NCBI GenBank assembly: GCA_002841885.1
Contig: PHBE01000006.1
Span: forward strand, 1-64,000
Source: Deltaproteobacteria bacterium HGW-Deltaproteobacteria-18
Lineage (GTDB): Bacteria; Desulfobacterota; Desulfovibrionia; Desulfovibrionales; Desulfomicrobiaceae
DNA: 64,000 nucleotides
Direction of reading: 5' to 3'
Below, piece after piece: positions 1 to 64,000 of this stretch. How positions within the stretch are numbered: the stretch's first letter is position 1; every line of letters starts with the position of its first letter. Below the pieces are notes generated by a model. That model made no database searches. It saw only the letters and a list, made by a program, of their open reading frames with translations, and was not told the DNA's origin. The position numbers were made by a program, and so were the translations under genes.

Positions 1-108
1 ATCTTTATTTCAATGCCACATCTCCCAAATCCGCTCAAAAAATTCAATTTTTTCAACCCTGATTTCTTCAAAGCCCGGTACAGCCCAACAGCTGAAAAAA
101 AATTTGTA
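1..108. other. Window edge without an identifiable gene
   Basis: An A/T-rich stretch with runs of A and T beyond the 3' end of the tsaC gene. A short frame on the minus strand stays open to the window edge, but it is too short to assign. I see no terminator hairpin or RNA gene here. Confidence 0.4.
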
Positions 109-723
109 CTAGGAGAGCACCTCGAAACCTGCGGCGGTTATCTCTTCGGCCGATATCGCTCCCGCACGCAGGATGCGCACGGAGTTTGCTCCCACTATGT
201 CCACAAGGGTGGAGGGCAAGCCCCCGCCTGGCCACGGATTCGACGCAATGACCAGCGCCCCCGATTCCAGGACAAGTTCGGAGTCGAGTTCGTCGGGCCT
301 GCACACGGGCGGCAGCCCGCTGCGATTGGCGCTGGAAGACACCAGCGGCGCACCTGCCTCCCGGGAGAGCCGTGCGGCGATGACGTGCGGAGACATGCGC
401 ACGGCCGAGCGGCCGGTGCGATCCCGTGCCAGCGGACTCACTTGCGGGTCGACATCGGTCACGATGGAAAGCGGCCCCGGCCAAAATTTCCGGGCCAGCT
501 CTTCCTCGATGCCTGTCAGACGCAAAAAACGCTCCGACATCTCCCAGTCGGAGACAATGAGCGGCAGCGGCTTGTCCAAAGGCCGTCCCTTGACCGAAAA
601 AATCCTCTCCACGGCCGGATGTATGGTGGCCAGGCAACCCAGTGCGTAAAACGTCTCCGTCGGGTAGATGATCAGTCCGCCGCGTACAAGTTCAGCCACT
701 TCAGCTTCATGTTCCCAACTCAT
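109..723 (-). CDS. tsaC: Threonylcarbamoyl-AMP synthase (TsaC/Sua5/YrdC family)
   Basis: Makes L-threonylcarbamoyladenylate from threonine, bicarbonate and ATP, the first step of the t6A37 modification of ANN-decoding tRNAs; cytoplasmic. The 204-residue protein is the short TsaC/YrdC type, without the Sua5 C-terminal domain. Family motifs visible: YPTETFYALG (residues 20-29), KGRPLDKPL (45-53), SSSANRSG (129-136) and STLVD (171-175). I start at the ATG at 723 because the homology begins there; the frame is open further upstream but that extension is not family-like. It stands alone, divergent from the unknown gene at 917. Confidence 0.9.
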   Translation of the reverse strand: MSWEHEAEVAELVRGGLIIYPTETFYALGCLATIHPAVERIFSVKGRPLDKPLPLIVSDWEMSERFLRLTGIEEELARKFWPGPLSIVTDVDPQVSPLARDRTGRSAVRMSPHVIAARLSREAGAPLVSSSANRSGLPPVCRPDELDSELVLESGALVIASNPWPGGGLPSTLVDIVGANSVRILRAGAISAEEITAAGFEVLS

Positions 724-916
724 GCGTCCCACCCTCCGCAGCGCATTGACCGGGGTCCGGCGAGACTGGTACATGCATGGATCGGGCGCGAACAATGGCG
801 CCCGGCAAACCTTTCCGGCCCTTGCAAATAAAAATCATGAATTTTCATATGTTGAAATCAAAGCCCGTCTTGGCAGGGACTTTGCTTGGTCTGATGAAAA
901 AAGGAAGGAGATGGCC

Positions 917-1375
917 ATGAAAATCACCCCGGATCAATTGGCTGCCCTGCAGCTCCAGCAAAAAAACACGGCCCGGAACACTCCAGGCGAAGGATTCGCA
1001 AAGGCCCTGGCCCAGGAACTGGAATCGGAATCCACCGCCCAGACCAGCAATGCCGCGCCTGCGACCGGTCCCATGGTTCGACTTGATCAGGCCTTGCAGG
1101 CCGCCATGCTGCAAAAACCAACAGAGCAGACGGTCATGGACAAGATGAATGCACTGCTTTCCAAGTGGGAAGATTATTCCCAAATCATCGGCTCGGAAAA
1201 CGGCAATCTGCGAGAAGGCTACAATCTGCTCGCGGACATTCGCCAAAACATCCAGGAGGTCAAGGGCGATATGACCCAAACCTCCGGTCAGGGGCTCGCG
1301 GCCATGGTCGAAGAGCTGGATATCCTGACCACCACGGAAGAGTTCAAGTTCAACCGCGGCGACTATCTGAACTGA
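917..1375 (+). CDS. Conserved-looking hypothetical protein, 152 aa
   Basis: Function not recognised. The predicted protein is soluble, rich in Gln, Ala, Glu and Met, with no signal peptide or membrane segment. Its C-terminal half (from about residue 75) looks helical, with phrases such as KWEDYSQIIG and FKFNRGDYLN. The start at 917 is preferred over the in-frame ATG at 911 because AAGGAAGGAG ends at 910, leaving six bases to 917 and none to 911. It is a single gene closed by the hairpin terminator at 1411-1437. Coding looks real from the ribosome-binding site and the absence of a better frame on the other strand. Confidence 0.65.
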   Translation: MKITPDQLAALQLQQKNTARNTPGEGFAKALAQELESESTAQTSNAAPATGPMVRLDQALQAAMLQKPTEQTVMDKMNALLSKWEDYSQIIGSENGNLREGYNLLADIRQNIQEVKGDMTQTSGQGLAAMVEELDILTTTEEFKFNRGDYLN

Positions 1376-1410
1376 CGCCCGGTTCCGGAGCCATTTCTCC
1401 CGTTTTTTTC

Positions 1411-1437
1411 GGCGCTTCACCTGAAGCGCCGTTTTTT
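1411..1437 (+). terminator. Rho-independent terminator
   Basis: Perfect 9-bp stem (1411-1419 with 1422-1430, GGCGCTTCA / TGAAGCGCC) followed by six T at 1432-1437. It ends the unknown gene at 917-1375. There is no A-run on the left side, so it is not an obvious terminator for the opposing pncC gene. Confidence 0.85.
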
Positions 1438-1441
1438 ATGA

Positions 1442-1912
1442 TCAGAGCAGCCCTAGAACAGCCTCGCGCACGCTGGCCTGTTTGATCTCCCGGCGCGAAC
1501 CCTGAAACCTGAATTCACGGCTCCAGATCCGCTGATTGATCCGCCACGCCATCCAGACCAATCCCACCGGTTTCTCCGGCGTCCCCCCGCCCGGCCCCGC
1601 GATGCCCGAGATAGCCAGGGCCACGGGAACCTTCATCAGTTCGCAAACGCCCTTGACCATGCTCTCAACACAGGCCTGACTGACTGCGCCATGGCGGATC
1701 AATATCTCTTCCGGCACGCCAAGCAGACGCATCTTGACGCAGTTGTCGTAGGCCACGACCCCGCCCTCGAACCACCGCGAGCTTCCCGCCACATCCGTCA
1801 GGGTGCTTGCGAGCAGGCCTCCGGTGCAGGACTCGGCCGTGGCCATATGGGCGCCCTGAAGAAGCAGGGATTCTCCCAGTCGGCCAACCATGACTTCCAC
1901 ATCAAGCTCCAT
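1442..1912 (-). CDS. pncC: Nicotinamide-nucleotide amidase (CinA C-terminal domain family)
   Basis: Predicted to deamidate nicotinamide mononucleotide to nicotinate mononucleotide in the pyridine nucleotide salvage cycle. The 156-residue protein equals the stand-alone CinA C-terminal (YgaD/PncC) domain; the CinA N-terminal MoaB-like domain is absent. Motifs visible: ATAESCTGG (24-32, with the family's nucleophilic Ser at 28), VVAYDN (52-57) and the glycine-rich GIAGPGGGTPEKPVG (103-117). The start at 1912 has GGAGG five bases upstream; longer in-frame versions add non-homologous sequence. Converges on the gene at 917-1375. Confidence 0.88.
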   Translation of the reverse strand: MELDVEVMVGRLGESLLLQGAHMATAESCTGGLLASTLTDVAGSSRWFEGGVVAYDNCVKMRLLGVPEEILIRHGAVSQACVESMVKGVCELMKVPVALAISGIAGPGGGTPEKPVGLVWMAWRINQRIWSREFRFQGSRREIKQASVREAVLGLL

Positions 1913-2153
1913 CAAACCTCCAACGCAGAGGGGGGAATAATTTTCCATGCCGCAAACCCGCAGGCCGGTTTTCAACACCCATGGCCCGCGATAACGCCCG
2001 TTATTGCCCAGCATCATCCTGAAATTCAAGACATCTTCTAATCATGCACCTAGACCCAAGACAAGCCTTGAATTAGCCCGTCCGTGATGACAGTAAGTGT
2101 TTTCAATGAATGTCTGCATGAACTTTTCAACCCCGACACAAGAGAAAAAAACA

Positions 2154-2396
2154 ATGTCCGTTTTAGAAGAAAAAAAGGAAATACCGCTGCCGCCCGGTCG
2201 TTACCGGCATTTCAAGGGCGGGGAATACGAGGTGCTTGGCGTGGCCCGGCACAGCGAAGGCCTTGAAGACATGGTGGTGTACCGCCCTCTTTACAACGAA
2301 ACGGGCCTGTGGGTCCGTCCGCTGTCGATGTTTACGGAGCACGTCGAGCGGAACGGGAAAACACAGCCGCGCTTCACCTTCTTGGACGTAGCCTGA
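2154..2396 (+). CDS. DUF1653 domain protein
   Basis: An 80-residue protein matching the DUF1653 pattern: RYRHFKGGEYEVLGVARHSE near the start, then VVYRPLYNE and LWVRPLSMF toward the end. The family is common in bacteria, is probably a small beta-barrel (SH3-like) fold, and has no settled function. The ATG at 2154 is chosen because the family match starts just after it. The Shine-Dalgarno is weak (AGAG). A 7-bp hairpin begins 3 bases after the stop codon, and the inverted-repeat region at 2416-2618 follows. Confidence 0.8.
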   Translation: MSVLEEKKEIPLPPGRYRHFKGGEYEVLGVARHSEGLEDMVVYRPLYNETGLWVRPLSMFTEHVERNGKTQPRFTFLDVA

Positions 2397-2398
2397 CG

Positions 2399-2417
2399 GG
2401 CACAATACCTTTGTGCC
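2399..2417 (+). terminator. Hairpin just after the DUF1653 gene
   Basis: Perfect 7-bp stem GGCACAA / TTGTGCC around the loop TACCT, starting 3 bases past the stop codon. No T-run follows, so it may stabilise the 3' end or help Rho-dependent ending instead of acting as an intrinsic terminator. Confidence 0.4.
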
Positions 2418-2618
2418 GCATTTGAGAGACGCGTGTCAGTCCGGCTCGGGCAAGGCCTGCCGGAACTCCTTCGCCGGCCTCGTAATGCTTCCCAGCCTTG
2501 AGAGTTCCAGTCTTTCTTGCCCTGTGCGTGAGACGGCCGGGAAGCAAACGATGCCTGGCGCAGTCAGACAGCCGACAGTCCTTGCCCGAGCCGGACCGAC
2601 ACGCTTGAGCCGATGCGG
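2416..2618. repeat. Long imperfect inverted repeat (about 200 bp)
   Basis: The arms run about 2416-2497 and 2535-2618 around a 37-base centre. The best block pairs 2432-2463 with 2572-2603 (29 of 32 bases match in inverted comparison; shared core GTCCGGCTCGGGCAAGG). A second block pairs 2472-2497 with 2535-2560 (shared TGCTTCCC and GCC). The outer ends pair as CCGCAT / ATGCGG. It could fold into a long hairpin in DNA or RNA. I see no terminal target duplication that would mark a transposed element. Confidence 0.75.
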
Positions 2619-2709
2619 GATGGCCGTCAAGAATCCGTGGCTGACTATTTTCAAACGGGAATAAGGGCGCTAACGGTATCGATTTTCCCTTACACCCATG
2701 AATGGGTTG

Positions 2710-2727
2710 CAGGGGACGCGTCCCCTG
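2710..2727. repeat. Perfect 18-base palindrome
   Basis: CAGGGGACGCGTCCCCTG is its own reverse complement and lies 28 bases past the ftsK stop codon, next to CCCGCCGGAGGC. Similar GC-rich intergenic phrases recur in Desulfovibrio genomes (from memory), so it may be an interspersed repeat unit or a structured 3' end for the ftsK operon. There is no T-run. Confidence 0.5.
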
Positions 2728-2755
2728 CCCGCCGGAGGCATCTTCTCTCTTCCCC

Positions 2756-4942
2756 CTAATCCTTCTTACCACGCACCAACCGGGGCTTGCTGCCGTCCTG
2801 GGGGCCGATGATGCCGTCCATTTCCATCTGCTCGATGAATCGGGCCGCGCGGTTAAAGCCGATGCGCAGTCGCCGCTGAATCATGGAGATGGAGGCGCGG
2901 CCCTGATCGGAAACGAAATCGATGGCCTCGGCATACTTGGGATCGTCGAGAACGTCGCTTGATCCGCCGTTGCCCTCGCCGCCGCTCTCGCCGGCAGTGT
3001 TCCAGTCGGCAAAATCCAGCTCGAAACGCTGGGGACGCTGTTTCTCCCAATACTTGACCACGCGCGCGATTTCGTCGTCGCCCACGAAAGCGCCGTGCAC
3101 GCGCTGTATGTTGCCCCCGCTGAGCTTGAAGAGCATGTCGCCATGGCCGAGGAGGTATTCAGCGCCGATGCCGTCGAGGATAGTGCGCGAGTCGTGTTTG
3201 GAGCTGACCTGAAAGGCGATACGCGAGGGAAAGTTGGCCTTGATTATGCCGGTCACCACGTCCACGGAAGGCCGCTGGGTGGCCAGGATGAGATGAATGC
3301 CCGAGGCCCGCGCCAGCTGAGCCAGGCGCACGATGCTGCCTTCCACCTCCTTGGCCGCCGTCATCATCATGTCGGCCAGTTCGTCGACCACGATGACGAG
3401 ATAGGGGAAGGGTTTGAGGTCACGCATGTCCTCGGGTCGGTCGTCACCCATCTCGGCGAGCTTCTGGTTGTAGGTGGTGATGTGCCGCACGCCGGTTCTG
3501 GCCATGGCCTCGTAACGCTGCTCCATTTCGTAGACCGCCCATTCCAGGGCGTTCTTGGCCAGATGCATGTCCGTGACCACGGGGTGGACTAGGTGCGGGA
3601 GAGTTCCGTAGACGGCCAGCTCGATACGCTTGGGATCGACCAGCAGCAGTTTCACGTGCTCGGGATCATGCTTGTAGACGATGCTCAGGAGCAGACAGTT
3701 GAGGCACACGGACTTGCCAGCACCCGTGGCGCCGGCCACCAGCATGTGCGGCATCTTGGCCAGATCGGCGATCTTGGGGACGCCCTGGATGTCCATGCCC
3801 AGGGCCAGGGGGAGCTGGGCCTTGGTGTCGGCAAAGGCCGGATCATCGAGGATTTCGCGCAAATAGACGATCTGGCGTTGTTCATTGGGAATTTCGATGC
3901 CAACAGTGTCGCGCCCGGGCAGCGGGGCCACGATTCGCACGGCCCGGGCTTTCAGGGCCAGGGCCAGGTCGTCGCTCATGTTGGCGATGCGGCTGACCTT
4001 GACTCCCGGCGCAGGCTTGAACTCGAACATGGTGATGACCGGACCGGGCTGCACGCCCTGCACCTCGCCCTGGATGCCGAAATCGGCGAAGCAGGAGGTC
4101 AGGGCCTGGGACTGCCGGTCCAGAACGGCTTTGGGGATCGCAATGCGCGAGGCAGGCACCTGGGCCAAGAGATCGATGGGCGGCAGGCTGCTGCCGGAAG
4201 TTGGCGGCTTGACGGGAGCCGCGGGCGTCACAGGTCGGGCCGGGGGCTTGGTGATGATCCGGGGTTCTTCCCTGCGGGCTTCCTCTGCGGGCTTGCGCGG
4301 TTTGGCGGGCGGCCTTTGAGTCTGAGGGGACGCGGGGGGGTGGGCAGTCGTGAAGCGCGCTTCACGCCAGTCCCGAAATTTTTGCAGCAGGCGGCGCACC
4401 GGAGCCACCCAGGCCGCGCATTTTTCCATCAGGGCATGGTACGACATGCCGAAAAGCAACCGCCCTGCGATGAGGGTCAGGCAGACGGCAACGAGCACGA
4501 AGCCATAATTGCCGAACACTCGCTGGAGCAAGGCATACAGGGTTCGACCGACAAAACCTCCGTTGACCATGCCTGATCCGGGCAAACCCAGGTGCAGGAC
4601 CGCGAAATGCGTCCAGACCGGCAGCAGGATCGCCAGCATGATGCCGCCGATCCAGCGCAGCCAGTGTGGCCGAAAACCGGGAAAAAAAAGCATCGCCGCG
4701 GCCAGGGCAAAAATAACGGGCCACAGCCACGCCGCCACGCCGCACAGATCGACCAGCCCGCCGGCCACGTACGCGCCGAGCGTGCCGACAAGGTTCTGCG
4801 TCTTGTGGCCGGCCACGGCCTGGTGATTGAATCCGGGGTCGGCGGGAGAAAAGGAATAGAGAGCCAGGGTCACAAGTGCCAGTGAACAGGCGAAGACCAG
4901 CGCACAAATTTCCCGTACGAGCTTGTTGCCGTCTTTAGTCAT
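2756..4942 (-). CDS. ftsK: DNA translocase FtsK/SpoIIIE
   Basis: Septum-located hexameric ATPase that pumps chromosome ends into daughter cells and activates XerCD at dif. 728 residues: four hydrophobic membrane segments within about residues 10-165, a Pro/Lys/Arg-rich linker (about 200-255), the alpha/beta motor with Walker A GATGAGKS (404-411) and Walker B LVIVVDEL (515-522), then the winged-helix gamma domain (about 655-728) that reads KOPS. The linker is much shorter than in E. coli, as usual outside enterics. The ATG at 4942 is preferred to an upstream in-frame codon because the sequence KLVREIC leads straight into the first membrane segment. Last gene of the lipoprotein-aroQ-efp-ftsK unit. 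Confidence 0.95.
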   Translation of the reverse strand: MTKDGNKLVREICALVFACSLALVTLALYSFSPADPGFNHQAVAGHKTQNLVGTLGAYVAGGLVDLCGVAAWLWPVIFALAAAMLFFPGFRPHWLRWIGGIMLAILLPVWTHFAVLHLGLPGSGMVNGGFVGRTLYALLQRVFGNYGFVLVAVCLTLIAGRLLFGMSYHALMEKCAAWVAPVRRLLQKFRDWREARFTTAHPPASPQTQRPPAKPRKPAEEARREEPRIITKPPARPVTPAAPVKPPTSGSSLPPIDLLAQVPASRIAIPKAVLDRQSQALTSCFADFGIQGEVQGVQPGPVITMFEFKPAPGVKVSRIANMSDDLALALKARAVRIVAPLPGRDTVGIEIPNEQRQIVYLREILDDPAFADTKAQLPLALGMDIQGVPKIADLAKMPHMLVAGATGAGKSVCLNCLLLSIVYKHDPEHVKLLLVDPKRIELAVYGTLPHLVHPVVTDMHLAKNALEWAVYEMEQRYEAMARTGVRHITTYNQKLAEMGDDRPEDMRDLKPFPYLVIVVDELADMMMTAAKEVEGSIVRLAQLARASGIHLILATQRPSVDVVTGIIKANFPSRIAFQVSSKHDSRTILDGIGAEYLLGHGDMLFKLSGGNIQRVHGAFVGDDEIARVVKYWEKQRPQRFELDFADWNTAGESGGEGNGGSSDVLDDPKYAEAIDFVSDQGRASISMIQRRLRIGFNRAARFIEQMEMDGIIGPQDGSKPRLVRGKKD

Positions 4943-5029
4943 GCGTTTTTTTCCATGCTGGGACAGTTGCAAAAACAAAAGGCCACAGAGCGCTCTCCAT
5001 GGCCTTTTGGATGCTGTCGATCAACCAAT

Positions 5030-5587
5030 CTATTCGCGGCCGAGATATTCGCCCGTTTCCGTATTGACCTTGATCTTGGTTCCGATCTCGACGAAAAGCG
5101 GGACGTTGACCACGATCCCGGTCTCCAGGGTCGCGGGTTTGGAGGCGCCGGTTACCGTGTCGCCCTTCATGCCGGGATCGGTCATGGTCACTTCCAGGAC
5201 AACGGAGCCGGACATTTCCAGATCCAGGGGACGACCTTGGTACAGCATGACCTTGTAGGCCTGTGCCTCCTTGAGGTAACCGCCCTTTTCGCCGATGAGG
5301 TCGTGAGGGACGGAAATCTGCTCAAAGGTTGTCATATCCATGAAGGCATAGCTTTCGCCTTCATTGTAGAGGTACTGCATTTCCCGGACTTCCAGGTCCG
5401 GCTTGGGAAACTTGATCCCGGAACGGAAATTCTGCTCGACCACCGATCCGGTGAGCAGGTTGCGGTACTTGGTGCGCATGAACGCACCGCCCTTGCCCGG
5501 CTTGTAATGACTGCACTCCAGAATCTCGCACGGTGCGCCGTCAATCTCTATCTTCTTGCCTTTCTTGAAATCACTCGTAGCTAACAT
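5030..5587 (-). CDS. efp: Translation elongation factor P
   Basis: Relieves ribosome stalling at polyproline stretches by binding between the P and E sites. 185 residues, the normal length, with KOW-like N domain and two OB-like domains. The loop YKPGKGGAFMRTK (28-40) carries the lysine (32) that is the modification site in other species; no modification enzyme (EpmA/B, EarP) is visible in the window. The start at 5587 has GGAGGAAG upstream. It follows aroQ by 45 bases and precedes ftsK by 87 bases, all on the same strand. Confidence 0.95.
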   Translation of the reverse strand: MLATSDFKKGKKIEIDGAPCEILECSHYKPGKGGAFMRTKYRNLLTGSVVEQNFRSGIKFPKPDLEVREMQYLYNEGESYAFMDMTTFEQISVPHDLIGEKGGYLKEAQAYKVMLYQGRPLDLEMSGSVVLEVTMTDPGMKGDTVTGASKPATLETGIVVNVPLFVEIGTKIKVNTETGEYLGRE

Positions 5588-5632
5588 GCTTGCCTTGCTT
5601 CCTCCATAGATTTGTCCCTGCCGGCGACAGCC

Positions 5633-6085
5633 TCAGGGCTGGACGGCCAGACGCTGCCAAAGCGCCTGGACTGCGAGCGCATAGCTCATAATGCCGAAAC
5701 CGGCAATAGCCCCTATGCAGTGCCGTGCGATGAGGCTGGTGTGCCGCATGGCGGACTGGCGGGCATGCACGTTGCTCAGATGGACCTCGACGCAAGGGAG
5801 TCCGGTCCAGGCCAGGCAATCGGCCAAGGCAAGGCTGGTGTGGGTGAAGGCTCCGGCGTTGAGGACGATGCCGTCGCTTTTGATCTTCCAGGCCTCTTCC
5901 AGACGGTCGATGAGAGCGCCCTCGGAATTGGACTGGAACAGCGTCAGGCGAATGCGGGCGGCGTCTTCTCCGAGCAGTCTTTCAACCAGCCCTGGAAGCG
6001 CATCCATGCCTTCGGATCCATATATTTCCGGCTGCCGCTGCCCCAGAAAGCCAAGGTTGGGACCGTTTATGACCACGAATTCCAT
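5633..6085 (-). CDS. aroQ: 3-dehydroquinate dehydratase, type II
   Basis: Converts 3-dehydroquinate to 3-dehydroshikimate in the shikimate pathway; type II enzymes form cytoplasmic dodecamers. 150 residues, normal length. Visible active-site elements: NGPNLGFLGQRQPEIYG (7-23) with Arg17 and catalytic Tyr22 on the flexible lid, the N76-containing LNAGAFTHTS (75-84), and EVHLSNVHAR (100-109) with catalytic His102. The start lies 3 bases after the stop codon of the lipoprotein gene, so the two are translated as a unit. An AroQ-EF-P pairing is common in other bacteria as well. Confidence 0.93.
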   Translation of the reverse strand: MEFVVINGPNLGFLGQRQPEIYGSEGMDALPGLVERLLGEDAARIRLTLFQSNSEGALIDRLEEAWKIKSDGIVLNAGAFTHTSLALADCLAWTGLPCVEVHLSNVHARQSAMRHTSLIARHCIGAIAGFGIMSYALAVQALWQRLAVQP

Positions 6086-6088
6086 GGA

Positions 6089-6901
6089 CTATTTCTGCTC
6101 CGAAGGCTCGCTGACCGTATCGGAATGCGGCGGCAGAACCACAACCGTGTCGGGCTCGTCCTGGGCGATGACGGCGCCTGGATCCAGGGCTGCGACGTCG
6201 ACGTTCATGAGAAAAATGCGATCTCCGGCCTCGACCTCACGGTCACTGACGATGATCTCCAGGTTGCACAGCACGCCAGTCGCACCGCCCTGCTCCTTGG
6301 GCAACGCAACGGTGTCCTGCATGAGCTGCTTGATTTCGGCCATGCCGATGACGCGGAAAAAACTGGTCCCAAGCTCTTTTACGGGCTCGGCGATGGCCAC
6401 GAAAGACGGCAGGGATTCCGGCACCGCCTGATAGAGCATGGCATAGAGAACGTCATGCATGCCTGCGATAAAGCGATCCTCTTCCAGCGAGATGATCTGC
6501 CCCCCAAGCCCCAAGTCGCCGACAAAACTGGTCGAGACCATGAAATTCTGGACCAGGTCCCCGGTCTCCGGATCGCCCTGGGTATTGAGCAGACCGCTCT
6601 GGGTGAACGCGCCATCCATCCGTCCCAGCGGGGTCATCCCGGCCACGGGGACGATGACGATGTTCTTGTTCAGGATCTTGTTGAAGACCTTGATCAGACC
6701 TGCGTTCCTGGCTTCGGTCCATACCCCTGTGTCGGCATCCACGTATTTGGCCAGATCCATTTCACTCAGACGCAATTCGACAGTGGCTTGTTCCTCAACC
6801 CGGATGGGCTCCTGGGCAGTGTTGGCCGAAACCAACTTCACTTCCTTGGAACACCCCCCAAAGATAAAGACGGCGCTCAAGAGCACGAGCAACGCACGCA
6901 T
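6089..6901 (-). CDS. Putative lipoprotein of unknown function
   Basis: 270 residues. The N-terminus MRALLVLLSAVFIFGGC has a hydrophobic stretch ending in a lipobox-like FGGC, so Cys17 is probably lipidated and the protein anchored facing the periplasm. The rest has no family I recognise; phrases such as KVFNKILNKNIVIVPVAGM and the acidic, Pro-rich tail suggest a soluble globular body with a flexible end. The ATG at 6901 has GGAGG seven bases upstream. First gene of the aroQ-efp-ftsK unit and divergent from engB across 104 bases. Confidence 0.7.
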   Translation of the reverse strand: MRALLVLLSAVFIFGGCSKEVKLVSANTAQEPIRVEEQATVELRLSEMDLAKYVDADTGVWTEARNAGLIKVFNKILNKNIVIVPVAGMTPLGRMDGAFTQSGLLNTQGDPETGDLVQNFMVSTSFVGDLGLGGQIISLEEDRFIAGMHDVLYAMLYQAVPESLPSFVAIAEPVKELGTSFFRVIGMAEIKQLMQDTVALPKEQGGATGVLCNLEIIVSDREVEAGDRIFLMNVDVAALDPGAVIAQDEPDTVVVLPPHSDTVSEPSEQK

Positions 6902-7005
6902 AGTATGCCTCCAATTAATTATTGATAACCAAGACAATTCTTTCTATCACTGCCTGATCAAAACGCATTTCGTCAAGAACCCTAGCCCCAGGAAATGGTA
7001 GTTTC

Positions 7006-7602
7006 ATGCCCAGCACCGTAATTTTGGAAAAGACAATCTACACCATCGACCAACTGGGAGAAATGCCGCTTCCTCAACTGGCTCTCGCCGGACGATCCAA
7101 TGTCGGAAAATCGTCCCTGCTGAACAAACTCACCGGCAGAAAAAATCTTGCGAAAATCAGTTCCACTCCCGGCAAAACCCGCAGCCTGAACTTTTACAGG
7201 GTCAGTCCGGAAGAATTCTATCTCGTTGATCTTCCGGGGTACGGATATGCCCGTTGCTCCAAGACGGAACGTGAAAAATGGGCCACTCTCATCAACAGAT
7301 ACTTGAAAAACAACCCACGCCTCTTTGGAGTGGTCGCCCTGCTTGACTCACGCCTTCCGCCCCAGGCCCTCGACATAGAACTGATCACCTACATCAGGGC
7401 TCAAGGGATGGATGTATTCCCCGTGATGACCAAGGCCGACAAATGCAAGCAACCTGTTCGAAGCGCTAATCAGGCCGCATGGCAACGGCTTCTGGGGACT
7501 GAAAAACCACCGCTGCTCATCTCCAGCCATTCCGGCATGAATATCGACAAACTTTGGCAATTCTTCCTTGAAAAATTTTCCGCAGTGCAGCCGCACAAAT
7601 AA
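7006..7602 (+). CDS. engB: Ribosome biogenesis GTP-binding protein EngB/YsxC
   Basis: Essential TRAFAC-class GTPase for late assembly of the large ribosomal subunit. 198 residues with all G motifs: G1 GRSNVGKS (29-36), G2 within SSTPGKTRS (52-60), G3 DLPGYG (75-80) and G4 TKAD (142-145). Single gene, with an AGGAA ribosome-binding site about ten bases upstream and the terminator at 7617-7653 behind it. Confidence 0.95.
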   Translation: MPSTVILEKTIYTIDQLGEMPLPQLALAGRSNVGKSSLLNKLTGRKNLAKISSTPGKTRSLNFYRVSPEEFYLVDLPGYGYARCSKTEREKWATLINRYLKNNPRLFGVVALLDSRLPPQALDIELITYIRAQGMDVFPVMTKADKCKQPVRSANQAAWQRLLGTEKPPLLISSHSGMNIDKLWQFFLEKFSAVQPHK

Positions 7603-7616
7603 GATTTTGTGCATGA

Positions 7617-7653
7617 TTCAATACGAAATTATTTCGTGATTGAACAGTTTTTT
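7617..7653 (+). terminator. Terminator of engB
   Basis: Inverted repeat TTCAATACGAAAT (7617-7629) against ATTTCGTGATTGAA (7631-7644), one bulged base, followed closely by six T (7648-7653). The stem is A/T-rich but long. Confidence 0.65.
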
Positions 7654-7968
7654 ATCCCATCCGAGACAAAAAAACATTTCAGAGCGTCCTGCGCCCCATT
7701 TGGAAAAAACAATGACGCAAGCTGACATGTTTATTAAGACCTATCCGGTTGACGCAATCCGTTTTGAACATCTAAGCTCAAACATGGTTGAGTTTCGCCA
7801 CCACCGCCCAAAAATGGATATTTTCCGCCAACCAGCGTCCCTTCGGGACAATGCGGCCCATCCCTGGGCGGGGTGCGACACCAACACGACATATTCGGAC
7901 GCCAAAACGCACGACGGTCCGCAGCGACGTCGGCCCCGGCCCTTCCGGCTAGCCACTGCGAGCACGAC
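7654..7968 (+). other. Untranslated leader region of the Mrp operon
   Basis: About 315 bases without a convincing gene; an open frame spans it but has no family character and overlaps the mnhA start. A TTGACG at 7750-7755 could be a -35 element, without a clear -10 partner. Two adjacent small hairpins lie at 7837-7869. Confidence 0.45.
7837..7869 (+). promoter_or_regulatory. Tandem hairpins in the Mrp operon leader
   Basis: GTCCC (7837-7841) pairs with GGGAC (7845-7849) around TTC; GCCCA (7856-7860) pairs with TGGGC (7865-7869) around TCCC. They lie about 100 bases before the first codon. A regulatory RNA is possible, but the pairing is short and I cannot match it to a known riboswitch. Confidence 0.25.
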
Positions 7969-10764
7969 ATGAACGTTCTCATTATCGTCCTGCTCCCACT
8001 TCTGGGAGCCATGCTCCCACCCCTGACCATCCGCTTCGGGCGCAACGTCTGTACCTGGGCGGCCATGGCCGTGACTGCATGCACCTTCGTGTTGGCCTCA
8101 GCCCTGCTCATCCGGATTTTTGAAGGCGGTCCCGTTTCCATGCATCAGCCCTGGCTGCACGGTATCGGACTCGACCTGTCCCTGCGCATGGACGGCCTGG
8201 CCGCCCTGTTTGCACTCCTGGTGCCGGGCATCGGACTGCTGGTCATCATCTATGCCCGCTACTACCTTTCGGAAAAAGACCCCATGGGCCGCCTTTATGG
8301 GCTGCTGCTCGTTTTCATGAGTTCCATGCTCGGCGTGGCGCTGTCCGACAACCTGATCCTGCTGCTCGTCTTCTGGGAACTTACCTCCCTGTCCTCCTTC
8401 CTGCTCATCGGCTACTGGCAGCACCGCGCGGATGCCCGGCAGGGAGCGCGCATGGCCCTTGTCGTCACCGGCATGGGAGGCCTGGCCCTGCTGGCCGGAT
8501 TCCTGCTGCTGGGACAGATGGCCGGAACATACCGCATCTCCGACATTCTGCCGCAGGGCGACCTTATCCGCGCCCATTCGCTCTACGTCCCGGCACTGCT
8601 GCTCATCCTGATCGGCGCTTTCACCAAATCGGCGCAGTTTCCCTTCCATTTCTGGCTGCCACGCGCCATGGCCGCGCCCACGCCCATAAGTGCCTACCTG
8701 CACTCGGCCACCATGGTCAAAGCGGGCGTCTTCCTGCTGGCCAGGCTTTACCCGATCCTGTCAGGCACGGATCTGTGGTTTTTCACCGTGAGCGGCTTCG
8801 GACTGACCACGCTGCTCATGGGTGCCTATGCCGCCATCTTCCAGCATGATCTGAAGGGCCTGCTGGCCTACTCGACCATCAGCCACCTTGGCCTCATCGT
8901 ACTCCTCTTCGGGCTGGACACGCCTCTGGCTGCCGTGGCCGGAGTCTTTCACATCATCAACCACGCCACCTTCAAGGCCTCGCTGTTCATGGCCGCAGGA
9001 ATCATCGACCACGAAACCGGAACCCGGGACATGCGCCGCCTGAACGGGCTGTGGAGGTACATGCCACACACCGCGGCCCTGGCCATGATCGCATCGGCGG
9101 CCATGGCCGGAGTGCCGCTTTTGAACGGCTTTCTGTCCAAGGAGATGTTTTTCGCCGAAACCCTGCACGTCGACCTGCTCGGCTCCGCGTGGTGGGTTCT
9201 CCCGGCGGCCGCGACCATGGCCGGAATTTTTGCCGTGGCCTATTCGGCCCGTTTCATCCACGATGTCTTCTTTAACGGCCAGCCGCTGAACCTGCCCAAA
9301 TACCCGCCCCACGAACCGCCGCGCTTCATGAAGATGCCGGTGGAGATCCTGGCCGGGCTGTGCCTGCTGGTAGGCATCTTGCCGGGCCTGACTGTGGGGC
9401 CGCTCCTGAACCTGGCCGCCACCAGCGTGACCGGCGAAGCCTTGCCGAACTACAATCTGTCCATCTGGCACGGCTTCAACACGCCGCTCTTTATGAGCCT
9501 GGTTGCCCTTGGAGGCGGATTCGCCGTCTACGGGATGAGGCACAAGCTCTTTGCCCTGCACGAGCGCCTGCAATTCTCCCTCGATGCAGCCGCGCTCTTC
9601 CATACCGCGGAAGACGCCCTGATCCGTACCGCGCGCGCCCTCCTGCAAGGCATGGACAACGGTTCCCTGCAACGCTCGACGGCCCTGCTCCTGGGGGCTT
9701 CGGCCATGGCCATGATTCTGGCGCTCGCGGACCCCGGCATCACCGGCCCGATCCCCGTCACCCCCATCGACGGCCCGTCTCTCATGGGCGCGCTGCTGCT
9801 CATGGCCGCCGGTCTGCTGACCGTGCTCTGGCATGGACAGCGCCTGTCCGCGATCATTGCGCTGAGCGTGGTCGGTCTGCTCGTAGCCTTGGTCTTCGTG
9901 CGTTTTTCCGCGCCGGATCTAGCCCTGACCCAGCTCAGCGTCGAAGTGGTGACCATAATGCTTCTGCTGCTCGCTCTCTTTTTCATGCCCCAGCGCCACA
10001 AGCCGCAATCCCTGCCTTGCAGACGCTTCAGGGATGTTCTTCTGGCCGTCGGCACAGGGACCGGATGCGGCCTGCTGGCCTGGGGCATGCTGACTCGCCC
10101 CCTTGACTCCATCTCCTCCTTTTTCATGGAGCAGAGCATCCCCGGCGGTGGCGGGGCCAATGTCGTCAACGTCATCCTGGTGGATTTTCGCGGCTTCGAC
10201 ACCTTGGGAGAGGTCACGGTCCTGGCCGTGGCCGCCGTCGGCATCTTCGCCCTGCTCGACAACCTGCGCCTGCCGGTCCCGACGAACGACCTGGATGGCC
10301 GCCCCTGGGCCAGCGAACGTCACCCGCTGATCCTGTCGCAGATGACGCGCTTTCTGCTGCCCCTGGCCCTTCTGGTCTCGATGTTCCTGTTCCTGCGCGG
10401 ACACAATGCGCCCGGAGGAGGGTTCATCGCAGGCTTGGTCACTGCAGTGGCGCTCATTCTGCAATACATGGCTAACGGCACCGCCTGGACCCAGCGGCAG
10501 TGGCGGCTGCCCTTCCATTCGCTCATCGCCGCCGGGGTGCTCGTGGCGACCGCCACCGGGACGGCCAGCCTGCTGGCGAACCATCCTTTCCTGACCTCCA
10601 CCTTCGGCCATGTCCGCCTGCCCGTCGTTGGAGAATTTGAACTGGCCAGCGCCATGCTTTTCGACCTTGGCGTATTCCTGACCGTCGTCGGGGTGATCAT
10701 GCTCATCCTGGCCAATCTGGGCAAACTGACGCGGCGCAAAGTGCGCCCCGGGAGGATACGCTGA
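7969..10764 (+). CDS. mnhA: Na+/H+ antiporter subunit A fused to subunit B (MnhAB/MrpAB)
   Basis: Largest subunit of the Mrp-type multi-subunit cation/proton antiporter, related to NuoL of complex I. 931 residues, against roughly 800 for a separate MrpA: the extra C-terminal part (from about residue 780, [13 protein letters not shown]) is the MnhB domain, including [13 protein letters not shown]. The NuoL-like core shows the proton-path residues in [12 protein letters not shown] and [17 protein letters not shown]. About 20 or more membrane segments. The start at 7969 is chosen because [15 protein letters not shown] begins the first membrane helix; its ribosome-binding site is weak. The last base overlaps the mnhC start. 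Confidence 0.93.
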
Positions 10765-11093
10765 TGGAAGCCCTCGCCGCCCTGGTCATCGCCGTTCTCG
10801 TCGGCTGCGGGACATACCTGACGCTGCGCGCCCGGACCTTCTCCGTGGTCCTTGGGCTCTCGCTCCTGTCTTACGCGGCCAACATTTTCCTCTTCTTCAG
10901 CGGCCGCCTGATGACCGGAGCGCCGCCCCTGGCCACTAGCTCCGGAGCCACGGCCGACCCACTGCCCCAGGCGCTGGTCCTGACCGCCATCGTCATCGGT
11001 TTCGGCATGACCGCCTTCGTGGTCATCCTGGCCCTGCGCTCCCTCGGGGAACTTGGCACCGACCAGGTCGACGGCAAGGACGAAAAATCATGA
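10764..11093 (+). CDS. mnhC: Na+/H+ antiporter subunit C (NuoK-like)
   Basis: 109 residues with three membrane helices; the MrpC/MnhC family is homologous to NuoK. The conserved phrase DPLPQALVLTAIVIGFG (about 71-87) is diagnostic. It overlaps mnhA by one base and mnhD by four (ATGA), so translation is coupled along the operon. Confidence 0.93.
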   Translation: MEALAALVIAVLVGCGTYLTLRARTFSVVLGLSLLSYAANIFLFFSGRLMTGAPPLATSSGATADPLPQALVLTAIVIGFGMTAFVVILALRSLGELGTDQVDGKDEKS

Positions 11094-12586
11094 ACCATCT
11101 GATGATATTCCCCCTGCTCCTGCCGCTGGTCGCCGGGATGACAAACCTGCTGCTGGTCCGCAAAGGCGTCGGTGCGCAGCGCCTCGTTTCCATCCTGACG
11201 GCATGCGCCCTGCTCGCGGTGACCCTGCTATTACTGCACAGGGCCCAAGCCGGACACATCGACACGTACGAACTCGGCAACTGGCCGGCGCCCTTTGGCA
11301 TCGTCCTGGTGCTGGACAGGCTGAGCGCCCTCATGCTCATGCTGACCGCATTGCTGACTTTGCCGGTCCTGCTCCATGCCTGTTGCGGCGACGACCAGCG
11401 CGGACGTGATTTTCACGTCATCTTCCCCCTGCAGATCTTGGGCATAAACGGTGCATTCCTGACCGGCGACATCTTCAATCTTTTCGTATTCTTCGAAATC
11501 CTGCTCATCGCGTCCTATTCTCTGGCGCTGCACGGCCTGGGCCCCGAACGCACGCGAAGCGCCCTGCGCTACGTGGTCCTGAACCTCATCGGCTCAAGCC
11601 TTTTCCTCATCGCCCTTGGCACTCTTTATGGCGTCTGCGGCACCCTCAACATGGCCGATCTGGCGCTCAAGGTGGCCGGCAGCACTCCTGGCCAGGCCCC
11701 GCTGCTCCGCGCGGCGGCCCTGCTACTCTTGACCGTGTTCGGACTTAAAGCAGCCGTTCTGCCCCTTTTTCTGTGGCTGCCAGGTCTCTACGCCGCAGTG
11801 CTGCCCACCGTGGCCGCCCTTTTTGCCATCATGACCAAGGTTGGCGTCTATGCCATCCTGCGCACCCAGACGCTCATCTTCACGAATCGCGGCCCCGTTC
11901 CCGAAGCGGCAGATTTGCTCTTTCCTCTGGCGCTTGCGACCCTGGGCGCAGGATCGCTGTGCGCCCTCGGCAGCAGACGCCTGCGGCTGCTCCTGGCTTG
12001 GCTGGTCATCGTCTCCGTCGGCACGCTGCTGGCGGGTATCGGTCTTTGGAACGAGGCCGCCATAAGCGCGAGCCTCTACTACCTGCCGCACTCGACCCTG
12101 GTCTCCGCCGGGCTTTTTTTGCTGGCCGACCACCTGGCGCGCCAGCGCGGACAGACGGCAGACGCGCTTGAGCCAGGCCCGCCCATGGCCCGCCCGACCC
12201 TGCTGGGAGGGCTTTTTCTCCTTGGAGCCATGGGCGTCGCCGGACTGCCTCCGCTGTCAGGATTCATAGGCAAACTTCTGCTTCTGCAAGCCGCGCCGGC
12301 ATCACTTGTCGCCTGGGTCTGGCCATTTGTCCTGGGCGGCAGCCTCCTTGGCATCATCGCTCTTGGCCGATGCGGGAGCATGCTCTTCTGGAAAAACCAG
12401 GATGCTCCTCTCGCGGCTCCCACGGAGTCATGGCTGCGGCTTGCACCGGCCACTGCGCTGATCCTGGCCGCCGTGATCCTGTCCGTCATGGCCGGACCCG
12501 TCATCGCCTACACCGACGCCACGGCCAGGCAGCTCCTTGCTCCGGACAACTACATCAAGGCCGTTCTCAAAGGGGAAGCCCCATGA
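11090..12586 (+). CDS. mnhD: Na+/H+ antiporter subunit D (NuoN/NuoM-like)
   Basis: 498-residue polytopic membrane subunit homologous to complex I antiporter-like subunits. The conserved proton-translocation region is visible as GDIFNLFVFFEILLIASY and FGLKAAVLPLFLWLPGLYAA; a glutamate in the first and a lysine in the second are the usual functional residues. Its stop overlaps the mnhE start by four bases. Confidence 0.93.
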   Translation: MNHLMIFPLLLPLVAGMTNLLLVRKGVGAQRLVSILTACALLAVTLLLLHRAQAGHIDTYELGNWPAPFGIVLVLDRLSALMLMLTALLTLPVLLHACCGDDQRGRDFHVIFPLQILGINGAFLTGDIFNLFVFFEILLIASYSLALHGLGPERTRSALRYVVLNLIGSSLFLIALGTLYGVCGTLNMADLALKVAGSTPGQAPLLRAAALLLLTVFGLKAAVLPLFLWLPGLYAAVLPTVAALFAIMTKVGVYAILRTQTLIFTNRGPVPEAADLLFPLALATLGAGSLCALGSRRLRLLLAWLVIVSVGTLLAGIGLWNEAAISASLYYLPHSTLVSAGLFLLADHLARQRGQTADALEPGPPMARPTLLGGLFLLGAMGVAGLPPLSGFIGKLLLLQAAPASLVAWVWPFVLGGSLLGIIALGRCGSMLFWKNQDAPLAAPTESWLRLAPATALILAAVILSVMAGPVIAYTDATARQLLAPDNYIKAVLKGEAP

Positions 12587-13071
12587 AACGATGGCTGCCG
12601 CAACCCATGTTCAGCCTTTTCCTGCTGCTGATCTGGCTTCTGCTCGTAAATTCAGCGGCCCCCGGACAGATTGTGCTCGGGGCGCTCTTCGCCGTGACCA
12701 TACCCCTCTTCACGATAAGGTTCTGGCCGGATCAGCCGTGCATGCGCAGACCGCTGACCCTGATCGTCTATCTGGCCGTCTTCTTCTGGGACATCGTCGT
12801 CGCCAACCTGACCGTGGCCCGGCTCATCCTCGGACCGACAAGACTCCTGCGCCCGGCGTTCATCCGCCTGCCCCTGGACCTCAAAAACGATTTCGCCATC
12901 ACTCTTCTGGCCCACACCATCTCCCTCACCCCCGGTACCGTTTCGGCGCAAGTGGCGGAAGATCGGCAAAGCCTGCTCATTCACGCCCTGGACCTGGACG
13001 ACGAGGCCCTGCTCGTGGAGCGCATCAAACAGCGCTACGAAGCGCCCCTCAAGGAGATTTTCCCATGTTGA
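12583..13071 (+). CDS. mnhE: Na+/H+ antiporter subunit E
   Basis: 162 residues: two or three N-terminal membrane helices, then a cytoplasmic domain with the family signature ITLLAHTISLTPGTVSAQV and the tail IHALDLDDEALL. The start at 12583 overlaps the mnhD stop (ATGA). The reading frame is open further upstream inside mnhD, but that part is not family-like. Confidence 0.92.
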   Translation: MKRWLPQPMFSLFLLLIWLLLVNSAAPGQIVLGALFAVTIPLFTIRFWPDQPCMRRPLTLIVYLAVFFWDIVVANLTVARLILGPTRLLRPAFIRLPLDLKNDFAITLLAHTISLTPGTVSAQVAEDRQSLLIHALDLDDEALLVERIKQRYEAPLKEIFPC

Positions 13072-13334
13072 CCACAGCCATCATGGTGGCCTTTTTCTGC
13101 ATCGCCGTCGCTCTGGCACTCAATTTCTGGAGACTTTTCGCCGGGCCGACCCTTCCGGACCGCATCCTGGCCCTGGACACCATGGCCATCAACACCATCG
13201 CCCTTCTGATCCTGCTGGGCATCCATCAGAATCTGACCGAATTCTTCGAGGCAGCCCTGCTCATCGCCATGATGAGCTTCATCGGAACCGTGGCCCTGTG
13301 CAAGTACCTGTTGCGCGGAGATATCATCGAATAG
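13065..13334 (+). CDS. mnhF: Na+/H+ antiporter subunit F
   Basis: 89 residues with three membrane helices; typical MrpF sequence FAGPTLPDRILALDTMAIN (about 24-42). The ATG at 13065 lies inside the end of mnhE, with AAGGAG about eight bases before it. Confidence 0.9.
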   Translation: MLTTAIMVAFFCIAVALALNFWRLFAGPTLPDRILALDTMAINTIALLILLGIHQNLTEFFEAALLIAMMSFIGTVALCKYLLRGDIIE

Positions 13335-13343
13335 GAGAGCCCC

Positions 13344-13655
13344 ATGCTCAGTGAAATGCTCATATCCCTCTTTCTACTGATAGGCGGCGCCTTCGCGCTC
13401 ATCGGGTCCATCGGCTTGGCCCGCCTGCCCGACCTGTTCACCCGCCTGCACGGACCGACCAAGGCCACGACCCTGGGTGTCGGCGGCATCCTCATCGCTT
13501 CGGTGCTGCACTTCAGCGGACAAGAGCATGCCCTGAGCCTGCACGAACTGCTCATCACCCTGTTTCTTTTCGCCACGGCCCCGGTCAGCGCCTATCTCAT
13601 CGCCCGTTCGGCGTTGCACCTGCGCGGTCCTGGCGGCCCCAAAGACGAGCCCTGA
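13344..13655 (+). CDS. mnhG: Na+/H+ antiporter subunit G
   Basis: 103 residues with three membrane helices; typical MrpG phrase GLARLPDLFTRLHGPTKATT (about 28-47). Last gene of the operon; GGAGAG lies in front of its start. With A-B fused and C-G separate, the Mrp complex is complete here and should exchange Na+ (or K+) for protons across the inner membrane. Confidence 0.92.
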   Translation: MLSEMLISLFLLIGGAFALIGSIGLARLPDLFTRLHGPTKATTLGVGGILIASVLHFSGQEHALSLHELLITLFLFATAPVSAYLIARSALHLRGPGGPKDEP

Positions 13656-13851
13656 TATGGGACAGCAAGGCAAAATAGTCGCAAATTTCGCCCCATCGAG
13701 CAAAAGGAGACGTCGATTGGCGTATCAGACTGTTGAGTTGATGCCTTCAAACGGCGTCTTGACCGGGGCGGAGGGGAGGAATAGGTTGGGGCACATTTTT
13801 TAAGGCGGCCCAGCGCAGCAATCTTTTCGACCATGGCAAGGAGAGACTCAC

Positions 13852-14478
13852 ATGGCAGTATTCGTGGCGGACCATCCACTCATCAAGCACAAGCTCGGAC
13901 TCATGCGCAAGCATGACATCAGCACCAAGAATTTCAGGGAACTCGCTTCCGAAGTCGCCAGACTACTGACCTACGAGGCCACCAAGGATCTGGAGACGGA
14001 AAAGAAGACCGTGCAGGGATGGGCCGGACCCGTCGATGTGGACGTCATCAAGGGCAAGAAGATCACTGTCGTTCCGATCCTGCGGGCCGGCCTCGGCATG
14101 CAGGACGGTGTGCTTGATCTGGTTCCCGGCGCCAAGGTCAGCGTCGTCGGCTTCTACCGCAACGAGGAGACCCTCCAGCCCGTGGAATATTACGTCAAGC
14201 TGGCCAAGAACATCGGCAAACGCATGGCCATTATCCTTGACCCCATGCTCGCAACGGGCGGCACCCTCGATGCCACCATCCGCTGCCTGAAAAATGCGGG
14301 CTGCACCAGCATCCGCGGCCTCTTCCTGGTTGCGGCACCCGAAGGGTTGAAGCGGATCAGCGAAGCGCACCCGGATGTGGACATCTATGTTGCGGCTGTT
14401 GACGAGCGCCTCAATGAAAACGGGTACATCCTGCCGGGCCTGGGTGACGCCGGAGACAAGATTTTCGGGACGAAATGA
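13852..14478 (+). CDS. upp: Uracil phosphoribosyltransferase
   Basis: Salvages uracil to UMP with PRPP. 208 residues, normal length. PRPP-binding loop [11 protein letters not shown] (about 123-133) and the C-terminal uracil-binding stretch [18 protein letters not shown] are visible. GGAGAG lies upstream of the ATG. Monocistronic; the 196 bases before it hold no gene I trust. Confidence 0.95.
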
Positions 14479-14500
14479 TCCGTCCTCGTATTTTCCCGGT

Positions 14501-14551
14501 TTTGAAACGCAGAACGCCCGGTCAAAAAGACCGGGCGTTCTGCGTTTCAAA
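14501..14551. terminator. Long perfect hairpin between upp and hisA
   Basis: A 23-bp perfect stem: 14501-14523 pairs with 14529-14551 around the loop AAAAA. It lies between the convergent upp and hisA genes and could end transcription from both sides. Neither side has a proper T-run right after the stem. Confidence 0.75.
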
Positions 14552-14570
14552 GACACTGAAAAAAAACAGT

Positions 14571-15302
14571 CTATTCCCTTGCTGCAAGCCAATCGAGTGC
14601 GGCTTTGAGATCAAGGCTTCCGGCATAGATCGCCTTGCCGGTGATGACCCCGGCCAGACCTTGCTCGCGCAGGGGGTGCACGGCCTGCACATCCTCAAGG
14701 GTGGAGATCCCACCTGCGATGAGCACGGGCAGGTCCGTCATGGCCAGCAGTGACTCAAGGGCCGGAATGTTGACCCCGGACTGCATGCCGTCGCGGCTGA
14801 TGTCGGTATAGATGAAGAACGCCGCTCCGGCGGCTTCGAGTTCCGGCACCACGTCGGCTACGGTCTTGCCAGCGTCTTCGACCCAGCCCTTGGTCTTGAG
14901 CTGTCCGTCGCGGGCGTCCAGGGACACGCCGATGCGGCCCGGATAGGCCTGGCAGAGTTCGCGGAAAAGGGCCGGGTCTTCGAGAGCCACAGTGCCGATG
15001 ATAAGGCGCGTCACTCCGGCTTCGAGATATTTGCCCGCGATCTCGACGCTACGAATCCCGCCGCCCAACTGCACCGGGATGGAGACCGCCGAACACAGCT
15101 CCCGAATGAGCTCCATATTGCGCGGAGTACCGCTGAACGCTCCATCAAGATCAATGACATGCAGCCACCTGGTGCCCGCATCGACCCACTGCCGGGCCAT
15201 GGCCACCGGGTCGTCGGAGAAAACCGTGACCTGATCCTCGACGCCCTGACGCAAGCGCACGCACTTGCCATCCTTTATGTCAACTGCCGGAAATATATTC
15301 AT
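14571..15302 (-). CDS. hisA: Phosphoribosyl-formimino-AICAR ribotide isomerase
   Basis: Fourth step of histidine biosynthesis: isomerises ProFAR to PRFAR; a (beta/alpha)8 barrel. 243 residues. Catalytic Asp8 lies in [17 protein letters not shown]; the phosphate-binding Gly-rich loops QLGGGIRS and [12 protein letters not shown] are present. The start overlaps the stop of the lipoprotein gene (ATGA), so it is the third gene of hisB-lipoprotein-hisA. Confidence 0.95.
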
Positions 15303-15922
15303 AAACCAAGAACCCTCGTCCCTTCTTCCAAAGCTTCGGCCGCAATTTCAAGCGGCGTGATCCAGCGTCCCTTGCGTTTGAAGAAACGCCCTCCCTTGAG
15401 CAGGTTTTCAGCCAGTCCCTGCTGTTCCTCTTCAAAATGATAGCGACGCACTTCACTGGTGGCCATGTTGATCAGATAAAGATCCAGAGTCACGCTGGCC
15501 GGGCGGGTCACGCCCCATTCACCACCATCGCGTTCCTGCCAACGGGAAACAAAGGGCACAAGCAGAAAATCAGCCTTGATGCAGGTCCCCACGTTCTTCC
15601 AGTAGTCCAGAGGCTCAAAGCGCGGTCTCTCCTTCCCGGCCTGCACGATCTCCTCGCACTGCCTGACCGTGGCCGCGTGAATCACCGTGCGTGCCTCGCT
15701 TTTATCCAGAGTGGCGGCCAACTGATCGTCCAGAGCATCCAGCACTTCTTCGGAAATGACCGAAACCTCATCCGGCAGCACGCCTGCCATGAGTTCCCAA
15801 TCATGCTGCGCGTGAACAAAATGCGCCACGGCAAGGGTGGCCTTCGGCTCGACGGCGGGCCAGTGCGCAGTAGTCGCGCAGGCCGAACAGATTAGCAATA
15901 AAACCGGAATGATGTATCTCAT
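15299..15922 (-). CDS. Putative lipoprotein embedded in the his operon
   Basis: 207 residues. [15 protein letters not shown] looks like a lipoprotein signal, with Cys15 the likely lipidated residue. The mature part has a mixed alpha/beta look, with [15 protein letters not shown] (about 130-144) and [13 protein letters not shown], which recalls periplasmic lipoproteins of the CsgG/GNA1162 kind, but I cannot assign a family. It overlaps hisB by four bases and hisA by four bases, so it is cotranslated with histidine genes without an obvious metabolic reason. Confidence 0.68.
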
Positions 15923-16509
15923 GCGTCGAGACCTCCTTTGGTGCTGAGCACGTCTTCTCGTTCCACGCGCACGGCCTGCCGCAGAGCCAGGCCGAGTCCC
16001 TTGAATACCGATTCCAGCAGATGGTGTCCGTTTTGTCCGTAAAGCATGCGCACATGAAGGTTCATGCCCGCCTTGGACGCCAGCGATTTCAGAAATTCAC
16101 GCCACAGGTCCTTCTCTTCTCCGGCGATCACCGCTGGCAATACGTTTTCCTCGTACACCAGATATGACCGTCCGGAAAGATCGAGGCAGACCTCGGTCAG
16201 GGCCTCGTCCATGGGCACCTTCGCACACCCGACTCGAGCGATGCCACGACGCTCCCCAAGAGCCATGCTCAAGGCATTGCCAAGACACAGGCCGATATCC
16301 TCCAGGGAATGATGCGCATCTATATGCAGATCGCCTTTGCAGGAAATCTCAAGATCGAAACCGGCCCAATGTCCGAGAAGATCGAGCATGTGGTCGGCAA
16401 AGCCGAACCCCGTTTGCACCGAGCAGGCGCCTGTTCCATCGAGATTCACTGCCACCGAAATCCGGGTTTCCCGGGTCTCCCGTTCAATTCGGCCTGTACG
16501 AGGCTGCAT
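15919..16509 (-). CDS. hisB: Imidazoleglycerol-phosphate dehydratase
   Basis: Sixth step of histidine biosynthesis, a Mn-dependent dehydration to imidazole acetol phosphate. 196 residues: the stand-alone enzyme without the HisB phosphatase domain. Metal-binding signatures [12 protein letters not shown] (about 36-47) and [10 protein letters not shown] (about 63-72) are visible. AAGGAG lies eight bases before the ATG. The tatC terminator is just upstream, so a promoter must lie in 16510-16560 or expression depends on read-through. Confidence 0.93.
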
Positions 16510-16525
16510 AACGTCTCCTTGCGGT

Positions 16526-16554
16526 AAAAAAAGGCCGGGCTACAAAACCCGACC
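16526..16554 (-). terminator. Terminator of the guaB-guaA-tatB-tatC unit
   Basis: On the minus strand GGTCGGG (16554-16548) pairs with CCCGGCC (16539-16533), one G-U pair, followed by seven T (plus-strand A run 16526-16532). It lies 6 bases beyond the tatC stop. Confidence 0.82.
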
Positions 16555-16560
16555 CTTTGG

Positions 16561-17685
16561 TTATCCCTTGGCTTCCGCTGCCGCGTCATCTTCCGCCGGG
16601 GGCTCTTTGGGCTTCTTATTCTTTTCGACAAGATAGGCCACCCAAATGCCAACCTCATACAGCAAACAAAGCGGCCCGGCCATCAGCGTTTGCGATACAA
16701 CGTCCGGCGGGGTGAGCACGGCCGCCACGACAAAACTCCCCAAAATGGCGTATTTGCGGTACTTGCGCAGGGTATTGTGCTTCACGAGCCCAAGAGCCGA
16801 GAGGAAAAACATGAACAGCGGCAACTCGAAAATGAAACCAAACGCAAAAAGCATGCTGGTCGAAAAGCTGAAATACTCTTTGACCGAGGGCATGGGCTTT
16901 ATGACATCCGTAGCATAGCCCAGAAAAAACTGAAAACCAAACGGGAAGACAACATAATATCCAAAAAGAGCCCCTGTCACAAAAAAAATGGCCGAACACA
17001 GGGCGATGGGGATCATGTATTTTCGCTCCCCTTCGTAAAGACCGGGAGCGATGAACATCCAGAGCTGATAGAAAATGTAGGGGCTGGCCACGAACAGACC
17101 CGCGATGGCCGCGACTTTGAGGTGGGTAAAGAAGGCTTCGGGCAGACCTGTGTAGATGAGCGAACCGCCGGAAGGTTCGAGCAACGTGACAAGCGGTTGC
17201 ATGAGCATTGTGAAGAGCTGCTCGGCAAACGCATAACAAACCATAAGACCCACGAAAGCCGCGATGATGCAACGTACCAGACGCACCCGCAACTCATTGA
17301 GGTGCTCGGTGAACGTCATCTCATGCACGGGCTCCTCTTCTTTGGCCTTGGCTTCGGCCTCCGCAACGCCACCGTCGCCCTTGGCCTCGATGTCAGAGGA
17401 ACTTTCGGGCGCATTGTCTGCGTCCGGCGTCACAGGCAAGACGGCCTCCGAACCGGCGGAATCCGCCGATGGCGAATCCTCCGTCGGTTCGGAATCGCCG
17501 CCATCCGCTTCGTCCGAAGACAGAGCGTCCTCCCGATCCGTACCGGGGGCTTCCGCTTCCATTGGAGAATCGGAAAGAACGGGGTCTTCGGCCTTGTCTT
17601 CGGTCTGGCTCAGAGAAGAAGTCTCTTCAGATTCAGCCCCGGCTTCGCCTTCGATCCTGTCCCGATCCGTGCGATCCTCGCTCAT
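16561..17685 (-). CDS. tatC: Twin-arginine translocase subunit TatC with acidic N-terminal extension
   Basis: Membrane receptor for folded proteins carrying Tat signal peptides. 374 residues against about 250 for the family: residues 1-118 are an extra acidic, Ser/Glu/Asp/Ala/Pro-rich segment with no membrane helix, and the normal protein begins at MTFTEHLNELRVRLVRC (about 120-136). The six membrane helices and the conserved FTHLKVA and SPYIFYQLW regions follow. The ATG at 17685 overlaps the tatB stop (ATGA). An internal Met at the family start exists, but the overlap and intact frame favour the long form. Confidence 0.9.
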   Translation of the reverse strand: MSEDRTDRDRIEGEAGAESEETSSLSQTEDKAEDPVLSDSPMEAEAPGTDREDALSSDEADGGDSEPTEDSPSADSAGSEAVLPVTPDADNAPESSSDIEAKGDGGVAEAEAKAKEEEPVHEMTFTEHLNELRVRLVRCIIAAFVGLMVCYAFAEQLFTMLMQPLVTLLEPSGGSLIYTGLPEAFFTHLKVAAIAGLFVASPYIFYQLWMFIAPGLYEGERKYMIPIALCSAIFFVTGALFGYYVVFPFGFQFFLGYATDVIKPMPSVKEYFSFSTSMLFAFGFIFELPLFMFFLSALGLVKHNTLRKYRKYAILGSFVVAAVLTPPDVVSQTLMAGPLCLLYEVGIWVAYLVEKNKKPKEPPAEDDAAAEAKG

Positions 17686-18026
17686 GCCTTGTCCTTTTCC
17701 TTCTCCGCGGACTGCACGGAGGGCTGCTCGGGCGCAGCAGCCTCTGTGGCCTCAGGCTCGGCAGGAACCGCTGTGGCTTCCGGCTCGGCAGGGGCTTTGG
17801 CAACGGTTTCAGGGTAGAGTTCCTTCTTGGCCTGTTCCGTCTTCACTTTCTGCTCGGATTGCTCGGCTTCCATTTCGATGGTCCGCTTCACATCGGTGCT
17901 GACACGCCGGAATTCGCCCAGGGCCTTGCCCAGGGATTTGGCCATTTCCGGCAGCTTGGCAGGGCCAATGACGATCAGGGCGACAATGAGAATAACTATA
18001 AGTTCCGTGGACCCAATTCCAAACAT
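17682..18026 (-). CDS. tatB: Sec-independent translocase subunit TatB (TatA/B family)
   Basis: 114 residues: N-terminal membrane helix MFGIGSTELIVILIVALIVI, the hinge GP at about 21-22, an amphipathic helix LPEMAKSLGKALGEFRR, and a long Pro/Glu/Ala-rich tail containing the direct repeat PAEPEAT twice. The length, the Glu in the membrane segment (8) and the pairing with tatC fit TatB; a TatA role cannot be excluded because no separate TatA is seen in the window. The start at 18026 has GGAG eight bases upstream. Confidence 0.85.
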   Translation of the reverse strand: MFGIGSTELIVILIVALIVIGPAKLPEMAKSLGKALGEFRRVSTDVKRTIEMEAEQSEQKVKTEQAKKELYPETVAKAPAEPEATAVPAEPEATEAAAPEQPSVQSAEKEKDKA

Positions 18027-18060
18027 AGGTTCATCTCCGTGCGAGGTGTGTTTTGGACGG

Positions 18061-19608
18061 CTATTCCCACTCAATGGTGCTCGGCGGCTTGGACGAAATA
18101 TCGTACACCACCCGATTCACCCCTTTGACCTCATTGATGATCCTGCTCGACATCCGACCGAGGATTTCAGTCGGAATTCTGGACCAGTCGGCAGTCATGG
18201 CGTCGATGGAATCGACAATGCGCAGGGCGATAACGTGCTCGTAAGTTCTTTCATCGCCCATGACGCCGACCGTCTTCAGCGGCAGCAAAACCGCAAAACC
18301 CTGCCAGACCTTGTAGTACCAGTTTGAGGCCATCAGCTCATGCTGGACGATCTTGTCGGCCTGGCGGAGGATTTCAAGACGCTCATCGGTGATCTCGCCA
18401 ATGACTCGGATGGCAAGGCCGGGACCCGGGAAAGGATGACGCCAGACGATGAAGTCGGGCAGCCCGAGTTCCTGAGCGACTTTACGCACCTCGTCCTTGA
18501 AAAGTTCGCGCAGGGGTTCGACCAGGGCAAAATCCATCTTTTCAGGCAGTCCGCCGACGTTGTGATGGCTCTTGATCACCGCGGAAGGCCCCTTGAAGCT
18601 GATGGACTCGATGACGTCGGGATACAGCGTGCCCTGGGCCAGATATTTGACCCCCGGAATCTTCTTGGCCTCTTCCTCGAAAACCTCGATGAAAGTGTAG
18701 CCGATGATCTTGCGCTTCTGTTCGGGATCATCCAGCCCTTCAAGCCGCGACAGGAATTTGTCCTGCGCCTTGATGTAATGCAGGTTCAGGTCGAAATGCT
18801 GGCGCAGGTAGCCGATGACCTCGTCGCCCTCCCCCGCACGCAGGAGACCGTTGTCGACAAAGATGCAATGCAGGTTCTTGCCGATGGCCTTGTTGAGGAG
18901 CACGGCCACGACGGTTGAGTCGATGCCGCCCGAGAGGCCGCAAACCACCTTGTCGTCGCCGATCTGCTCCGGCAGGGCCTGCAGCATGGAATCCACAAAC
19001 GAGGACATGGTCCAGACCGACTTGAGATCTGCCACTTGAAAAAGGAAATTGCGCAGAATCTCATCACCCTGCTCGGTGTGCGCGACCTCGGGGTGGAACT
19101 GCAGCGCATACATCTTGCGGCTGACATCGGCCATGGCCGCGATCTCGATGTTCTGGGTCTTGGCCATGACCGAAAAACCCGGAGGAACAGCCAGGACATG
19201 ATCGCCATGCGACATCCAGACCGTCAGTTTTTCAGCCTCGGAAACCGTATTCCACAGGGGGCAATGCCCTTCAAAATGCAGGTCGCTGCGGCCATATTCA
19301 CGATCCAGGGAGGGCGCGACCTTGCCACCAAGCATGTGCGCCATCAACTGCATGCCATAGCAGATGCCAAGGATTGGAAGCCCCCACTCGAAAATGCACG
19401 GATCGATGCCGGGAGAATCGGGACTGGAAACCGAGGCCGGACCACCGGAAAGAATGATGGCGCTGGGCTGCAGGGCTTTGAGCTCATTTATGCTGATCGT
19501 GCACGGATGAATCTCGGAATAGACGCCGGATTCACGTGTGCGCCGGGCAATGAGCTGGGTGTATTGGGATCCGAAATCCAGAATGATGACTTTTTCTTGT
19601 ATATCCAT
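18061..19608 (-). CDS. guaA: GMP synthase (glutamine-hydrolysing)
   Basis: Aminates XMP to GMP with glutamine and ATP. 515 residues: class I glutamine amidotransferase domain (GICYGMQLM holds the nucleophilic Cys; LSGGPASV the oxyanion loop), ATP pyrophosphatase domain with PP-loop GLSGGIDST (about 225-233), and the C-terminal dimer domain ending in [10 protein letters not shown]. The ATG at 19608 has GGAGGTAAAA directly upstream. 45 bases after guaB and 34 bases before tatB. Confidence 0.97.
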
Positions 19609-19653
19609 TTTTACCTCCATCCGAGTTCACGGATGGTTATATTCTCGAAAGTT

Positions 19654-21111
19654 TCAGTACGCGTCCACCCTGTAATTGGGCGCTTCCTTGGTGATGATCA
19701 CGTCGTGGACATGGCTCTCGCGAAGACCGGCCGCGGAGATTTCCACAAACTGGGCTTTCTGCTGCATTGTTTCGATGTCCTTGGCGCCCAGATAGCCCAT
19801 CCCGGAACGTACGCCGCCGACAAGCTGGTCGATGGTCTCGAGCACCGAACCCTTGTAGGGAACGCGTCCGACAATGCCCTCGGGAACGAGCTTCTTGGAT
19901 CCTTCCTGGAAGTAACGGTCGCTGCTGCCGTCCTTCATGGCATCGATGGAACCCATGCCGCGGTAGATCTTGTAGGTGCGGCCCTGATACAGAATTTTCT
20001 CGCCCGGGCTCTCCTCGGTTCCGGCAAACATGGAGCCCATCATGACCGTATCGGCCCCGGCGACCAGAGCCTTGACCACATCCCCGGAAAACTTGACCCC
20101 GCCATCGGCGATGCAGCAACGTCCCTCTTCGCGGCAGGCGCGTACGCAATCCATGATGGCCGTGATCTGCGGCACGCCGACACCGGCGACGATGCGCGTG
20201 GTACAGATGGAACCGGGCCCGATGCCGACCTTGACCGCATCGGCGCCCGCAGCGATGAGTGCCTTGGCTCCCTCGTAGGTGGCCACGTTGCCGGCGATGA
20301 TCTCCACATCAGGCCACTCGGTCTTGGTCGCGCGGACAGCGTCCAGGATATTGCGGGAATGGCCATGGGCGGAATCCAGAACGATCACGTCCGCACCAGC
20401 CTTGACCAGAGCCTCGACGCGTTCGGCGCGCCCGGCGCCAACGCCGACGGCAGCACCGACACGCAGACGGCCCATGTCGTCCTTGCAGGCGTTGGGATAC
20501 TTGCGAACCTTGTCGATGTCCTTGATGGTCAAAAGTCCTTTGAGCTTGTTGCTCTCGTCCACGACCAGAAGCTTCTCGATACGGTTGTCATGCAGATGCC
20601 GCTTGGCGTCTTCAAGAGAAATACCCACCGGCACGGTGATAAGCTTCTTGCTGGTCATGACTTCGCTGACCTTGGCGGACATGTCGGTCACGAACCGCAC
20701 GTCGCGGTTGGTCACGATGCCCACAAGCCGGTCTCCAAGAACCACCGGCAGTCCCGAGATGCGGTAGTCACGCATCAACTCGAGCGCATGGCCGACGGTA
20801 TCATCCGGGTCTACGGTTATCGGATCGACAATCATGCCCGACTCAGACTTCTTGACCTTGATGACCTCAAGAGCCTGCTGTTCGACGGTCATGTTCTTGT
20901 GCACGATGCCTATTCCCCCGGCCCGAGCCAGGGAGATGGCCATGCGCGACTCCGTGACCGTGTCCATGGCCGCGCTCAAGAAGGGAATATTGAGTTCGAT
21001 GGCCGGAGTCAGCCTGGTGTTCAAAATGACCTGGTCCGGCGTCACTTCGGAGTATGCCGGAGCAAGCAGGACATCGTCGAAGGTCAATGCCTTGCCTAAA
21101 AATTTTTCCAT
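19654..21111 (-). CDS. guaB: IMP dehydrogenase
   Basis: Oxidises IMP to XMP with NAD+, the rate-limiting step to GMP. 485 residues: a TIM barrel interrupted by two CBS domains (about residues 93-205), with the catalytic Cys in [20 protein letters not shown] and the mobile flap near the C-terminus. GGGAGAG lies before the ATG. It follows the liv genes by 49 bases without a visible terminator, so read-through from livF is possible. Confidence 0.97.
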
Positions 21112-21160
21112 ATTTGTCTCTCCCGATGCTGGGGATTTGGTTACAATTCAAGATTCGGGG

Positions 21161-21865
21161 TTAGATCCCCAGATAAGCCTTTTTGACATCCTCGTTGGAA
21201 AGCAGGGCCGTGCCCGAGTCTTCAAGGGTTATGCGGCCATTTTCCATGACATAGGCCCGGTGAGCGATCTTGAGCGCCTGGTTGGCGTTCTGCTCGACCA
21301 GAAAGACCGTGGTCCCGGATTCGTTGACCTTGCGGATGATGTCGAAAATTTGAGCGATAATGATCGGCGCGAGGCCAAGAGATGGTTCATCCAGCAGCAG
21401 AAGCCTGGGCCGGGCCATGAGTGCACGTGAAATGGCCAGCATCTGCTGCTCTCCGCCGGAGAGGGTGCCGCCCAATTGCTTGCGGCGTTCCGCCAGAATG
21501 GGAAAAAGCGTGAAGACATATTCCAGATCCTGGGCGATGCCGACCTTGTCGTTGCGCAAAAAAGCCCCCAGATCCAGATTCTCCATGACCGTCATCTCAG
21601 GAAAAATGAGACGCCCTTCGGGAACCTGCGAAATGCCCATGCGCACGATCCGGTCCGCCTTGACCTGATGAATGGGCTGCCCCTCGAACAGGATCTCGCC
21701 GCTTCGGGGCGGAACGCCACCGCAGATGGACATGAGCGTGGTGCTCTTGCCCGCGCCGTTGGCGCCGATCAGGGAAACGATCTCCCCTTTGTCGATGTGC
21801 AGGGAAATCTCGTGCAGGGCCTGGATGTTGCCGTAGAATGTGGAGACGTTCTTGAGCTCAAGCAT
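21161..21865 (-). CDS. livF: Branched-chain amino-acid ABC transporter ATPase LivF
   Basis: 234-residue nucleotide-binding subunit. Walker [10 protein letters not shown] (about 34-42), signature [15 protein letters not shown], Walker [12 protein letters not shown] and the switch His region (here VEQN, as usual in LivF) are visible. It overlaps livG by eight bases and is the last liv gene. Confidence 0.93.
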
Positions 21866-22646
21866 GCGCTTCCTCCCCGAGGTAGGCTTTTATGACCCGA
21901 GGATCGCTGCTGATCTCGGTCGGAGTTCCGCTGGCGATGAGGCAGCCGTACTCCATGACGTAAATCCGCTCCGAAATGCTCATGACCATGCTCATGTCGT
22001 GCTCGATGAGGAGGATGGCCATGTCCATCTCGTCCCGGATCTTGAACACCATATGCTTGAGGGCTTCGGTTTCCTGCGGGTTCATGCCTGCGGCTGGCTC
22101 GTCGAGCAGAAGCAGGGTCGGCTCTGTGGCCAGGGCGCGGGCTATTTCAAGTCTGCGCTGGGCTCCATACGGCAGATTGCAGGCCAGTTCCTTGTAGAAT
22201 TTATGCAATCCCATGTATTTGAGCAGTTCGTAACTCCGGTCCACGATCTCCTTCTCCTCGCGCAGAACCCCGGGAGAACGCAGGAGCGCGCCCCAGATGC
22301 CAGCCTTGGTCCTGCAATGGCGGGCGATCATGACGTTTTCAAGCACACTCATGTTCTTGAAAAGACGGATGTTCTGGAATGTCCGGGCCATGCCAAGTTC
22401 GGTGACCAGATTCGGCTTGAGACCGTTGACCTTGGTCCGCGTCCCGTTTCTGGGCGTAAACCATACCTCGCCTTCTGTGGGCTCGTAGATGCTGGTGATG
22501 CAATTGAAGAACGTGGTCTTGCCCGCCCCGTTAGGGCCGATAAGAGCTACTATCTCACCCGACTGGACCTCCAGTCGAACTTCATTAAGAGCGCGCAGGC
22601 CGCCGAAATTCATGGACACAGCCGTGACGTCGAGTACCGGTTTCAT
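21858..22646 (-). CDS. livG: Branched-chain amino-acid ABC transporter ATPase LivG
   Basis: 262-residue nucleotide-binding subunit with Walker A GPNGAGKTT (about 37-45), the family phrase MARTFQNIRLF, Walker B LLLLDEPAAGMNP and switch EHDMSMVM. The start codon follows the livM stop with no gap. It has the C-terminal extension typical of LivG (ISSDPRVIKAYLG). Confidence 0.93.
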   Translation of the reverse strand: MKPVLDVTAVSMNFGGLRALNEVRLEVQSGEIVALIGPNGAGKTTFFNCITSIYEPTEGEVWFTPRNGTRTKVNGLKPNLVTELGMARTFQNIRLFKNMSVLENVMIARHCRTKAGIWGALLRSPGVLREEKEIVDRSYELLKYMGLHKFYKELACNLPYGAQRRLEIARALATEPTLLLLDEPAAGMNPQETEALKHMVFKIRDEMDMAILLIEHDMSMVMSISERIYVMEYGCLIASGTPTEISSDPRVIKAYLGEEAHA

Positions 22647-23870
22647 CTAGATACGTCCTCCATTGGCCGTGTTCAGTTCAGGATCGTCCACGGTGTAGGT
22701 CCTCCCCTTGGCCGGGATGAGGCCCTGAGGCCGAAAAACCATCATCAGCACCATCGCTGTAGCGAAAAGGATCATGCGGTACTCGGAAAAGGCACGCAGA
22801 TATTCCGGCAGGAGCACCAGAAAGGCGGAGCCAAGGATGACCCCGAGATTTGACCCCATCCCGCCCAGAACGACAATGGACAAAATAATGGCCGATTCGA
22901 AAAAGGTGAAGCTCGCCGGATTGATGAAGGTGGTCTTGGCCGCGAAAATGACTCCGGCGAACCCGGCCCAGGCAGTTCCAAGGCCAAAAGCCATGACCTT
23001 GACGCCGACACGGTCGATGCCCATCGCCTCGCAAGCGATCTCATCTTCGCGCAGGGCCTGCAGGGCGCGGCCGATGCGCGAATCCTTGAGGCGGGTCACG
23101 GCAACGATGGTAATGATGGCCAGCACCAGAACAATGTAATAGATATAGATATTTGCATCCGCGACCGAGAGTTTCGCATCAAAGAGACCCGGGCGCGGGA
23201 TGTTTGAGATACCCGAAGGGCCTCCGGTCAGGTCGCTCCAATTCTCGAGCACCAGACGGACTATCTCTCCGAAACCGAGGGTGACGATGGCCAGATAGTC
23301 CCCGCGCAACCGTAGCACGGGAAAGGCCAGGGCAATGCCGGCCAGGGCCGCGATCACGCCGCCCAGAGGAAGCGCAATCCAGAAGCCAAGACCGAAATAC
23401 TGGTTCAGGAGTGCGTAGGAATAGGCACCGATGGCGTAAAAGGCCGCATGGCCGAGAAAAAGCAGGCCGGCGACGCCGACGATGATGTTGAGCCCGAGCC
23501 CGAGCACGACGTAAAGCAAAAAGGAAATCAGGATATTGGTCTGATAGGTGGTCACCAGCCAGGGCGTGACCAGAAACACGACCAGGAAAAAGGCCCGGAA
23601 AGTATTGGTCAGTGCCGGATTGTTGGCCAGTTCCGACAATTTTCCGACCTTCTTCTCTCCGGATGCCGCTACCGCTTCACCGGCTTCCTTGCGACGTATG
23701 GCCCAGCGCCACAGAAAGGACAGAACAAAGCTGCCGATTCCGATCAAGGCCATGTTTTCCCAGCGCCAGATCACCGTCTTTTCGATGGTGTTTACGCGAA
23801 TGACCATGATGGGAAAGGTCAGAAACATGAACCACAGGCTGACCATGATGGATTTTTTCAATTCGTTCAT
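22647..23870 (-). CDS. livM: Branched-chain amino-acid ABC transporter permease LivM
   Basis: 407-residue inner-membrane permease with about ten hydrophobic segments. The family phrases GHAAFYAIGAYSYALL and the conserved EAMGIDRVGVKVMAFGLG are present. The N-terminal about 90 residues add two membrane segments and a charged cytoplasmic loop (EKKVGKLSEL), as in the longer LivM proteins. Confidence 0.92.
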   Translation of the reverse strand: MNELKKSIMVSLWFMFLTFPIMVIRVNTIEKTVIWRWENMALIGIGSFVLSFLWRWAIRRKEAGEAVAASGEKKVGKLSELANNPALTNTFRAFFLVVFLVTPWLVTTYQTNILISFLLYVVLGLGLNIIVGVAGLLFLGHAAFYAIGAYSYALLNQYFGLGFWIALPLGGVIAALAGIALAFPVLRLRGDYLAIVTLGFGEIVRLVLENWSDLTGGPSGISNIPRPGLFDAKLSVADANIYIYYIVLVLAIITIVAVTRLKDSRIGRALQALREDEIACEAMGIDRVGVKVMAFGLGTAWAGFAGVIFAAKTTFINPASFTFFESAIILSIVVLGGMGSNLGVILGSAFLVLLPEYLRAFSEYRMILFATAMVLMMVFRPQGLIPAKGRTYTVDDPELNTANGGRI

Positions 23871-23907
23871 TATCGTGTCCGCCCTTCGATACGTTTGCGT
23901 CCGCTGA

Positions 23908-24816
23908 TCATACTTTCTCCACCTTGGCCTTGCCCATGATTCCCGACGGGCGGAAGATCAGAAAGACCACCAGCAGGGTGAAGGCGAAGACGTCTTCATA
24001 GTCGCTTGAGATATATCCGGTGGCAAAACTTTCGGACAAGCCCAAAAAGAGTCCGCCCAGCATGGCTCCGGGGATGGATCCAATGCCGCCCAAGACAGCG
24101 GCCGTGAAGGCCTTGATGCCCGCGAGAAAACCAATGGCGAAATTGACCATGCCGACATGCGAGGCGATGAGCACGCCGCCAAGGGCCGCCAGGGACGAAC
24201 CGAGTATGAAAGTGATGGAGATGACCCTGTCCGAATTGACCCCGAGCAGCATGGCCATCTTGCGGTTCTGGGCAGTGGCGCGCATGGCCTTGCCCATCTT
24301 GGTGTACTTGATGAACAGGGTCAGACCCGCCATGGAGAACGCACTCGTGACCACTATGACGAAATCCGAGGAACCGAAGACGTGGGCGATGGGTTCGATG
24401 AAATCAAAATCCGGGATCAGGCGCGGAAATGGAAGAAAGTCGGAAGTCTGGGCCAGGATGATGTAGTTCTGCAGAAACAGGGACATGCCGATGGCGGAAA
24501 TGAGCGGAGAGAGACGGCCGGCCCCGCGCAGGGGCTTGTAGGCGACCTTCTCCATGGTATAGCCGTACCCCGCGCAGTAGATGATCGCCACCACTGCGGC
24601 GATGACCAGGATAGCCGGTGCGGGAAACCCCATGATGCCAAGCACGCTGGCTATGATCAGGCCCACGAAGGCACCGAGCATGTAAACTTCACCGTGTGCG
24701 AAGTTGATGAGCTCGATGATGCCGTAAACCATGGTGTAGCCGATGGCGATGAGAGCGTAGATGCTCCCCCTGGTCAATCCGCCCAAAAAAAGTTCCGTAA
24801 AATATTGCCAGTCCAT
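23908..24816 (-). CDS. livH: Branched-chain amino-acid ABC transporter permease LivH
   Basis: 302-residue permease. The typical N-terminus LTRGSIYALIAIGYTMVYG (about 14-32) and INFAHGEVYMLGAF follow a short start; eight or so membrane helices. The start at 24816 has GGGGAATT upstream. It is separated from livJ by a hairpin at 24868-24903 that probably reduces read-through. Confidence 0.93.
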   Translation of the reverse strand: MDWQYFTELFLGGLTRGSIYALIAIGYTMVYGIIELINFAHGEVYMLGAFVGLIIASVLGIMGFPAPAILVIAAVVAIIYCAGYGYTMEKVAYKPLRGAGRLSPLISAIGMSLFLQNYIILAQTSDFLPFPRLIPDFDFIEPIAHVFGSSDFVIVVTSAFSMAGLTLFIKYTKMGKAMRATAQNRKMAMLLGVNSDRVISITFILGSSLAALGGVLIASHVGMVNFAIGFLAGIKAFTAAVLGGIGSIPGAMLGGLFLGLSESFATGYISSDYEDVFAFTLLVVFLIFRPSGIMGKAKVEKV

Positions 24817-24867
24817 AATTCCCCGTCTGCTCCGGTCCTGGACCAATCCTTGCCGGGCTGTTGAAAG

Positions 24868-24903
24868 AACCGAGGGACAGGCTTTATCGCCCGTCCCTCG
24901 GTT
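24868..24903 (-). terminator. Hairpin between livJ and livH
   Basis: 15-base arms 24868-24882 and 24889-24903 (AACCGAGGGAC core) with one mismatch, loop TTTATC. It lies 23 bases after the livJ stop. The T-run is poor, so it probably acts as a partial terminator or RNA-stabilising stem that keeps livJ mRNA above the permease mRNA. Confidence 0.65.
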
Positions 24904-24926
24904 AAAGCTGCATTATTGGAGGGAGC

Positions 24927-26039
24927 CTACTTCAATTCCACGTAAGCGCCGCCCTGTACCTGGTACATGGAGAAACCTACGCCTTCGGCATCGCCGCGGG
25001 CGTCAAACTTGATCGTACCGACGGTGGTGTCCACGTTTTCGGTGCGAAGCATTTCCATGATCTTGTCGGCGTCAGTGGAGTCGGCCTTGTCGATGGCGTT
25101 GACCAGGGCCTGCATGGCCGCATAAGCGGCATCAAAGAACGCGCCGGGCTCGGAACCGAATTCCGCAACGTGGGCAGCCTTGGCGGCCTTGTTCATTTCC
25201 AGGCCACTGACGTCCTGGGGACCGGAAGCGTAAACGTCTTCAGCATCGGCACCTGCGACCTTGATGAAGGTGTCGTCCTTGACGCCGTCGTCGGAGATGA
25301 ACTTCACGTCGACACGCTTCTTCTTGAGCTGGGAAACAATCTTGGAGGCTTCAGGATGATAGCCGCCGAACATGACGGTATCTGCGCCAGCCTGACGGAC
25401 CTTCTGCACCACTGCGGAGTAATCCACCGCACCGGGAGTCACGCCTTCGAACAGGACGACTTCGGCCTTGCCGTTTTCCGTGATGAACTTCTGTGCGTAC
25501 TCGGCATAACCCTTGCCGTAATCGCCCTTGTCATGCAGCACCGCGATCTTTTTGGCACCCAGCTTGTCGATAGCGAAGTTGACGCCAAGCAGCGCCTGGG
25601 CGTCATCGGAAGCGATGGTGCGGAAGAAGGTGGGATACTGGCCGCTCTGGGTCAGTTCCGGGTTGGTGGCCGAAGGGGACATGGTCACGATCTTGGCTTC
25701 GGTGTAAATTGGGAGAGCAGCCTTGGTGGCGCCGGAGCAGATGTGGCCGACAACCACGACTGCGCCGTCAGAAACGAGCTTGGTGGCCGCGTTGGTCGCC
25801 TTTTCAGGCTTGCACTCTTCGTCCTGGATCAGGAGTTCAATCTGCTTGCCGTCGATGCCGCCTTTGGCATTGACGTCCTTCGCCACGAGCTTGGCGGCAT
25901 TGACCGTCGGCAGGCCGTAGGAGGCCAGATCGCCGGTGTGTGCTCCCGCCACGCCGATCTTAACGGTATCGGCACCAAATGCCGTACTGGTCAGCAAAGT
26001 CAGGCACGCCGCGATCACGAGACCAGAAAAACGTTTCAT
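24927..26039 (-). CDS. livJ: Branched-chain amino-acid binding protein
   Basis: 370-residue periplasmic receptor of the LivHMGF importer. Sec signal peptide MKRFSGLVIAACLTLLTSTAFGA, mature protein from about residue 24 (DTVKIGVAGAHTGD). The lobes of the Leu/Ile/Val-binding fold (peripla_BP_6) follow, with VVVGHICSGAT and the conserved SATNPELT. The ATG at 26039 has GGAGGAACTG upstream; the open frame further upstream covers the leader and is not coding. Confidence 0.93.
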   Translation of the reverse strand: MKRFSGLVIAACLTLLTSTAFGADTVKIGVAGAHTGDLASYGLPTVNAAKLVAKDVNAKGGIDGKQIELLIQDEECKPEKATNAATKLVSDGAVVVVGHICSGATKAALPIYTEAKIVTMSPSATNPELTQSGQYPTFFRTIASDDAQALLGVNFAIDKLGAKKIAVLHDKGDYGKGYAEYAQKFITENGKAEVVLFEGVTPGAVDYSAVVQKVRQAGADTVMFGGYHPEASKIVSQLKKKRVDVKFISDDGVKDDTFIKVAGADAEDVYASGPQDVSGLEMNKAAKAAHVAEFGSEPGAFFDAAYAAMQALVNAIDKADSTDADKIMEMLRTENVDTTVGTIKFDARGDAEGVGFSMYQVQGGAYVELK

Positions 26040-26080
26040 CAGTTCCTCCACAATGTTCAAGTTTGGGATATGATTCATGA

Positions 26081-26094
26081 CCCGCCATGGCGGG
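26081..26094. repeat. 14-base palindrome in the livJ leader
   Basis: CCCGCCATGGCGGG is a perfect palindrome 41 bases upstream of the livJ start codon, downstream of the candidate promoter. It could be an operator or an RNA hairpin; there is no direct evidence for either. Confidence 0.35.
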
Positions 26095-26119
26095 CCACTA
26101 AAGCTTGCGGAATCGTGGG

Positions 26120-26149
26120 CTATTACCATTAGCCCCTTGGAGGTGTCAA
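26120..26149 (-). promoter_or_regulatory. Candidate promoter of livJ
   Basis: A perfect -35 element TTGACA (26149-26144) and TAATAG as -10 (26125-26120) with an 18-base spacer on the minus strand. This would start transcription near 26113 and give a leader of about 75 bases before livJ. Confidence 0.4.
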
Positions 26150-26164
26150 ACAGGAGCGAGGCAA

Positions 26165-26752
26165 TTACTTTCCGCCAAGCTCCCTCCTTGCGTTTTCGAT
26201 CAACCCGGGATCATCGGGCGCGGCGTCGATGACGGCCTGAAAATGTGCTGCAGCCTTGTCCGGTTGCGACAGATAATGTTTGTAAATGACCCCCAGATTG
26301 TAATGGGCATGAAAATTCTTCTGCTCAATGGTCAGCATGCGCTCGAAAAGTTCTGCGGCCTCGGCGTATTTCTCCATCTCGAACAGGCAGAAGCCCTTTT
26401 GGTTGAGGGCCATGACGTCGTTTGCATCCCGCTCAAGGAGCATGTCCCAGAAGGACATCGCCTTGTCCCAGGCCTGCATGTCCATGAACGACATGCCAAG
26501 GGAGCGCATGGCTTGAACATCTTCCGGGTTTTCCTGCAATTTTTTCATCATGGCCGACACTGCGGCCATGTCTCCGCCCATCTGCTCCATGCCGCCTCCA
26601 CCGGGCATCTCCCGGGGCTGCTCATGCTGCACGATGGACGGGTTCTCAACCCTGAAACTCACCGCCGCAAAGAGCATGAGGCCGAGGCAGGCCAGCAGAA
26701 AATACATCGCCCAACGCCGGGCGCTCTGGGGAAAAGCGTTATTCGTCTCCAT
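26165..26752 (-). CDS. TPR-repeat membrane protein at the end of the ccm operon
   Basis: 195 residues: one membrane helix near the N-terminus (about 15-33), a Gly/Met/Pro-rich linker (HEQPREMPGGGGMEQMGG), then three or so tetratricopeptide repeats (about 65-190, e.g. AWDKAMSFWDMLLERDANDV and NLGVIYKHYLSQPDKAAAHF). TPR domains in this position (CcmI, NrfG) hold apocytochrome c for haem attachment, so a chaperone role is likely. The start at 26752 overlaps the ccmD end by 14 bases. No CcmH-type CxxC motif is present. Confidence 0.78.
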   Translation of the reverse strand: METNNAFPQSARRWAMYFLLACLGLMLFAAVSFRVENPSIVQHEQPREMPGGGGMEQMGGDMAAVSAMMKKLQENPEDVQAMRSLGMSFMDMQAWDKAMSFWDMLLERDANDVMALNQKGFCLFEMEKYAEAAELFERMLTIEQKNFHAHYNLGVIYKHYLSQPDKAAAHFQAVIDAAPDDPGLIENARRELGGK

Positions 26753-26870
26753 CAATGATCTCCAGTTGCCGTACGCGGCGCTCCAAAACACTGTGCTGGC
26801 GGGCCAGAAACAGGACGTAACCGCCCACTCCCAGCCAGACGCACACATTGGCGATAAAAAGGTAATTCAT
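26739..26870 (-). CDS. ccmD: Haem exporter protein CcmD
   Basis: A 43-residue protein that is easily missed: MNYLFIANVCVWLGVGGYVL gives one membrane helix, followed by RQHSVLERRVRQLEIID with the charged amphipathic C-terminus typical of CcmD. In other systems CcmD binds CcmC and releases holo-CcmE from the CcmAB-CcmC complex. It begins 10 bases after ccmC and its end overlaps the TPR gene. Identification rests on size, topology, the YxxFLARQH-like pattern and position. Confidence 0.85.
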   Translation of the reverse strand: MNYLFIANVCVWLGVGGYVLFLARQHSVLERRVRQLEIIDGDE

Positions 26871-26880
26871 GCCTATCCCC

Positions 26881-27576
26881 TTATTGCAAGGTCTTTTCCT
26901 GGATTCCGATCAGAGCCGCCTCGACGCGACGCTTCAGACCGGCTCCGTGGTAGCGGGCCAGGACAAGAGTCCCAAACATCGCGCCCCAGGCCAGGACATT
27001 GATCCACACCGCCGTCCACATCTCCGGTTCAAGCCCTCCGCCCCTGGACGCCAGTACGGCCGGATGGATGGAACGCCAGAGCCTGGCGGACAGAAAAACC
27101 AGCGGAACATCCAAAAAGGCCACTATCCCCAGCACCGCCCGCACCTTCGCGCCCTTGGTACCACCCACATCGGCGGAACGCAGGACCAGATAGCCGGCAT
27201 AGACGAACCACATCACAAGTGTCGTCGACAGGCGCGGATCCCAGGTCCACCAGGTATTCCAGGCTGCGCGTCCCCAGATAGAGCCGGTAATCAGGGCCAG
27301 ACCGCTGAAAAGCACTCCGATTTCGGCCAGCACTCCGGCCAAAACGTCCCACCGCTCATGTCCGGTCCAAAGCACCATGACGCTTGCGGCGCACACCCCG
27401 AAAAAGGCCATAAAGGACCACCACGCAAGGGGCAGATGAAAATAGAAAACCTTCTGCACCAGCCCCATGGTCATTTCCTCGGGGGCGTGAAACCAGATGG
27501 CGTATTGGCCCACCGCCATCAGCGCGATGGTGGCGCAAGCAAGAATTGTGAGTACTTTTGGATAGATGCGAAACAT
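26881..27576 (-). CDS. ccmC: Haem-handling protein CcmC
   Basis: 231-residue inner-membrane protein with six helices. The haem-binding WWD motif is visible as WNTWWTWDPRLSTTLVMWF (about 128-146), and the flanking conserved His residues are present in YFHLPLAWW and RSIHPAV. It presents haem to CcmE in the periplasm. AGGACGAAC lies directly upstream of the ATG at 27576. 10-base gaps separate it from ccmB and ccmD. Confidence 0.93.
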   Translation of the reverse strand: MFRIYPKVLTILACATIALMAVGQYAIWFHAPEEMTMGLVQKVFYFHLPLAWWSFMAFFGVCAASVMVLWTGHERWDVLAGVLAEIGVLFSGLALITGSIWGRAAWNTWWTWDPRLSTTLVMWFVYAGYLVLRSADVGGTKGAKVRAVLGIVAFLDVPLVFLSARLWRSIHPAVLASRGGGLEPEMWTAVWINVLAWGAMFGTLVLARYHGAGLKRRVEAALIGIQEKTLQ

Positions 27577-27586
27577 GTTCGTCCTT

Positions 27587-28261
27587 TTATTCCCCTCTGA
27601 AGACATGCGGGAACAGAAAAAGTGCCGCACCCGCAAAAACTGCGTCGAACGCCAAGACAAGTCCGAACCAATCCGCGACCCCGGCCATCGACGCACCCTG
27701 CATCAGTCCGACCCCGATGCGAATTCCGCCGAGAAGAAGCGGTATCTGCAACGGAAACACGATGATGGTCAAAAGAGCGTCCTTGGCCCCCTGGCCCTGC
27801 CCCATGGCTCCGATGAGGCCGCCGAGCACGCACAGGCCGACATCCACCCCAAGCACCATGAGCATGAGCCCGGACAGGTTGCCGCCGGGGTCGAGGCCGA
27901 GAAAGACCAGGGCCGCCGGAAAAAAGAAAACCTGACACAGCAGAAGCAGCAAAAAGCCCGCCAGGGTCTTGCCCAGCCACAATCCCTGCACCGGCAGAGG
28001 GGAAAGGAGCAGGGCCGTGGCGGTGTCGTTCTCTTCCTCGAAACGAAAAAGCAGGGAAAAAATCAGGACCACCCCAAAAGAGCTGCACAGCCAGAAGATG
28101 GCCATGGCCTGCTGGGCGGAAAATCGCTCGCCCGGAGCGGCCGACAGACTGAAAATGAATACCAGCAGAAGCCCGAGCAACACGGCCTGAACCGGGCCCT
28201 GCCCACCCGCGAAGGCCAGACGCAGATCCTTGCGGGCGATGGCCAGTGAGGACGTGATCAC
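27587..28261 (-). CDS. ccmB: Haem exporter permease CcmB
   Basis: 224-residue permease with six membrane segments. The N-terminal RKDLRLAF and the FEEENDTATALLLSPLPV loop match the CcmB family. With CcmA it forms an ABC complex needed to release holo-CcmE. The start overlaps the ccmA stop (ATGA). Confidence 0.92.
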   Translation of the reverse strand: MITSSLAIARKDLRLAFAGGQGPVQAVLLGLLLVFIFSLSAAPGERFSAQQAMAIFWLCSSFGVVLIFSLLFRFEEENDTATALLLSPLPVQGLWLGKTLAGFLLLLLCQVFFFPAALVFLGLDPGGNLSGLMLMVLGVDVGLCVLGGLIGAMGQGQGAKDALLTIIVFPLQIPLLLGGIRIGVGLMQGASMAGVADWFGLVLAFDAVFAGAALFLFPHVFRGE

Positions 28262-28914
28262 AGTGCCTCCGGGGCAAACCCATGCGCCGGGCCGAAATAG
28301 TTCATGCCGCGTCCGCCAAGTCCCAGGACCATGTCGGCGCGGCCGAGGTCGCGGTCCAGGTCGTGGGAGATCCAGACGATTCCCGCGCCCCGGGTTCTGG
28401 CCTTCTCCAATTCGCCATGCAGCAAGGCCTGTGAAGCCGCATCAAGGCCGGTGGATGGCTCATCCAGAAAGAGGAGCTCAGGTTCGACCAGGAGGACCCT
28501 CGCCAGGGACAGCCGCTGGGCCATGCCACGGGAAAACGTGCCCGCCGCCTCCAGGGCAAATCCCTTGAGCCCGACCCGGTCCAGCAGTCCGAGCAGGGCT
28601 GCGTCGTCGAGGCCACGCCCGTAGACGCTGTTCCAGAACTCAAGGTTCCCCAGGGCCGAGAGCGCCGGATAGACAAAGGTCTGATGCCCCATGAAGGCCA
28701 TGGCCCGATCCCGGACCCTGCGCTCCACCGTACCTGCCCGGGGCGGGGTCAGGCCGGCCATGATTTTCAGGAGCGTAGTCTTGCCCGCGCCGTTTGGCCC
28801 GGCCACGAGCAAGATGCTGCCCGGGCCCAGTTCGCAGGACACGCCCTTGAAAATCAGGCGGGAGCCAAAAAAATGGCTGACTCCGCGCAGGGTTAACAGG
28901 GAACCTGAACTCAT
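28258..28914 (-). CDS. ccmA: Haem exporter ATPase CcmA
   Basis: 218-residue ABC ATPase: Walker A GPNGAGKTT (about 38-46), signature FSRGMAQRLSLAR, Walker B LLFLDEPSTGLD and switch ISHD. The start at 28914 overlaps the ccmF stop (ATGA); an earlier in-frame start exists but would lie in ccmF and adds no homology. Confidence 0.92.
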   Translation of the reverse strand: MSSGSLLTLRGVSHFFGSRLIFKGVSCELGPGSILLVAGPNGAGKTTLLKIMAGLTPPRAGTVERRVRDRAMAFMGHQTFVYPALSALGNLEFWNSVYGRGLDDAALLGLLDRVGLKGFALEAAGTFSRGMAQRLSLARVLLVEPELLFLDEPSTGLDAASQALLHGELEKARTRGAGIVWISHDLDRDLGRADMVLGLGGRGMNYFGPAHGFAPEAL

Positions 28915-30797
28915 CCTCGGCGCTCGATCTTTCTCCAGCACAAGAACGCGATCAGACATGACAGGGTGCCGCCGATCCAGATCCAGTTGACCAGAGGGTT
29001 GACGCTCACCTTCAGGCTGACCGTGCCCTGCTCGTCGAAGCCGAGCAGCGTGGCATATATTTCCTCGCCCAGGGACGGGATGACCGAAACCTCGGCAAAG
29101 GTCGACTGCTCGAAGTTGCGGTACAACCGCTTCTCCGGCGCCAGGCTGCCCACGGACTTGCCGCCCTGGGTCACTGTCAGCAGGGCTGCGTGGGTGTCCA
29201 TGGCCGGATTGCCGTGATCGTGGGTCAGTTCGTTGAACATGATCTCATATGAGCCCACGGTCATGGACTGTCCTTTGCTCAGTACGGCCTCCGTCTCCAT
29301 CTTGTAGGGCCCGGAAAAAGCCACGCCGACAACCATCAGCGCCACGCCCATGTGCACGCCGTAAGCGCCCCATGAAGGCAGGAAGGCCCGGGCGCCCTTG
29401 TTGCGCACGAAGAAAAGGGCAATGGAAACCATCATCATGAAGCCCGAGACCGCCGAGAAAAGAGCCAGCGGCTGCGAGTAACCCAGCACGAACATGATCA
29501 CCGCCGCTCCTGCGCCAACGCCCAGAACCAGCCCCAGAGCCGCCTTGTCGTTGATTCCGCTTTTTTGCGAAAACCAGGGACAGATGGACATGATAAAGGC
29601 CAGCACGGCAAAAAGCGGCAGACAGACCCTGTTGTAGAAGCCGGCGTCAAGACCAACGGGATTGGCGCTCCACATGCTGCTCAGGACCGGCCAGAGCACG
29701 CCCAGGAAGACAATGCCGCCAAGGCACAGGAAGAGCCAGGAAGCCAGGAAGAGCATGCCCGGACGGCTGGCGAAGTCATCGATGTGCACGGAGTCGTCCT
29801 TGCGCTGGACCAGGCAAACGTAAACGGTCAGCAGCAACGTGGCGATCATGAAGACCAGGAGCGGGATACCCATGCGGCTGCCGCCGAAGGCGTGCAGGGA
29901 ATCGATCATGCCGCTGCGGACCACGAAGGTGGCGAAAAAGCAGAGCAGGAAGGTCAGGGCGACCATGAACACGTTGGTGCGCAGCAGCGACTTGCGCGTG
30001 CGGCCGACGATGGCGGTATGGATGAAGGCGGTACCGGCCAGCCAGGGGATGAGCGAGGCGTTCTCGACCGGGTCCCAGGCCCAGTAACCGCCCCAGCCAA
30101 GTTCCATGTAGGACCACCAGGCCCCGAGGATGATGCCCGAGGTCAGGAATATCCAGGCCACGATGTTCCAGTTGCGGCACAGTTCAAGCCACTCGCGGCT
30201 GTTGCCCGAAAGGCGGGAAGCCAGGGCCAGGCAAAAGGGAATGGTGTATCCGGCGTAGCCCAGGAAAAGAAGCGGAGGATGAAATATCATGCCCGGATTC
30301 TGCAGCAGGGGGTTGAGTCCCCGGCCTTCCGCCGGTACGGGATCGAGCTTCATGAAGGGGTTGCTCGGACCGGTCAGGGCGTAAAGGAAAAAGATCTCGA
30401 CCAGGAAAAAGAGAATCCAGAAAAAAACCTTGGTCCTGCCGTCCAGCCGGGAATATCCGGGGGTGTAGATCATGCAGCAGCCCATGAGGGCCACGCACAG
30501 ATACCAGAACAGAAAGGAGCCGTTCTGCCCGGCCCAGAATGCCGTGACGGCATAAAACAGGGGCAGAAAGGTATCCGTGTAATCTCGGACATAGACGTAG
30601 GAGAAGTCACGGACCACCAGGGCCTGCACCAGAATGGCGGAGACCGCCAGGACCACGACGGTCAGCAGGATCTGGCCCTTTTCAAGCAGGGTGACGGTGT
30701 CGAAATCGTCTTTGAGGGCCTTCATCCCGGCCGTCGCGGTCAAGCCCACGGCGGCCAGCATGCTCAAGAGTAGTGCGGTGAAACTGATGGCGTGCAT
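28911..30797 (-). CDS. ccmF: Cytochrome c haem lyase subunit CcmF
   Basis: 628-residue polytopic membrane protein that attaches haem to apocytochromes c. The WWD haem motif is present as LGWGGYWAWDPVENASL (about 224-240), with GFWPVL-type and LLFLGYAGYTIPF regions before it. About fifteen membrane segments and a periplasmic C-terminal domain. It lies directly after ccmE. In a system without CcmG/CcmH, CcmF would handle apocytochrome and holo-CcmE with the TPR protein. Confidence 0.94.
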   Translation of the reverse strand: MHAISFTALLLSMLAAVGLTATAGMKALKDDFDTVTLLEKGQILLTVVVLAVSAILVQALVVRDFSYVYVRDYTDTFLPLFYAVTAFWAGQNGSFLFWYLCVALMGCCMIYTPGYSRLDGRTKVFFWILFFLVEIFFLYALTGPSNPFMKLDPVPAEGRGLNPLLQNPGMIFHPPLLFLGYAGYTIPFCLALASRLSGNSREWLELCRNWNIVAWIFLTSGIILGAWWSYMELGWGGYWAWDPVENASLIPWLAGTAFIHTAIVGRTRKSLLRTNVFMVALTFLLCFFATFVVRSGMIDSLHAFGGSRMGIPLLVFMIATLLLTVYVCLVQRKDDSVHIDDFASRPGMLFLASWLFLCLGGIVFLGVLWPVLSSMWSANPVGLDAGFYNRVCLPLFAVLAFIMSICPWFSQKSGINDKAALGLVLGVGAGAAVIMFVLGYSQPLALFSAVSGFMMMVSIALFFVRNKGARAFLPSWGAYGVHMGVALMVVGVAFSGPYKMETEAVLSKGQSMTVGSYEIMFNELTHDHGNPAMDTHAALLTVTQGGKSVGSLAPEKRLYRNFEQSTFAEVSVIPSLGEEIYATLLGFDEQGTVSLKVSVNPLVNWIWIGGTLSCLIAFLCWRKIERRG

Positions 30798-30854
30798 GAA
30801 ACGGGGTATCCTCGTGGAGGTTCTGGTTGCAAAAAATAAGTGAAAGAACCGGGA

Positions 30855-31298
30855 CTAGCTGGTGAATCCGGGGGGACGCATCTGGCCCTTTTCATTCTTT
30901 TCGTATTTGGAAGGGCACTTGGTCAGCAGCGTGGTGGCCTCGAACACCCGGGTGTCGGCCTTGAACGAGCCCTCAAGGATAACCTCGACGCCGGCCTTGA
31001 ACGTGTCGGGCACGGCCCCCCGGTAGTGAACGCGGATGACCTGACTCGGATCGTCCTTGTCCAAGGCGAAAAAGGACACCCCCATGGCCGTGGGGTCGTG
31101 CTCCACACCCTTTTCTGCCACCATGCCGAAAAGCCTGGCCTGGGAAAGCTTTTCCGCCGGCATGGCCAGGGCTTCGGATACATTGAGAAAATACACGGAA
31201 TTCTGGGACAGGCCACTGAAGAGAAGGTATCCTACGCCGGCGCCGACGAGCAGGACGGCGGCGAGGTACACCCATTTCTGATTTTTTGCAGTACTCAT
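30855..31298 (-). CDS. ccmE: Haem chaperone CcmE, cysteine variant
   Basis: 147 residues: one N-terminal membrane helix (about 9-29), then the periplasmic OB-fold. The family usually ends this domain with a histidine (HxxxY) that binds haem covalently. Here the aligned motif is CPSKY (128-132), so Cys128 replaces the His. This CxxxY form is known from Desulfovibrio and some archaea and goes with Ccm systems lacking CcmG and CcmH, which matches this operon. First gene of ccmEFABCD-TPR; 236 bases separate it from divergent gmhB. Confidence 0.92.
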   Translation of the reverse strand: MSTAKNQKWVYLAAVLLVGAGVGYLLFSGLSQNSVYFLNVSEALAMPAEKLSQARLFGMVAEKGVEHDPTAMGVSFFALDKDDPSQVIRVHYRGAVPDTFKAGVEVILEGSFKADTRVFEATTLLTKCPSKYEKNEKGQMRPPGFTS

Positions 31299-31535
31299 AA
31301 AGTCTCCGGTTTCATTGTGGCCCGGCTCCTAGCATGAACCGGCGCCACCTGTCACGACGCCTTGCGTGCCGTTTCGCACGCGCATATCCACAACCAGACC
31401 AGTTTCGTCAACATTTTCGTATGACAAATTTCAGACTTTTGACTCTCTCGGGCAGGATGGCCGGACCAGTCCATTTCCTTTCTTGACCTTGCTGCGCTTA
31501 CCGATCAAAAAAGCCCATCTTCAGCAAGGACAAAT

Positions 31536-32150
31536 ATGACAGGCATAGACACCATACTGCTCGACCGCGACGGCACCCTGATTGAAGAGCGCCACTACCT
31601 GAGCGAGCCCGCTCTGGTCGCGCTCATTCCCGGCGTGGCCGTTCCCATGCGCAGGCTGGCCGGACTTGGCTGCAGCTTCTATCTGGCCAGCAATCAGAGC
31701 GGCATCGGGCGCGGCCTCTTCAGCGAAGACGACTACCGCAGGGTGCACGCGCGCCTGGTGGAGCTGCTCCTGGCCGAAGGCATCGTCCTCGGCGGCGCCG
31801 CCCATTGCCCCCACTCCCCTGAAGACAAATGCGAGTGCCGCAAGCCTCGCGTCGGGATCTGGCAAAAACTGGCGGCTACCTACGGCCTGTCACCGGAGAA
31901 AACGGTCATGATCGGAGACAAGGTCGCCGACATACGCTTCGGTCAGGCCATCGGCTGCGCCGAAACGGTGCTGGTCCTGACCGGACATGGCTCCGATGCC
32001 GCCCGGGGCCTTGGCCTCGAGACATCCGGGCTCACGATGCAGCGCTGCTCCCCCGGACCGGACCGCCCGACCTGGCTGGCACGCGACCTTGGCTGCTACC
32101 TGGAGCATCTTGTGCAAAAAAAGGAACATGTGCATGCACATCGGATTTGA
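31536..32150 (+). CDS. gmhB: D-glycero-D-manno-heptose-1,7-bisphosphate 7-phosphatase
   Basis: HAD-family phosphatase in ADP-heptose synthesis for lipopolysaccharide core. 204 residues. Catalytic DRDGTL (10-15, Asp10 and Asp12), the second motif LASNQSGIG (about 51-59), the zinc-binding loop CPHSPEDKCECRKP (about 90-103) and MIGDKVADI. Histidinol-phosphatase is a related alternative; the neighbouring glycosyltransferases favour the heptose role. GCAAGGAC lies in front of the ATG. Confidence 0.85.
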   Translation: MTGIDTILLDRDGTLIEERHYLSEPALVALIPGVAVPMRRLAGLGCSFYLASNQSGIGRGLFSEDDYRRVHARLVELLLAEGIVLGGAAHCPHSPEDKCECRKPRVGIWQKLAATYGLSPEKTVMIGDKVADIRFGQAIGCAETVLVLTGHGSDAARGLGLETSGLTMQRCSPGPDRPTWLARDLGCYLEHLVQKKEHVHAHRI

Positions 32151-33264
32151 CGCCAAACGCTTTTTCAACAACCCGACAGGGCTGGGCAACTACGCCCGCA
32201 GCACCGTCTTCGGACTGGCGGAGCATTTTCCGGAGCACCGCTACACGTTATATGCTCAACGACTGTCCGGGCCATTTTGCACATTGCCCGCCTGCCACGG
32301 CCTGCATGTGCACGAAGCATGCCCGATTGGACGCATGTTTCCCGCCCTGTGGCGCAGCCTGGGCATTCCCCGCGAGGCGCGCACCCATGACCTGGACATT
32401 TATCATGGCCTCTCCCACGAACTCCCGCTGACCTCTTTCGGGCCGCGCACGCGCACCGTGGTCAGCATGCACGATCTGCTTTTCCTGACCCACCCTCATC
32501 TCTATCCCTGGATCGACAGGCAGCTCTACGCCTTCAAATACCGAAAAAGCTGCCTGCACGCGGACATGATTGTGGCCATCAGCCGCAAGACCGCCGACGA
32601 CGTGCACGAAATTTTCAAGATCCCCAGGGAGCGCATCCGTGTCGCCTATCAGAGCTGTTCCCCGGCCTTCTCCGTTGTCAGGGGGCAAGATGAACTGGAC
32701 AGGCTGCGCAGGGCCCACGACCTGCCCCAACGCTACGTACTGTTCGTCGGCTCCCTCATCCCCCGCAAGGGCGCCCAGACGCTCATCTCGGCCCTGGCGC
32801 TGCTGCCTTCGGCCGAGCGTCCGGATCTGGTCATCGTAGGCAAGGGCCCCCTTGAGTCGGCCCTGCGCGATCAGGCGCGGGCCGCAGGCCTTCTAGGCCG
32901 GGTCCATTTTCTCGGACAGGTCGCGGACGCGGACCTGCCCGGCCTGTACCAGCTGGCCGAGGCTTTTGCCTATCCTTCGGTGGGCGAAGGCTTCGGCATC
33001 CCGATCCTTGAGGCTCTGAGCAGCGGAATCCCGGTCATCACCTCCACCGGCTCCTGCTTTGCAGAACCCGGCGGCGACGCAGCCCTGTATACCACGCCGG
33101 GCGATGTGCCGGAACTGGCCCAGGCCCTGGCCAAGGTCCTGGGAGACAGCACCCTGCGTCAGGAAATGATCGCCCGGGGCGTGCTCCATGCCCAAAACTT
33201 TCACATCTCACGCACTTCGGCAGCCCTCATGCAGGTCTACGCCGATCTTTGCGCGCAAAGATAG
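32134..33264 (+). CDS. Glycosyltransferase family 4
   Basis: 376 residues, GT-B fold. N-terminal Gly/Asn loop FDAKRFFNNPTGLGNYAR (about 5-22) for acceptor binding, and the C-terminal donor site with GSLIPRKG and the EX7E motif in GEGFGIPILEA (about 290). The start at 32134 is preferred to the in-frame ATG at 32128, because AAGGA (32121-32125) is then eight bases away. It overlaps gmhB by 17 bases. Probably extends the lipopolysaccharide core or another surface glycan; donor and acceptor cannot be read from the sequence. Confidence 0.85.
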   Translation: MHIGFDAKRFFNNPTGLGNYARSTVFGLAEHFPEHRYTLYAQRLSGPFCTLPACHGLHVHEACPIGRMFPALWRSLGIPREARTHDLDIYHGLSHELPLTSFGPRTRTVVSMHDLLFLTHPHLYPWIDRQLYAFKYRKSCLHADMIVAISRKTADDVHEIFKIPRERIRVAYQSCSPAFSVVRGQDELDRLRRAHDLPQRYVLFVGSLIPRKGAQTLISALALLPSAERPDLVIVGKGPLESALRDQARAAGLLGRVHFLGQVADADLPGLYQLAEAFAYPSVGEGFGIPILEALSSGIPVITSTGSCFAEPGGDAALYTTPGDVPELAQALAKVLGDSTLRQEMIARGVLHAQNFHISRTSAALMQVYADLCAQR

Positions 33265-33276
33265 GAGCCCTTGCCC

Positions 33277-34284
33277 ATGTCCCTGCCTTTCAGCAACCAG
33301 GAATGCATGACCGTACGGCTGAGCGCCCTTGGCGACGCCATCCTGACCACAGGGGTGCTCGCATACTGGCATGAACAGGCCGGGTTAACCTTTCGGGTGC
33401 TGACCAGACCGGCCCTGGCTCCCGTCTTCGACAACCACCCGGCCGTGACCGGGATCATCGGAGTCCGCGATGAAGACCTGCGCGGCGCTAGCTGGATCAG
33501 GTTCTGCCGTGGGCTGGCCCGGGAATTTGGGCACCTGCCGCTGCTCGACCTGCACGTCAACCTGCGCACCATGCTGCTGCGCACGCTCTGGCCCGGGGCC
33601 ACGCGCACCTACCGCAAATTCTCGCTGAGCAGACGGCTGTTTCTGGCCACCAGGCACCCGCTCTTCGCCGCCAGACTCCGCCGCCTCAACGTCCCCCAGC
33701 GCTACTGCATGGCTCTGGGTCCGGAACCGGTGGACGCCCTTGCCCTGAAGCCCCGCATCTTTCTTTCCGAAAAAGAAAAAGCCGCTGCCCGTGAAACACT
33801 TTCACGTCTGGGATTCATGCGCCCCGTCGCCATCCATCCCTACGCCACCCACCCGGCCAAAACCCCGCGCCCCGAAGTCTGGCGAAATCTGATCCTGAAT
33901 CTCGAAGCCAATGGACAGCAGGTGCTCATCCTTGGCCGTCATGACCAGCCGCTCTATCCGCAGGCTCCGCACGACCTGACCAACGCCACCGACCTGCGCG
34001 CCACCTCCGCCCTGCTGTCCCTGTGCCGGGTCCTGGTCACCGGGGACTCCGGCCCCATGCACCTGGCCACGGCCGTGGACACGCCGGTTGTCGCCCTGTT
34101 CGGGCCGACGACAAGAGAATGGGGTTTTTACCCCTCGGGCCCGCATGACGTGGTCCACCAGAGCATCTGCCCCAAGGCTCCCTGCTCCCTGCACGGTCAG
34201 GACGCATGCGCTCTTGGCAACGCCTGCATGAAAGACATCTCGGAAAAACAGATCCTGGATCTGCTTTCATCCATCCCAGACTGA
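33277..34284 (+). CDS. Glycosyltransferase family 9 (heptosyltransferase-like)
   Basis: 335 residues of the WaaC/WaaF/WaaQ family, which add heptose from ADP-heptose to the lipopolysaccharide core on the cytoplasmic side of the inner membrane. N-terminal VRLSALGDAILTTGVL (about 13-28) and the diagnostic ADP-heptose site GDSGPMHLATAVDTPVVALFG (about 248-268) are visible. I use ATG 33277, nine bases after GGAG; an in-frame TTG at 33271 is possible. Third gene of the gmhB unit. Confidence 0.88.
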   Translation: MSLPFSNQECMTVRLSALGDAILTTGVLAYWHEQAGLTFRVLTRPALAPVFDNHPAVTGIIGVRDEDLRGASWIRFCRGLAREFGHLPLLDLHVNLRTMLLRTLWPGATRTYRKFSLSRRLFLATRHPLFAARLRRLNVPQRYCMALGPEPVDALALKPRIFLSEKEKAAARETLSRLGFMRPVAIHPYATHPAKTPRPEVWRNLILNLEANGQQVLILGRHDQPLYPQAPHDLTNATDLRATSALLSLCRVLVTGDSGPMHLATAVDTPVVALFGPTTREWGFYPSGPHDVVHQSICPKAPCSLHGQDACALGNACMKDISEKQILDLLSSIPD

Positions 34285-34331
34285 CCCAACTCCGTCTTTT
34301 TGTTGACGCCGGTCCTTGTTTTTAATAGGAA

Positions 34332-34342
34332 CAATTATCAAA
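34332..34342. promoter_or_regulatory. Motif shared by the perR and dfx upstream regions (copy 1)
   Basis: CAATTATCAAA, 20 bases before the perR start codon, contains ATTATC, the half-site of Fur/PerR-type boxes. The identical 11 bases occur at 34798-34808 before dfx. Autoregulation by PerR is a reasonable inference. Confidence 0.45.
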
Positions 34343-34361
34343 GTTTGACAGAGGTACCGAC

Positions 34362-34775
34362 ATGAAAGAACTATTGGGCAAAGACATGCGACTGACCAAT
34401 CAACGCAGGATCATCCTGGAAGAGCTCAAATCAGTGACCACCCACCCCACTGCCGACGAGATCTACGGAATGGTGCGACAGAAGATGCCCCGCATCAGCC
34501 TTGGCACCGTGTACCGCAATCTGGAGGTGCTCAGTTCGCTCGGCCTGGTTCGCAAACTCGAAAATGCGGCCGGCCAGAAGCGTTTTGACGGCGACGTGTC
34601 CCCCCATCATCATATCCGCTGCGAAGCATGCGGAAAGGTGGGAGACATCTTCGACGCTCCGGACATCTCGGGCATTGAGCAGGGGCTTGACACGGACTTC
34701 CTGATCACCGGCGTAAGCCTTGAATTCTCGGGGCTCTGCCCCCAGTGTCAGGCTGGAAAAAAGTTGACGCAGTAG
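34362..34775 (+). CDS. perR: Fur-family regulator, PerR-like
   Basis: 137-residue metal-dependent repressor: winged helix (about 1-80) with recognition region ISLGTVYRNLEVL, then a dimerisation domain with structural zinc site CEACG and CPQC. The metal-site acid in KRFDGD is Asp, as in PerR, where Fur usually has Glu, and the context (superoxide reductase, rubredoxin, oxygen reductase) also points to peroxide sensing. Peroxide would oxidise a metal-bound His and release the DNA. Followed by dfx after 103 bases. Confidence 0.85.
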   Translation: MKELLGKDMRLTNQRRIILEELKSVTTHPTADEIYGMVRQKMPRISLGTVYRNLEVLSSLGLVRKLENAAGQKRFDGDVSPHHHIRCEACGKVGDIFDAPDISGIEQGLDTDFLITGVSLEFSGLCPQCQAGKKLTQ

Positions 34776-34797
34776 TCCCATAGCGGCCAACATGTCC

Positions 34798-34833
34798 CAA
34801 TTATCAAAATCACTGGAACACTCAGCCGTTCCA
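34798..34833. promoter_or_regulatory. Candidate operator region of dfx
   Basis: Second copy of CAATTATCAAA (34798-34808), then an inverted repeat TGGAAC (34814-34819) / GTTCCA (34828-34833) spaced by eight bases. Both lie in the short gap between perR and dfx, so they are plausible repressor-binding sites. Confidence 0.4.
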
Positions 34834-34878
34834 TGGTAAGTGCTCGGGTAAATTCATACCACGAACATGGAGGAATAA

Positions 34879-35259
34879 ATGGCTCAAAGACTCGAAGTGT
34901 ACAAATGCGAACTATGTGGAAATATCGTTGAAGTGATGCATGGCGGCGCCGGAGCTCTGGTCTGTTGTGGTGAGGACATGAAGCTTCAGGTTGAAGGGAC
35001 AGTGGACGCGGCCCGGGAAAAACATGTCCCCGTCATCCACAAGACCGCCAATGGCTACAAGGTCGTGGTCGGCGAAGTCGCCCATCCCATGCTCGACGCC
35101 CATTATGTTGAATGGATCGAGCTTGTGGCTGACGGCAAGGTCTATCGCCAGTATCTCAACCCCGGCCAGGCCCCTGAAGCCGAATTCTGTATCACTGCGG
35201 AAAAAGTCACGGCCCGCGAATACTGCAACCTGCACGGACACTGGAAAATCGAAAACTAA
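34879..35259 (+). CDS. dfx: Desulfoferrodoxin (superoxide reductase)
   Basis: Reduces superoxide to peroxide without making O2. 126 residues, two-domain 2Fe type: desulforedoxin-like centre I ligands Cys10, Cys13, Cys29 and Cys30, and the catalytic Fe(His)4Cys centre II ligands His49, His69, His75, Cys116 and His119, with Lys48 next to the site; all are visible. GGAGGAATAA precedes the ATG. Rubredoxin, its usual electron donor, is encoded 15 bases later. Confidence 0.97.
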
Positions 35260-35274
35260 AAGGAGTTACTCAGC

Positions 35275-35436
35275 ATGGATAAATACGTTTGCACCCTCTG
35301 CGGCTATGTTTACGACCCGGCCGTCGGCGACCCGGACAGCGGCGTCGCTCCCGGAACCAAGTTCGAGGACATTCCCGACGACTGGACCTGTCCCGTCTGC
35401 GGAGCCGGCAAGGAAGATTTCGCCAAGGAAAATTGA
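35275..35436 (+). CDS. rub: Rubredoxin
   Basis: 53-residue electron carrier with one Fe bound by four cysteines in CTLCG (6-10) and CPVCG (39-43), flanked by the usual aromatic residues (YVYDP, DDWTCP). Electrons from NAD(P)H:rubredoxin oxidoreductase pass through it to desulfoferrodoxin and to ROO. AAGGAG lies about nine bases upstream. A strong terminator follows the stop. Confidence 0.97.
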
Positions 35437-35442
35437 TCGACC

Positions 35443-35481
35443 AAGGCCAGCCCGCACGATCCGGGCTGGCCTTGTTTTTTT
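35443..35481 (+). terminator. Terminator after rubredoxin
   Basis: Perfect 12-bp stem AAGGCCAGCCCG (35443-35454) / CGGGCTGGCCTT (35462-35473), loop of seven, then a T-run at 35475-35481. It would end the dfx-rub message and make roo expression partly or fully independent. Confidence 0.85.
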
Positions 35482-35536
35482 CTACGCTCACCTCCCCGCC
35501 CAGGGCGGGGTCATCACGTTGTAAGGACAATTCCCA

Positions 35537-36745
35537 ATGCCTGTTACCGAAATCAAGAAAGACATCTACTGGGTCGGCGTCGTGGACTGGAACATCCACG
35601 ATTTCCACGGATACTCCAAATCTCCCCAGGGAACGACATATAACGCGTATCTGGTCATCGACGACAAGATCACCCTTTTCGACTCCGTTCCGGCCAAATT
35701 TCAGATGGACCTGTATCACCAGATCAGATCCATCATTCCGCTGGAAAAGATCGACTACATCGTCTGCAACCACATTGAACCCGACCACTCCGGGGCCATG
35801 CCCTTCCTGATGGAAAAGATTCAGCCCGAAAAGGTTTTCTGCTCCAAGATAGGGCATCGCATGCTTCTCGACCATTACCACCAGCCCGACTGGCCCTACC
35901 ATCCGGTGCAGACCGGCGACTCCATCAGCCTCGGCAAACGCACGGTGCAGTTCATCGAGACACGCATGCTGCACTGGCCTGACTCCATGTTCTCCTTCAT
36001 TCCCGAAGACAAGCTGCTCATCTCCAATGACGCTTTCGGGCAGAATATAGCCTCCAGCGAACGCTTCGACGACGAAATAGATCTGGCCATGCTCATGGCG
36101 GAGGCCTCCCACTACTATTTCAACATCGTCCTGCCTTTTTCCCCCCGGGTCATTGCGGTGCTCGACGATGTAGGCAAGCTGGGTCTTGACATCGACATGA
36201 TCGCACCGGACCACGGCATCATCTGGCGCTCCAATGTGCCGCTGATCCTTCAGGCCTACCGCGACTACGCCGAGCAGAAGCCAAACAAGAAGGCCCTCAT
36301 TGTCTATGACACCATGTGGCATTCCACGGAAAAGATGGCCAAGGCCATTGCCGAGGGACTCATGGAAGAAGGGGTCGCGGCCAGAATCATGCACCTCAAG
36401 CAGTACCACCATTCCGACGTCATGGGCGCACTGGCCGACGCCACCGGAATCATCTGCGGCTCCCCGACCCACAACAACGGCATCATGCCGCTGATGGCGG
36501 ACTTTCTGACCTACATGAAGGGCCTCAAGCCCCAGGGACGCGTCGGCGCAGCCTTCGCATCCTTTGGCTGGAGCGGCGAATCCCTGGGCGTCCTGACCGA
36601 GTGGCTCAAGTCGGCCAAGGTCGAGGTCGTCGAACCCGGAGTGAAGTGCAAGAACGTGCCGGACCACGCCAAGCTGGCCGAGTGCAAGGAACTGGGTCGT
36701 CAGGTTGGCAAGGCCATCGTCGCCAAAGTGGAAGCCGAGGCTTAA
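35537..36745 (+). CDS. roo: Rubredoxin:oxygen oxidoreductase (flavodiiron protein)
   Basis: Soluble terminal enzyme reducing O2 to water (and often NO to N2O) with electrons from rubredoxin. 402 residues: metallo-beta-lactamase-like di-iron domain with the ligand motif HIEPDH (about 79-84), further ligands in MLHWPDS, SNDAFGQ and APDHGI, then a flavodoxin domain (from about residue 253, ALIVYDTMWHSTEKMAKAI) binding FMN. Because of the terminator in front, its own promoter should lie in 35482-35536, where an 8-bp CCCCGCCC repeat also sits. Confidence 0.96.
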   Translation: MPVTEIKKDIYWVGVVDWNIHDFHGYSKSPQGTTYNAYLVIDDKITLFDSVPAKFQMDLYHQIRSIIPLEKIDYIVCNHIEPDHSGAMPFLMEKIQPEKVFCSKIGHRMLLDHYHQPDWPYHPVQTGDSISLGKRTVQFIETRMLHWPDSMFSFIPEDKLLISNDAFGQNIASSERFDDEIDLAMLMAEASHYYFNIVLPFSPRVIAVLDDVGKLGLDIDMIAPDHGIIWRSNVPLILQAYRDYAEQKPNKKALIVYDTMWHSTEKMAKAIAEGLMEEGVAARIMHLKQYHHSDVMGALADATGIICGSPTHNNGIMPLMADFLTYMKGLKPQGRVGAAFASFGWSGESLGVLTEWLKSAKVEVVEPGVKCKNVPDHAKLAECKELGRQVGKAIVAKVEAEA

Positions 36746-36755
36746 GATACGCACC

Positions 36756-37463
36756 ATGGCGCGCAGCAGGGAAATAAAACGTCAAGTCCTGGACCTCCTG
36801 GCCAGTGATGGCTGGGAGGCCGGACTTGGCAACCTCGCGGAGCTCGGGCAGCAGGCCGTGGCTCCGCTCTTCTCGGCGCTGTGCAACCCGGTGCCGCTGG
36901 TCCGCTGGCGTGCCGTCACGGCGTTTGGGATCGTCGTCGCGGCCCTGGCCGAAAAGTCTCCGGAAAAGGCGCGCGTGGTCATGCGTCGCTTCATCTGGAG
37001 TCTCAACGACGAATCCGGAGGCATCGGCTGGGGCGCACCGGAAGCCATGGCCGAGATCATGGCCGCAAGCCCCCTTGTCGCCGCCGAATACCACAACCAC
37101 CTCCTGGCCTACATCCATGAGGACCATTGCCGTCCGGACTGCTATCTGGAGCACGCGCCCCTGCGCCGTGGGGCCGTATGGGGCGTGGGCCGACTGGCGC
37201 AGGTCCGGCCCGAGCTCGCGGCAAAGGCCGAAGCCGATCTGCTCTGCGCCCTTGAAGACTGCGACACGGTCATCCGGGGTCTGACGGCATGGGCCTGCGG
37301 CCTGCTGGGCCTGACTTCGGCGCTGCCGAAACTTGAAGCCATGAGCCTGGACCAATCTGTCCTGGAACTTTACCGCGACCGTGAACTTCAGGAAGTGACC
37401 CTGGCCATCCTGGCCGCGGAGGCCGTCTGCCGGATCACGGGCCACGCACCCGCACAAAACTAA
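36756..37463 (+). CDS. HEAT-repeat protein of unknown function
   Basis: 235 residues, soluble, no signal peptide. Repeated helical pairs of about 30 residues fit PBS-lyase-type HEAT repeats: LVRWRAVTAFGIVVAAL, PLRRGAVWGVGRLAQVRP and DTVIRGLTAWACGLLGL. Such proteins are scaffolds and rarely enzymes. The DVN-type HEAT proteins near respiratory genes have no settled role. It lies 10 bases after roo and 12 before cydA, so it is cotranscribed with both oxygen reductases; assembly or partner binding is a guess. The ATG at 36756 has only a weak ribosome-binding site. Confidence 0.8.
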   Translation: MARSREIKRQVLDLLASDGWEAGLGNLAELGQQAVAPLFSALCNPVPLVRWRAVTAFGIVVAALAEKSPEKARVVMRRFIWSLNDESGGIGWGAPEAMAEIMAASPLVAAEYHNHLLAYIHEDHCRPDCYLEHAPLRRGAVWGVGRLAQVRPELAAKAEADLLCALEDCDTVIRGLTAWACGLLGLTSALPKLEAMSLDQSVLELYRDRELQEVTLAILAAEAVCRITGHAPAQN

Positions 37464-37475
37464 AGGAGACTCACT

Positions 37476-38780
37476 ATGGATGTGCTCATGTTATCCAGGC
37501 TTCAATTCGCCATGGCTACCATGTTTCATTTCATCTTCGTCCCGCTGACCCTCGGCTTGTCCATTCTGGTGGCCATCATGGAAACCAAATACGTACGTAC
37601 CGGCGACGAGACGTACAAACGGATGACCAAATTCTGGGGAAAGCTCTTTGTCATCAATTTCGTGCTCGGCGTGGTCACGGGAATCACGCTTGAATTTCAG
37701 TTCGGCACCAACTGGTCCCGCTATTCCGAATACGTCGGAGACATCTTCGGGTCTCTTTTGGCCATCGAGGCCACCACATCCTTTTTCCTGGAATCAACCT
37801 TTCTCGGCGCCTGGATCTTTGGCTGGAACATCCTGTCCCCCAAGATGCACGCGGCCTGTATCTGGCTGGTGGCCATCGCCTCCAACCTCTCGGCGGCATG
37901 GATTCTCCTGGCCAACGCCTTCATGCAGAACCCGGTGGGCTATGTGCTCAGAAACGGCCGCGCAGAACTGGACAACTTCTTCCACGTGCTCCTGAACCCC
38001 TTTGGCTGGCAGCAGTACGTCCACACTCTGAGCGGCGCCTTCACCCTGGCCGGTTTTTTCATCATGGGCGTCTCCGCCTACCATCTGCTCAAGAAGCAGA
38101 ACATCGACTTCTTTACCCGTTCCTTCAAGATGGGCATGGTCTTCGCCCTTGTCTTTTCGGTGCTGGTCGCGGTCCAGGGCCATCATCACGCCCAGGAAGT
38201 CGGCAGAATACAGCCCGCCAAGCTCGCGGCCATGGAATCCCTGTGGGAAACCCAGGAGAGCGCGCCCATGTATCTGCTGGTCGTGCCGGATGAGAAAAAC
38301 GAGAAAAACGCCGTTGAACTCTTCGGCATCCCCGGCGCCCTGTCCTTCCTGGCCCACGGTTCCTTCAACACTCCTGTCCAGGGTCTGAAGGACTGGCCGA
38401 AAGACGAGCGACCGCCCGTCATGCTGACCTTTCTCTCCTTCAGGGCCATGGTCGGAATCGGCACGCTCCTGCCCATCCTGTGCATCTGGGCGTTCCTGCG
38501 CCGCAACAGGCTGACCGAAACGCCGCGCCTGCTCAAAGCCATGCTCTTCGCCATCCCGCTCCCCTACCTCGCCATCGAGGCCGGCTGGGTCGTGGCCGAG
38601 GTGGGACGTCAACCCTGGATCGTCTATGGGCTCATGAAAACCGCCGACGCGGTCTCGCCTATCGTGACGTCCCAGGTGGCCTTCTCCCTGGTGGCGCTGA
38701 CCCTGCTGTACGCACTGCTGGGCGCAGTTGACATCTACCTGCTCTTCAAGTTCGCCAAGAAAGGCCCTGCCGAGGCGTAA
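37476..38780 (+). CDS. cydA: Cytochrome bd ubiquinol oxidase subunit I
   Basis: Membrane quinol:O2 oxidoreductase subunit carrying haems b558, b595 and d. 434 residues, the short form without the long Q-loop insertion of E. coli CydA. The N-terminus RLQFAMATMFHFIF contains the haem-ligand His, and GRQPW in EVGRQPWIVYG (about 370) is diagnostic. AAGGAGACTCACT precedes the ATG. Confidence 0.96.
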   Translation: MDVLMLSRLQFAMATMFHFIFVPLTLGLSILVAIMETKYVRTGDETYKRMTKFWGKLFVINFVLGVVTGITLEFQFGTNWSRYSEYVGDIFGSLLAIEATTSFFLESTFLGAWIFGWNILSPKMHAACIWLVAIASNLSAAWILLANAFMQNPVGYVLRNGRAELDNFFHVLLNPFGWQQYVHTLSGAFTLAGFFIMGVSAYHLLKKQNIDFFTRSFKMGMVFALVFSVLVAVQGHHHAQEVGRIQPAKLAAMESLWETQESAPMYLLVVPDEKNEKNAVELFGIPGALSFLAHGSFNTPVQGLKDWPKDERPPVMLTFLSFRAMVGIGTLLPILCIWAFLRRNRLTETPRLLKAMLFAIPLPYLAIEAGWVVAEVGRQPWIVYGLMKTADAVSPIVTSQVAFSLVALTLLYALLGAVDIYLLFKFAKKGPAEA

Positions 38781-38809
38781 ACCGTTCAGATCACAAGGAG
38801 GATTGATAC

Positions 38810-39835
38810 ATGCTTGAAACCATATGGTTCCTACTCTGGGGTGTGCTCTGGGCCGTTTATTTCGTGCTGGACGGATACGATCTGGGCATCGGGACGCTCA
38901 TCCCGTTCCTGGGCAAGTCCGACACGGACCGCAGGGTCATGCTCAACGCCATGGGTCCCTTCTGGGACGGCAACGAAGTCTGGCTGATCACCGCCGGCGG
39001 CGTGACTTTCGCCGCGTTTCCCAAGGCTTACGCGGTCATGTTCAGCGGCCTCTACACGCCGCTCATGCTGCTGCTCTTCGCGTTGATCGTCCGCGGCGTC
39101 TCCCTGGAGTTCCGTCACCAGGTCGACAGCCCGGCCTGGCGCAGGGTCTGGGACTGGGGCGCCACCATCGGCAGCTTTGTGCCCGCGCTGCTTCTGGGCG
39201 TGGCTTTCGCCAACATCTTCATGGGTCTGCCCCTGGATGAAAACGGTGTCTTCCAGGGCAACCTGCTGACTCTCCTGAATCCCTACGGCCTGGCCGGAGG
39301 AGTGCTCTTCGTGCTGCTCTTCGTCATGCACGGAGCCCTGTGGTTGACGGTCAAAAGCGACGGGGACCTGCAACAGCGCGCAGCCAATCTGACCCGCAAG
39401 CTCTGGCCCGTGCTGGTGGCGCTCATCGGTGCCTTCGTGGTCCTGACCGCCATTTACACCAACCTTCTGGCCAACTACCTGACCAACCCGCTGATGCTCG
39501 TCCTGCTGGTGATTCCGGTTCTGGCCCTCGTTCTGCTGCGCCAGCAGATCGGCAAGGAGCAGTGGTGGTTCGCATGGGGGCTGTCCGCCGCCATAATCGC
39601 CGGGCTGACGCTCTTCGGCGTGGTCGGATTGTACCCGGCACTGCTGCCCTCGAGCATCTCTCCGGACTATTCCATCACCATCTCCAACGCGGCTTCCAGC
39701 ACCCTGACCCTGTCCATCATGCTGGGCGTGACACTGGTCTTCATCCCCATCGTGGCGGCCTACCAGTTCTGGCTCTACCGGACCTTCGCCCACAAGGTCA
39801 CTGAAAAGGAACTGGCCCAGGACGGAGCGTACTAG
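38810..39835 (+). CDS. cydB: Cytochrome bd ubiquinol oxidase subunit II
   Basis: 341 residues with eight membrane helices. The N-terminal pattern YFVLDGYDLGIG (about 17-28) and GPFWDGNEVWLITAGG (about 47-62) are typical. AAGGAGG lies in front of the ATG. In anaerobes the bd oxidase protects oxygen-sensitive enzymes. Ends at a strong terminator. Confidence 0.96.
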   Translation: MLETIWFLLWGVLWAVYFVLDGYDLGIGTLIPFLGKSDTDRRVMLNAMGPFWDGNEVWLITAGGVTFAAFPKAYAVMFSGLYTPLMLLLFALIVRGVSLEFRHQVDSPAWRRVWDWGATIGSFVPALLLGVAFANIFMGLPLDENGVFQGNLLTLLNPYGLAGGVLFVLLFVMHGALWLTVKSDGDLQQRAANLTRKLWPVLVALIGAFVVLTAIYTNLLANYLTNPLMLVLLVIPVLALVLLRQQIGKEQWWFAWGLSAAIIAGLTLFGVVGLYPALLPSSISPDYSITISNAASSTLTLSIMLGVTLVFIPIVAAYQFWLYRTFAHKVTEKELAQDGAY

Positions 39836-39861
39836 CCGCTGAAGCTGTTCAAAAAGAAAAC

Positions 39862-39893
39862 AAAAAGGGTGGCCGTGATGGCCACCCTTTTTT
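39862..39893 (+). terminator. Terminator after cydB
   Basis: AAAAAGGGTGGCC (39862-39874) pairs with GGCCACCCTTTTT (39880-39892) around GTGAT; the T-run forms the 3' arm. It ends the roo-HEAT-cydAB unit. Confidence 0.85.
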
Positions 39894-40006
39894 GTTTTGC
39901 AAAACAAGTTGTTCGATATGAAATCATGCAGGATGGATTCCCGCCTTCGCGGTGATAAGGCCGCATGTATATTTCGACACGGGGCCCCGGTCTGAGCCCT
40001 GCCGCC

Positions 40007-41191
40007 CTAGAACACCATGCTCGCGATCCAGCTTCCGGAGACGAACACGCCGATGGTCGCACCCAGGTTGGCGAAAATGACCACCAGCAGAATGCGGCTG
40101 ACCGGATTGATCCAGAAGCCCTTTACCGTCATGACGCTCATGGGCAGCTCTTCGAGGTCCGAAACCGTGGGCTTCTTGACCCAGGCCTGGACAAGTCCGG
40201 CCACCCAGCCCGCCGCGATCAACGGATGCAGCGTGGTGATGGGCGCGGCCAGAAAACTCGAAAGCACGGTCAGCGGATGGCCAAAGGCTGCAAGAGAACC
40301 AAGGGCCGCTCCGATGCCGGTCACCAGCACCCAAACCGAGATTGCGTCCATGGAGGCGTCAGCGCCGCCACGGAAAAAACCGATGACCAGCAATGCGACG
40401 AAAAAACCGGGCAACCCCCACTTCCAGAAAACGCCCCATCTGGAGGGGGGAGGGAGCTCTTCAAGCGGAGTCAGATCGATCTCCCGGCCAAAATATTGCT
40501 GCATGCCCGGCACGTGACCTGCTCCGACCACGGCCACGATGTTCGTGCCCGGCGCCTTGCGGATCTTCTGCGCCAGATAGATGTCGCGCTCGTCGATGAG
40601 ACGCTCCTTGATCTGTGGAAAATTTTCCGCAAATGAGCCCATGATGGCGGCCAGCTGGTCCTTTTTCTTCAGGTCCTCGATGAGGGCCTTGTCCACCTCG
40701 TCGTCGACGAAAATGCTGGCCAGAAGCTGGCTCAGGAGCTGAAATTTCTTCCAGAAGCCAAGATAGCCCCAGACGCGCTTCAAGGTGACCTGCACATCGC
40801 GATCGGCCAGGACCAGAGTGGCTCCGGTCTCTTGTGCCAGGCGTACCCCTTCCATCATCTCCGCGCCGGGTTGTACGCCCAGCTTGTCGCCGATCTTGCG
40901 GTAAAAGGCCTGCAGCACGAGCTGCACCATCAAAAAGACGGCCTTGCCCTCCTTGATGACCTTGTAGATGTCCATCCGTTTCCAGTCGTCACGCCGGGTC
41001 ATGGCCTGGTGGCGCGCCGGGCAGAGTTCGACGCAGATGGAATCGGGATTCACGATCTCCACGGTCCGTCGCACATCCTCGACACTTTCCAGGGAAACGT
41101 GAGCGGTGCCGACGAGAAAAAATTTTTTCTCGCCCTCTTCGATCACGGTCACGCTTTCGGGCAAATTTTCAAAATCCACGCTATACCTCAC
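40007..41191 (-). CDS. TraB/PrgY family membrane protein
   Basis: 394 residues. The N-terminal about 240 residues are the TraB/Tiki (erythromycin-esterase-like) domain, with FLVGTAHVSLESVEDV (about 24-39), ICVELCPARHQAM and GAGHVPGMQQYF, whose conserved Glu and His residues bind a metal in related Tiki proteases. The C-terminal about 150 residues hold four or so membrane helices. Enterococcal PrgY/TraB blocks pheromone signalling; most bacterial members have no known substrate. The end at 40007 is 114 bases from the cydB terminator, and it diverges from the MATE gene. Confidence 0.85.
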   Translation of the reverse strand: MRYSVDFENLPESVTVIEEGEKKFFLVGTAHVSLESVEDVRRTVEIVNPDSICVELCPARHQAMTRRDDWKRMDIYKVIKEGKAVFLMVQLVLQAFYRKIGDKLGVQPGAEMMEGVRLAQETGATLVLADRDVQVTLKRVWGYLGFWKKFQLLSQLLASIFVDDEVDKALIEDLKKKDQLAAIMGSFAENFPQIKERLIDERDIYLAQKIRKAPGTNIVAVVGAGHVPGMQQYFGREIDLTPLEELPPPSRWGVFWKWGLPGFFVALLVIGFFRGGADASMDAISVWVLVTGIGAALGSLAAFGHPLTVLSSFLAAPITTLHPLIAAGWVAGLVQAWVKKPTVSDLEELPMSVMTVKGFWINPVSRILLVVIFANLGATIGVFVSGSWIASMVF

Positions 41192-41348
41192 GGGCCCAGG
41201 CCCTTTATGTTGACAAGATCCGTTTCGTTATCCGCAGCCTCCCGGGAAAGCAAGCCCAGGCGGTCCATGGCATCCGGCAGACACATTTTCGCTTGTCAAA
41301 TCAAAGTCACTGAAGCATTCCGACCCTGACAACTCACCCGGAGCAGAC

Positions 41349-42734
41349 ATGTCTCAAAGCGATTTCAACCAGCAACTGCAACGCGCCCCTTACGCGACCA
41401 TCTGGAACCTGGCCTGGCCTCAGGTGGTGATGATGTTCTTCCACTTCCTGATCGGCTTTGTCGACGTCTGGGTGGCCGGGCGGATCGGGCGAGAGACCCA
41501 GGCCTGCGTGGGCGTCATGAGCCAGGCCATGTTCTTTTTCATGGTCGTGGCCATTGCGCTGGCCAACGGCGGCGTGGCGGCCATAAGCCAGAGCTCTGGA
41601 GCGGGGCTTCCGCGCCGCGTCAAACGTTTTGTGGGGCTGGGAGTGGGGCTGGGGCTTGTCACAGGACTGATCATCCTGGCCTTCGGGCTGTGGTTCGACG
41701 AGCGCTTCCTGCTCCTTCTGCAGATCCCGGCCGAGGTCATGCCCATCGCCGAGTATCTGCTGCAGGTCAGCCTCTACATTCTGCCGGCCTACTACCTGTT
41801 CACCATCAGCAACGCCTTTTTCCGGGCCCAGAAAATCGTGACCCTGCCCCTTTATTCCATGATCCTGGTCACGGGAGTAAACACGCTGCTTGACCTGGGC
41901 CTTGGGCTCGGCATGTGGGGGCTGCCCGACCTCGGATACAAGGGCATCGCCTGGGCGACATTCGCCTCCATCCTCTGCGGGACCATCTACAACTTCGTCA
42001 TGATGTTCCGCTGCGGGCTACTTTCCCGGCAAAGCCTGGCCCCGTGGTGCTGGGTCCGGTTGGCCCTGCCCTATCTGGTCAAGGTGGCCTGGCCGGCCGG
42101 GCTCATGCAACTGGTCTGGCACTCGGCCTACATGGTGCTCTATGCCATCACGGCCAGTCTCCCCTTTGACAACGTCATCGCCATGGCGGGGATGAGCGCC
42201 GGCATCCGCATCGAGGCCCTGCTCTTTCTGCCTGGCATTGCCTTCAATTTCACCGCCTCCATTCTGGTCGGCCACTACCTTGGCCAGGGTCAAAAAGAGG
42301 AAGCCAAACGCATCGGCTACAAGATCATGCTCGTGGGCGTGATCGCCATGAGCTTCATCACCGGCCTTCTGTGGCTGGTCATCGAACCGGTCATCGCCTT
42401 TGTCGCCCCGGACCTGCAAGTGCAGGAAGAAGCCATACGCTACCTGGCCTGGAACATGGCCGCCACGCCGCCACTGCTGGCCGCCATGATCCTTGGCGGA
42501 GCCTTCACCGGAGCAGGGGCGACCATATACCAGGCCATCATATTCGGCACTGCGGCGTGGCTGGTACGCCTGCCCCTGGCCTACCTGCTGGGACATGTGG
42601 TGTTTCAGTCCGCCAACGGCGTATGGATGGCCATGTTCGCATCCGTCCTGGTCCAGTGCTCCACCGCCCTTTATTTCTATCAGTACAAGGATTGGTACAA
42701 ATTCACTCTGCGTAAAGACAGGAGAACCGCTTGA
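41349..42734 (+). CDS. MATE-family efflux protein
   Basis: 461 residues, twelve membrane helices, two repeated six-helix halves of the multidrug and toxic-compound extrusion family (NorM/DinF type), exporting cationic compounds against Na+ or H+. Typical opening: ATIWNLAWPQVVMMFFHFLIG. The Mrp antiporter in the window could supply the Na+ gradient. GGAG lies six bases before the ATG. Its stop overlaps the next gene's start. Confidence 0.92.
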   Translation: MSQSDFNQQLQRAPYATIWNLAWPQVVMMFFHFLIGFVDVWVAGRIGRETQACVGVMSQAMFFFMVVAIALANGGVAAISQSSGAGLPRRVKRFVGLGVGLGLVTGLIILAFGLWFDERFLLLLQIPAEVMPIAEYLLQVSLYILPAYYLFTISNAFFRAQKIVTLPLYSMILVTGVNTLLDLGLGLGMWGLPDLGYKGIAWATFASILCGTIYNFVMMFRCGLLSRQSLAPWCWVRLALPYLVKVAWPAGLMQLVWHSAYMVLYAITASLPFDNVIAMAGMSAGIRIEALLFLPGIAFNFTASILVGHYLGQGQKEEAKRIGYKIMLVGVIAMSFITGLLWLVIEPVIAFVAPDLQVQEEAIRYLAWNMAATPPLLAAMILGGAFTGAGATIYQAIIFGTAAWLVRLPLAYLLGHVVFQSANGVWMAMFASVLVQCSTALYFYQYKDWYKFTLRKDRRTA

Positions 42735-43027
42735 AATCCCTGCCCGGCCACTATCTCGGATCCGTCGCCAACTACGCGGCAGACACTCCCTGGGACCTGG
42801 AGTACTCTCTGGTGCTCGATGCCCTGGGGCACTACCAGTTCTTTTCACGCGACGGCGAAGGCCTGATCCGCCAGCGCCACGCCGGCACCTCGGGCCGGGC
42901 ATTCGCCCAGTTCGCGGTGCAAAACGGTTTTGACGTGGAGGAACTATTGCGCGACCTGAGCTACATCGACAGCGGATTTGCCGCCGACTTCAAGAACTTC
43001 ATCGCAAGCCGCAACGCAACAGACTGA
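42731..43027 (+). CDS. Small hypothetical protein after the MATE gene
   Basis: 98 residues, soluble, no membrane segment. A TTG start at 42731 overlaps the MATE stop and has AGGAG ten bases before it; there is no ATG in the first part of the frame. Typical phrases: YLGSVANYAADTPWDLEYSL and VQNGFDVEELLRDLSYIDSG. I recognise no family. Cotranslation with the exporter suggests a linked role, but this is weak evidence. Confidence 0.6.
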   Translation: MKSLPGHYLGSVANYAADTPWDLEYSLVLDALGHYQFFSRDGEGLIRQRHAGTSGRAFAQFAVQNGFDVEELLRDLSYIDSGFAADFKNFIASRNATD

Positions 43028-43032
43028 AGGCC

Positions 43033-43197
43033 ATGAACGAAAACGTAAACATCGCCCGCCCAGTGGAAACACTGGACAAGCCTGGCAATACCGTCTCGCC
43101 ATCGGTCGCTCGCAAACCGTCCGAAACAAGGCAAACCACTCCGCCATCACCGTCAGAGCACCCACACAAGGGACGACTCCTGAGCGTCATCGCCTAG
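43033..43197 (+). CDS. Possible small protein, 54 aa
   Basis: A short frame MNENVNIARPVETLDKPG.. that ends before the tRNA gene. It is Pro/Ser/Thr-rich and likely disordered. The ribosome-binding site (GAAGG) sits only two bases before the ATG. It could be non-coding sequence between the 98-residue gene and the tRNA. Confidence 0.25.
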   Translation: MNENVNIARPVETLDKPGNTVSPSVARKPSETRQTTPPSPSEHPHKGRLLSVIA

Positions 43198-43262
43198 CCC
43201 CTGGCAGAGGCCAAGAAAGAATTGACGGTCATCACCGCCCTGTATATTTGAAAAACCTCCCT

Positions 43263-43350
43263 GCCCGGGTGGTGGAAGTGGTAGACGCCAGGGATTTAAA
43301 ATCCCTTGACCTTTAAGGTCGTGCGGGTTCAAGTCCCGCCCTGGGCACCA
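43263..43350 (+). tRNA. tRNA-Leu (anticodon UAA)
   Basis: 88 bases, with encoded CCA at 43348-43350. Acceptor stem GCCCGGG (43263-43269) / CCTGGGC (43340-43346) with one G-U pair. Anticodon arm AGGGA-TTTAAAA-TCCCT (43290-43306); anticodon TAA at 43297-43299. Long variable arm TTGACCTTTAAGGTCGT typical of class II leucine tRNAs, and T arm with GGTTCAAGTCC. It decodes UUA (and UUG by wobble). Confidence 0.96.
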
Positions 43351-43360
43351 TAAAAAACAT

Positions 43361-43397
43361 GGACTTGCAGCCAGATAGCCGCAAGTCCTTTTCTTTT
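43361..43397 (+). terminator. Terminator of the tRNA-Leu gene
   Basis: GGACTTGC (43361-43368) pairs with GCAAGTCC (43381-43388), followed by TTTTCTTTT at 43389-43397. Confidence 0.8.
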
Positions 43398-43506
43398 GCC
43401 ATTTTCAAAAAATCATTGGTATAAAAACAAGCAGATAAATGAGCATGGAATCCTGAGGGATTCTAACTGTGTAAAAACTGATGCGCGGGGAGTGGGAACG
43501 GCTTGT

Positions 43507-44052
43507 CTACCAGCTGCGAACCACGCCGGTATCGACATGCACAAACCCGTCCTTCGGGTAGAATCCAACGCCGCCCTTGCGGGAATCCTTTGCGGCATCG
43601 CGCAGGTCGGCGAGGGAGACGTCTGCCAGGCGCAGGTCGAGGGCCTTGCCTTCCATGTGCAGGCTGCGTTTGGCGACACCGCCGCCACCTTTTCTGCGCA
43701 ATTTCGTATTGGTGGCCGGACAGCGGTAGCCGGAGACGATCTCGAAAGGCTCATTGCTCCCCAGTGTCAGCTTGAGCTTGTACAGAAGATCAAAGAGTTT
43801 CGGATCCATCCGCCCGATCTGTCCCGTGTAATGGTCACGCAGAAAACGATTGAGTGTTTTCAAGGCACCGGGAACATACTGGTTTCCGTTTGCATAGACG
43901 ATGTGCAGTTTCTCGCCGGTGTGCGTATTCGCGAAGGTCAAACTGCGAGACCCGGGTTTGGCCGCGAAGGCCGAAGGGGCAAGGGACAGGGCGACACCGG
44001 CCACGGCCAGATTGGCCATGCTGCAGAGAAAGTGACGACGTGAATGTTTCAT
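43507..44052 (-). CDS. DUF882 / YcbK-like peptidase M15 family protein, Tat-exported
   Basis: 181 residues. N-terminus MKHSRRHFLCSMANLAVAG is a twin-arginine signal (SRRHFL), cleaved after about ASAFA. The mature domain has the DUF882/peptidase M15 fold: SGYRCPATNTKLRR, SLHMEGKALDL and GFVHVDTG hold the metal ligands of D-Ala-D-Ala carboxypeptidase-like enzymes. It probably acts on peptidoglycan. It lies 10 bases after the L,D-transpeptidase gene in the same direction. The start at 44052 is chosen from the signal peptide. Confidence 0.85.
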   Translation of the reverse strand: MKHSRRHFLCSMANLAVAGVALSLAPSAFAAKPGSRSLTFANTHTGEKLHIVYANGNQYVPGALKTLNRFLRDHYTGQIGRMDPKLFDLLYKLKLTLGSNEPFEIVSGYRCPATNTKLRRKGGGGVAKRSLHMEGKALDLRLADVSLADLRDAAKDSRKGGVGFYPKDGFVHVDTGVVRSW

Positions 44053-44062
44053 GTGTAGTTGA

Positions 44063-45625
44063 TCATTGGCTGGTTTGAACGGACCTGCGCAAGGCCTGGT
44101 CGAGAAGTTTGTCCTGGCCGTATATGTCCTGAAAAAAATGGACACGGCCATCGTTTTTGATCTGCACCGTATTGTAGGCCAGCACGACCTGCAGCGGCTC
44201 ACGCAAACTCAGCGTGGTGGAAACGCCTGCGCTCATCGCTTCGCGGATGCGCTCTTCGTTCCAGACCTTATCGTGTCGCAGGACAAATTTCGCCAGCCCT
44301 ACCGGGTCTTCAACCCGAATGCAACCATGGCTCAAATCACGCCGCTGCTTCTCAAAAAGATGCGTGGTCGGCGTATGATGCAAGAAAATGCTGTCTTTGT
44401 TGGGAAATATGAATTTTATGTCGCCCAATGCATTCTTGGGGCCTGGCCGCTGGCGAATCCTCATCTTTCCTGTGCGCACCGCCTCCAGATCATCCAGGGA
44501 CAGTGTCGTGATGATACGCCCGTCGGCGGACACGATTTCAAATCCCTGCCGTGTGAAATAACTCGGATCGCGCAAAATCTTGGGCACGACCTCGGACCTG
44601 GCGATGGACAGGGGAACATTCCAGTAGGGGCTGAACTCGATGGACCGCATCCGGCCGTCAAAGAGCGGCGTGCGCGTGTCCAGGGCGCTGCCGATGATGA
44701 CCCGCATCGATGTCTGAATATCGACCGTGCCGTTTTCCACCTCATAAGCCTCAAGCATGTGCTCCGGAATATTCACGGCGATCATGCGCGGCGCATGCAG
44801 AAGCGGAGTCCAGCGCAGCCTCTCCATGGACAGCTCGATTTGCCGCACCCGGGCGGAAGGGGCCACGCCAAGCTGCGCAAATGTCTTGCGCCCGATGACC
44901 CCATCCGGCTCCATCCCGTGACGGACCTGAAAATCCATGATTCCCTTCACGATGTGGCCTTCATAGAATTCGGTCATGCCCGTCTCGCGAGGAAGGTCGC
45001 CAAGAGCGATGAGGCGCAGCGTGACCAGCGGCATCCCGGCATAGGATTCCCCGATTTCCAGCTTGCCGTTCGGCAGAGGGGGGAGCGGCGACTGCCACAA
45101 TTTGCTGAAAACCGGATCATCCGCCAGCTCACTGTAACGGGCCCGGGCCTGGCGCAGACGGCCATAAAGCGGCACCTGCGGAGCGGCCTCGGCCACGGCC
45201 TCACGCATGCGACCGGTCTGCAACGCTCGCTGAAGGTGTGCGGCCGGATCAAATCTGTCAGGGGCATTGGGCGTGAAATTCTCCTGAATCTGACGCGGAT
45301 CGATCTGTCCGAAATGCAGATCCCTGAAATAGCGGAGCATCGCATCAGCCAAATCCTGCTCAAGGCGCATGATGACGCCTGGCGCCATCACTTCGGCACC
45401 TTGCGTCGCCTCCAGCGCCTGACCGAGGGCGGCCGCGCCGTATTTTCGCGGCGAGAGGCCCTCCTCGGCAGCATCGGACAGAATGGCGACAGCTTCAAGC
45501 GCCTCGCCGACTGGCCGACCGTCCTTGAACCAGAGCTGGCTGCCGTCGGCAAAAGCCGCTGCTCCCTGAAAATTCACCCATGAAAAAAATCCCATCAACA
45601 GGATAAACATCGCACGTCGGCTCAT
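44063..45625 (-). CDS. L,D-transpeptidase, YcbB/LdtD type
   Basis: 520 residues exported by an N-terminal signal (about 1-27, FILLMGFFSWVNF). Middle part has a peptidoglycan-binding PG_binding_1 region (FYEGHIVKGIMDFQVRHGM), then the YkuD catalytic domain with the HxxP and SHGCIRV motif at about 430 (nucleophile Cys). It forms 3-3 cross-links or attaches proteins to peptidoglycan, resistant to most beta-lactams. The pairing with the DUF882 gene matches YcbB-YcbK in E. coli. GGAGCAAAA precedes the start. Confidence 0.88.
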   Translation of the reverse strand: MSRRAMFILLMGFFSWVNFQGAAAFADGSQLWFKDGRPVGEALEAVAILSDAAEEGLSPRKYGAAALGQALEATQGAEVMAPGVIMRLEQDLADAMLRYFRDLHFGQIDPRQIQENFTPNAPDRFDPAAHLQRALQTGRMREAVAEAAPQVPLYGRLRQARARYSELADDPVFSKLWQSPLPPLPNGKLEIGESYAGMPLVTLRLIALGDLPRETGMTEFYEGHIVKGIMDFQVRHGMEPDGVIGRKTFAQLGVAPSARVRQIELSMERLRWTPLLHAPRMIAVNIPEHMLEAYEVENGTVDIQTSMRVIIGSALDTRTPLFDGRMRSIEFSPYWNVPLSIARSEVVPKILRDPSYFTRQGFEIVSADGRIITTLSLDDLEAVRTGKMRIRQRPGPKNALGDIKFIFPNKDSIFLHHTPTTHLFEKQRRDLSHGCIRVEDPVGLAKFVLRHDKVWNEERIREAMSAGVSTTLSLREPLQVVLAYNTVQIKNDGRVHFFQDIYGQDKLLDQALRRSVQTSQ

Positions 45626-45871
45626 TTTTGCTCCGGCCTGGAGTCGCGTGGGACAAGAACGGTTGCAACAGCTCAAATCGAATTGCTCCATGCACAGTTG
45701 TAAAAAATTCAATCCCGGAAAAGAGAATCCTTCCGGGCCACGATCAGAAATTCATCGCGAATTTCGCAGGAACACGAAACAATCCAAAAAAGACGAATTT
45801 GAACGCTTGAAAACGTTATCGTGAGTCAAAACATTGCCCCAAAAACACATTCCGTCCGCGAGTGAGCAATC
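45626..45871. other. Upstream region of the L,D-transpeptidase gene
   Basis: Gene-free A/T-rich stretch between the L,D-transpeptidase start and the pal terminator. It includes a perfect 7-bp inverted repeat CCCGGAA (45714-45720) / TTCCGGG (45731-45737). No promoter is clear enough to name. Confidence 0.4.
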
Positions 45872-45918
45872 AAAAACGCCGCTCTCGTCCCGTTTTGCAC
45901 GGGAACATGAGCGGCGTT
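45872..45918 (-). terminator. Terminator of pal
   Basis: AACGCCGCTC (45875-45884) pairs with GAGCGGCGTT (45909-45918), with an inner CCCG/CGGG stem. On the minus strand a run of five T (plus-strand A 45872-45876) follows the stem. Confidence 0.75.
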
Positions 45919-45963
45919 ATAGTGTCCAGCGTTCAGTAGTTCAAGATTAAAGAAGCCCGTACC

Positions 45964-46494
45964 CTAGTTTACCGAAGCCTTGAACTCGTCGCGCCTGTTC
46001 TTGGCCCAGGCTTCTTCACTTGAACCTGGTACTGCCGGATATTCTTCGCCGTAACTTATGATAGTCAACCGCCCGGCCTCGATCCCCATGAGGACCAGAT
46101 ATTCATAGGCGGCCCTGGCCCGACGTTCGCCAAGAGCCATGTTGTACTCATTGGTGCCGCGCTCGTCGCAATGCCCTTCGATCAGTAGATTCAAGGATGG
46201 ATGCGTCTTCATGAGTTCGGCCTTTTCCGCCAGAATCTGACGGGACAGGTCCGTAAGCTCGCTTCTGTCGAAGGCAAAATAGATCCGGTCGGCACCGATC
46301 TTGTCGATAGCCTGCCGCCTCAGTTCGGCCAGGCGCTGCGCTTCAAGCTGCTCGGCGCTCAAGCCGCCTGTATCCGCGCTCGAACCGGCGGCCGAGGTTC
46401 CGACGGGAGTGGAGCTCACTTTCTTGGAACAGCCACCGGCCATGGCAAGGCTGAAAGCCAGAACGATCAGCACGATCACGCTTGATTTTCTCAT
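45964..46494 (-). CDS. pal: Peptidoglycan-associated lipoprotein Pal
   Basis: 176 residues. Lipoprotein signal MRKSSVIVLIVLAFSLAMAGGC with lipidated Cys22, then a flexible Ser/Gly linker and the OmpA-like domain with the peptidoglycan-binding phrase IEGHCDERGTNEYNMALGERRA (about 104-125). It tethers the outer membrane to peptidoglycan and interacts with TolB; tolQRAB are not in this window, so pal stands alone here. Confidence 0.93.
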   Translation of the reverse strand: MRKSSVIVLIVLAFSLAMAGGCSKKVSSTPVGTSAAGSSADTGGLSAEQLEAQRLAELRRQAIDKIGADRIYFAFDRSELTDLSRQILAEKAELMKTHPSLNLLIEGHCDERGTNEYNMALGERRARAAYEYLVLMGIEAGRLTIISYGEEYPAVPGSSEEAWAKNRRDEFKASVN

Positions 46495-46929
46495 GAAACC
46501 CTCCTGTGGTGAAGACGTTGAAGAATATCCGCATCCGTTTTTTCACGGATTGTTAACGCATTTTAAAAACAAAGTGTAGCGCAATTCTTACAACTGACGT
46601 GATGACTTTAAAAAAACACAGACAATCCCATGCACGGGCACGAATAATCCGCCCCACGGAACGCGAAATCGCAAAAAATCCATCAATTTGGCAACAACCC
46701 GTTGACCTTTGCCTCTCGAAGGTTAAAAAGAATATCCAAATGTTTCGACAAGATCGCTTGAAAAAACACCTTTTGCACAACTTTCCTGCCCCTCCCGGGA
46801 TGCCTCCGCGAAGAGGCTGAATTCCGAGTCTCAATGACTCGCGGCCTTGCAATGTTTCCCAGCTGTGCTAAATTTAGACCATGAAATCGATCTGATAGGT
46901 TAAGCAACCATCTGCCAGGAGGTAGAGAA
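46495..46929. other. Long A/T-rich intergenic stretch between pal and uspA
   Basis: 435 bases separating two divergent genes. The A/T content is higher than in neighbouring genes. A weak frame on the minus strand exists but has no family character. It must hold the promoters of both genes; only the uspA promoter (46847-46874) looks readable. Confidence 0.45.
46847..46874 (+). promoter_or_regulatory. Candidate promoter of uspA
   Basis: -35 TTGCAA (46847-46852) and -10 TAAATT (46869-46874), spacer 16 bases. It would start transcription about 48 bases before the uspA start codon. Confidence 0.35.
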
Positions 46930-47370
46930 ATGAGCATGTTTTCCAAAATCCTCTGTCCCGTGGATTTTTCCGAATCCAGCACGGCCATTGCCAAGACGGC
47001 GCGGGAATTCGCCCTCAAATTCGATGCCGACATCCTTGTGGTGTATGTCGCGCCGTCGATGATTCAGTATGAGATCTTCGATCTGCCTGCCGCATCCCTG
47101 CCGCAGCTTGTCGGAGACATCGTCACGGGAGCGGAAAAAACCATGACCGAATTCGTGGACAAGCACTTTTCCGATGTTCGGGCAACGGGCAAGGTGGTCA
47201 GCGGCGATGCGGCCGAAGCCATCGTAAATCTGGCCCAGGCGGAAAAAGCGGACATCATCATCATGTCCACGCATGGCCGTCAGGGCCTGAACCGTCTTCT
47301 TTTCGGCTCCGTGGCCGAAAAAGTCGTCAAGACATCGGCCGTGCCCGTCATGACCATCCGCCCTCAATAA
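46930..47370 (+). CDS. Universal stress protein, UspA family
   Basis: 146 residues of the ATP-binding UspA fold. The nucleotide-binding signature MSTHGRQGLNRLLFGSVAEKV (about 115-135) has the G-2x-G-9x-G(S/T) pattern. The N-terminal ILCPVDFSESS also fits. GGAGG lies upstream. A hairpin separates it from the transporter genes. Confidence 0.9.
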   Translation: MSMFSKILCPVDFSESSTAIAKTAREFALKFDADILVVYVAPSMIQYEIFDLPAASLPQLVGDIVTGAEKTMTEFVDKHFSDVRATGKVVSGDAAEAIVNLAQAEKADIIIMSTHGRQGLNRLLFGSVAEKVVKTSAVPVMTIRPQ

Positions 47371-47379
47371 AATACCTTT

Positions 47380-47402
47380 CCGCAGCCCGTTCCGGGCTGC
47401 GG
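47380..47402 (+). repeat. GC-rich hairpin between uspA and the ABC transporter
   Basis: Perfect 10-bp stem CCGCAGCCCG (47380-47389) / CGGGCTGCGG (47393-47402) around TTC. No T-run follows, so it is not a clear terminator; it may slow or process the mRNA between uspA and the permease gene. Confidence 0.5.
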
Positions 47403-47410
47403 GATCCGCC

Positions 47411-48226
47411 ATGATAGCCCGATTCAATTCCTTGAGGTGCCGTTGCGGAACGGCGTGTTCCATCGTTGCCTACGCCCTGACCATGCTCTGCGTGGCCTGG
47501 GTCGTGTTGCGCGGCGCGGAGAGCATGGGCTACAACTGGCAGTGGTACAGGGTTCCGCGCTTCATCCTGCTTCCGGACGGCAGTCCCGGTCCCCTGCTGC
47601 AGGGCGCGGGCATAACCCTGCTTGTTTCCGGGCTTGGCCTTGCCGGCGCGGCCGTCCTCGCGTTGGGCACCGCCCTGCTCCGGCTGTCAGGCTCCGTGGT
47701 CGGCCAGGCCATGGCCAGAGGATATCTGGAACTTATCCGCAACACGCCGCTTCTGGTCCAGATATTCTTCATCTATTTCGTCCTGGCCCCGGCCGTGGAC
47801 CTTGGCAGACTGTCCTCGGCAGTGCTGGCCCTGTCCCTGTTCGAGGGGGCCTATGCCTCGGAAATCATCAGGGCGGGCATCCTGGCCATCCCGCGCGGTC
47901 AATGGGAAGGGGCGCTCAGCCTGGGCATGAAGAAGCCGAGCATCTACATGCAGGTCATCCTGCCCCAGGCCCTGCGCAATGTCCTTCCACCGCTGACCAG
48001 CCAGGGTGTCTCTCTCATCAAGGACTCGGCCCTGGTCTCGACTATCGCCATCTACGACCTGACCATGTACGGCCAGGCCATCATCGCGGAGACCTTCCTG
48101 AGCTTTGAAATCTGGTCTGTCGTGGCGCTCATTTACCTTGTCTTCACGGTCACCCTGTCGTCACTGGCCAGATTGCTGGAAAAACATTCATCTTCACCAC
48201 ATCTGGAGGATTCATGTACAGAATAA
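47411..48226 (+). CDS. Polar amino-acid ABC transporter permease (HisM/GlnP family)
   Basis: 271 residues, about five membrane helices, with the binding-protein-dependent transport signature EGAYASEIIRAGILAIPRGQ (about 155-174), the EAA-type loop that contacts the ATPase. First permease of a three-gene importer. Substrate unknown, probably a polar amino acid. The next gene starts inside its end. Confidence 0.9.
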   Translation: MIARFNSLRCRCGTACSIVAYALTMLCVAWVVLRGAESMGYNWQWYRVPRFILLPDGSPGPLLQGAGITLLVSGLGLAGAAVLALGTALLRLSGSVVGQAMARGYLELIRNTPLLVQIFFIYFVLAPAVDLGRLSSAVLALSLFEGAYASEIIRAGILAIPRGQWEGALSLGMKKPSIYMQVILPQALRNVLPPLTSQGVSLIKDSALVSTIAIYDLTMYGQAIIAETFLSFEIWSVVALIYLVFTVTLSSLARLLEKHSSSPHLEDSCTE

Positions 48227-49026
48227 CCGCAATTTTAATCCTGTGTCTCAGCCTCTGCGCAGGCCTCATGCCTGTGGAAAGCTCGGCGGCCGAAAAAAGC
48301 GTGCTTGATCAGGTCATGGAGAGAGGCGTGCTGCGTGTGGGCTTCGACACGTTCGTGCCCTGGGCCATGAAGGACAAGAACGGCGAATACATCGGCTTCG
48401 AGATCGACGTGGCCCGGCGCGTGGCCGCGGACATGGGCGTGGAGATCGAGTTCGTACCCACCAAATGGTCGGGCATCATACCGGCCCTCTTGACCGGCAA
48501 ATTCGACGTCATCATCGGCGGCATGGGCATCCAGCCCGCCCGCAATCTCAAGGTCAACTTCAGCAACCCCTACGAATTCTCCGGCATGTCCCTGGTCGCG
48601 AGCATTGCGGCGGCACCGAACCTGTCCTCCCTGGACGACTTCAACAAGCCCGAGATCATCCTGTCCGCGAAAACCGGCGCAACTTCCGTAGCTGCGGCAA
48701 AAAAACACATGCCCAAGGCCACGGTGCGAATGTTCGACGACGAAGCCCAGGCGCTGCAGGAGGTCCTGAACGGCAGAGCGCACGCCATGGTCGCCTCGGC
48801 CCCTTTTCCGGAGCAGCAGGCCATCCGCAACAAGGACAAGCTCTACCTGCCGCTGCAGGGCGAAACCTTTACCCAGGAACCCATCGGCTTTGCAGTGCGC
48901 AAGGGTGACCACGACTTCCTGAACTTCCTGAACAACTGGGTGCTGGTGGCCGGAGCCGAAGGCTGGCTGGCCGAGAGATATGCCTACTGGTTCAAGACCA
49001 TGGACTGGGAGGCTCAGATCAAGTGA
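48214..49026 (+). CDS. Amino-acid ABC transporter substrate-binding protein
   Basis: 270-residue periplasmic receptor of the SBP_bac_3 family. Sec signal peptide of about 25 residues ends near ESSAA. The family signature GFEIDVARRVAADMGVEIEF (about 62-81) is visible. GGAGG lies four bases before the ATG. It overlaps the first permease by 13 bases and the second by four. Confidence 0.92.
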   Translation: MYRITAILILCLSLCAGLMPVESSAAEKSVLDQVMERGVLRVGFDTFVPWAMKDKNGEYIGFEIDVARRVAADMGVEIEFVPTKWSGIIPALLTGKFDVIIGGMGIQPARNLKVNFSNPYEFSGMSLVASIAAAPNLSSLDDFNKPEIILSAKTGATSVAAAKKHMPKATVRMFDDEAQALQEVLNGRAHAMVASAPFPEQQAIRNKDKLYLPLQGETFTQEPIGFAVRKGDHDFLNFLNNWVLVAGAEGWLAERYAYWFKTMDWEAQIK

Positions 49027-49940
49027 GCCCCGCAACGCGCCAGACCCCGGGGGGCATCCCCCGGGCGAGGCGAGGCCCAAGACCGCCCCTCACGAAACTC
49101 GACGCAGTCCTGCTCATTTTCCTTGCAGGCTGCGTCTGGCATGTTGTCTGGCGCATAAACGCCCAGAACGGAAACCCCTGGGAATGGAACGTGCTCGGCC
49201 AATACCTGCTGCGCGAGGACGGGCGTCCCGGCCTGCTGCTGCAGGGCCTCTTCACTACCATCCGCCTGACCTGCTGGTCCGCGCTCATCGCCCTTTTCCT
49301 GGGCGTGTGGGCAGGGCTGGCCCGAACAAGCCCCAGCCTGTACCTGCGGCTCATGGGCAGCACCTATGTCGAACTGTGCCGCAACCTGCCGCCCCTGGTT
49401 CTCATTTTTCTGTGTTATTTTTTCCTGGCCGACCAGATCGCCCCGGCCCTCGGGCTTCAGGACGCACTGCGCACGGCCCCGGACGGAGTCAAGGCCGTGG
49501 CCGGAGTGTTGATCGGACGCCTGGACCAGGTTGACGCCTTTGTCACGGCGGCCTTCACTCTTGGGCTCTACGAAGGGGCATATGTCGCTGAAATCGTCCG
49601 CGGGGGAATTCGGTCGGTGGATGCCGGGCAGTGGGAAGCGGGACGCGCGCAGGGGTTCCCGCGCTTTGGGCTCATGGTCTTCATCATCATGCCCCAGGCC
49701 GTGCGCAACATGATCCCTCCGCTGGCCGGGCAGATCATCTCCACGATCAAGGATTCAGCCATCGTGTCGGTCATCTCAATCCAGGAACTGACCTTCCAGG
49801 GCATGCAACTCATGGCCACGACCTATCTGACCATGGAGGTCTGGACCTGCGTGGCGCTCCTGTACTTCTTATTGACCTTCTCCTGCTCCATGGGCGCTGC
49901 CCGCCTGGAATTTCGCCTGCGCCGCAGGTACACGGTCTGA
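49023..49940 (+). CDS. Polar amino-acid ABC transporter permease, second subunit
   Basis: 305 residues; a GTG start overlaps the binding-protein stop (GTGA). Conserved loop YEGAYVAEIVRGGIRSVDAG (about 181-200) and five or so membrane helices. The protein has a longer N-terminus than the first permease. It would pair with it as a heterodimer. No ATPase gene follows; the stop codon abuts the convergent TonB receptor gene (TGATCA shared). Confidence 0.9.
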   Translation: MSPATRQTPGGIPRARRGPRPPLTKLDAVLLIFLAGCVWHVVWRINAQNGNPWEWNVLGQYLLREDGRPGLLLQGLFTTIRLTCWSALIALFLGVWAGLARTSPSLYLRLMGSTYVELCRNLPPLVLIFLCYFFLADQIAPALGLQDALRTAPDGVKAVAGVLIGRLDQVDAFVTAAFTLGLYEGAYVAEIVRGGIRSVDAGQWEAGRAQGFPRFGLMVFIIMPQAVRNMIPPLAGQIISTIKDSAIVSVISIQELTFQGMQLMATTYLTMEVWTCVALLYFLLTFSCSMGAARLEFRLRRRYTV

Positions 49941-52538
49941 TCAGAATTCGCAGCGAACTCCCGCGTAGTAGCCGCGCCCATATTCACTACGCGGAAGTTT
50001 CACGTCTCCGCCCCCGAGTTCGGATACCCCGGTGTGCCCATCGGAGGCGAATACGTTGAAAACGTCCAACAGCAGGCTGATGGAAAGCAACTCCTCCTTC
50101 ACCACATCAAGCTCCAACGAAACGTCTGTAACCAGGCCTCCCGAGATTATCCCCTCCTTGTAGGCATCGTGATACCGCCCGTCCTCATCAAGCCACTTAG
50201 AGCTTGAAGTCGTGGGTTTCTTCTCCACTGTGCCAAAAGGTGTTTCAGCGGCGATGCGCTGGTCATTCATGAGCCCGCTGGTTGAATCCCGCCAGCGGGA
50301 AACACAATTGATCCTGAATCTGTCGTCGTAAAAACTGCCCAGCCATGACAGCGTGACAACCGCAGGGGAATTGTAGTCGTTTGCAGGCATCTGGCTGCGA
50401 TCAATGAGTCCACCTTCGAAATAGACACGATCGTAGTCGTATGCGTAGTCGTTAATATCCTTGTACTCGTCGACGTCGCTGTCAAAGGCGCCGTTGAAGG
50501 TTTTGGACCAGGACTGCGTCACGCCAAATGAAAGTGCATGGGTTCCGAACCGGACGGTTTCATAGGAACGCATCAAGGAAAGAGAAATGCCGTCGTAAGA
50601 ACTTTTACCGTCATTGGTCAGCTCATAAACTCCCTTTTCCCTGGCTTTGCTGATGATCTGATCCCGGTGATCCCGGTGTACGAACTCCAGACCATACTCG
50701 AATCCAGCGACATTCCCGATGATGCCCCCCATGAGTTCGTCGGAATACGGCGTGTCCAGCCCCTTGGCCTGATAACTCTTGTCATCACTCACCTTGAGCG
50801 GTGGCAAAATGTCAGGATTGGTATTATATCGGATCAGCCTTGTCCATGACGGCCGATACCGATCGAACACGTAGGCTCGGAGTTGGCCGCCGTAATATCT
50901 GTTGGCTCCTGCCACCAGACGCAATACGCCGTCCCCCATGGTGTCCAGTTCCATCTTGAAACGTGTGGCAACGTCGGTATTCAAAGAGAAATCGTCGTGA
51001 TCGATGCGCAAGCCGGGCGTAAGCGTGAATCGCTCCCACTGGATCTCGGCTTGGCCATACCAGCCCAGCGAATTCAGAGTCCTACTCTGATCGCTCTCGG
51101 GATAGGTCGTGAAGACGCGAGTCCACTTTCCGCTGGAAGGCATCGTCATGATCTCCATACGGGCCTCCTCATTCCACATGTCCGTAGTCACGTTGCTCAG
51201 AGTCACACCGGAAGAAAGCCCCCAAACGACATTTCCGGTCTCGAACTCAGCAAGGTCAACATCAATCCCGGCTTCGATGCCGCGGTTAGTGACCTCGGCG
51301 TCCCCAATTCCGCCCCGATAATATGTCTCCGACTCGGGCACCCCGGATCCGGAGTAAGTCTCGCGAAAATTGTTCTTGGAATCCCTGCTGTAGCCGTTTT
51401 GCGAGTAGGCCACCTTGCCCGTCAACTCGCCCCATAATCCGCTGAGCATCCCCGAACCGGCCAGCCTGTACGCCTTGTTTTGCGTTGTCCAGTCGCTGTC
51501 GTCATACAAAGGCTTCCATCGCTCTTCCGCATATGGCGCGTATGTCGCATCCAGAGTCAACTTCAAGTCCGCCCCGGGAATGATCAACAGCTTTGCGAAA
51601 AAATTCTCGCTGCTTCGCTTTTGGTCATCATCATAAGTGGATTCATCGGGATTTTCCCTCTTCAAGGGGATGACCGAGCGTCGTTGCGACGCCGCGACCA
51701 AGAGGGCGGTATTCTCCGAAAGAGGACCGTCCGCGCTGGCGCGCAGCGCGTAGGATCGAAAACGGGGCTGGTTGGCGGACGTCGTCGATTCTTCATCCAC
51801 CCCCCTCAGGTCAAACCACTCACTGCGGGAATGCCCACCTGAAAAAACGGCGTGCCAACGGTCCATACGCGGATCAACCAAGTCAGCATCCACGACGCCC
51901 CCCAGAAATTGCCCGTACTTGGCCGGCACGTTGTTGGAATAAACAGTCACCGTGTCCACGAGGCTGCTATCGTAGAAAATTGTCTGGTCCGCGCCGTTAA
52001 CTTCCAAATCATAGGCCGCAACGGCGTCCCCATCCGCATCCAGTCCGCTAGGATTGAGCGTATTGCTGACGCTCATACCGTCGATGAGAAAATTGTTTTC
52101 ATAGGGCTTGGCTCCTGCAATGGAAACTCGCGGCGGACGGATTTCCCCGCCCGTGAGGCTGGAGATCTCTGCATTGGAAAACTGAACGTTGGAGAAGCCC
52201 TTGATCGCCTCGGTGATGGCTCCCGTGCGGGAAGGAAAAGATTGCAACTCCTTGCCCGCGATCGTCGCCTTGCCGGGCTGATGCTTTTCTCCAAGCACCC
52301 TCACCGGCTCAAACCGATAAATCAGGTCGTCCTGCCCTCCCGGGACATCGTCCCATTGGACGGACGAACCGCCGGAGTTCGAGCCGTGGGCCACCGACTG
52401 GTAGATCTCGTCCGTGGAATTCTCTGCCCAGGCAATCCCATGAATCAGCAGGAACAAAAGAAAAAAAAGAGAGAATTTGCCTCTCCTTTTTTTTCCCTGC
52501 TTTTTTTGCAGCACTATGGTTGCTCTTTTTCCCGACAA
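49941..52538 (-). CDS. TonB-dependent outer-membrane receptor
   Basis: 865 residues with signal peptide (LFFLLFLLIHGIAWA), plug domain (about 75-210; FEPVRVLGEK could be the TonB box) and a 22-stranded barrel that ends in the outer-membrane C-terminal Phe (GVRCEF). The plug phrase NFLIDGMSVSNTLNP fits the family. Start is uncertain: a TTG at 52538 preceded by AGGTG, or a GTG eight codons later. Three homopolymer runs occur in the first 27 codons. The substrate cannot be read; the divergent regulator at 52618 may sense it. Confidence 0.87.
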   Translation of the reverse strand: MSGKRATIVLQKKQGKKRRGKFSLFFLLFLLIHGIAWAENSTDEIYQSVAHGSNSGGSSVQWDDVPGGQDDLIYRFEPVRVLGEKHQPGKATIAGKELQSFPSRTGAITEAIKGFSNVQFSNAEISSLTGGEIRPPRVSIAGAKPYENNFLIDGMSVSNTLNPSGLDADGDAVAAYDLEVNGADQTIFYDSSLVDTVTVYSNNVPAKYGQFLGGVVDADLVDPRMDRWHAVFSGGHSRSEWFDLRGVDEESTTSANQPRFRSYALRASADGPLSENTALLVAASQRRSVIPLKRENPDESTYDDDQKRSSENFFAKLLIIPGADLKLTLDATYAPYAEERWKPLYDDSDWTTQNKAYRLAGSGMLSGLWGELTGKVAYSQNGYSRDSKNNFRETYSGSGVPESETYYRGGIGDAEVTNRGIEAGIDVDLAEFETGNVVWGLSSGVTLSNVTTDMWNEEARMEIMTMPSSGKWTRVFTTYPESDQSRTLNSLGWYGQAEIQWERFTLTPGLRIDHDDFSLNTDVATRFKMELDTMGDGVLRLVAGANRYYGGQLRAYVFDRYRPSWTRLIRYNTNPDILPPLKVSDDKSYQAKGLDTPYSDELMGGIIGNVAGFEYGLEFVHRDHRDQIISKAREKGVYELTNDGKSSYDGISLSLMRSYETVRFGTHALSFGVTQSWSKTFNGAFDSDVDEYKDINDYAYDYDRVYFEGGLIDRSQMPANDYNSPAVVTLSWLGSFYDDRFRINCVSRWRDSTSGLMNDQRIAAETPFGTVEKKPTTSSSKWLDEDGRYHDAYKEGIISGGLVTDVSLELDVVKEELLSISLLLDVFNVFASDGHTGVSELGGGDVKLPRSEYGRGYYAGVRCEF

Positions 52539-52552
52539 ATGACACGCACCTG

Positions 52553-52582
52553 TTGATCAGTAAGTACCCGACGCCAGATACT
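52553..52582 (+). promoter_or_regulatory. Candidate promoter of the diguanylate cyclase gene
   Basis: TTGATC (52553-52558) and GATACT (52577-52582), spacer 18 bases, in the 79-base gap between the TonB receptor gene and the cyclase gene. The TTGATCA sequence sits close to the receptor's start as well. Confidence 0.3.
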
Positions 52583-52617
52583 ACTTGAATTATGTATTAC
52601 AAAATATCAAGAACTCC

Positions 52618-55554
52618 ATGCGAACTCTGATTTTTATACTCGCGTTGCTACTCCTTCCGCAACCAGCCCCTGCCATCCAGGATATCCCCCTTGATGTCAG
52701 CAAGTTGGACATTTCCATGGAGCGCAACAGCCGCAACAGTGTCATCGCCACCGCCCAGGATTCCAAAGGCTATATCTGGATGGCTTCCATCCGGGGACTG
52801 CACGTGTATGACGGCCGATCGGTCCGGCCCGTACTCGATGACGTGTTGCAGGGACACAATATTCGAGACATGCGGATCGACGACAATGACGTCCTGTGGC
52901 TGGGCACCAATTCAGGCGTGCTGTCCTATCCCTTGGCGACACAAGCCCCGCGCTGGTACACGACAAGCCATACTCCCGCCGGGCTCTCAACCTCGACCGT
53001 CAACATCATCCACAAGGATCAAAAGGGCTCCCTCTGGGCTGGAACAGGAAACGGAGGACTGCATCGTTACGAACCGTCCTTCGACAGATTCGAAATGGTC
53101 GACATCATTCCGCCAGACCCGGGAAAACCTTGGACGGTCTTCGATATCACCGAGAATGCCCAGCGGGACATGTGGCTGGCCACGGGGCAGGGAGTGCTCC
53201 GCCTGACCGGCAACCGGGGGCCGGCCAAGGTCATCCCCCTGCCAACAGGCGAGCCCTACTCCGCCAAGAAACTCACCTTTGACGGCGCGGGCAACCTTTG
53301 GGTCAGTCTGCTGCACAACGGCCTCTGGATCCTGCCGGCGCACGCTGCGCGGCAAGAGCTTGTACCCGTAAACGACATCACGGAAGACTATATTCTCGAT
53401 CTCTACACCGACAGCAACGGCGATGTCTGGATTTCAACCTCCAGTGGCCTCTTCCGCTACGCATTCCGTCAGGACACCATCTTTCGCCACCCCTTCCGCA
53501 TACCCGATTCGCGCAGCAAAACATCGTTCCATATCGCGTCCATCACGGAAACAAAGGGCAGGATGCTGTGGATCGGAACTTACAATCACGGGGTGCTGCA
53601 CAGGCCGGTCTATCCCGGCGCAAAACTGCTCGAACTCAAGATCAGGGGCCAAAGCGAACCGTTGATCAATGCAAACATCGTCTGTACGTTGAACCCTGTG
53701 GACTCCCGCATCTATGTCGCCCTCAAGGACGGTGGGCTGTATCGCTCCGCACCCCTGAATCCGGACCAGCTATCCTTGTCGACCAGCCTTGAAATCGAAC
53801 CTTTTCTCGACACGCAAAGAGTCCGCGCCCTGGTCTGGACCTCTGACAATGCCCTTCTCTGCGGCGCCCAAAACGCCCTTATGCGCTTCACTTCCGACGG
53901 CAGAACGGATCATTTACAGCTCGTCTTTGACGACACCGATCCATCACTTCTGAACGAGTATATCCGACACATCGTTCCCATGAATGACGGACGGATATGG
54001 GTCTCCAACACTGCCGAACTCTATTCCTGGCATCCCGGCGACCAACGCATGCGCAAAGAGACGACCTTCCCCAAGCAGGGGGGAGGTGCGCCTCTCATGC
54101 AGTCCGGCGCTGAACTCTGGGTCGGTCATGGAGACACGATCCAAAAGATCGATACCCGATCCGGGCTCAAGACCCTTTTTTCACTCCCCGCCCCGACAAA
54201 GGAGGGAGAACTTCAGTTCATCAAATGCATGCTCAAAACCGGGCCGGAGGAATTGCTGGTAGGGACGACGAACCAGTTGCTGCGTTACAATCTGACATCA
54301 GGGCTTGCCACACCCGTACACACGGTTGAAAATGAAGCGTTACCAAGCGTGCTTTCACTCTGGGACGACAAGGGCAAAGGCATCTGGCTGCATACCCAGT
54401 CAAAAATCTTTCACCTCCCGGCCGGATCAAACCAGGCGCAGGAGATGGCCATCGGCGCGCCACATCCCGCTTCCAGCATCACTGCGGCGCCTTTCGCCCT
54501 TGGCCAGATGCTCGTTTACGGACATTCCGACGGCTTGCTGCTCGTCGATCCGCAAAAACTCCTCTCAAGGCCACCCACGCTGCCCAAAATTTCCGATATC
54601 CGCGTTTTCGACCGCAAGGTGCCCGCCACTCCCTTGGGACGGATGCCCGAAGCCCTTGAACTTGATCATCTCCAGAATTTTCTGACCTTCACCTTCGCCA
54701 TTCCGGAAGTCAGCGCCCTCAGCCCGCCAAGGTTTGTCTACAAGCTGGAGGGCGTGGATGCCGGATGGACAGATTCCGACGGGCAAACCTCGGCCAGCTA
54801 CGCGCACTTGCAACCGGGCCGTTACGTGTTCCATCTCAAGGACGGCATCAACGGCCCCGTCACCGAGTCCATGAGCATCACCATCCTTCCGCCCTGGTGG
54901 CTGACCCTTTGGGCCAAGACAGGCTACGCGCTGGTGCTCGTGTGCACCTTTCTGCTCTCTTCGCTTCTCTTTGCGCGACTGCAGACCACGCGCATCCGCA
55001 AGGACATGCTCGAAAACCTGGTCATGCAGGATCCGCTGACGGGAATACCCAACAGGCGTAAATTCCAGGAAGTGCTCGTGGCCGAGAAAAGCCGCTGCAA
55101 GCGCAGCAACCACCAGATATCGGTGCTCATGATCGACATTGATTTTTTCAAGGGATTCAATGACCGCTTCGGCCATCAGGCCGGCGACATGGCCCTGCGC
55201 AGCGTCGCTCAAACCTTGAACGCGACGCTCAAAAGGCCGGAGGATTTCGTGGCCAGATACGGCGGGGAAGAATTTGTGGTGGTGCTGCCAAGCACCAGTC
55301 GCGGCGGGGCGGAGCGTGTGGCACAGAAAATTCAGCAGGCCCTTTTCCTGGCCAACATCCCCTATCCAGGCTCACCCCTTTCGGACAGGATCACGGTAAG
55401 TCTCGGCATTTCGACATTCAGCCCGCAAACCGACCTGCACATCGATTCGGGGCTTTTTTCGGCGGACCAGGCCCTCTACCAGGCCAAACGCAACGGACGG
55501 AACTGCTTCTTCTACAAGGACCACTGCCTGGCCCTAACTCCCGTGCGGCAATGA
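52618..55554 (+). CDS. Two-component-propeller diguanylate cyclase
   Basis: 978 residues. Signal peptide (MRTLIFILALLLLPQPAPA), then a large periplasmic beta-propeller of Reg_prop repeats (about 25-660, e.g. DNDVLWLGTNSGVLSY), a Y_Y_Y domain (about 680-755), one membrane helix (about 765-785) and a cytoplasmic GGDEF domain with active GGEEF (882-886) and inhibitory I-site RPED (873-876). It should make c-di-GMP in response to a periplasmic signal. The ATG at 52618 has a weak ribosome-binding site. The end overlaps the radical SAM gene by 21 bases. Confidence 0.92.
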   Translation: MRTLIFILALLLLPQPAPAIQDIPLDVSKLDISMERNSRNSVIATAQDSKGYIWMASIRGLHVYDGRSVRPVLDDVLQGHNIRDMRIDDNDVLWLGTNSGVLSYPLATQAPRWYTTSHTPAGLSTSTVNIIHKDQKGSLWAGTGNGGLHRYEPSFDRFEMVDIIPPDPGKPWTVFDITENAQRDMWLATGQGVLRLTGNRGPAKVIPLPTGEPYSAKKLTFDGAGNLWVSLLHNGLWILPAHAARQELVPVNDITEDYILDLYTDSNGDVWISTSSGLFRYAFRQDTIFRHPFRIPDSRSKTSFHIASITETKGRMLWIGTYNHGVLHRPVYPGAKLLELKIRGQSEPLINANIVCTLNPVDSRIYVALKDGGLYRSAPLNPDQLSLSTSLEIEPFLDTQRVRALVWTSDNALLCGAQNALMRFTSDGRTDHLQLVFDDTDPSLLNEYIRHIVPMNDGRIWVSNTAELYSWHPGDQRMRKETTFPKQGGGAPLMQSGAELWVGHGDTIQKIDTRSGLKTLFSLPAPTKEGELQFIKCMLKTGPEELLVGTTNQLLRYNLTSGLATPVHTVENEALPSVLSLWDDKGKGIWLHTQSKIFHLPAGSNQAQEMAIGAPHPASSITAAPFALGQMLVYGHSDGLLLVDPQKLLSRPPTLPKISDIRVFDRKVPATPLGRMPEALELDHLQNFLTFTFAIPEVSALSPPRFVYKLEGVDAGWTDSDGQTSASYAHLQPGRYVFHLKDGINGPVTESMSITILPPWWLTLWAKTGYALVLVCTFLLSSLLFARLQTTRIRKDMLENLVMQDPLTGIPNRRKFQEVLVAEKSRCKRSNHQISVLMIDIDFFKGFNDRFGHQAGDMALRSVAQTLNATLKRPEDFVARYGGEEFVVVLPSTSRGGAERVAQKIQQALFLANIPYPGSPLSDRITVSLGISTFSPQTDLHIDSGLFSADQALYQAKRNGRNCFFYKDHCLALTPVRQ

Positions 55555-57192
55555 CAGGAAGCGATCCATCCCGCAGGCTCTGCACTCGGGGCAGGACTCG
55601 GGGCAGGGGGGACTGACCATCCCGTGTTTGTACTTGGTCCACTCCGAATACAAAAATTTTCTTGAAACTCCGATATCCAGACGTTCCCAGGGAAACACGC
55701 TGTCCCGGTCGAGGGGTCGGGCAAACACCTGTCGCACCATTTCGTCGAATTCCTTGACGGCTTCGGCTAGGCCTATTTCGGCCGCCCGTTCCAGACAGGG
55801 AAAAATTTCCTCTCCTCCCCGGGCCAGAAACATCTGCACCCGCGCCTGACCGGGGTTCTCTCCCGCGAAACGCATGCCCTTGAAGCGCCCGACAGCGCCC
55901 TTGAAACGCTTCATGGCCTTCTTGAACCAGTCCTCGTCCGGTATGGTCGCCCACTGCAGGGGAGTCCAGGCCTTGGGCACAAGGCAGCTTACCGACAGGG
56001 AGACAAGCTCGACTCCCTTCTTGCGGTTGCCCTGCCCCAGCCTCCTGGCCTCTTCAATGCGACCCAGGAAGGATTCGAATTCAGCCCAGTCATCCTCATT
56101 CTCATCCGGCCAGCCCGTGATCATGTAAAGTTTCAGGGTGTTGAACTGCAAACGACTGATGCGCGTCACGGCTTCCAGAAAAGCCTCTTCCGAGAAATGC
56201 TTGTTCATGGCCTGACGCAGGCGGCGACTCGCCCCCTCCAGGGCCAGAGTCACGGAACGGGTGCCGGTATGGCGAAGAAATCCGAGCAACTCATCGGTCA
56301 AGCCGTCGGCACGCAGCGAAGACAGCGAAAATTTGATCTTGCGATCCTGCAACCAGCGCAAGAAGGGCAACAGGTCCTGCCAGTCGGTCAGGGCCGTTCC
56401 CACCAGCCCCACTTTTTGCGGAGCGCAACGCGTCACGATTTCCTGCAGGGTCTCCAGTTCGGCATGACGGGGAGGCTTGTAGATGCTGCCTGCCGCGCAG
56501 AAACGGCAACCGTAGGGACAGCCCCGGTTGACTTCCAAGAGCAACATGTCCCGAAACTGGGCCTCGGAACTGACAAAACAGGAATAAGCCGGATCATGCA
56601 GCTTCCTGGACCCGGACGTATCGACAAGCCTGCGCACGGGTTCAAGGCTTTTGCCGGGAACCAGCATTCCGGGCAGTCTGGCGATATCCTCCAGCGCCGC
56701 AGTCTTCTCCCCGCCGGCGTTCCAGGCTTTTGCAAGTGCATCCATGACGGCCGAAAGCCCGGCTTCTGCCTCGCCGACAAAAATCCCGTCCAGCGCCGGC
56801 ATGAGCGGAAACGGGTTGAGAAATGCCACTGGTCCACCTGCAAGGATCATGGGCCAGGAATTACGTTCTTCGGCTCTGACGGGAATGTCGGCATCCTGCA
56901 GGAGGCGTATTGCGGTGGGAAAATCGCCTTCGAAGTTGAGGCTGAAAAGAACAAGGGGGAAGAGGCCCAGGTCGCGTCCGGAGTCAACGGACCTGGGCCT
57001 CGGAGAAGTGGGATCCCAGAAGAAACGTTCAACGGCCAACTCCTCGCGACTTGCGAGCAGTCGATAGACAACCTGCCAGCCCAGAGTGGAGAGTCCGTGC
57101 CGAGCGGCTTCCGGAAAAACCAGAGCCACGGGCAGGCGTCCTCCCCATTCCTTCAGCTTTGGGACTGCTCGGCCTAGATAGAGCTCGGACAC
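55534..57192 (-). CDS. Radical SAM protein of unknown substrate
   Basis: 552 residues. The N-terminal half resembles a B12-binding-like domain (EAEAGLSAVMDAL), then the [4Fe-4S]/SAM motif CPYGCRFC (225-232) in a TIM barrel, with ARRLR and KLYMITGWPDEN phrases typical of the Fe-S oxidoreductase group. The C-terminus has a further Cys cluster, CPESCPECRAC (530-540), that may bind iron or zinc. A GTG at 57192 is preceded by GAGGAGGG. No neighbour gives a substrate. Confidence 0.88.
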   Translation of the reverse strand: MSELYLGRAVPKLKEWGGRLPVALVFPEAARHGLSTLGWQVVYRLLASREELAVERFFWDPTSPRPRSVDSGRDLGLFPLVLFSLNFEGDFPTAIRLLQDADIPVRAEERNSWPMILAGGPVAFLNPFPLMPALDGIFVGEAEAGLSAVMDALAKAWNAGGEKTAALEDIARLPGMLVPGKSLEPVRRLVDTSGSRKLHDPAYSCFVSSEAQFRDMLLLEVNRGCPYGCRFCAAGSIYKPPRHAELETLQEIVTRCAPQKVGLVGTALTDWQDLLPFLRWLQDRKIKFSLSSLRADGLTDELLGFLRHTGTRSVTLALEGASRRLRQAMNKHFSEEAFLEAVTRISRLQFNTLKLYMITGWPDENEDDWAEFESFLGRIEEARRLGQGNRKKGVELVSLSVSCLVPKAWTPLQWATIPDEDWFKKAMKRFKGAVGRFKGMRFAGENPGQARVQMFLARGGEEIFPCLERAAEIGLAEAVKEFDEMVRQVFARPLDRDSVFPWERLDIGVSRKFLYSEWTKYKHGMVSPPCPESCPECRACGMDRFLSLPHGS

Positions 57193-57237
57193 AGTTCCCT
57201 CCTCGGGCGGGGTGACACGTCGGGGAGACAGATAATT

Positions 57238-58488
57238 CTAGTCTGCCTGCATTCTGATGAATGACGGAATTTCAAATTCCTCCTCTTCGAACAGGAACTC
57301 GGCGTCGTCGCCTCCGTTCACTATTTTGCGAACCTCATGCCGCTTTTCTTCCGCACCGGGTTGGGTCTTGGCCCGGATATAGGCGGGAACGCTGAGATCG
57401 GCGCTCTCGTTGACCGTAATTTTACGGGTGCGCGGCCTGATGAAGGAGCCTTCGTTTTCAGCTCCGAGTCGGTTCGCAGCCGGGTTCGCGGCGAAAGGCG
57501 TGACCTTGGTTCCCTTTTCAAGGGGCGCGTTTCCGTCCTGGATGCCGGTGGCGATGACGGTGATGCGCATTTCATCCACGCAATTCATGTCGAAGACCGT
57601 ACCAAAGTAGATCTTGGCATCCTCGTGAGCGGCTTCATGCACAATGCTGGCGGCTTCGCTGACTTCTTCGATGGTCAGATCCGGACCGCAGGTGATGTTC
57701 ATGAGCACGCCGCGAGCGCCGTCGATGGTCACGTCTTCGAGCAGCGGGCTGGTGATGGCCTTGAGCGCCGCTTCGCGGGCTCTGCCGTCGCCGGAAGCGA
57801 TGCCGGTGCCCATCATGGCCAGACCCATCTCTTCCATGACCGCCTTCACGTCGGCGAAGTCGAGGTTGATGAGGCCGGGGACCATGATCAGGTCGGAAAT
57901 GCCCTTCACGGCGTGAAAAAGGACTTCGTCGGCCTTGCCCAGCATGTCCACGAATGAGGCCTTCTTGGACGCCAGGGTCAGCAGGCGGTCGTTGGGGATG
58001 GTAATGATGCTGTCGACGATCTCGCGAAGCTCCTTGATCCCGCGTTCGGCCTGCTGTTGCCGGCGCTTGCCTTCAAAAAAGAAAGGCTTGGTGACAACGG
58101 CCACGGTCAGCGCGCCCATGTCCTTGGCCACCTGAGCGATGACCGGAGCCGCGCCCGTGCCCGTGCCGCCGCCCATTCCGGCGGTGACGAAGACCATGTC
58201 GCAGTCGCCCAGGATGTCCCTGATCTGCGCCTGGCTCTCAAGAGCTGCGTCCCGGCCCATGTCCGGATTCGCACCGGCGCCGAGACCCTTGGTCAGCTTG
58301 TCGCCGAGCTGGATCTTGTATTCGGCCTGGGAATGCTTCAGGGCCTGCATGTCTGTGTTGGCCGCGATGAAGGTCACGCCCTGCATGGCGGCCTTGATCA
58401 TGTTGTTCACCGCGTTGCCGCCTCCGCCACCCACTCCGATGACTTTGATCAAAGCATTGTCTTCGCGTTCAATTTCCAGGAAATCCAT
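57238..58488 (-). CDS. ftsZ: Cell division protein FtsZ
   Basis: Tubulin-like GTPase forming the division ring. 416 residues. The tubulin signature [12 protein letters not shown] (about 103-114) and T7 loop [11 protein letters not shown] are present. The C-terminal tail ends in [11 protein letters not shown], the conserved peptide bound by FtsA and ZipA. Start at 58488 is preferred to an in-frame GTG four codons earlier because GGGGGGAAGT fits as ribosome-binding site. Last gene of the division cluster. Confidence 0.97.
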
Positions 58489-58546
58489 ACTTCCCCCCAC
58501 GTTGTTCGTTGTTCCGTTCTCCGTTTTCCCGTTCCCTGCAAACCCG

Positions 58547-59776
58547 TCAGCTGATGTCCACGAACCACTTTTTCATCCGCGCCAGGATGGAATGAAAGAT
58601 GTTCTTGTCGCGGATGCGGATCTTGCTGTCCCGCCCGTGCTTTTCCGCGCCATAGAGAAGCAGCCCCACCGCCGTGGCATACGTCGGGCTGTCCACCACA
58701 TCCTTGAGTCCGCCCACTCCGGCAGGCGAACCCGTCCTGGTCGGCAGGTTGAAGACCTGCTCCGCCAATTCCTGAATCCCTTCGATGCGGGAAGCGCCGC
58801 CGGTCAGCACCACTCCCGCGCCAATAAGTTTTTTGTACCCGGAGCGGATCAGCTCCTGGTCAACCAGTGCAAGCAATTCCTCCATGCGCGGTTCGCAGAT
58901 CTCCGCCAGGACCTGTCTGGTCAGCTTGCGCGGCTCACGGCCCCCGACGCTCGGCACCTCGATGATCTCGTCCTTCTTGACCAATTCGGCGAGCGCGCAG
59001 CCGTACTTGATCTTGATCTTCTCGGCGGCCTGGGTCGGCGTGCGCAGACCAAAGGCTATGTCGTTGGTCAGGTTGGTCCCGCCAAGGGCGATGACCCCGG
59101 TGTGCTTGATGGAATTGCCGTGAAAAATTGCGATGTCCGAGGTGCCGCCACCTATGTCCACCAGCGCGACGCCGATCTCCCGTTCCTCGTCGGTCAGCAC
59201 GGCCTTGGACGAGGCGAATGCCTCAAGCACGATGTCTTCGACGTCGAGCCCCGACTTGTGGCAGCTCTTGACGATGTTCTGTGCGCTGGTCACCGCTCCG
59301 GTGACTATGTGCACCTTCACCTCAAGCCTCACCCCGGCCATGCCCAGAGGGTCGGCGATGCCTGTCTGGTCGTCGACGATGTACTCCTGGGGCAGGATGT
59401 GGATGACCTCGCGGTCGAGCGGAATGGCCACGGCCTTGGCCGCGTCGATGACCCGCTCGATGTCACGCGCCGTGACCTCACCGCCCTTGACCGCGATGAC
59501 GCCATGGCTGTTGAAGCCCTTGATGTGGCTGCCCGCGATCCCGGCGTACACGGCGCGGATCTCGCAGCCGGCCATGAGCTCGGCTTCTTCGAGGGCTTTC
59601 TTGATGGACTGCACGGTCTGTTCGATGTTGACGACCACGCCCTTCCTGAGGCCCGTGGAGGGGCTGGTGCCGATGCCGATGATATCCACCAGCGAGTCCG
59701 TCCCCACCTCACCCACAACGGTACATATCTTTGTCGTTCCGATGTCCAGACCGACGATCAATTCAGACTTGGCCAT
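58547..59776 (-). CDS. ftsA: Cell division protein FtsA
   Basis: 409 residues, actin-like ATPase that anchors FtsZ to the membrane. Phosphate-binding loop [11 protein letters not shown] (about 9-19), [12 protein letters not shown] (about 204-215) and [13 protein letters not shown]; the C-terminal amphipathic helix [11 protein letters not shown] ends the protein. The ATG at 59776 has a GGGGAAGT upstream. Confidence 0.96.
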
Positions 59777-59815
59777 ACTTCCCCTCATCTCCCGGCTCTG
59801 GCCGGCATGCGTTCC

Positions 59816-60661
59816 CTAGAGTGTTTGATCGGCATCTAGCCTGATCCATGCCCGACCGGGCATGACAAACATGAATTCGGTGCGATCCAGTTCGCCCCGG
59901 TGCCCCAAATCCGCCCAAACCTTGGTCAGGCTTTTCAGCGCGGCATCCAGATCCGCGCCATCCAACTGCACGAGCACCCGTGGTTTCTCCAAAAATATGC
60001 TGAACTGATCCGCGCTGTCCTGCCGCAGCCAGGCAATCTGGCTCATGCCGAAAGGCAGAGAGTTCCGGGCAACCTCGTCCAAAAGCGTCCTGATCCCGTT
60101 TCCGACCTGCACGCCCTCTTCCGTTTCCAGTATAGGGAGCGAAATGAACTTTTCCACGCTCACGGGCGCTATGGTTTGCCCATTGACGTCCGCATAGAAG
60201 AGCAGCTCGTCGTGACGCATCAGGAAGGCGGGTTCACGCTCCTTCACCTCGATGACCAGTCCGTCGGGCAGAACCCTGGTCACGGCCACGCTCTCCACCC
60301 ATTCACTTGCGGCGATGCGGCGCTGCACCTCCGCGATATTGATGCTCAAGACATTCGATCCCGTGCTGACCCCGCCCATCTCGGCGATCTCTTCGGGGCC
60401 GAGCCGCTGGGAACCTTCAATCCGCAGGTTGGTGAGCGCAAAAAATTCATGGGCCGTGACCCATCTGTAGGCAAAGAGAATCCCGAAGCTGACCACACCC
60501 ACGGCTGCAATACCCAATGTCCAGCGCGTCAGGACGAAAACCGTACGTCCCAGGCCAAGAAAGAAGCCGCCAAGCACCGCGCCCTTGTCAACGGGCTGCC
60601 TGCGCTCCTTGCGCCGGGGTACGTTCCGGCGAATCTTCTTGCCCAGAACCGCCGTGCTCAC
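59816..60661 (-). CDS. ftsQ: Cell division protein FtsQ
   Basis: 281-residue bitopic membrane protein of the divisome. A basic cytoplasmic N-terminus ([15 protein letters not shown]), one membrane helix (about 35-58), then a POTRA domain beginning [20 protein letters not shown] and the FtsQ beta domain with [17 protein letters not shown]. The GTG start overlaps the murC stop (GTGA). Confidence 0.9.
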
Positions 60662-62034
60662 GAATCCCCCGCTCCTTCGTCCAGATAGCCCTGGCCTACT
60701 GTCCAGATGCTGCCCGCACCCAGTGTCAAAAACAGGTCGCCTTCGTGCAGGATCTCGCCAAGGGCGGCCTGCATGGCGCCAAAATCCTCGAAAAATCGCA
60801 CCGGCGTGCTGGTCACCTGCCGTATGGCCTGAGCCAGACTCTGCCCGCTGACTCCCGGGATGGGGGATTCGCTGGCCGGATAGATCTCCGTCAGCAGCAA
60901 CTGGTCAACCCCTGCGAACACCTTGGAAAAATCGCCGAACAATGCTTGCGTCCTGCTGAACCTGTGCGGCTGGAAGGCCACCACGAGGCGTTTTTGCGGA
61001 TAGCATAGCCTTGCGGTTTCAATGGTCGCGGCGATTTCCGTGGGATGATGGCCGTAGTCGTCAACCACGAGCACTCCGTTCCGCTCACCCTTGTGCTCGA
61101 AGCGGCGTCCGACCCCGGCAAAGGCCCCAAGGCCCTGGATGATGTCCGCCTTCGGCACCTCGGCCTCCATGGCCACGCCGATGGCGGCCAGGGCATTGAG
61201 CACATTGTGCCGGCCGGGATGAGTCAGGGACACCTCGCCCCAGAATTCGCCCCGGCGATAGACATTGAATCGCGATCCCGCTTCGCAGGTGATGATCTCG
61301 GCGCGCAGATCGTTTTCCTCACCGAATCCGTAGGTCATGACCGGACGGCGGACCCTGGACAGAATCGATTGCACGCCCTTGTCATCACCGCAGACCACGT
61401 TCAGTCCGTAAAAAGGCACGCTGTTCATGAATTCGACAAAGCTGTCCCGGATTTCGTCCAGATCCTTGTAGTAATCCAGATGATCCGCATCCACGTTGGT
61501 GACGATGGATATTCTCGGCAAAAGGCACAGAAACGACCCGTCGGACTCATCCGCTTCGGCGATGAGATAACGCCCCTGTCCGAGCATGGCGTTGGAACCG
61601 TAGGCGTTCAGGCGACCGCCGATGATGACCGTGGGGTCCAGGCGGGCCTCCATGAAAATCGTGGCCAGAAGCGACGTGGTCGTGGTTTTCCCGTGAGTCC
61701 CGGCCACGGCCACGCCAACCTTCAGGCGCATCAGCTCGGCCAGCATTTCAGCGCGCGGGATGATGGGCACACCATGAGCCCTGGCTTCCTCCAGCTCCGG
61801 ATTGTCGTCGCGCACGGCAGTGGAGCGGACCACGACCTGCGCGTCGCGGACGTTCTTCCTCTCGTGACCGGCGTGAATCGTGGCCCCCAGAGACTCAAGG
61901 CGCAATGCCACCGGCCCCTTGACCAGATCCGAACCCGACACTTCGTAGCCAAGGGTCAGCAGCACTTCGGCAATGCCGCTCATGCCTGCGCCGCCGATGC
62001 CGACCATGTGTATTCTTCTGATTTTCGATTTCAT
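60658..62034 (-). CDS. murC: UDP-N-acetylmuramate--L-alanine ligase
   Basis: Adds L-Ala to UDP-MurNAc, the first peptide ligase step. 458 residues. The Rossmann N-terminal domain ([18 protein letters not shown]), ATP loop [11 protein letters not shown] (about 111-121) and the C-terminal region with [10 protein letters not shown] are all present. ATG at 62034; a GTG six bases upstream overlaps the murG stop and is an alternative start. Confidence 0.97.
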
Positions 62035-62036
62035 GT

Positions 62037-63128
62037 TCACCGTCTGTCACGCCGCGCTTTGCTCGACGCCAAATCCTGCAATTGTGCCACCACCCGGTCT
62101 CCGGCATCGGGAATACCCGCTTCGCGGGCCGCCCGGGCCATTCTGGCCAGATTTTCCGGCATTTGAAAAAGATCACCCACCACCGAGGACAAATTCAGTT
62201 CATCCAGCTGACGCTGCTGAATGACCAGCGCCGCCCCGACCTTTTCCAGAGAACGAGCGTTCTTGAGCTGGTGGTCGTGGGTTGCATAGGGAAAGGGCAC
62301 CAGAATGCTCGGCTTTCCCGCCACAGTGAGTTCGGCGATGGTCGTGGCCCCGGCCCGGCAGATCACCAGATCGGCGAAGCTATATGCCTCGTGCATGTCG
62401 CTGATGAACGGCTCCACCCGCGCGGCTGGGTATTTTTGGTCGTAAATTTCACGGATGGCCTCGAATTCGTCCTTTCCCGTCTGATGCCAGATACCCAGTC
62501 CCAAGGCCTTGAGCCTGTCCAGTTCCTGCACCACGAAGCTATTCAGGGCTGAAGCGCCCTGGCTGCCGCCAACGATCAGGATGTTGCGTCCCTGCATGCG
62601 CCGCCCATCCCGCAGGGCGCGAATCTCGGCACGGACGGGATTACCGGTGACAACTGCCTTCTTGCCACCAAAGATCGGACCTTCCATGTCCGCGAAGCTG
62701 ACCAGGATGCGATCCACGCGCCGCGCCAGAATGCGGTTGGTCACCCCGGGCATGCTGTTCTGCTCGTGAATGGCCGAAGGGATGCCCATCAGGCTTGCCG
62801 CCAGCGGGCAGGAAAATCCCGCGTATCCGCCCAGCCCCAGCACCACGTCGGGCCTGAACTCGCGCAAAAGCTTCCAGGCCTTGAACAGGCTGCGCCCCAG
62901 CCACAAGGCCGTAGCCGCGCTCTTGATGCCTCGTCCCAGAACTCCCTGAGCCGGCAGGGCCACAAAAGGCAATCCGGCCTTGCGCGCCCACTCTCCTTCA
63001 GGTCCGCGCTCCGAGCCCACGAACAGGATCTCGCAATCGGGCACAGCGGCGCGAACGGACTCCGCCACGGCCAGAGCCGGGAAAATATGGCCTCCGGTGC
63101 CGCCTGTGGTTAGAATCAAACGCTTCAT
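62037..63128 (-). CDS. murG: UDP-GlcNAc:lipid I N-acetylglucosaminyltransferase MurG
   Basis: Adds GlcNAc to lipid I to make lipid II at the inner membrane. 363 residues, GT28 fold, with the N-terminal [17 protein letters not shown] (about 7-23) and donor loop [10 protein letters not shown] (about 184-193). The ATG at 63128 is used because homology begins there; the frame is open further upstream within ftsW. The start overlaps the ftsW stop by four bases. Confidence 0.97.
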
Positions 63129-64000
63129 GCCTTGACCTTGCGTGACAGGTTGAGCAGCACCCCTGTGCAGAAAAATCCGGTAAGCAGGTGGCTGCCGCCA
63201 TAACTCAAAAACGGCATGGGCACTCCCTTGGGAGGAATGGCGCCCAGGACCACGCCCATGTTCAGGATCCCGCCAACGATCACGATCGCTCCCATGCCGA
63301 AAGCGGTGATGCGGTCGTGCATGGATGCCTGGCGGATGCTGATCGCAAGAGTCCGCCACAGGACCACCCCGAGCAGGATGATGATCAGGGAAACGCCCAC
63401 GAATCCCAGTTCTTCCCCAAGCACGGACATGATGAAGTCATTGTGTGCTTCGGGCAGGAAGAAAAGCTTCTGCTTCCCCTCGCCAAGCCCCTGTCCAAGC
63501 CAACCGCCCGACCCCAGTCCGTAAAGGGATTGCACGAGCTGGTATCCAGTATTCTGGGCATCCTGGAACGGGTCCAGAAAGGAAAAGACCCGGCGAAAGC
63601 GGTACGGGGAATTGACCACCAACAGCGTCGCCGAGACCAGGGCCAGAACGATGGCCGAGCCCAGAAAAATGATTCGCGTCCCGCCGACCAGGCACATCAG
63701 GAAAAGCAGGCCCGCCAGAAACACCGCGCCTCCGAAATCAGGTTGCAGGAGCAGCAGGAAACACAGACTCCCCGTGACCATGATCGGAGGCAGAAAACCC
63801 ACGCTGAAAGTTTTGATCAGGTCCTGCTTGTTGGCGAAAAAGTAGGACAGATAGAAAACCAGCGCGATCTTGGCGGCTTCCAGCGGCTGAACCGAAAACG
63901 GGCCAACCCGGAGCCAGCGGCTTGCTCCGCCTGCAGTGGTACCGAGAGGCGAAAACACGGTCAGCAGAAGAAGTCCCGCCGCCATGAGGATCCAGAGATA
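63125..64000 (-). CDS. ftsW: Lipid II polymerase/flippase FtsW, partial (5' end outside window)
   Basis: SEDS-family membrane protein that polymerises septal peptidoglycan. Only the C-terminal 291 residues are inside the window; the frame stays open to base 64000. Conserved GGASRWLRVGPFSVQPLEAAK and LPEAHNDFIMSVLGEELG are visible. The family signature ends with the last helices near YGGSHLLTGFFCTGVL. Because FtsW sits next to MurG in division clusters, I prefer FtsW to RodA. Confidence 0.93.
   Translation of the reverse strand, partial: YLWILMAAGLLLLTVFSPLGTTAGGASRWLRVGPFSVQPLEAAKIALVFYLSYFFANKQDLIKTFSVGFLPPIMVTGSLCFLLLLQPDFGGAVFLAGLLFLMCLVGGTRIIFLGSAIVLALVSATLLVVNSPYRFRRVFSFLDPFQDAQNTGYQLVQSLYGLGSGGWLGQGLGEGKQKLFFLPEAHNDFIMSVLGEELGFVGVSLIIILLGVVLWRTLAISIRQASMHDRITAFGMGAIVIVGGILNMGVVLGAIPPKGVPMPFLSYGGSHLLTGFFCTGVLLNLSRKVKA

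Follow-up and report, generated by a model that had tools for sequence, protein, structure and literature searches.

Between the genes for a soluble and a membrane-bound oxygen reductase, the window (the whole 64,000-nucleotide stretch of DNA analysed here) carries a small HEAT-repeat gene. We have found that its product is a member of the catalogued DVU0298 family, which carries no assigned function, and that the presence of this family follows the dsr system and the CxxCxxCC protein linked to it. Because the neighbourhood of the gene is one of oxygen defence, and its presence pattern is one of sulfite reduction together with the CxxCxxCC and TPR proteins, we infer an adaptor that would serve the sulfate-reduction machinery under oxygen. 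Roughly an even chance is given to this reading, i.e., that the HEAT protein is an adaptor for the sulfite-reduction machinery and is deployed together with oxygen defence.

The protein would then be a small adaptor with a HEAT solenoid, restricted for the most part to Desulfobacterota that carry dsr. Its most likely partners are two dsr-linked proteins, CxxCxxCC (YkgJ-type) and TPR, with which it would act on the enzymes of sulfate reduction. It would be made alongside oxygen-removing enzymes (in the window genome its gene probably shares a transcript with roo and cydAB), would be needed when oxygen threatens the sulfate-reduction machinery, and would protect, repair or position the enzymes. 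This bears on how strict sulfate reducers shield their oxygen-sensitive sulfite-reducing enzymes. In relatives the gene belongs as much with sulfite reduction as with oxygen removal, which hints that sulfate respiration and survival under oxygen are connected. The DVU0298 family, with genes in oxygen-defence operons of some lineages and beside the dsr module of others, is a concrete candidate for this connection.

The HEAT gene, its protein and the roo-cydAB locus

The short-type HEAT gene lies at 36756..37463 on the plus strand and encodes 235 aa, with its ATG at 36756 and a TAA ending at 37463. In Pfam the protein matches HEAT_EZ with 49 bits (cut-off 27) and HEAT_2 with 33.4 bits (cut-off 27.7). 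NCBIfam assigns it to the DVU0298 family (NF045662) with 243.9 bits against a curated cut-off of 75, and residues 10-224 align with positions 1-212 of the 213 in the model, i.e., a full-length match in which the model covers nearly the whole window protein. By its name, the family is called after DVU0298 of D. vulgaris Hildenborough. An AlphaFold2 model, made from an alignment with 76 of 80 prepared reference sequences, shows a solenoid built of helices throughout, with a single hairpin at the C terminus (mean pLDDT 96.5). The Pfam matches over cut-off, this model and the structural matches all show the tandem antiparallel helix pairs of a HEAT/ARM solenoid. The most conserved stretch is R77-x3-W81-x2-N84-x-E86-S87-G88-x3-W92-G93, of which all the named residues are present in the window protein and in at least 90% of the 76 aligned short-type members; it maps at and just ahead of a loop joining two helices of the model.

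The likeness to known proteins concerns the fold. Foldseek and VIA structure searches returned alphaReps and ARM/HEAT proteins, generic solenoids only, while a sequence search of solved structures returned alphaRep designs, with the mTOR-complex protein Raptor appearing only at E about 0.15 or more. That is, the HEAT_EZ/HEAT_2 proteins of Pfam and the alphaRep designs share the repeat signature and the solenoid fold with the window protein, but as a generic fold match only, and the listed solved structures include no functional relative. Diiron HEAT enzymes such as deoxyhypusine hydroxylase (DOHH) are defined by conserved His-Glu metal-binding motifs; no histidine is found among the conserved positions of the HEAT family. 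HEAT proteins of the phycobilisome lyase/NblB type carry the HEAT_PBS signature and have bilin proteins nearby; in Pfam, HEAT_PBS is not listed for the window protein and is above cut-off in two longer family members, L237 and L252. Neither phycobilin-lyase nor DOHH entries are among the structural matches listed, and a plasmid search with the HEAT protein gave no match.

The sequence-only reading had placed the gene between roo and cydA with gaps of 10 and 12 bases, and the ORF coordinates and Pfam bear this out. Upstream is roo (35537..36745, plus strand, 402 aa; Pfam ODP and Flavodoxin_1), named as a flavodiiron rubredoxin:oxygen oxidoreductase by family and context. Downstream on the same strand are cydA (37476..38780, 434 aa), for cytochrome bd subunit I (PF01654, Cyt_bd_oxida_I, 597.9 bits), and cydB (38810..39835, 341 aa), for subunit II (PF02322, Cyt_bd_oxida_II; TIGR00203). 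Further upstream, also on the plus strand, we find a Fur-family regulator (34362..34775; PF01475), which is nearest to PerR models but below their cut-offs (NF047406, 104.1 bits against 200), the desulfoferrodoxin (superoxide reductase) gene dfx (34879..35259, 126 aa; PF06397, PF01880; TIGR00320, 208.5 bits), and the rubredoxin gene rub (35266..35436, 56 aa; PF00301).

Two strong terminator-like hairpins on the plus strand, which are consensus matches only, flank the set: one between rub and roo (35442..35474, 13 pairs followed by a T-run) and one 3' of cydB (39862..39892, 14 pairs with a T-rich tail). The remaining plus-strand matches between them have short stems of 5-7 pairs and lie within genes, so that roo, HEAT, cydA and cydB are probably transcribed as a unit, which fits the cotranscription proposed earlier. 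As read by eye, the cydA ATG is preceded by a ribosome-binding-like AAAGGAG, and no such site is obvious ahead of the HEAT gene; translation of the latter may thus be coupled to roo. Beyond cydB, a TraB/PrgY/gumN-family gene lies on the minus strand (40007-41191) and a MATE transporter gene is next (41349-42734), and both recur in several near relatives.

Gene neighbourhoods in the order and the phylum

A DVU0298-family match was found in 265 of 297 Desulfovibrionales genomes, nearly always in one copy. We have compared 60 loci of this order, chosen by hand to spread over genera (40 from listed places and 20 from further HEAT-bearing genomes); each neighbour is labelled by its best BLAST hit among clusters that had been started from the window and from loci read before, and only representatives were checked in Pfam or NCBIfam. 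Genes of oxygen defence (Roo, CydAB, desulfoferrodoxin or similar) adjoin 19 of the loci, namely all 7 of family f1, 5 of f2, 5 of f3, the only locus of f6 and, within f5, a single genus (g28). Dsr-type neighbours, i.e., the CxxCxxCC, c5 and TPR genes and in some cases dsrABD, occur at 26 loci (three of f4 and 23 of f5), and 15 loci show neither kind. As immediate neighbours, a TPR gene is upstream at 24 loci, Roo upstream at 17 and CydA downstream at 10. In f4 and in most sampled genomes of the Desulfovibrionaceae-like f5, the HEAT gene is distant from any oxidase.

At 24 of the 60 loci the HEAT gene is directly 3' of the TPR gene that ends a ferredoxin-CxxCxxCC-c5-TPR row. In the window genome and the checked f1, f2, f3 and f6 genomes, this row stands immediately 5' of dsrAB and is without HEAT. 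Since the row lacks HEAT where HEAT adjoins roo, the single HEAT gene occupies either the oxidase place or the dsr-linked TPR place. In three f5 genomes (G119, G161, G240) roo and cydA are adjacent, with match ends 84-158 bases apart and no room for a HEAT gene, which lies elsewhere; two others (G090, G102) keep the roo-cydA pair and have no HEAT gene altogether.

On contig 9 of the window's genome (G000), locus L096 (7237-13706) reads ferredoxin, CxxCxxCC, c5, TPR, dsrA, dsrB, dsrD and cobB, and this row occurs in other families too. The dsr-linked CxxCxxCC-TPR pair may be a maturation or modification module of dsr. The c5 gene (about 118-122 aa; 8218-8664 in L096), flanked by the CxxCxxCC and TPR genes ahead of dsrAB, is found again in most Desulfovibrionales loci read, and neither Pfam nor NCBIfam gives a match for its representative from L044.

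Over the phylum, the direct order Roo-HEAT-CydA was found at 22 loci of f1, f2, f5 (g28), f6, f7, f58 and f63, and of contigs labelled Desulfomicrobium, Desulfomonile and others. As it recurs under seven or more family codes of the phylum, far outside the genus, the order is not a local accident. The family itself extends, by record labels, to Desulfobacterales, Desulfobulbales and Desulfomonile. Its short form (about 235 aa) has oxygen-defence neighbours (Roo, desulfoferrodoxin, ferritin, CydAB) in 25 of 40 sampled phylum loci; the others comprise one with both kinds, one with dsr-type neighbours (L229, counted here as short and grouped with the long forms in the tree) and 13 with neither. 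Roo lies within 3 kb in 23 and desulfoferrodoxin in 15 of these 40. In a further set of 78 loci (genome_contigs), which favours sequences that have peptides in common with the window protein, 49 have oxygen-defence neighbours, 29 have neither and none is dsr-type, and ferritin is directly upstream in 19. Among the Desulfobulbales loci, L133 and L164 being two of them, many read ferritin, HEAT and a gene of about 425 aa that looks nitrilase-like by eye, and in others HEAT follows a cyclic-nucleotide-binding DUF4388 protein. One family match (L185) is on a contig labelled Planctomycetota.

There is also a long paralogue (about 360-580 aa; L234-L253), which is extended at its N terminus by a domain with pairs of cysteines, as read by eye. 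A gene of the same TPR family is found within 3 kb at 20 of its 20 loci, the CxxCxxCC gene at 12 and DsrA/B at 11, and in some genomes, as in L237, the paralogue carries a C-terminal fusion of TPR repeats. NCBIfam names both forms NF045662. One family name thus spans two forms with different neighbours, and this functionless model lumps the short form beside oxygen defence with the long form beside dsr.

What the presence of the family follows

In a phylum sample of 247 genomes, the DVU0298 family is above cut-off in 102. It is present in 101 of 123 genomes with dsrA and in 1 of 124 without; read the other way, dsrA is found in 101/102 genomes with HEAT and in 22/145 without. Roo is a poor guide: among 72 genomes with Roo and without dsrA, the only one with HEAT is G348, which is 6% contaminated, and within the dsrA-bearing genomes Roo makes no difference to the short form (87/110 vs 11/13, the long-form set being typed by open-frame length). 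When counted by family, HEAT occurs in 0 of 23 Roo-bearing families without a dsrA-bearing member and in 39 of 45 with such a member. Shared descent explains part of this dsrA association.

For a closer comparison we tabulated 36 genomes of f5, i.e., 22 with HEAT, hand-picked to span genera, and 14 without, which are all the f5 genomes among the 20 listed of the order's 32 HEAT-less genomes; genomes of the same genus are not independent, and three of the 14 are reduced g12 genomes and four are g41. The CxxCxxCC protein is present in 22/22 genomes with HEAT vs 3/14 without (some matches contain in-frame stops inside the matched range). For dsrA the proportions are 21/22 vs 7/14, with G041 scored present though its hit spans two contigs. 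CydA, scored present only on a strong full-length match, is in 22/22 vs 9/14, and G221, with six stops in its match, counts as absent. CxxCxxCC and CydA together are in 22/22 vs 0/14; that is, the conjunction of the dsr-linked protein and cytochrome bd matched the presence of HEAT in all 36 tabulated genomes. Of the 8 tabulated genomes without dsrA, 7 are also without HEAT.

Two reduced genomes, G125 and G158, keep dsrA, CxxCxxCC and TPR and are without Roo, CydA and HEAT; in the third, G221, cydA is degenerate and HEAT is absent. Both CxxCxxCC and HEAT are absent from G090 and three g41 genomes, all of which carry dsrA. G185 has HEAT and CxxCxxCC without dsrA. The conjunction is less strict beyond f5: G002 and G013 (f3) have HEAT without CydA, G023 (85% complete) has HEAT and no CxxCxxCC match, and G066 (82% complete) has CxxCxxCC and CydA without HEAT. 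The fragmented G061, also outside f5, is without HEAT as well. Against the adaptor reading stand G090 and the three g41 genomes, G185, G002, G013, G023 and G066, together with the 22 dsrA-bearing genomes of the phylum sample that are without the family and the 15 Desulfovibrionales loci with neither kind of neighbour. DsrD was considered as a sharper companion than dsrA and is not better, as it is found in several genomes with dsrA and no HEAT (for example G312, G323, G363, G461); f9 and f53, on the other side, have HEAT-bearing genomes for which no DsrD match is listed.

These patterns bear on what else the protein could be. It is unlikely, in our view, that it is a general scaffold of oxidative stress or iron storage, inherited vertically in sulfate reducers and with no specific tie to Dsr. 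Such a scaffold agrees with the ferritin and desulfoferrodoxin genes nearby, and clade inheritance alone could yield much of the dsrA association, but against it stand the loss of HEAT with dsrA within f5, the co-presence of CxxCxxCC there, and the f4/f5 copies placed behind the dsr-linked TPR gene.

The sequence-only reading had proposed an assembly or regulatory factor for one of the two oxidases, Roo or cytochrome bd, which we now consider quite unlikely. The conserved oxidase order, the oxygen-defence neighbours with Roo so often within 3 kb of the short form, the CydA of every HEAT-bearing f5 genome and the joint absence of Roo, CydA and HEAT from G125 and G158 all speak for the idea, which is partly supported. 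On the other hand, dedication to one oxidase is not supported: relatives without oxidase neighbours, which the sequence-only reading had itself named as refuting, do occur, as 41 of the 60 Desulfovibrionales loci have no oxygen-defence gene within 3 kb; G119, G161 and G240 keep roo and cydA together with HEAT elsewhere, nine f5 genomes retain Roo and CydA without HEAT, and HEAT is absent from 71 of the 72 phylum genomes with Roo and without dsrA. An assembly factor would track its oxidase across genomes, and in the f5 and phylum samples the gene does not. A dedicated factor of Roo or CydAB has been set aside as the leading reading, and the data speak more for a gene that ties oxygen defence to the Dsr module.

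Relationships of the copies and a possible mode of action

We have built a quick tree from 101 HEAT domains, in which one starred group unites the long dsr-linked forms with L229. Most Desulfovibrionales copies fall into a second starred group of 34 rows, which divides into roo-linked and f4/f5 copies; L060 (f3) falls outside this main group. The f4/f5 gene and the roo-linked gene could be different paralogues with different jobs, in which case the neighbourhoods would be silent on a shared function. Both copies form separate supported groups in the tree, and a union of f4/f5 with the long dsr-linked forms is not rejected by AU tests (p 0.175 and 0.354; ten rows were dropped in one alignment, and in the other five were dropped and the outside short rows thinned to every second). 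We nevertheless think it rather improbable that the two are different paralogues: the f4/f5 copies are of short type by mean identity (38% to roo-linked copies and 37% to outside short forms, vs 25% to long forms) and by their ESG-x-x-GWG motif, they are without the N-terminal domain of the long form, and nearly all genomes of the order have one family copy.

A more specific mode of action can be conceived. In the available part of a study on D. vulgaris, tagged Roo was recovered along with desulfoviridin, adenylylsulfate reductase, QmoAB and Sor, which counts for the adaptor reading; to be set against this, the no-bait controls likewise had Roo as their top protein. Lysine methylation of ApsA, ApsB and DsrC was reported there too (PMC3125180). 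FliB is a [4Fe-4S] lysine methyltransferase, whose motif CX4CX3CC has been likened to PF03692 in the available part of its report (PMC8598068). By analogy, the HEAT protein might be the oxygen-responsive specificity subunit of a protein-modification system of sulfate respiration, which we regard as a long shot. The dsr-linked CxxCxxCC protein, being FliB-like, would carry an oxygen-sensitive [4Fe-4S] cluster and add methyl groups to lysines of ApsA, ApsB and DsrC; the TPR and HEAT proteins would present the substrates, and the short HEAT protein would dock Roo onto the sulfate-reduction enzymes, where oxygen is removed beside them. The Roo pull-downs, the lysine methylation and FliB make this conceivable. 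The likeness to PF03692 and FliB belongs to the CxxCxxCC domain of the dsr-linked neighbour, not to the HEAT protein; FliB's own motif differs from CxxCxxCC, and the methyltransferase role of the dsr-linked protein is only putative.

Our literature search, which covered main texts and few subscription papers, found no publication on the roo-HEAT-cydA gene order, and no direct interaction, expression or mutant data on the DVU0298 family. It did return a mention of DVU0298 in a CO-dehydrogenase table, where the entry is probably a misprint for another locus.
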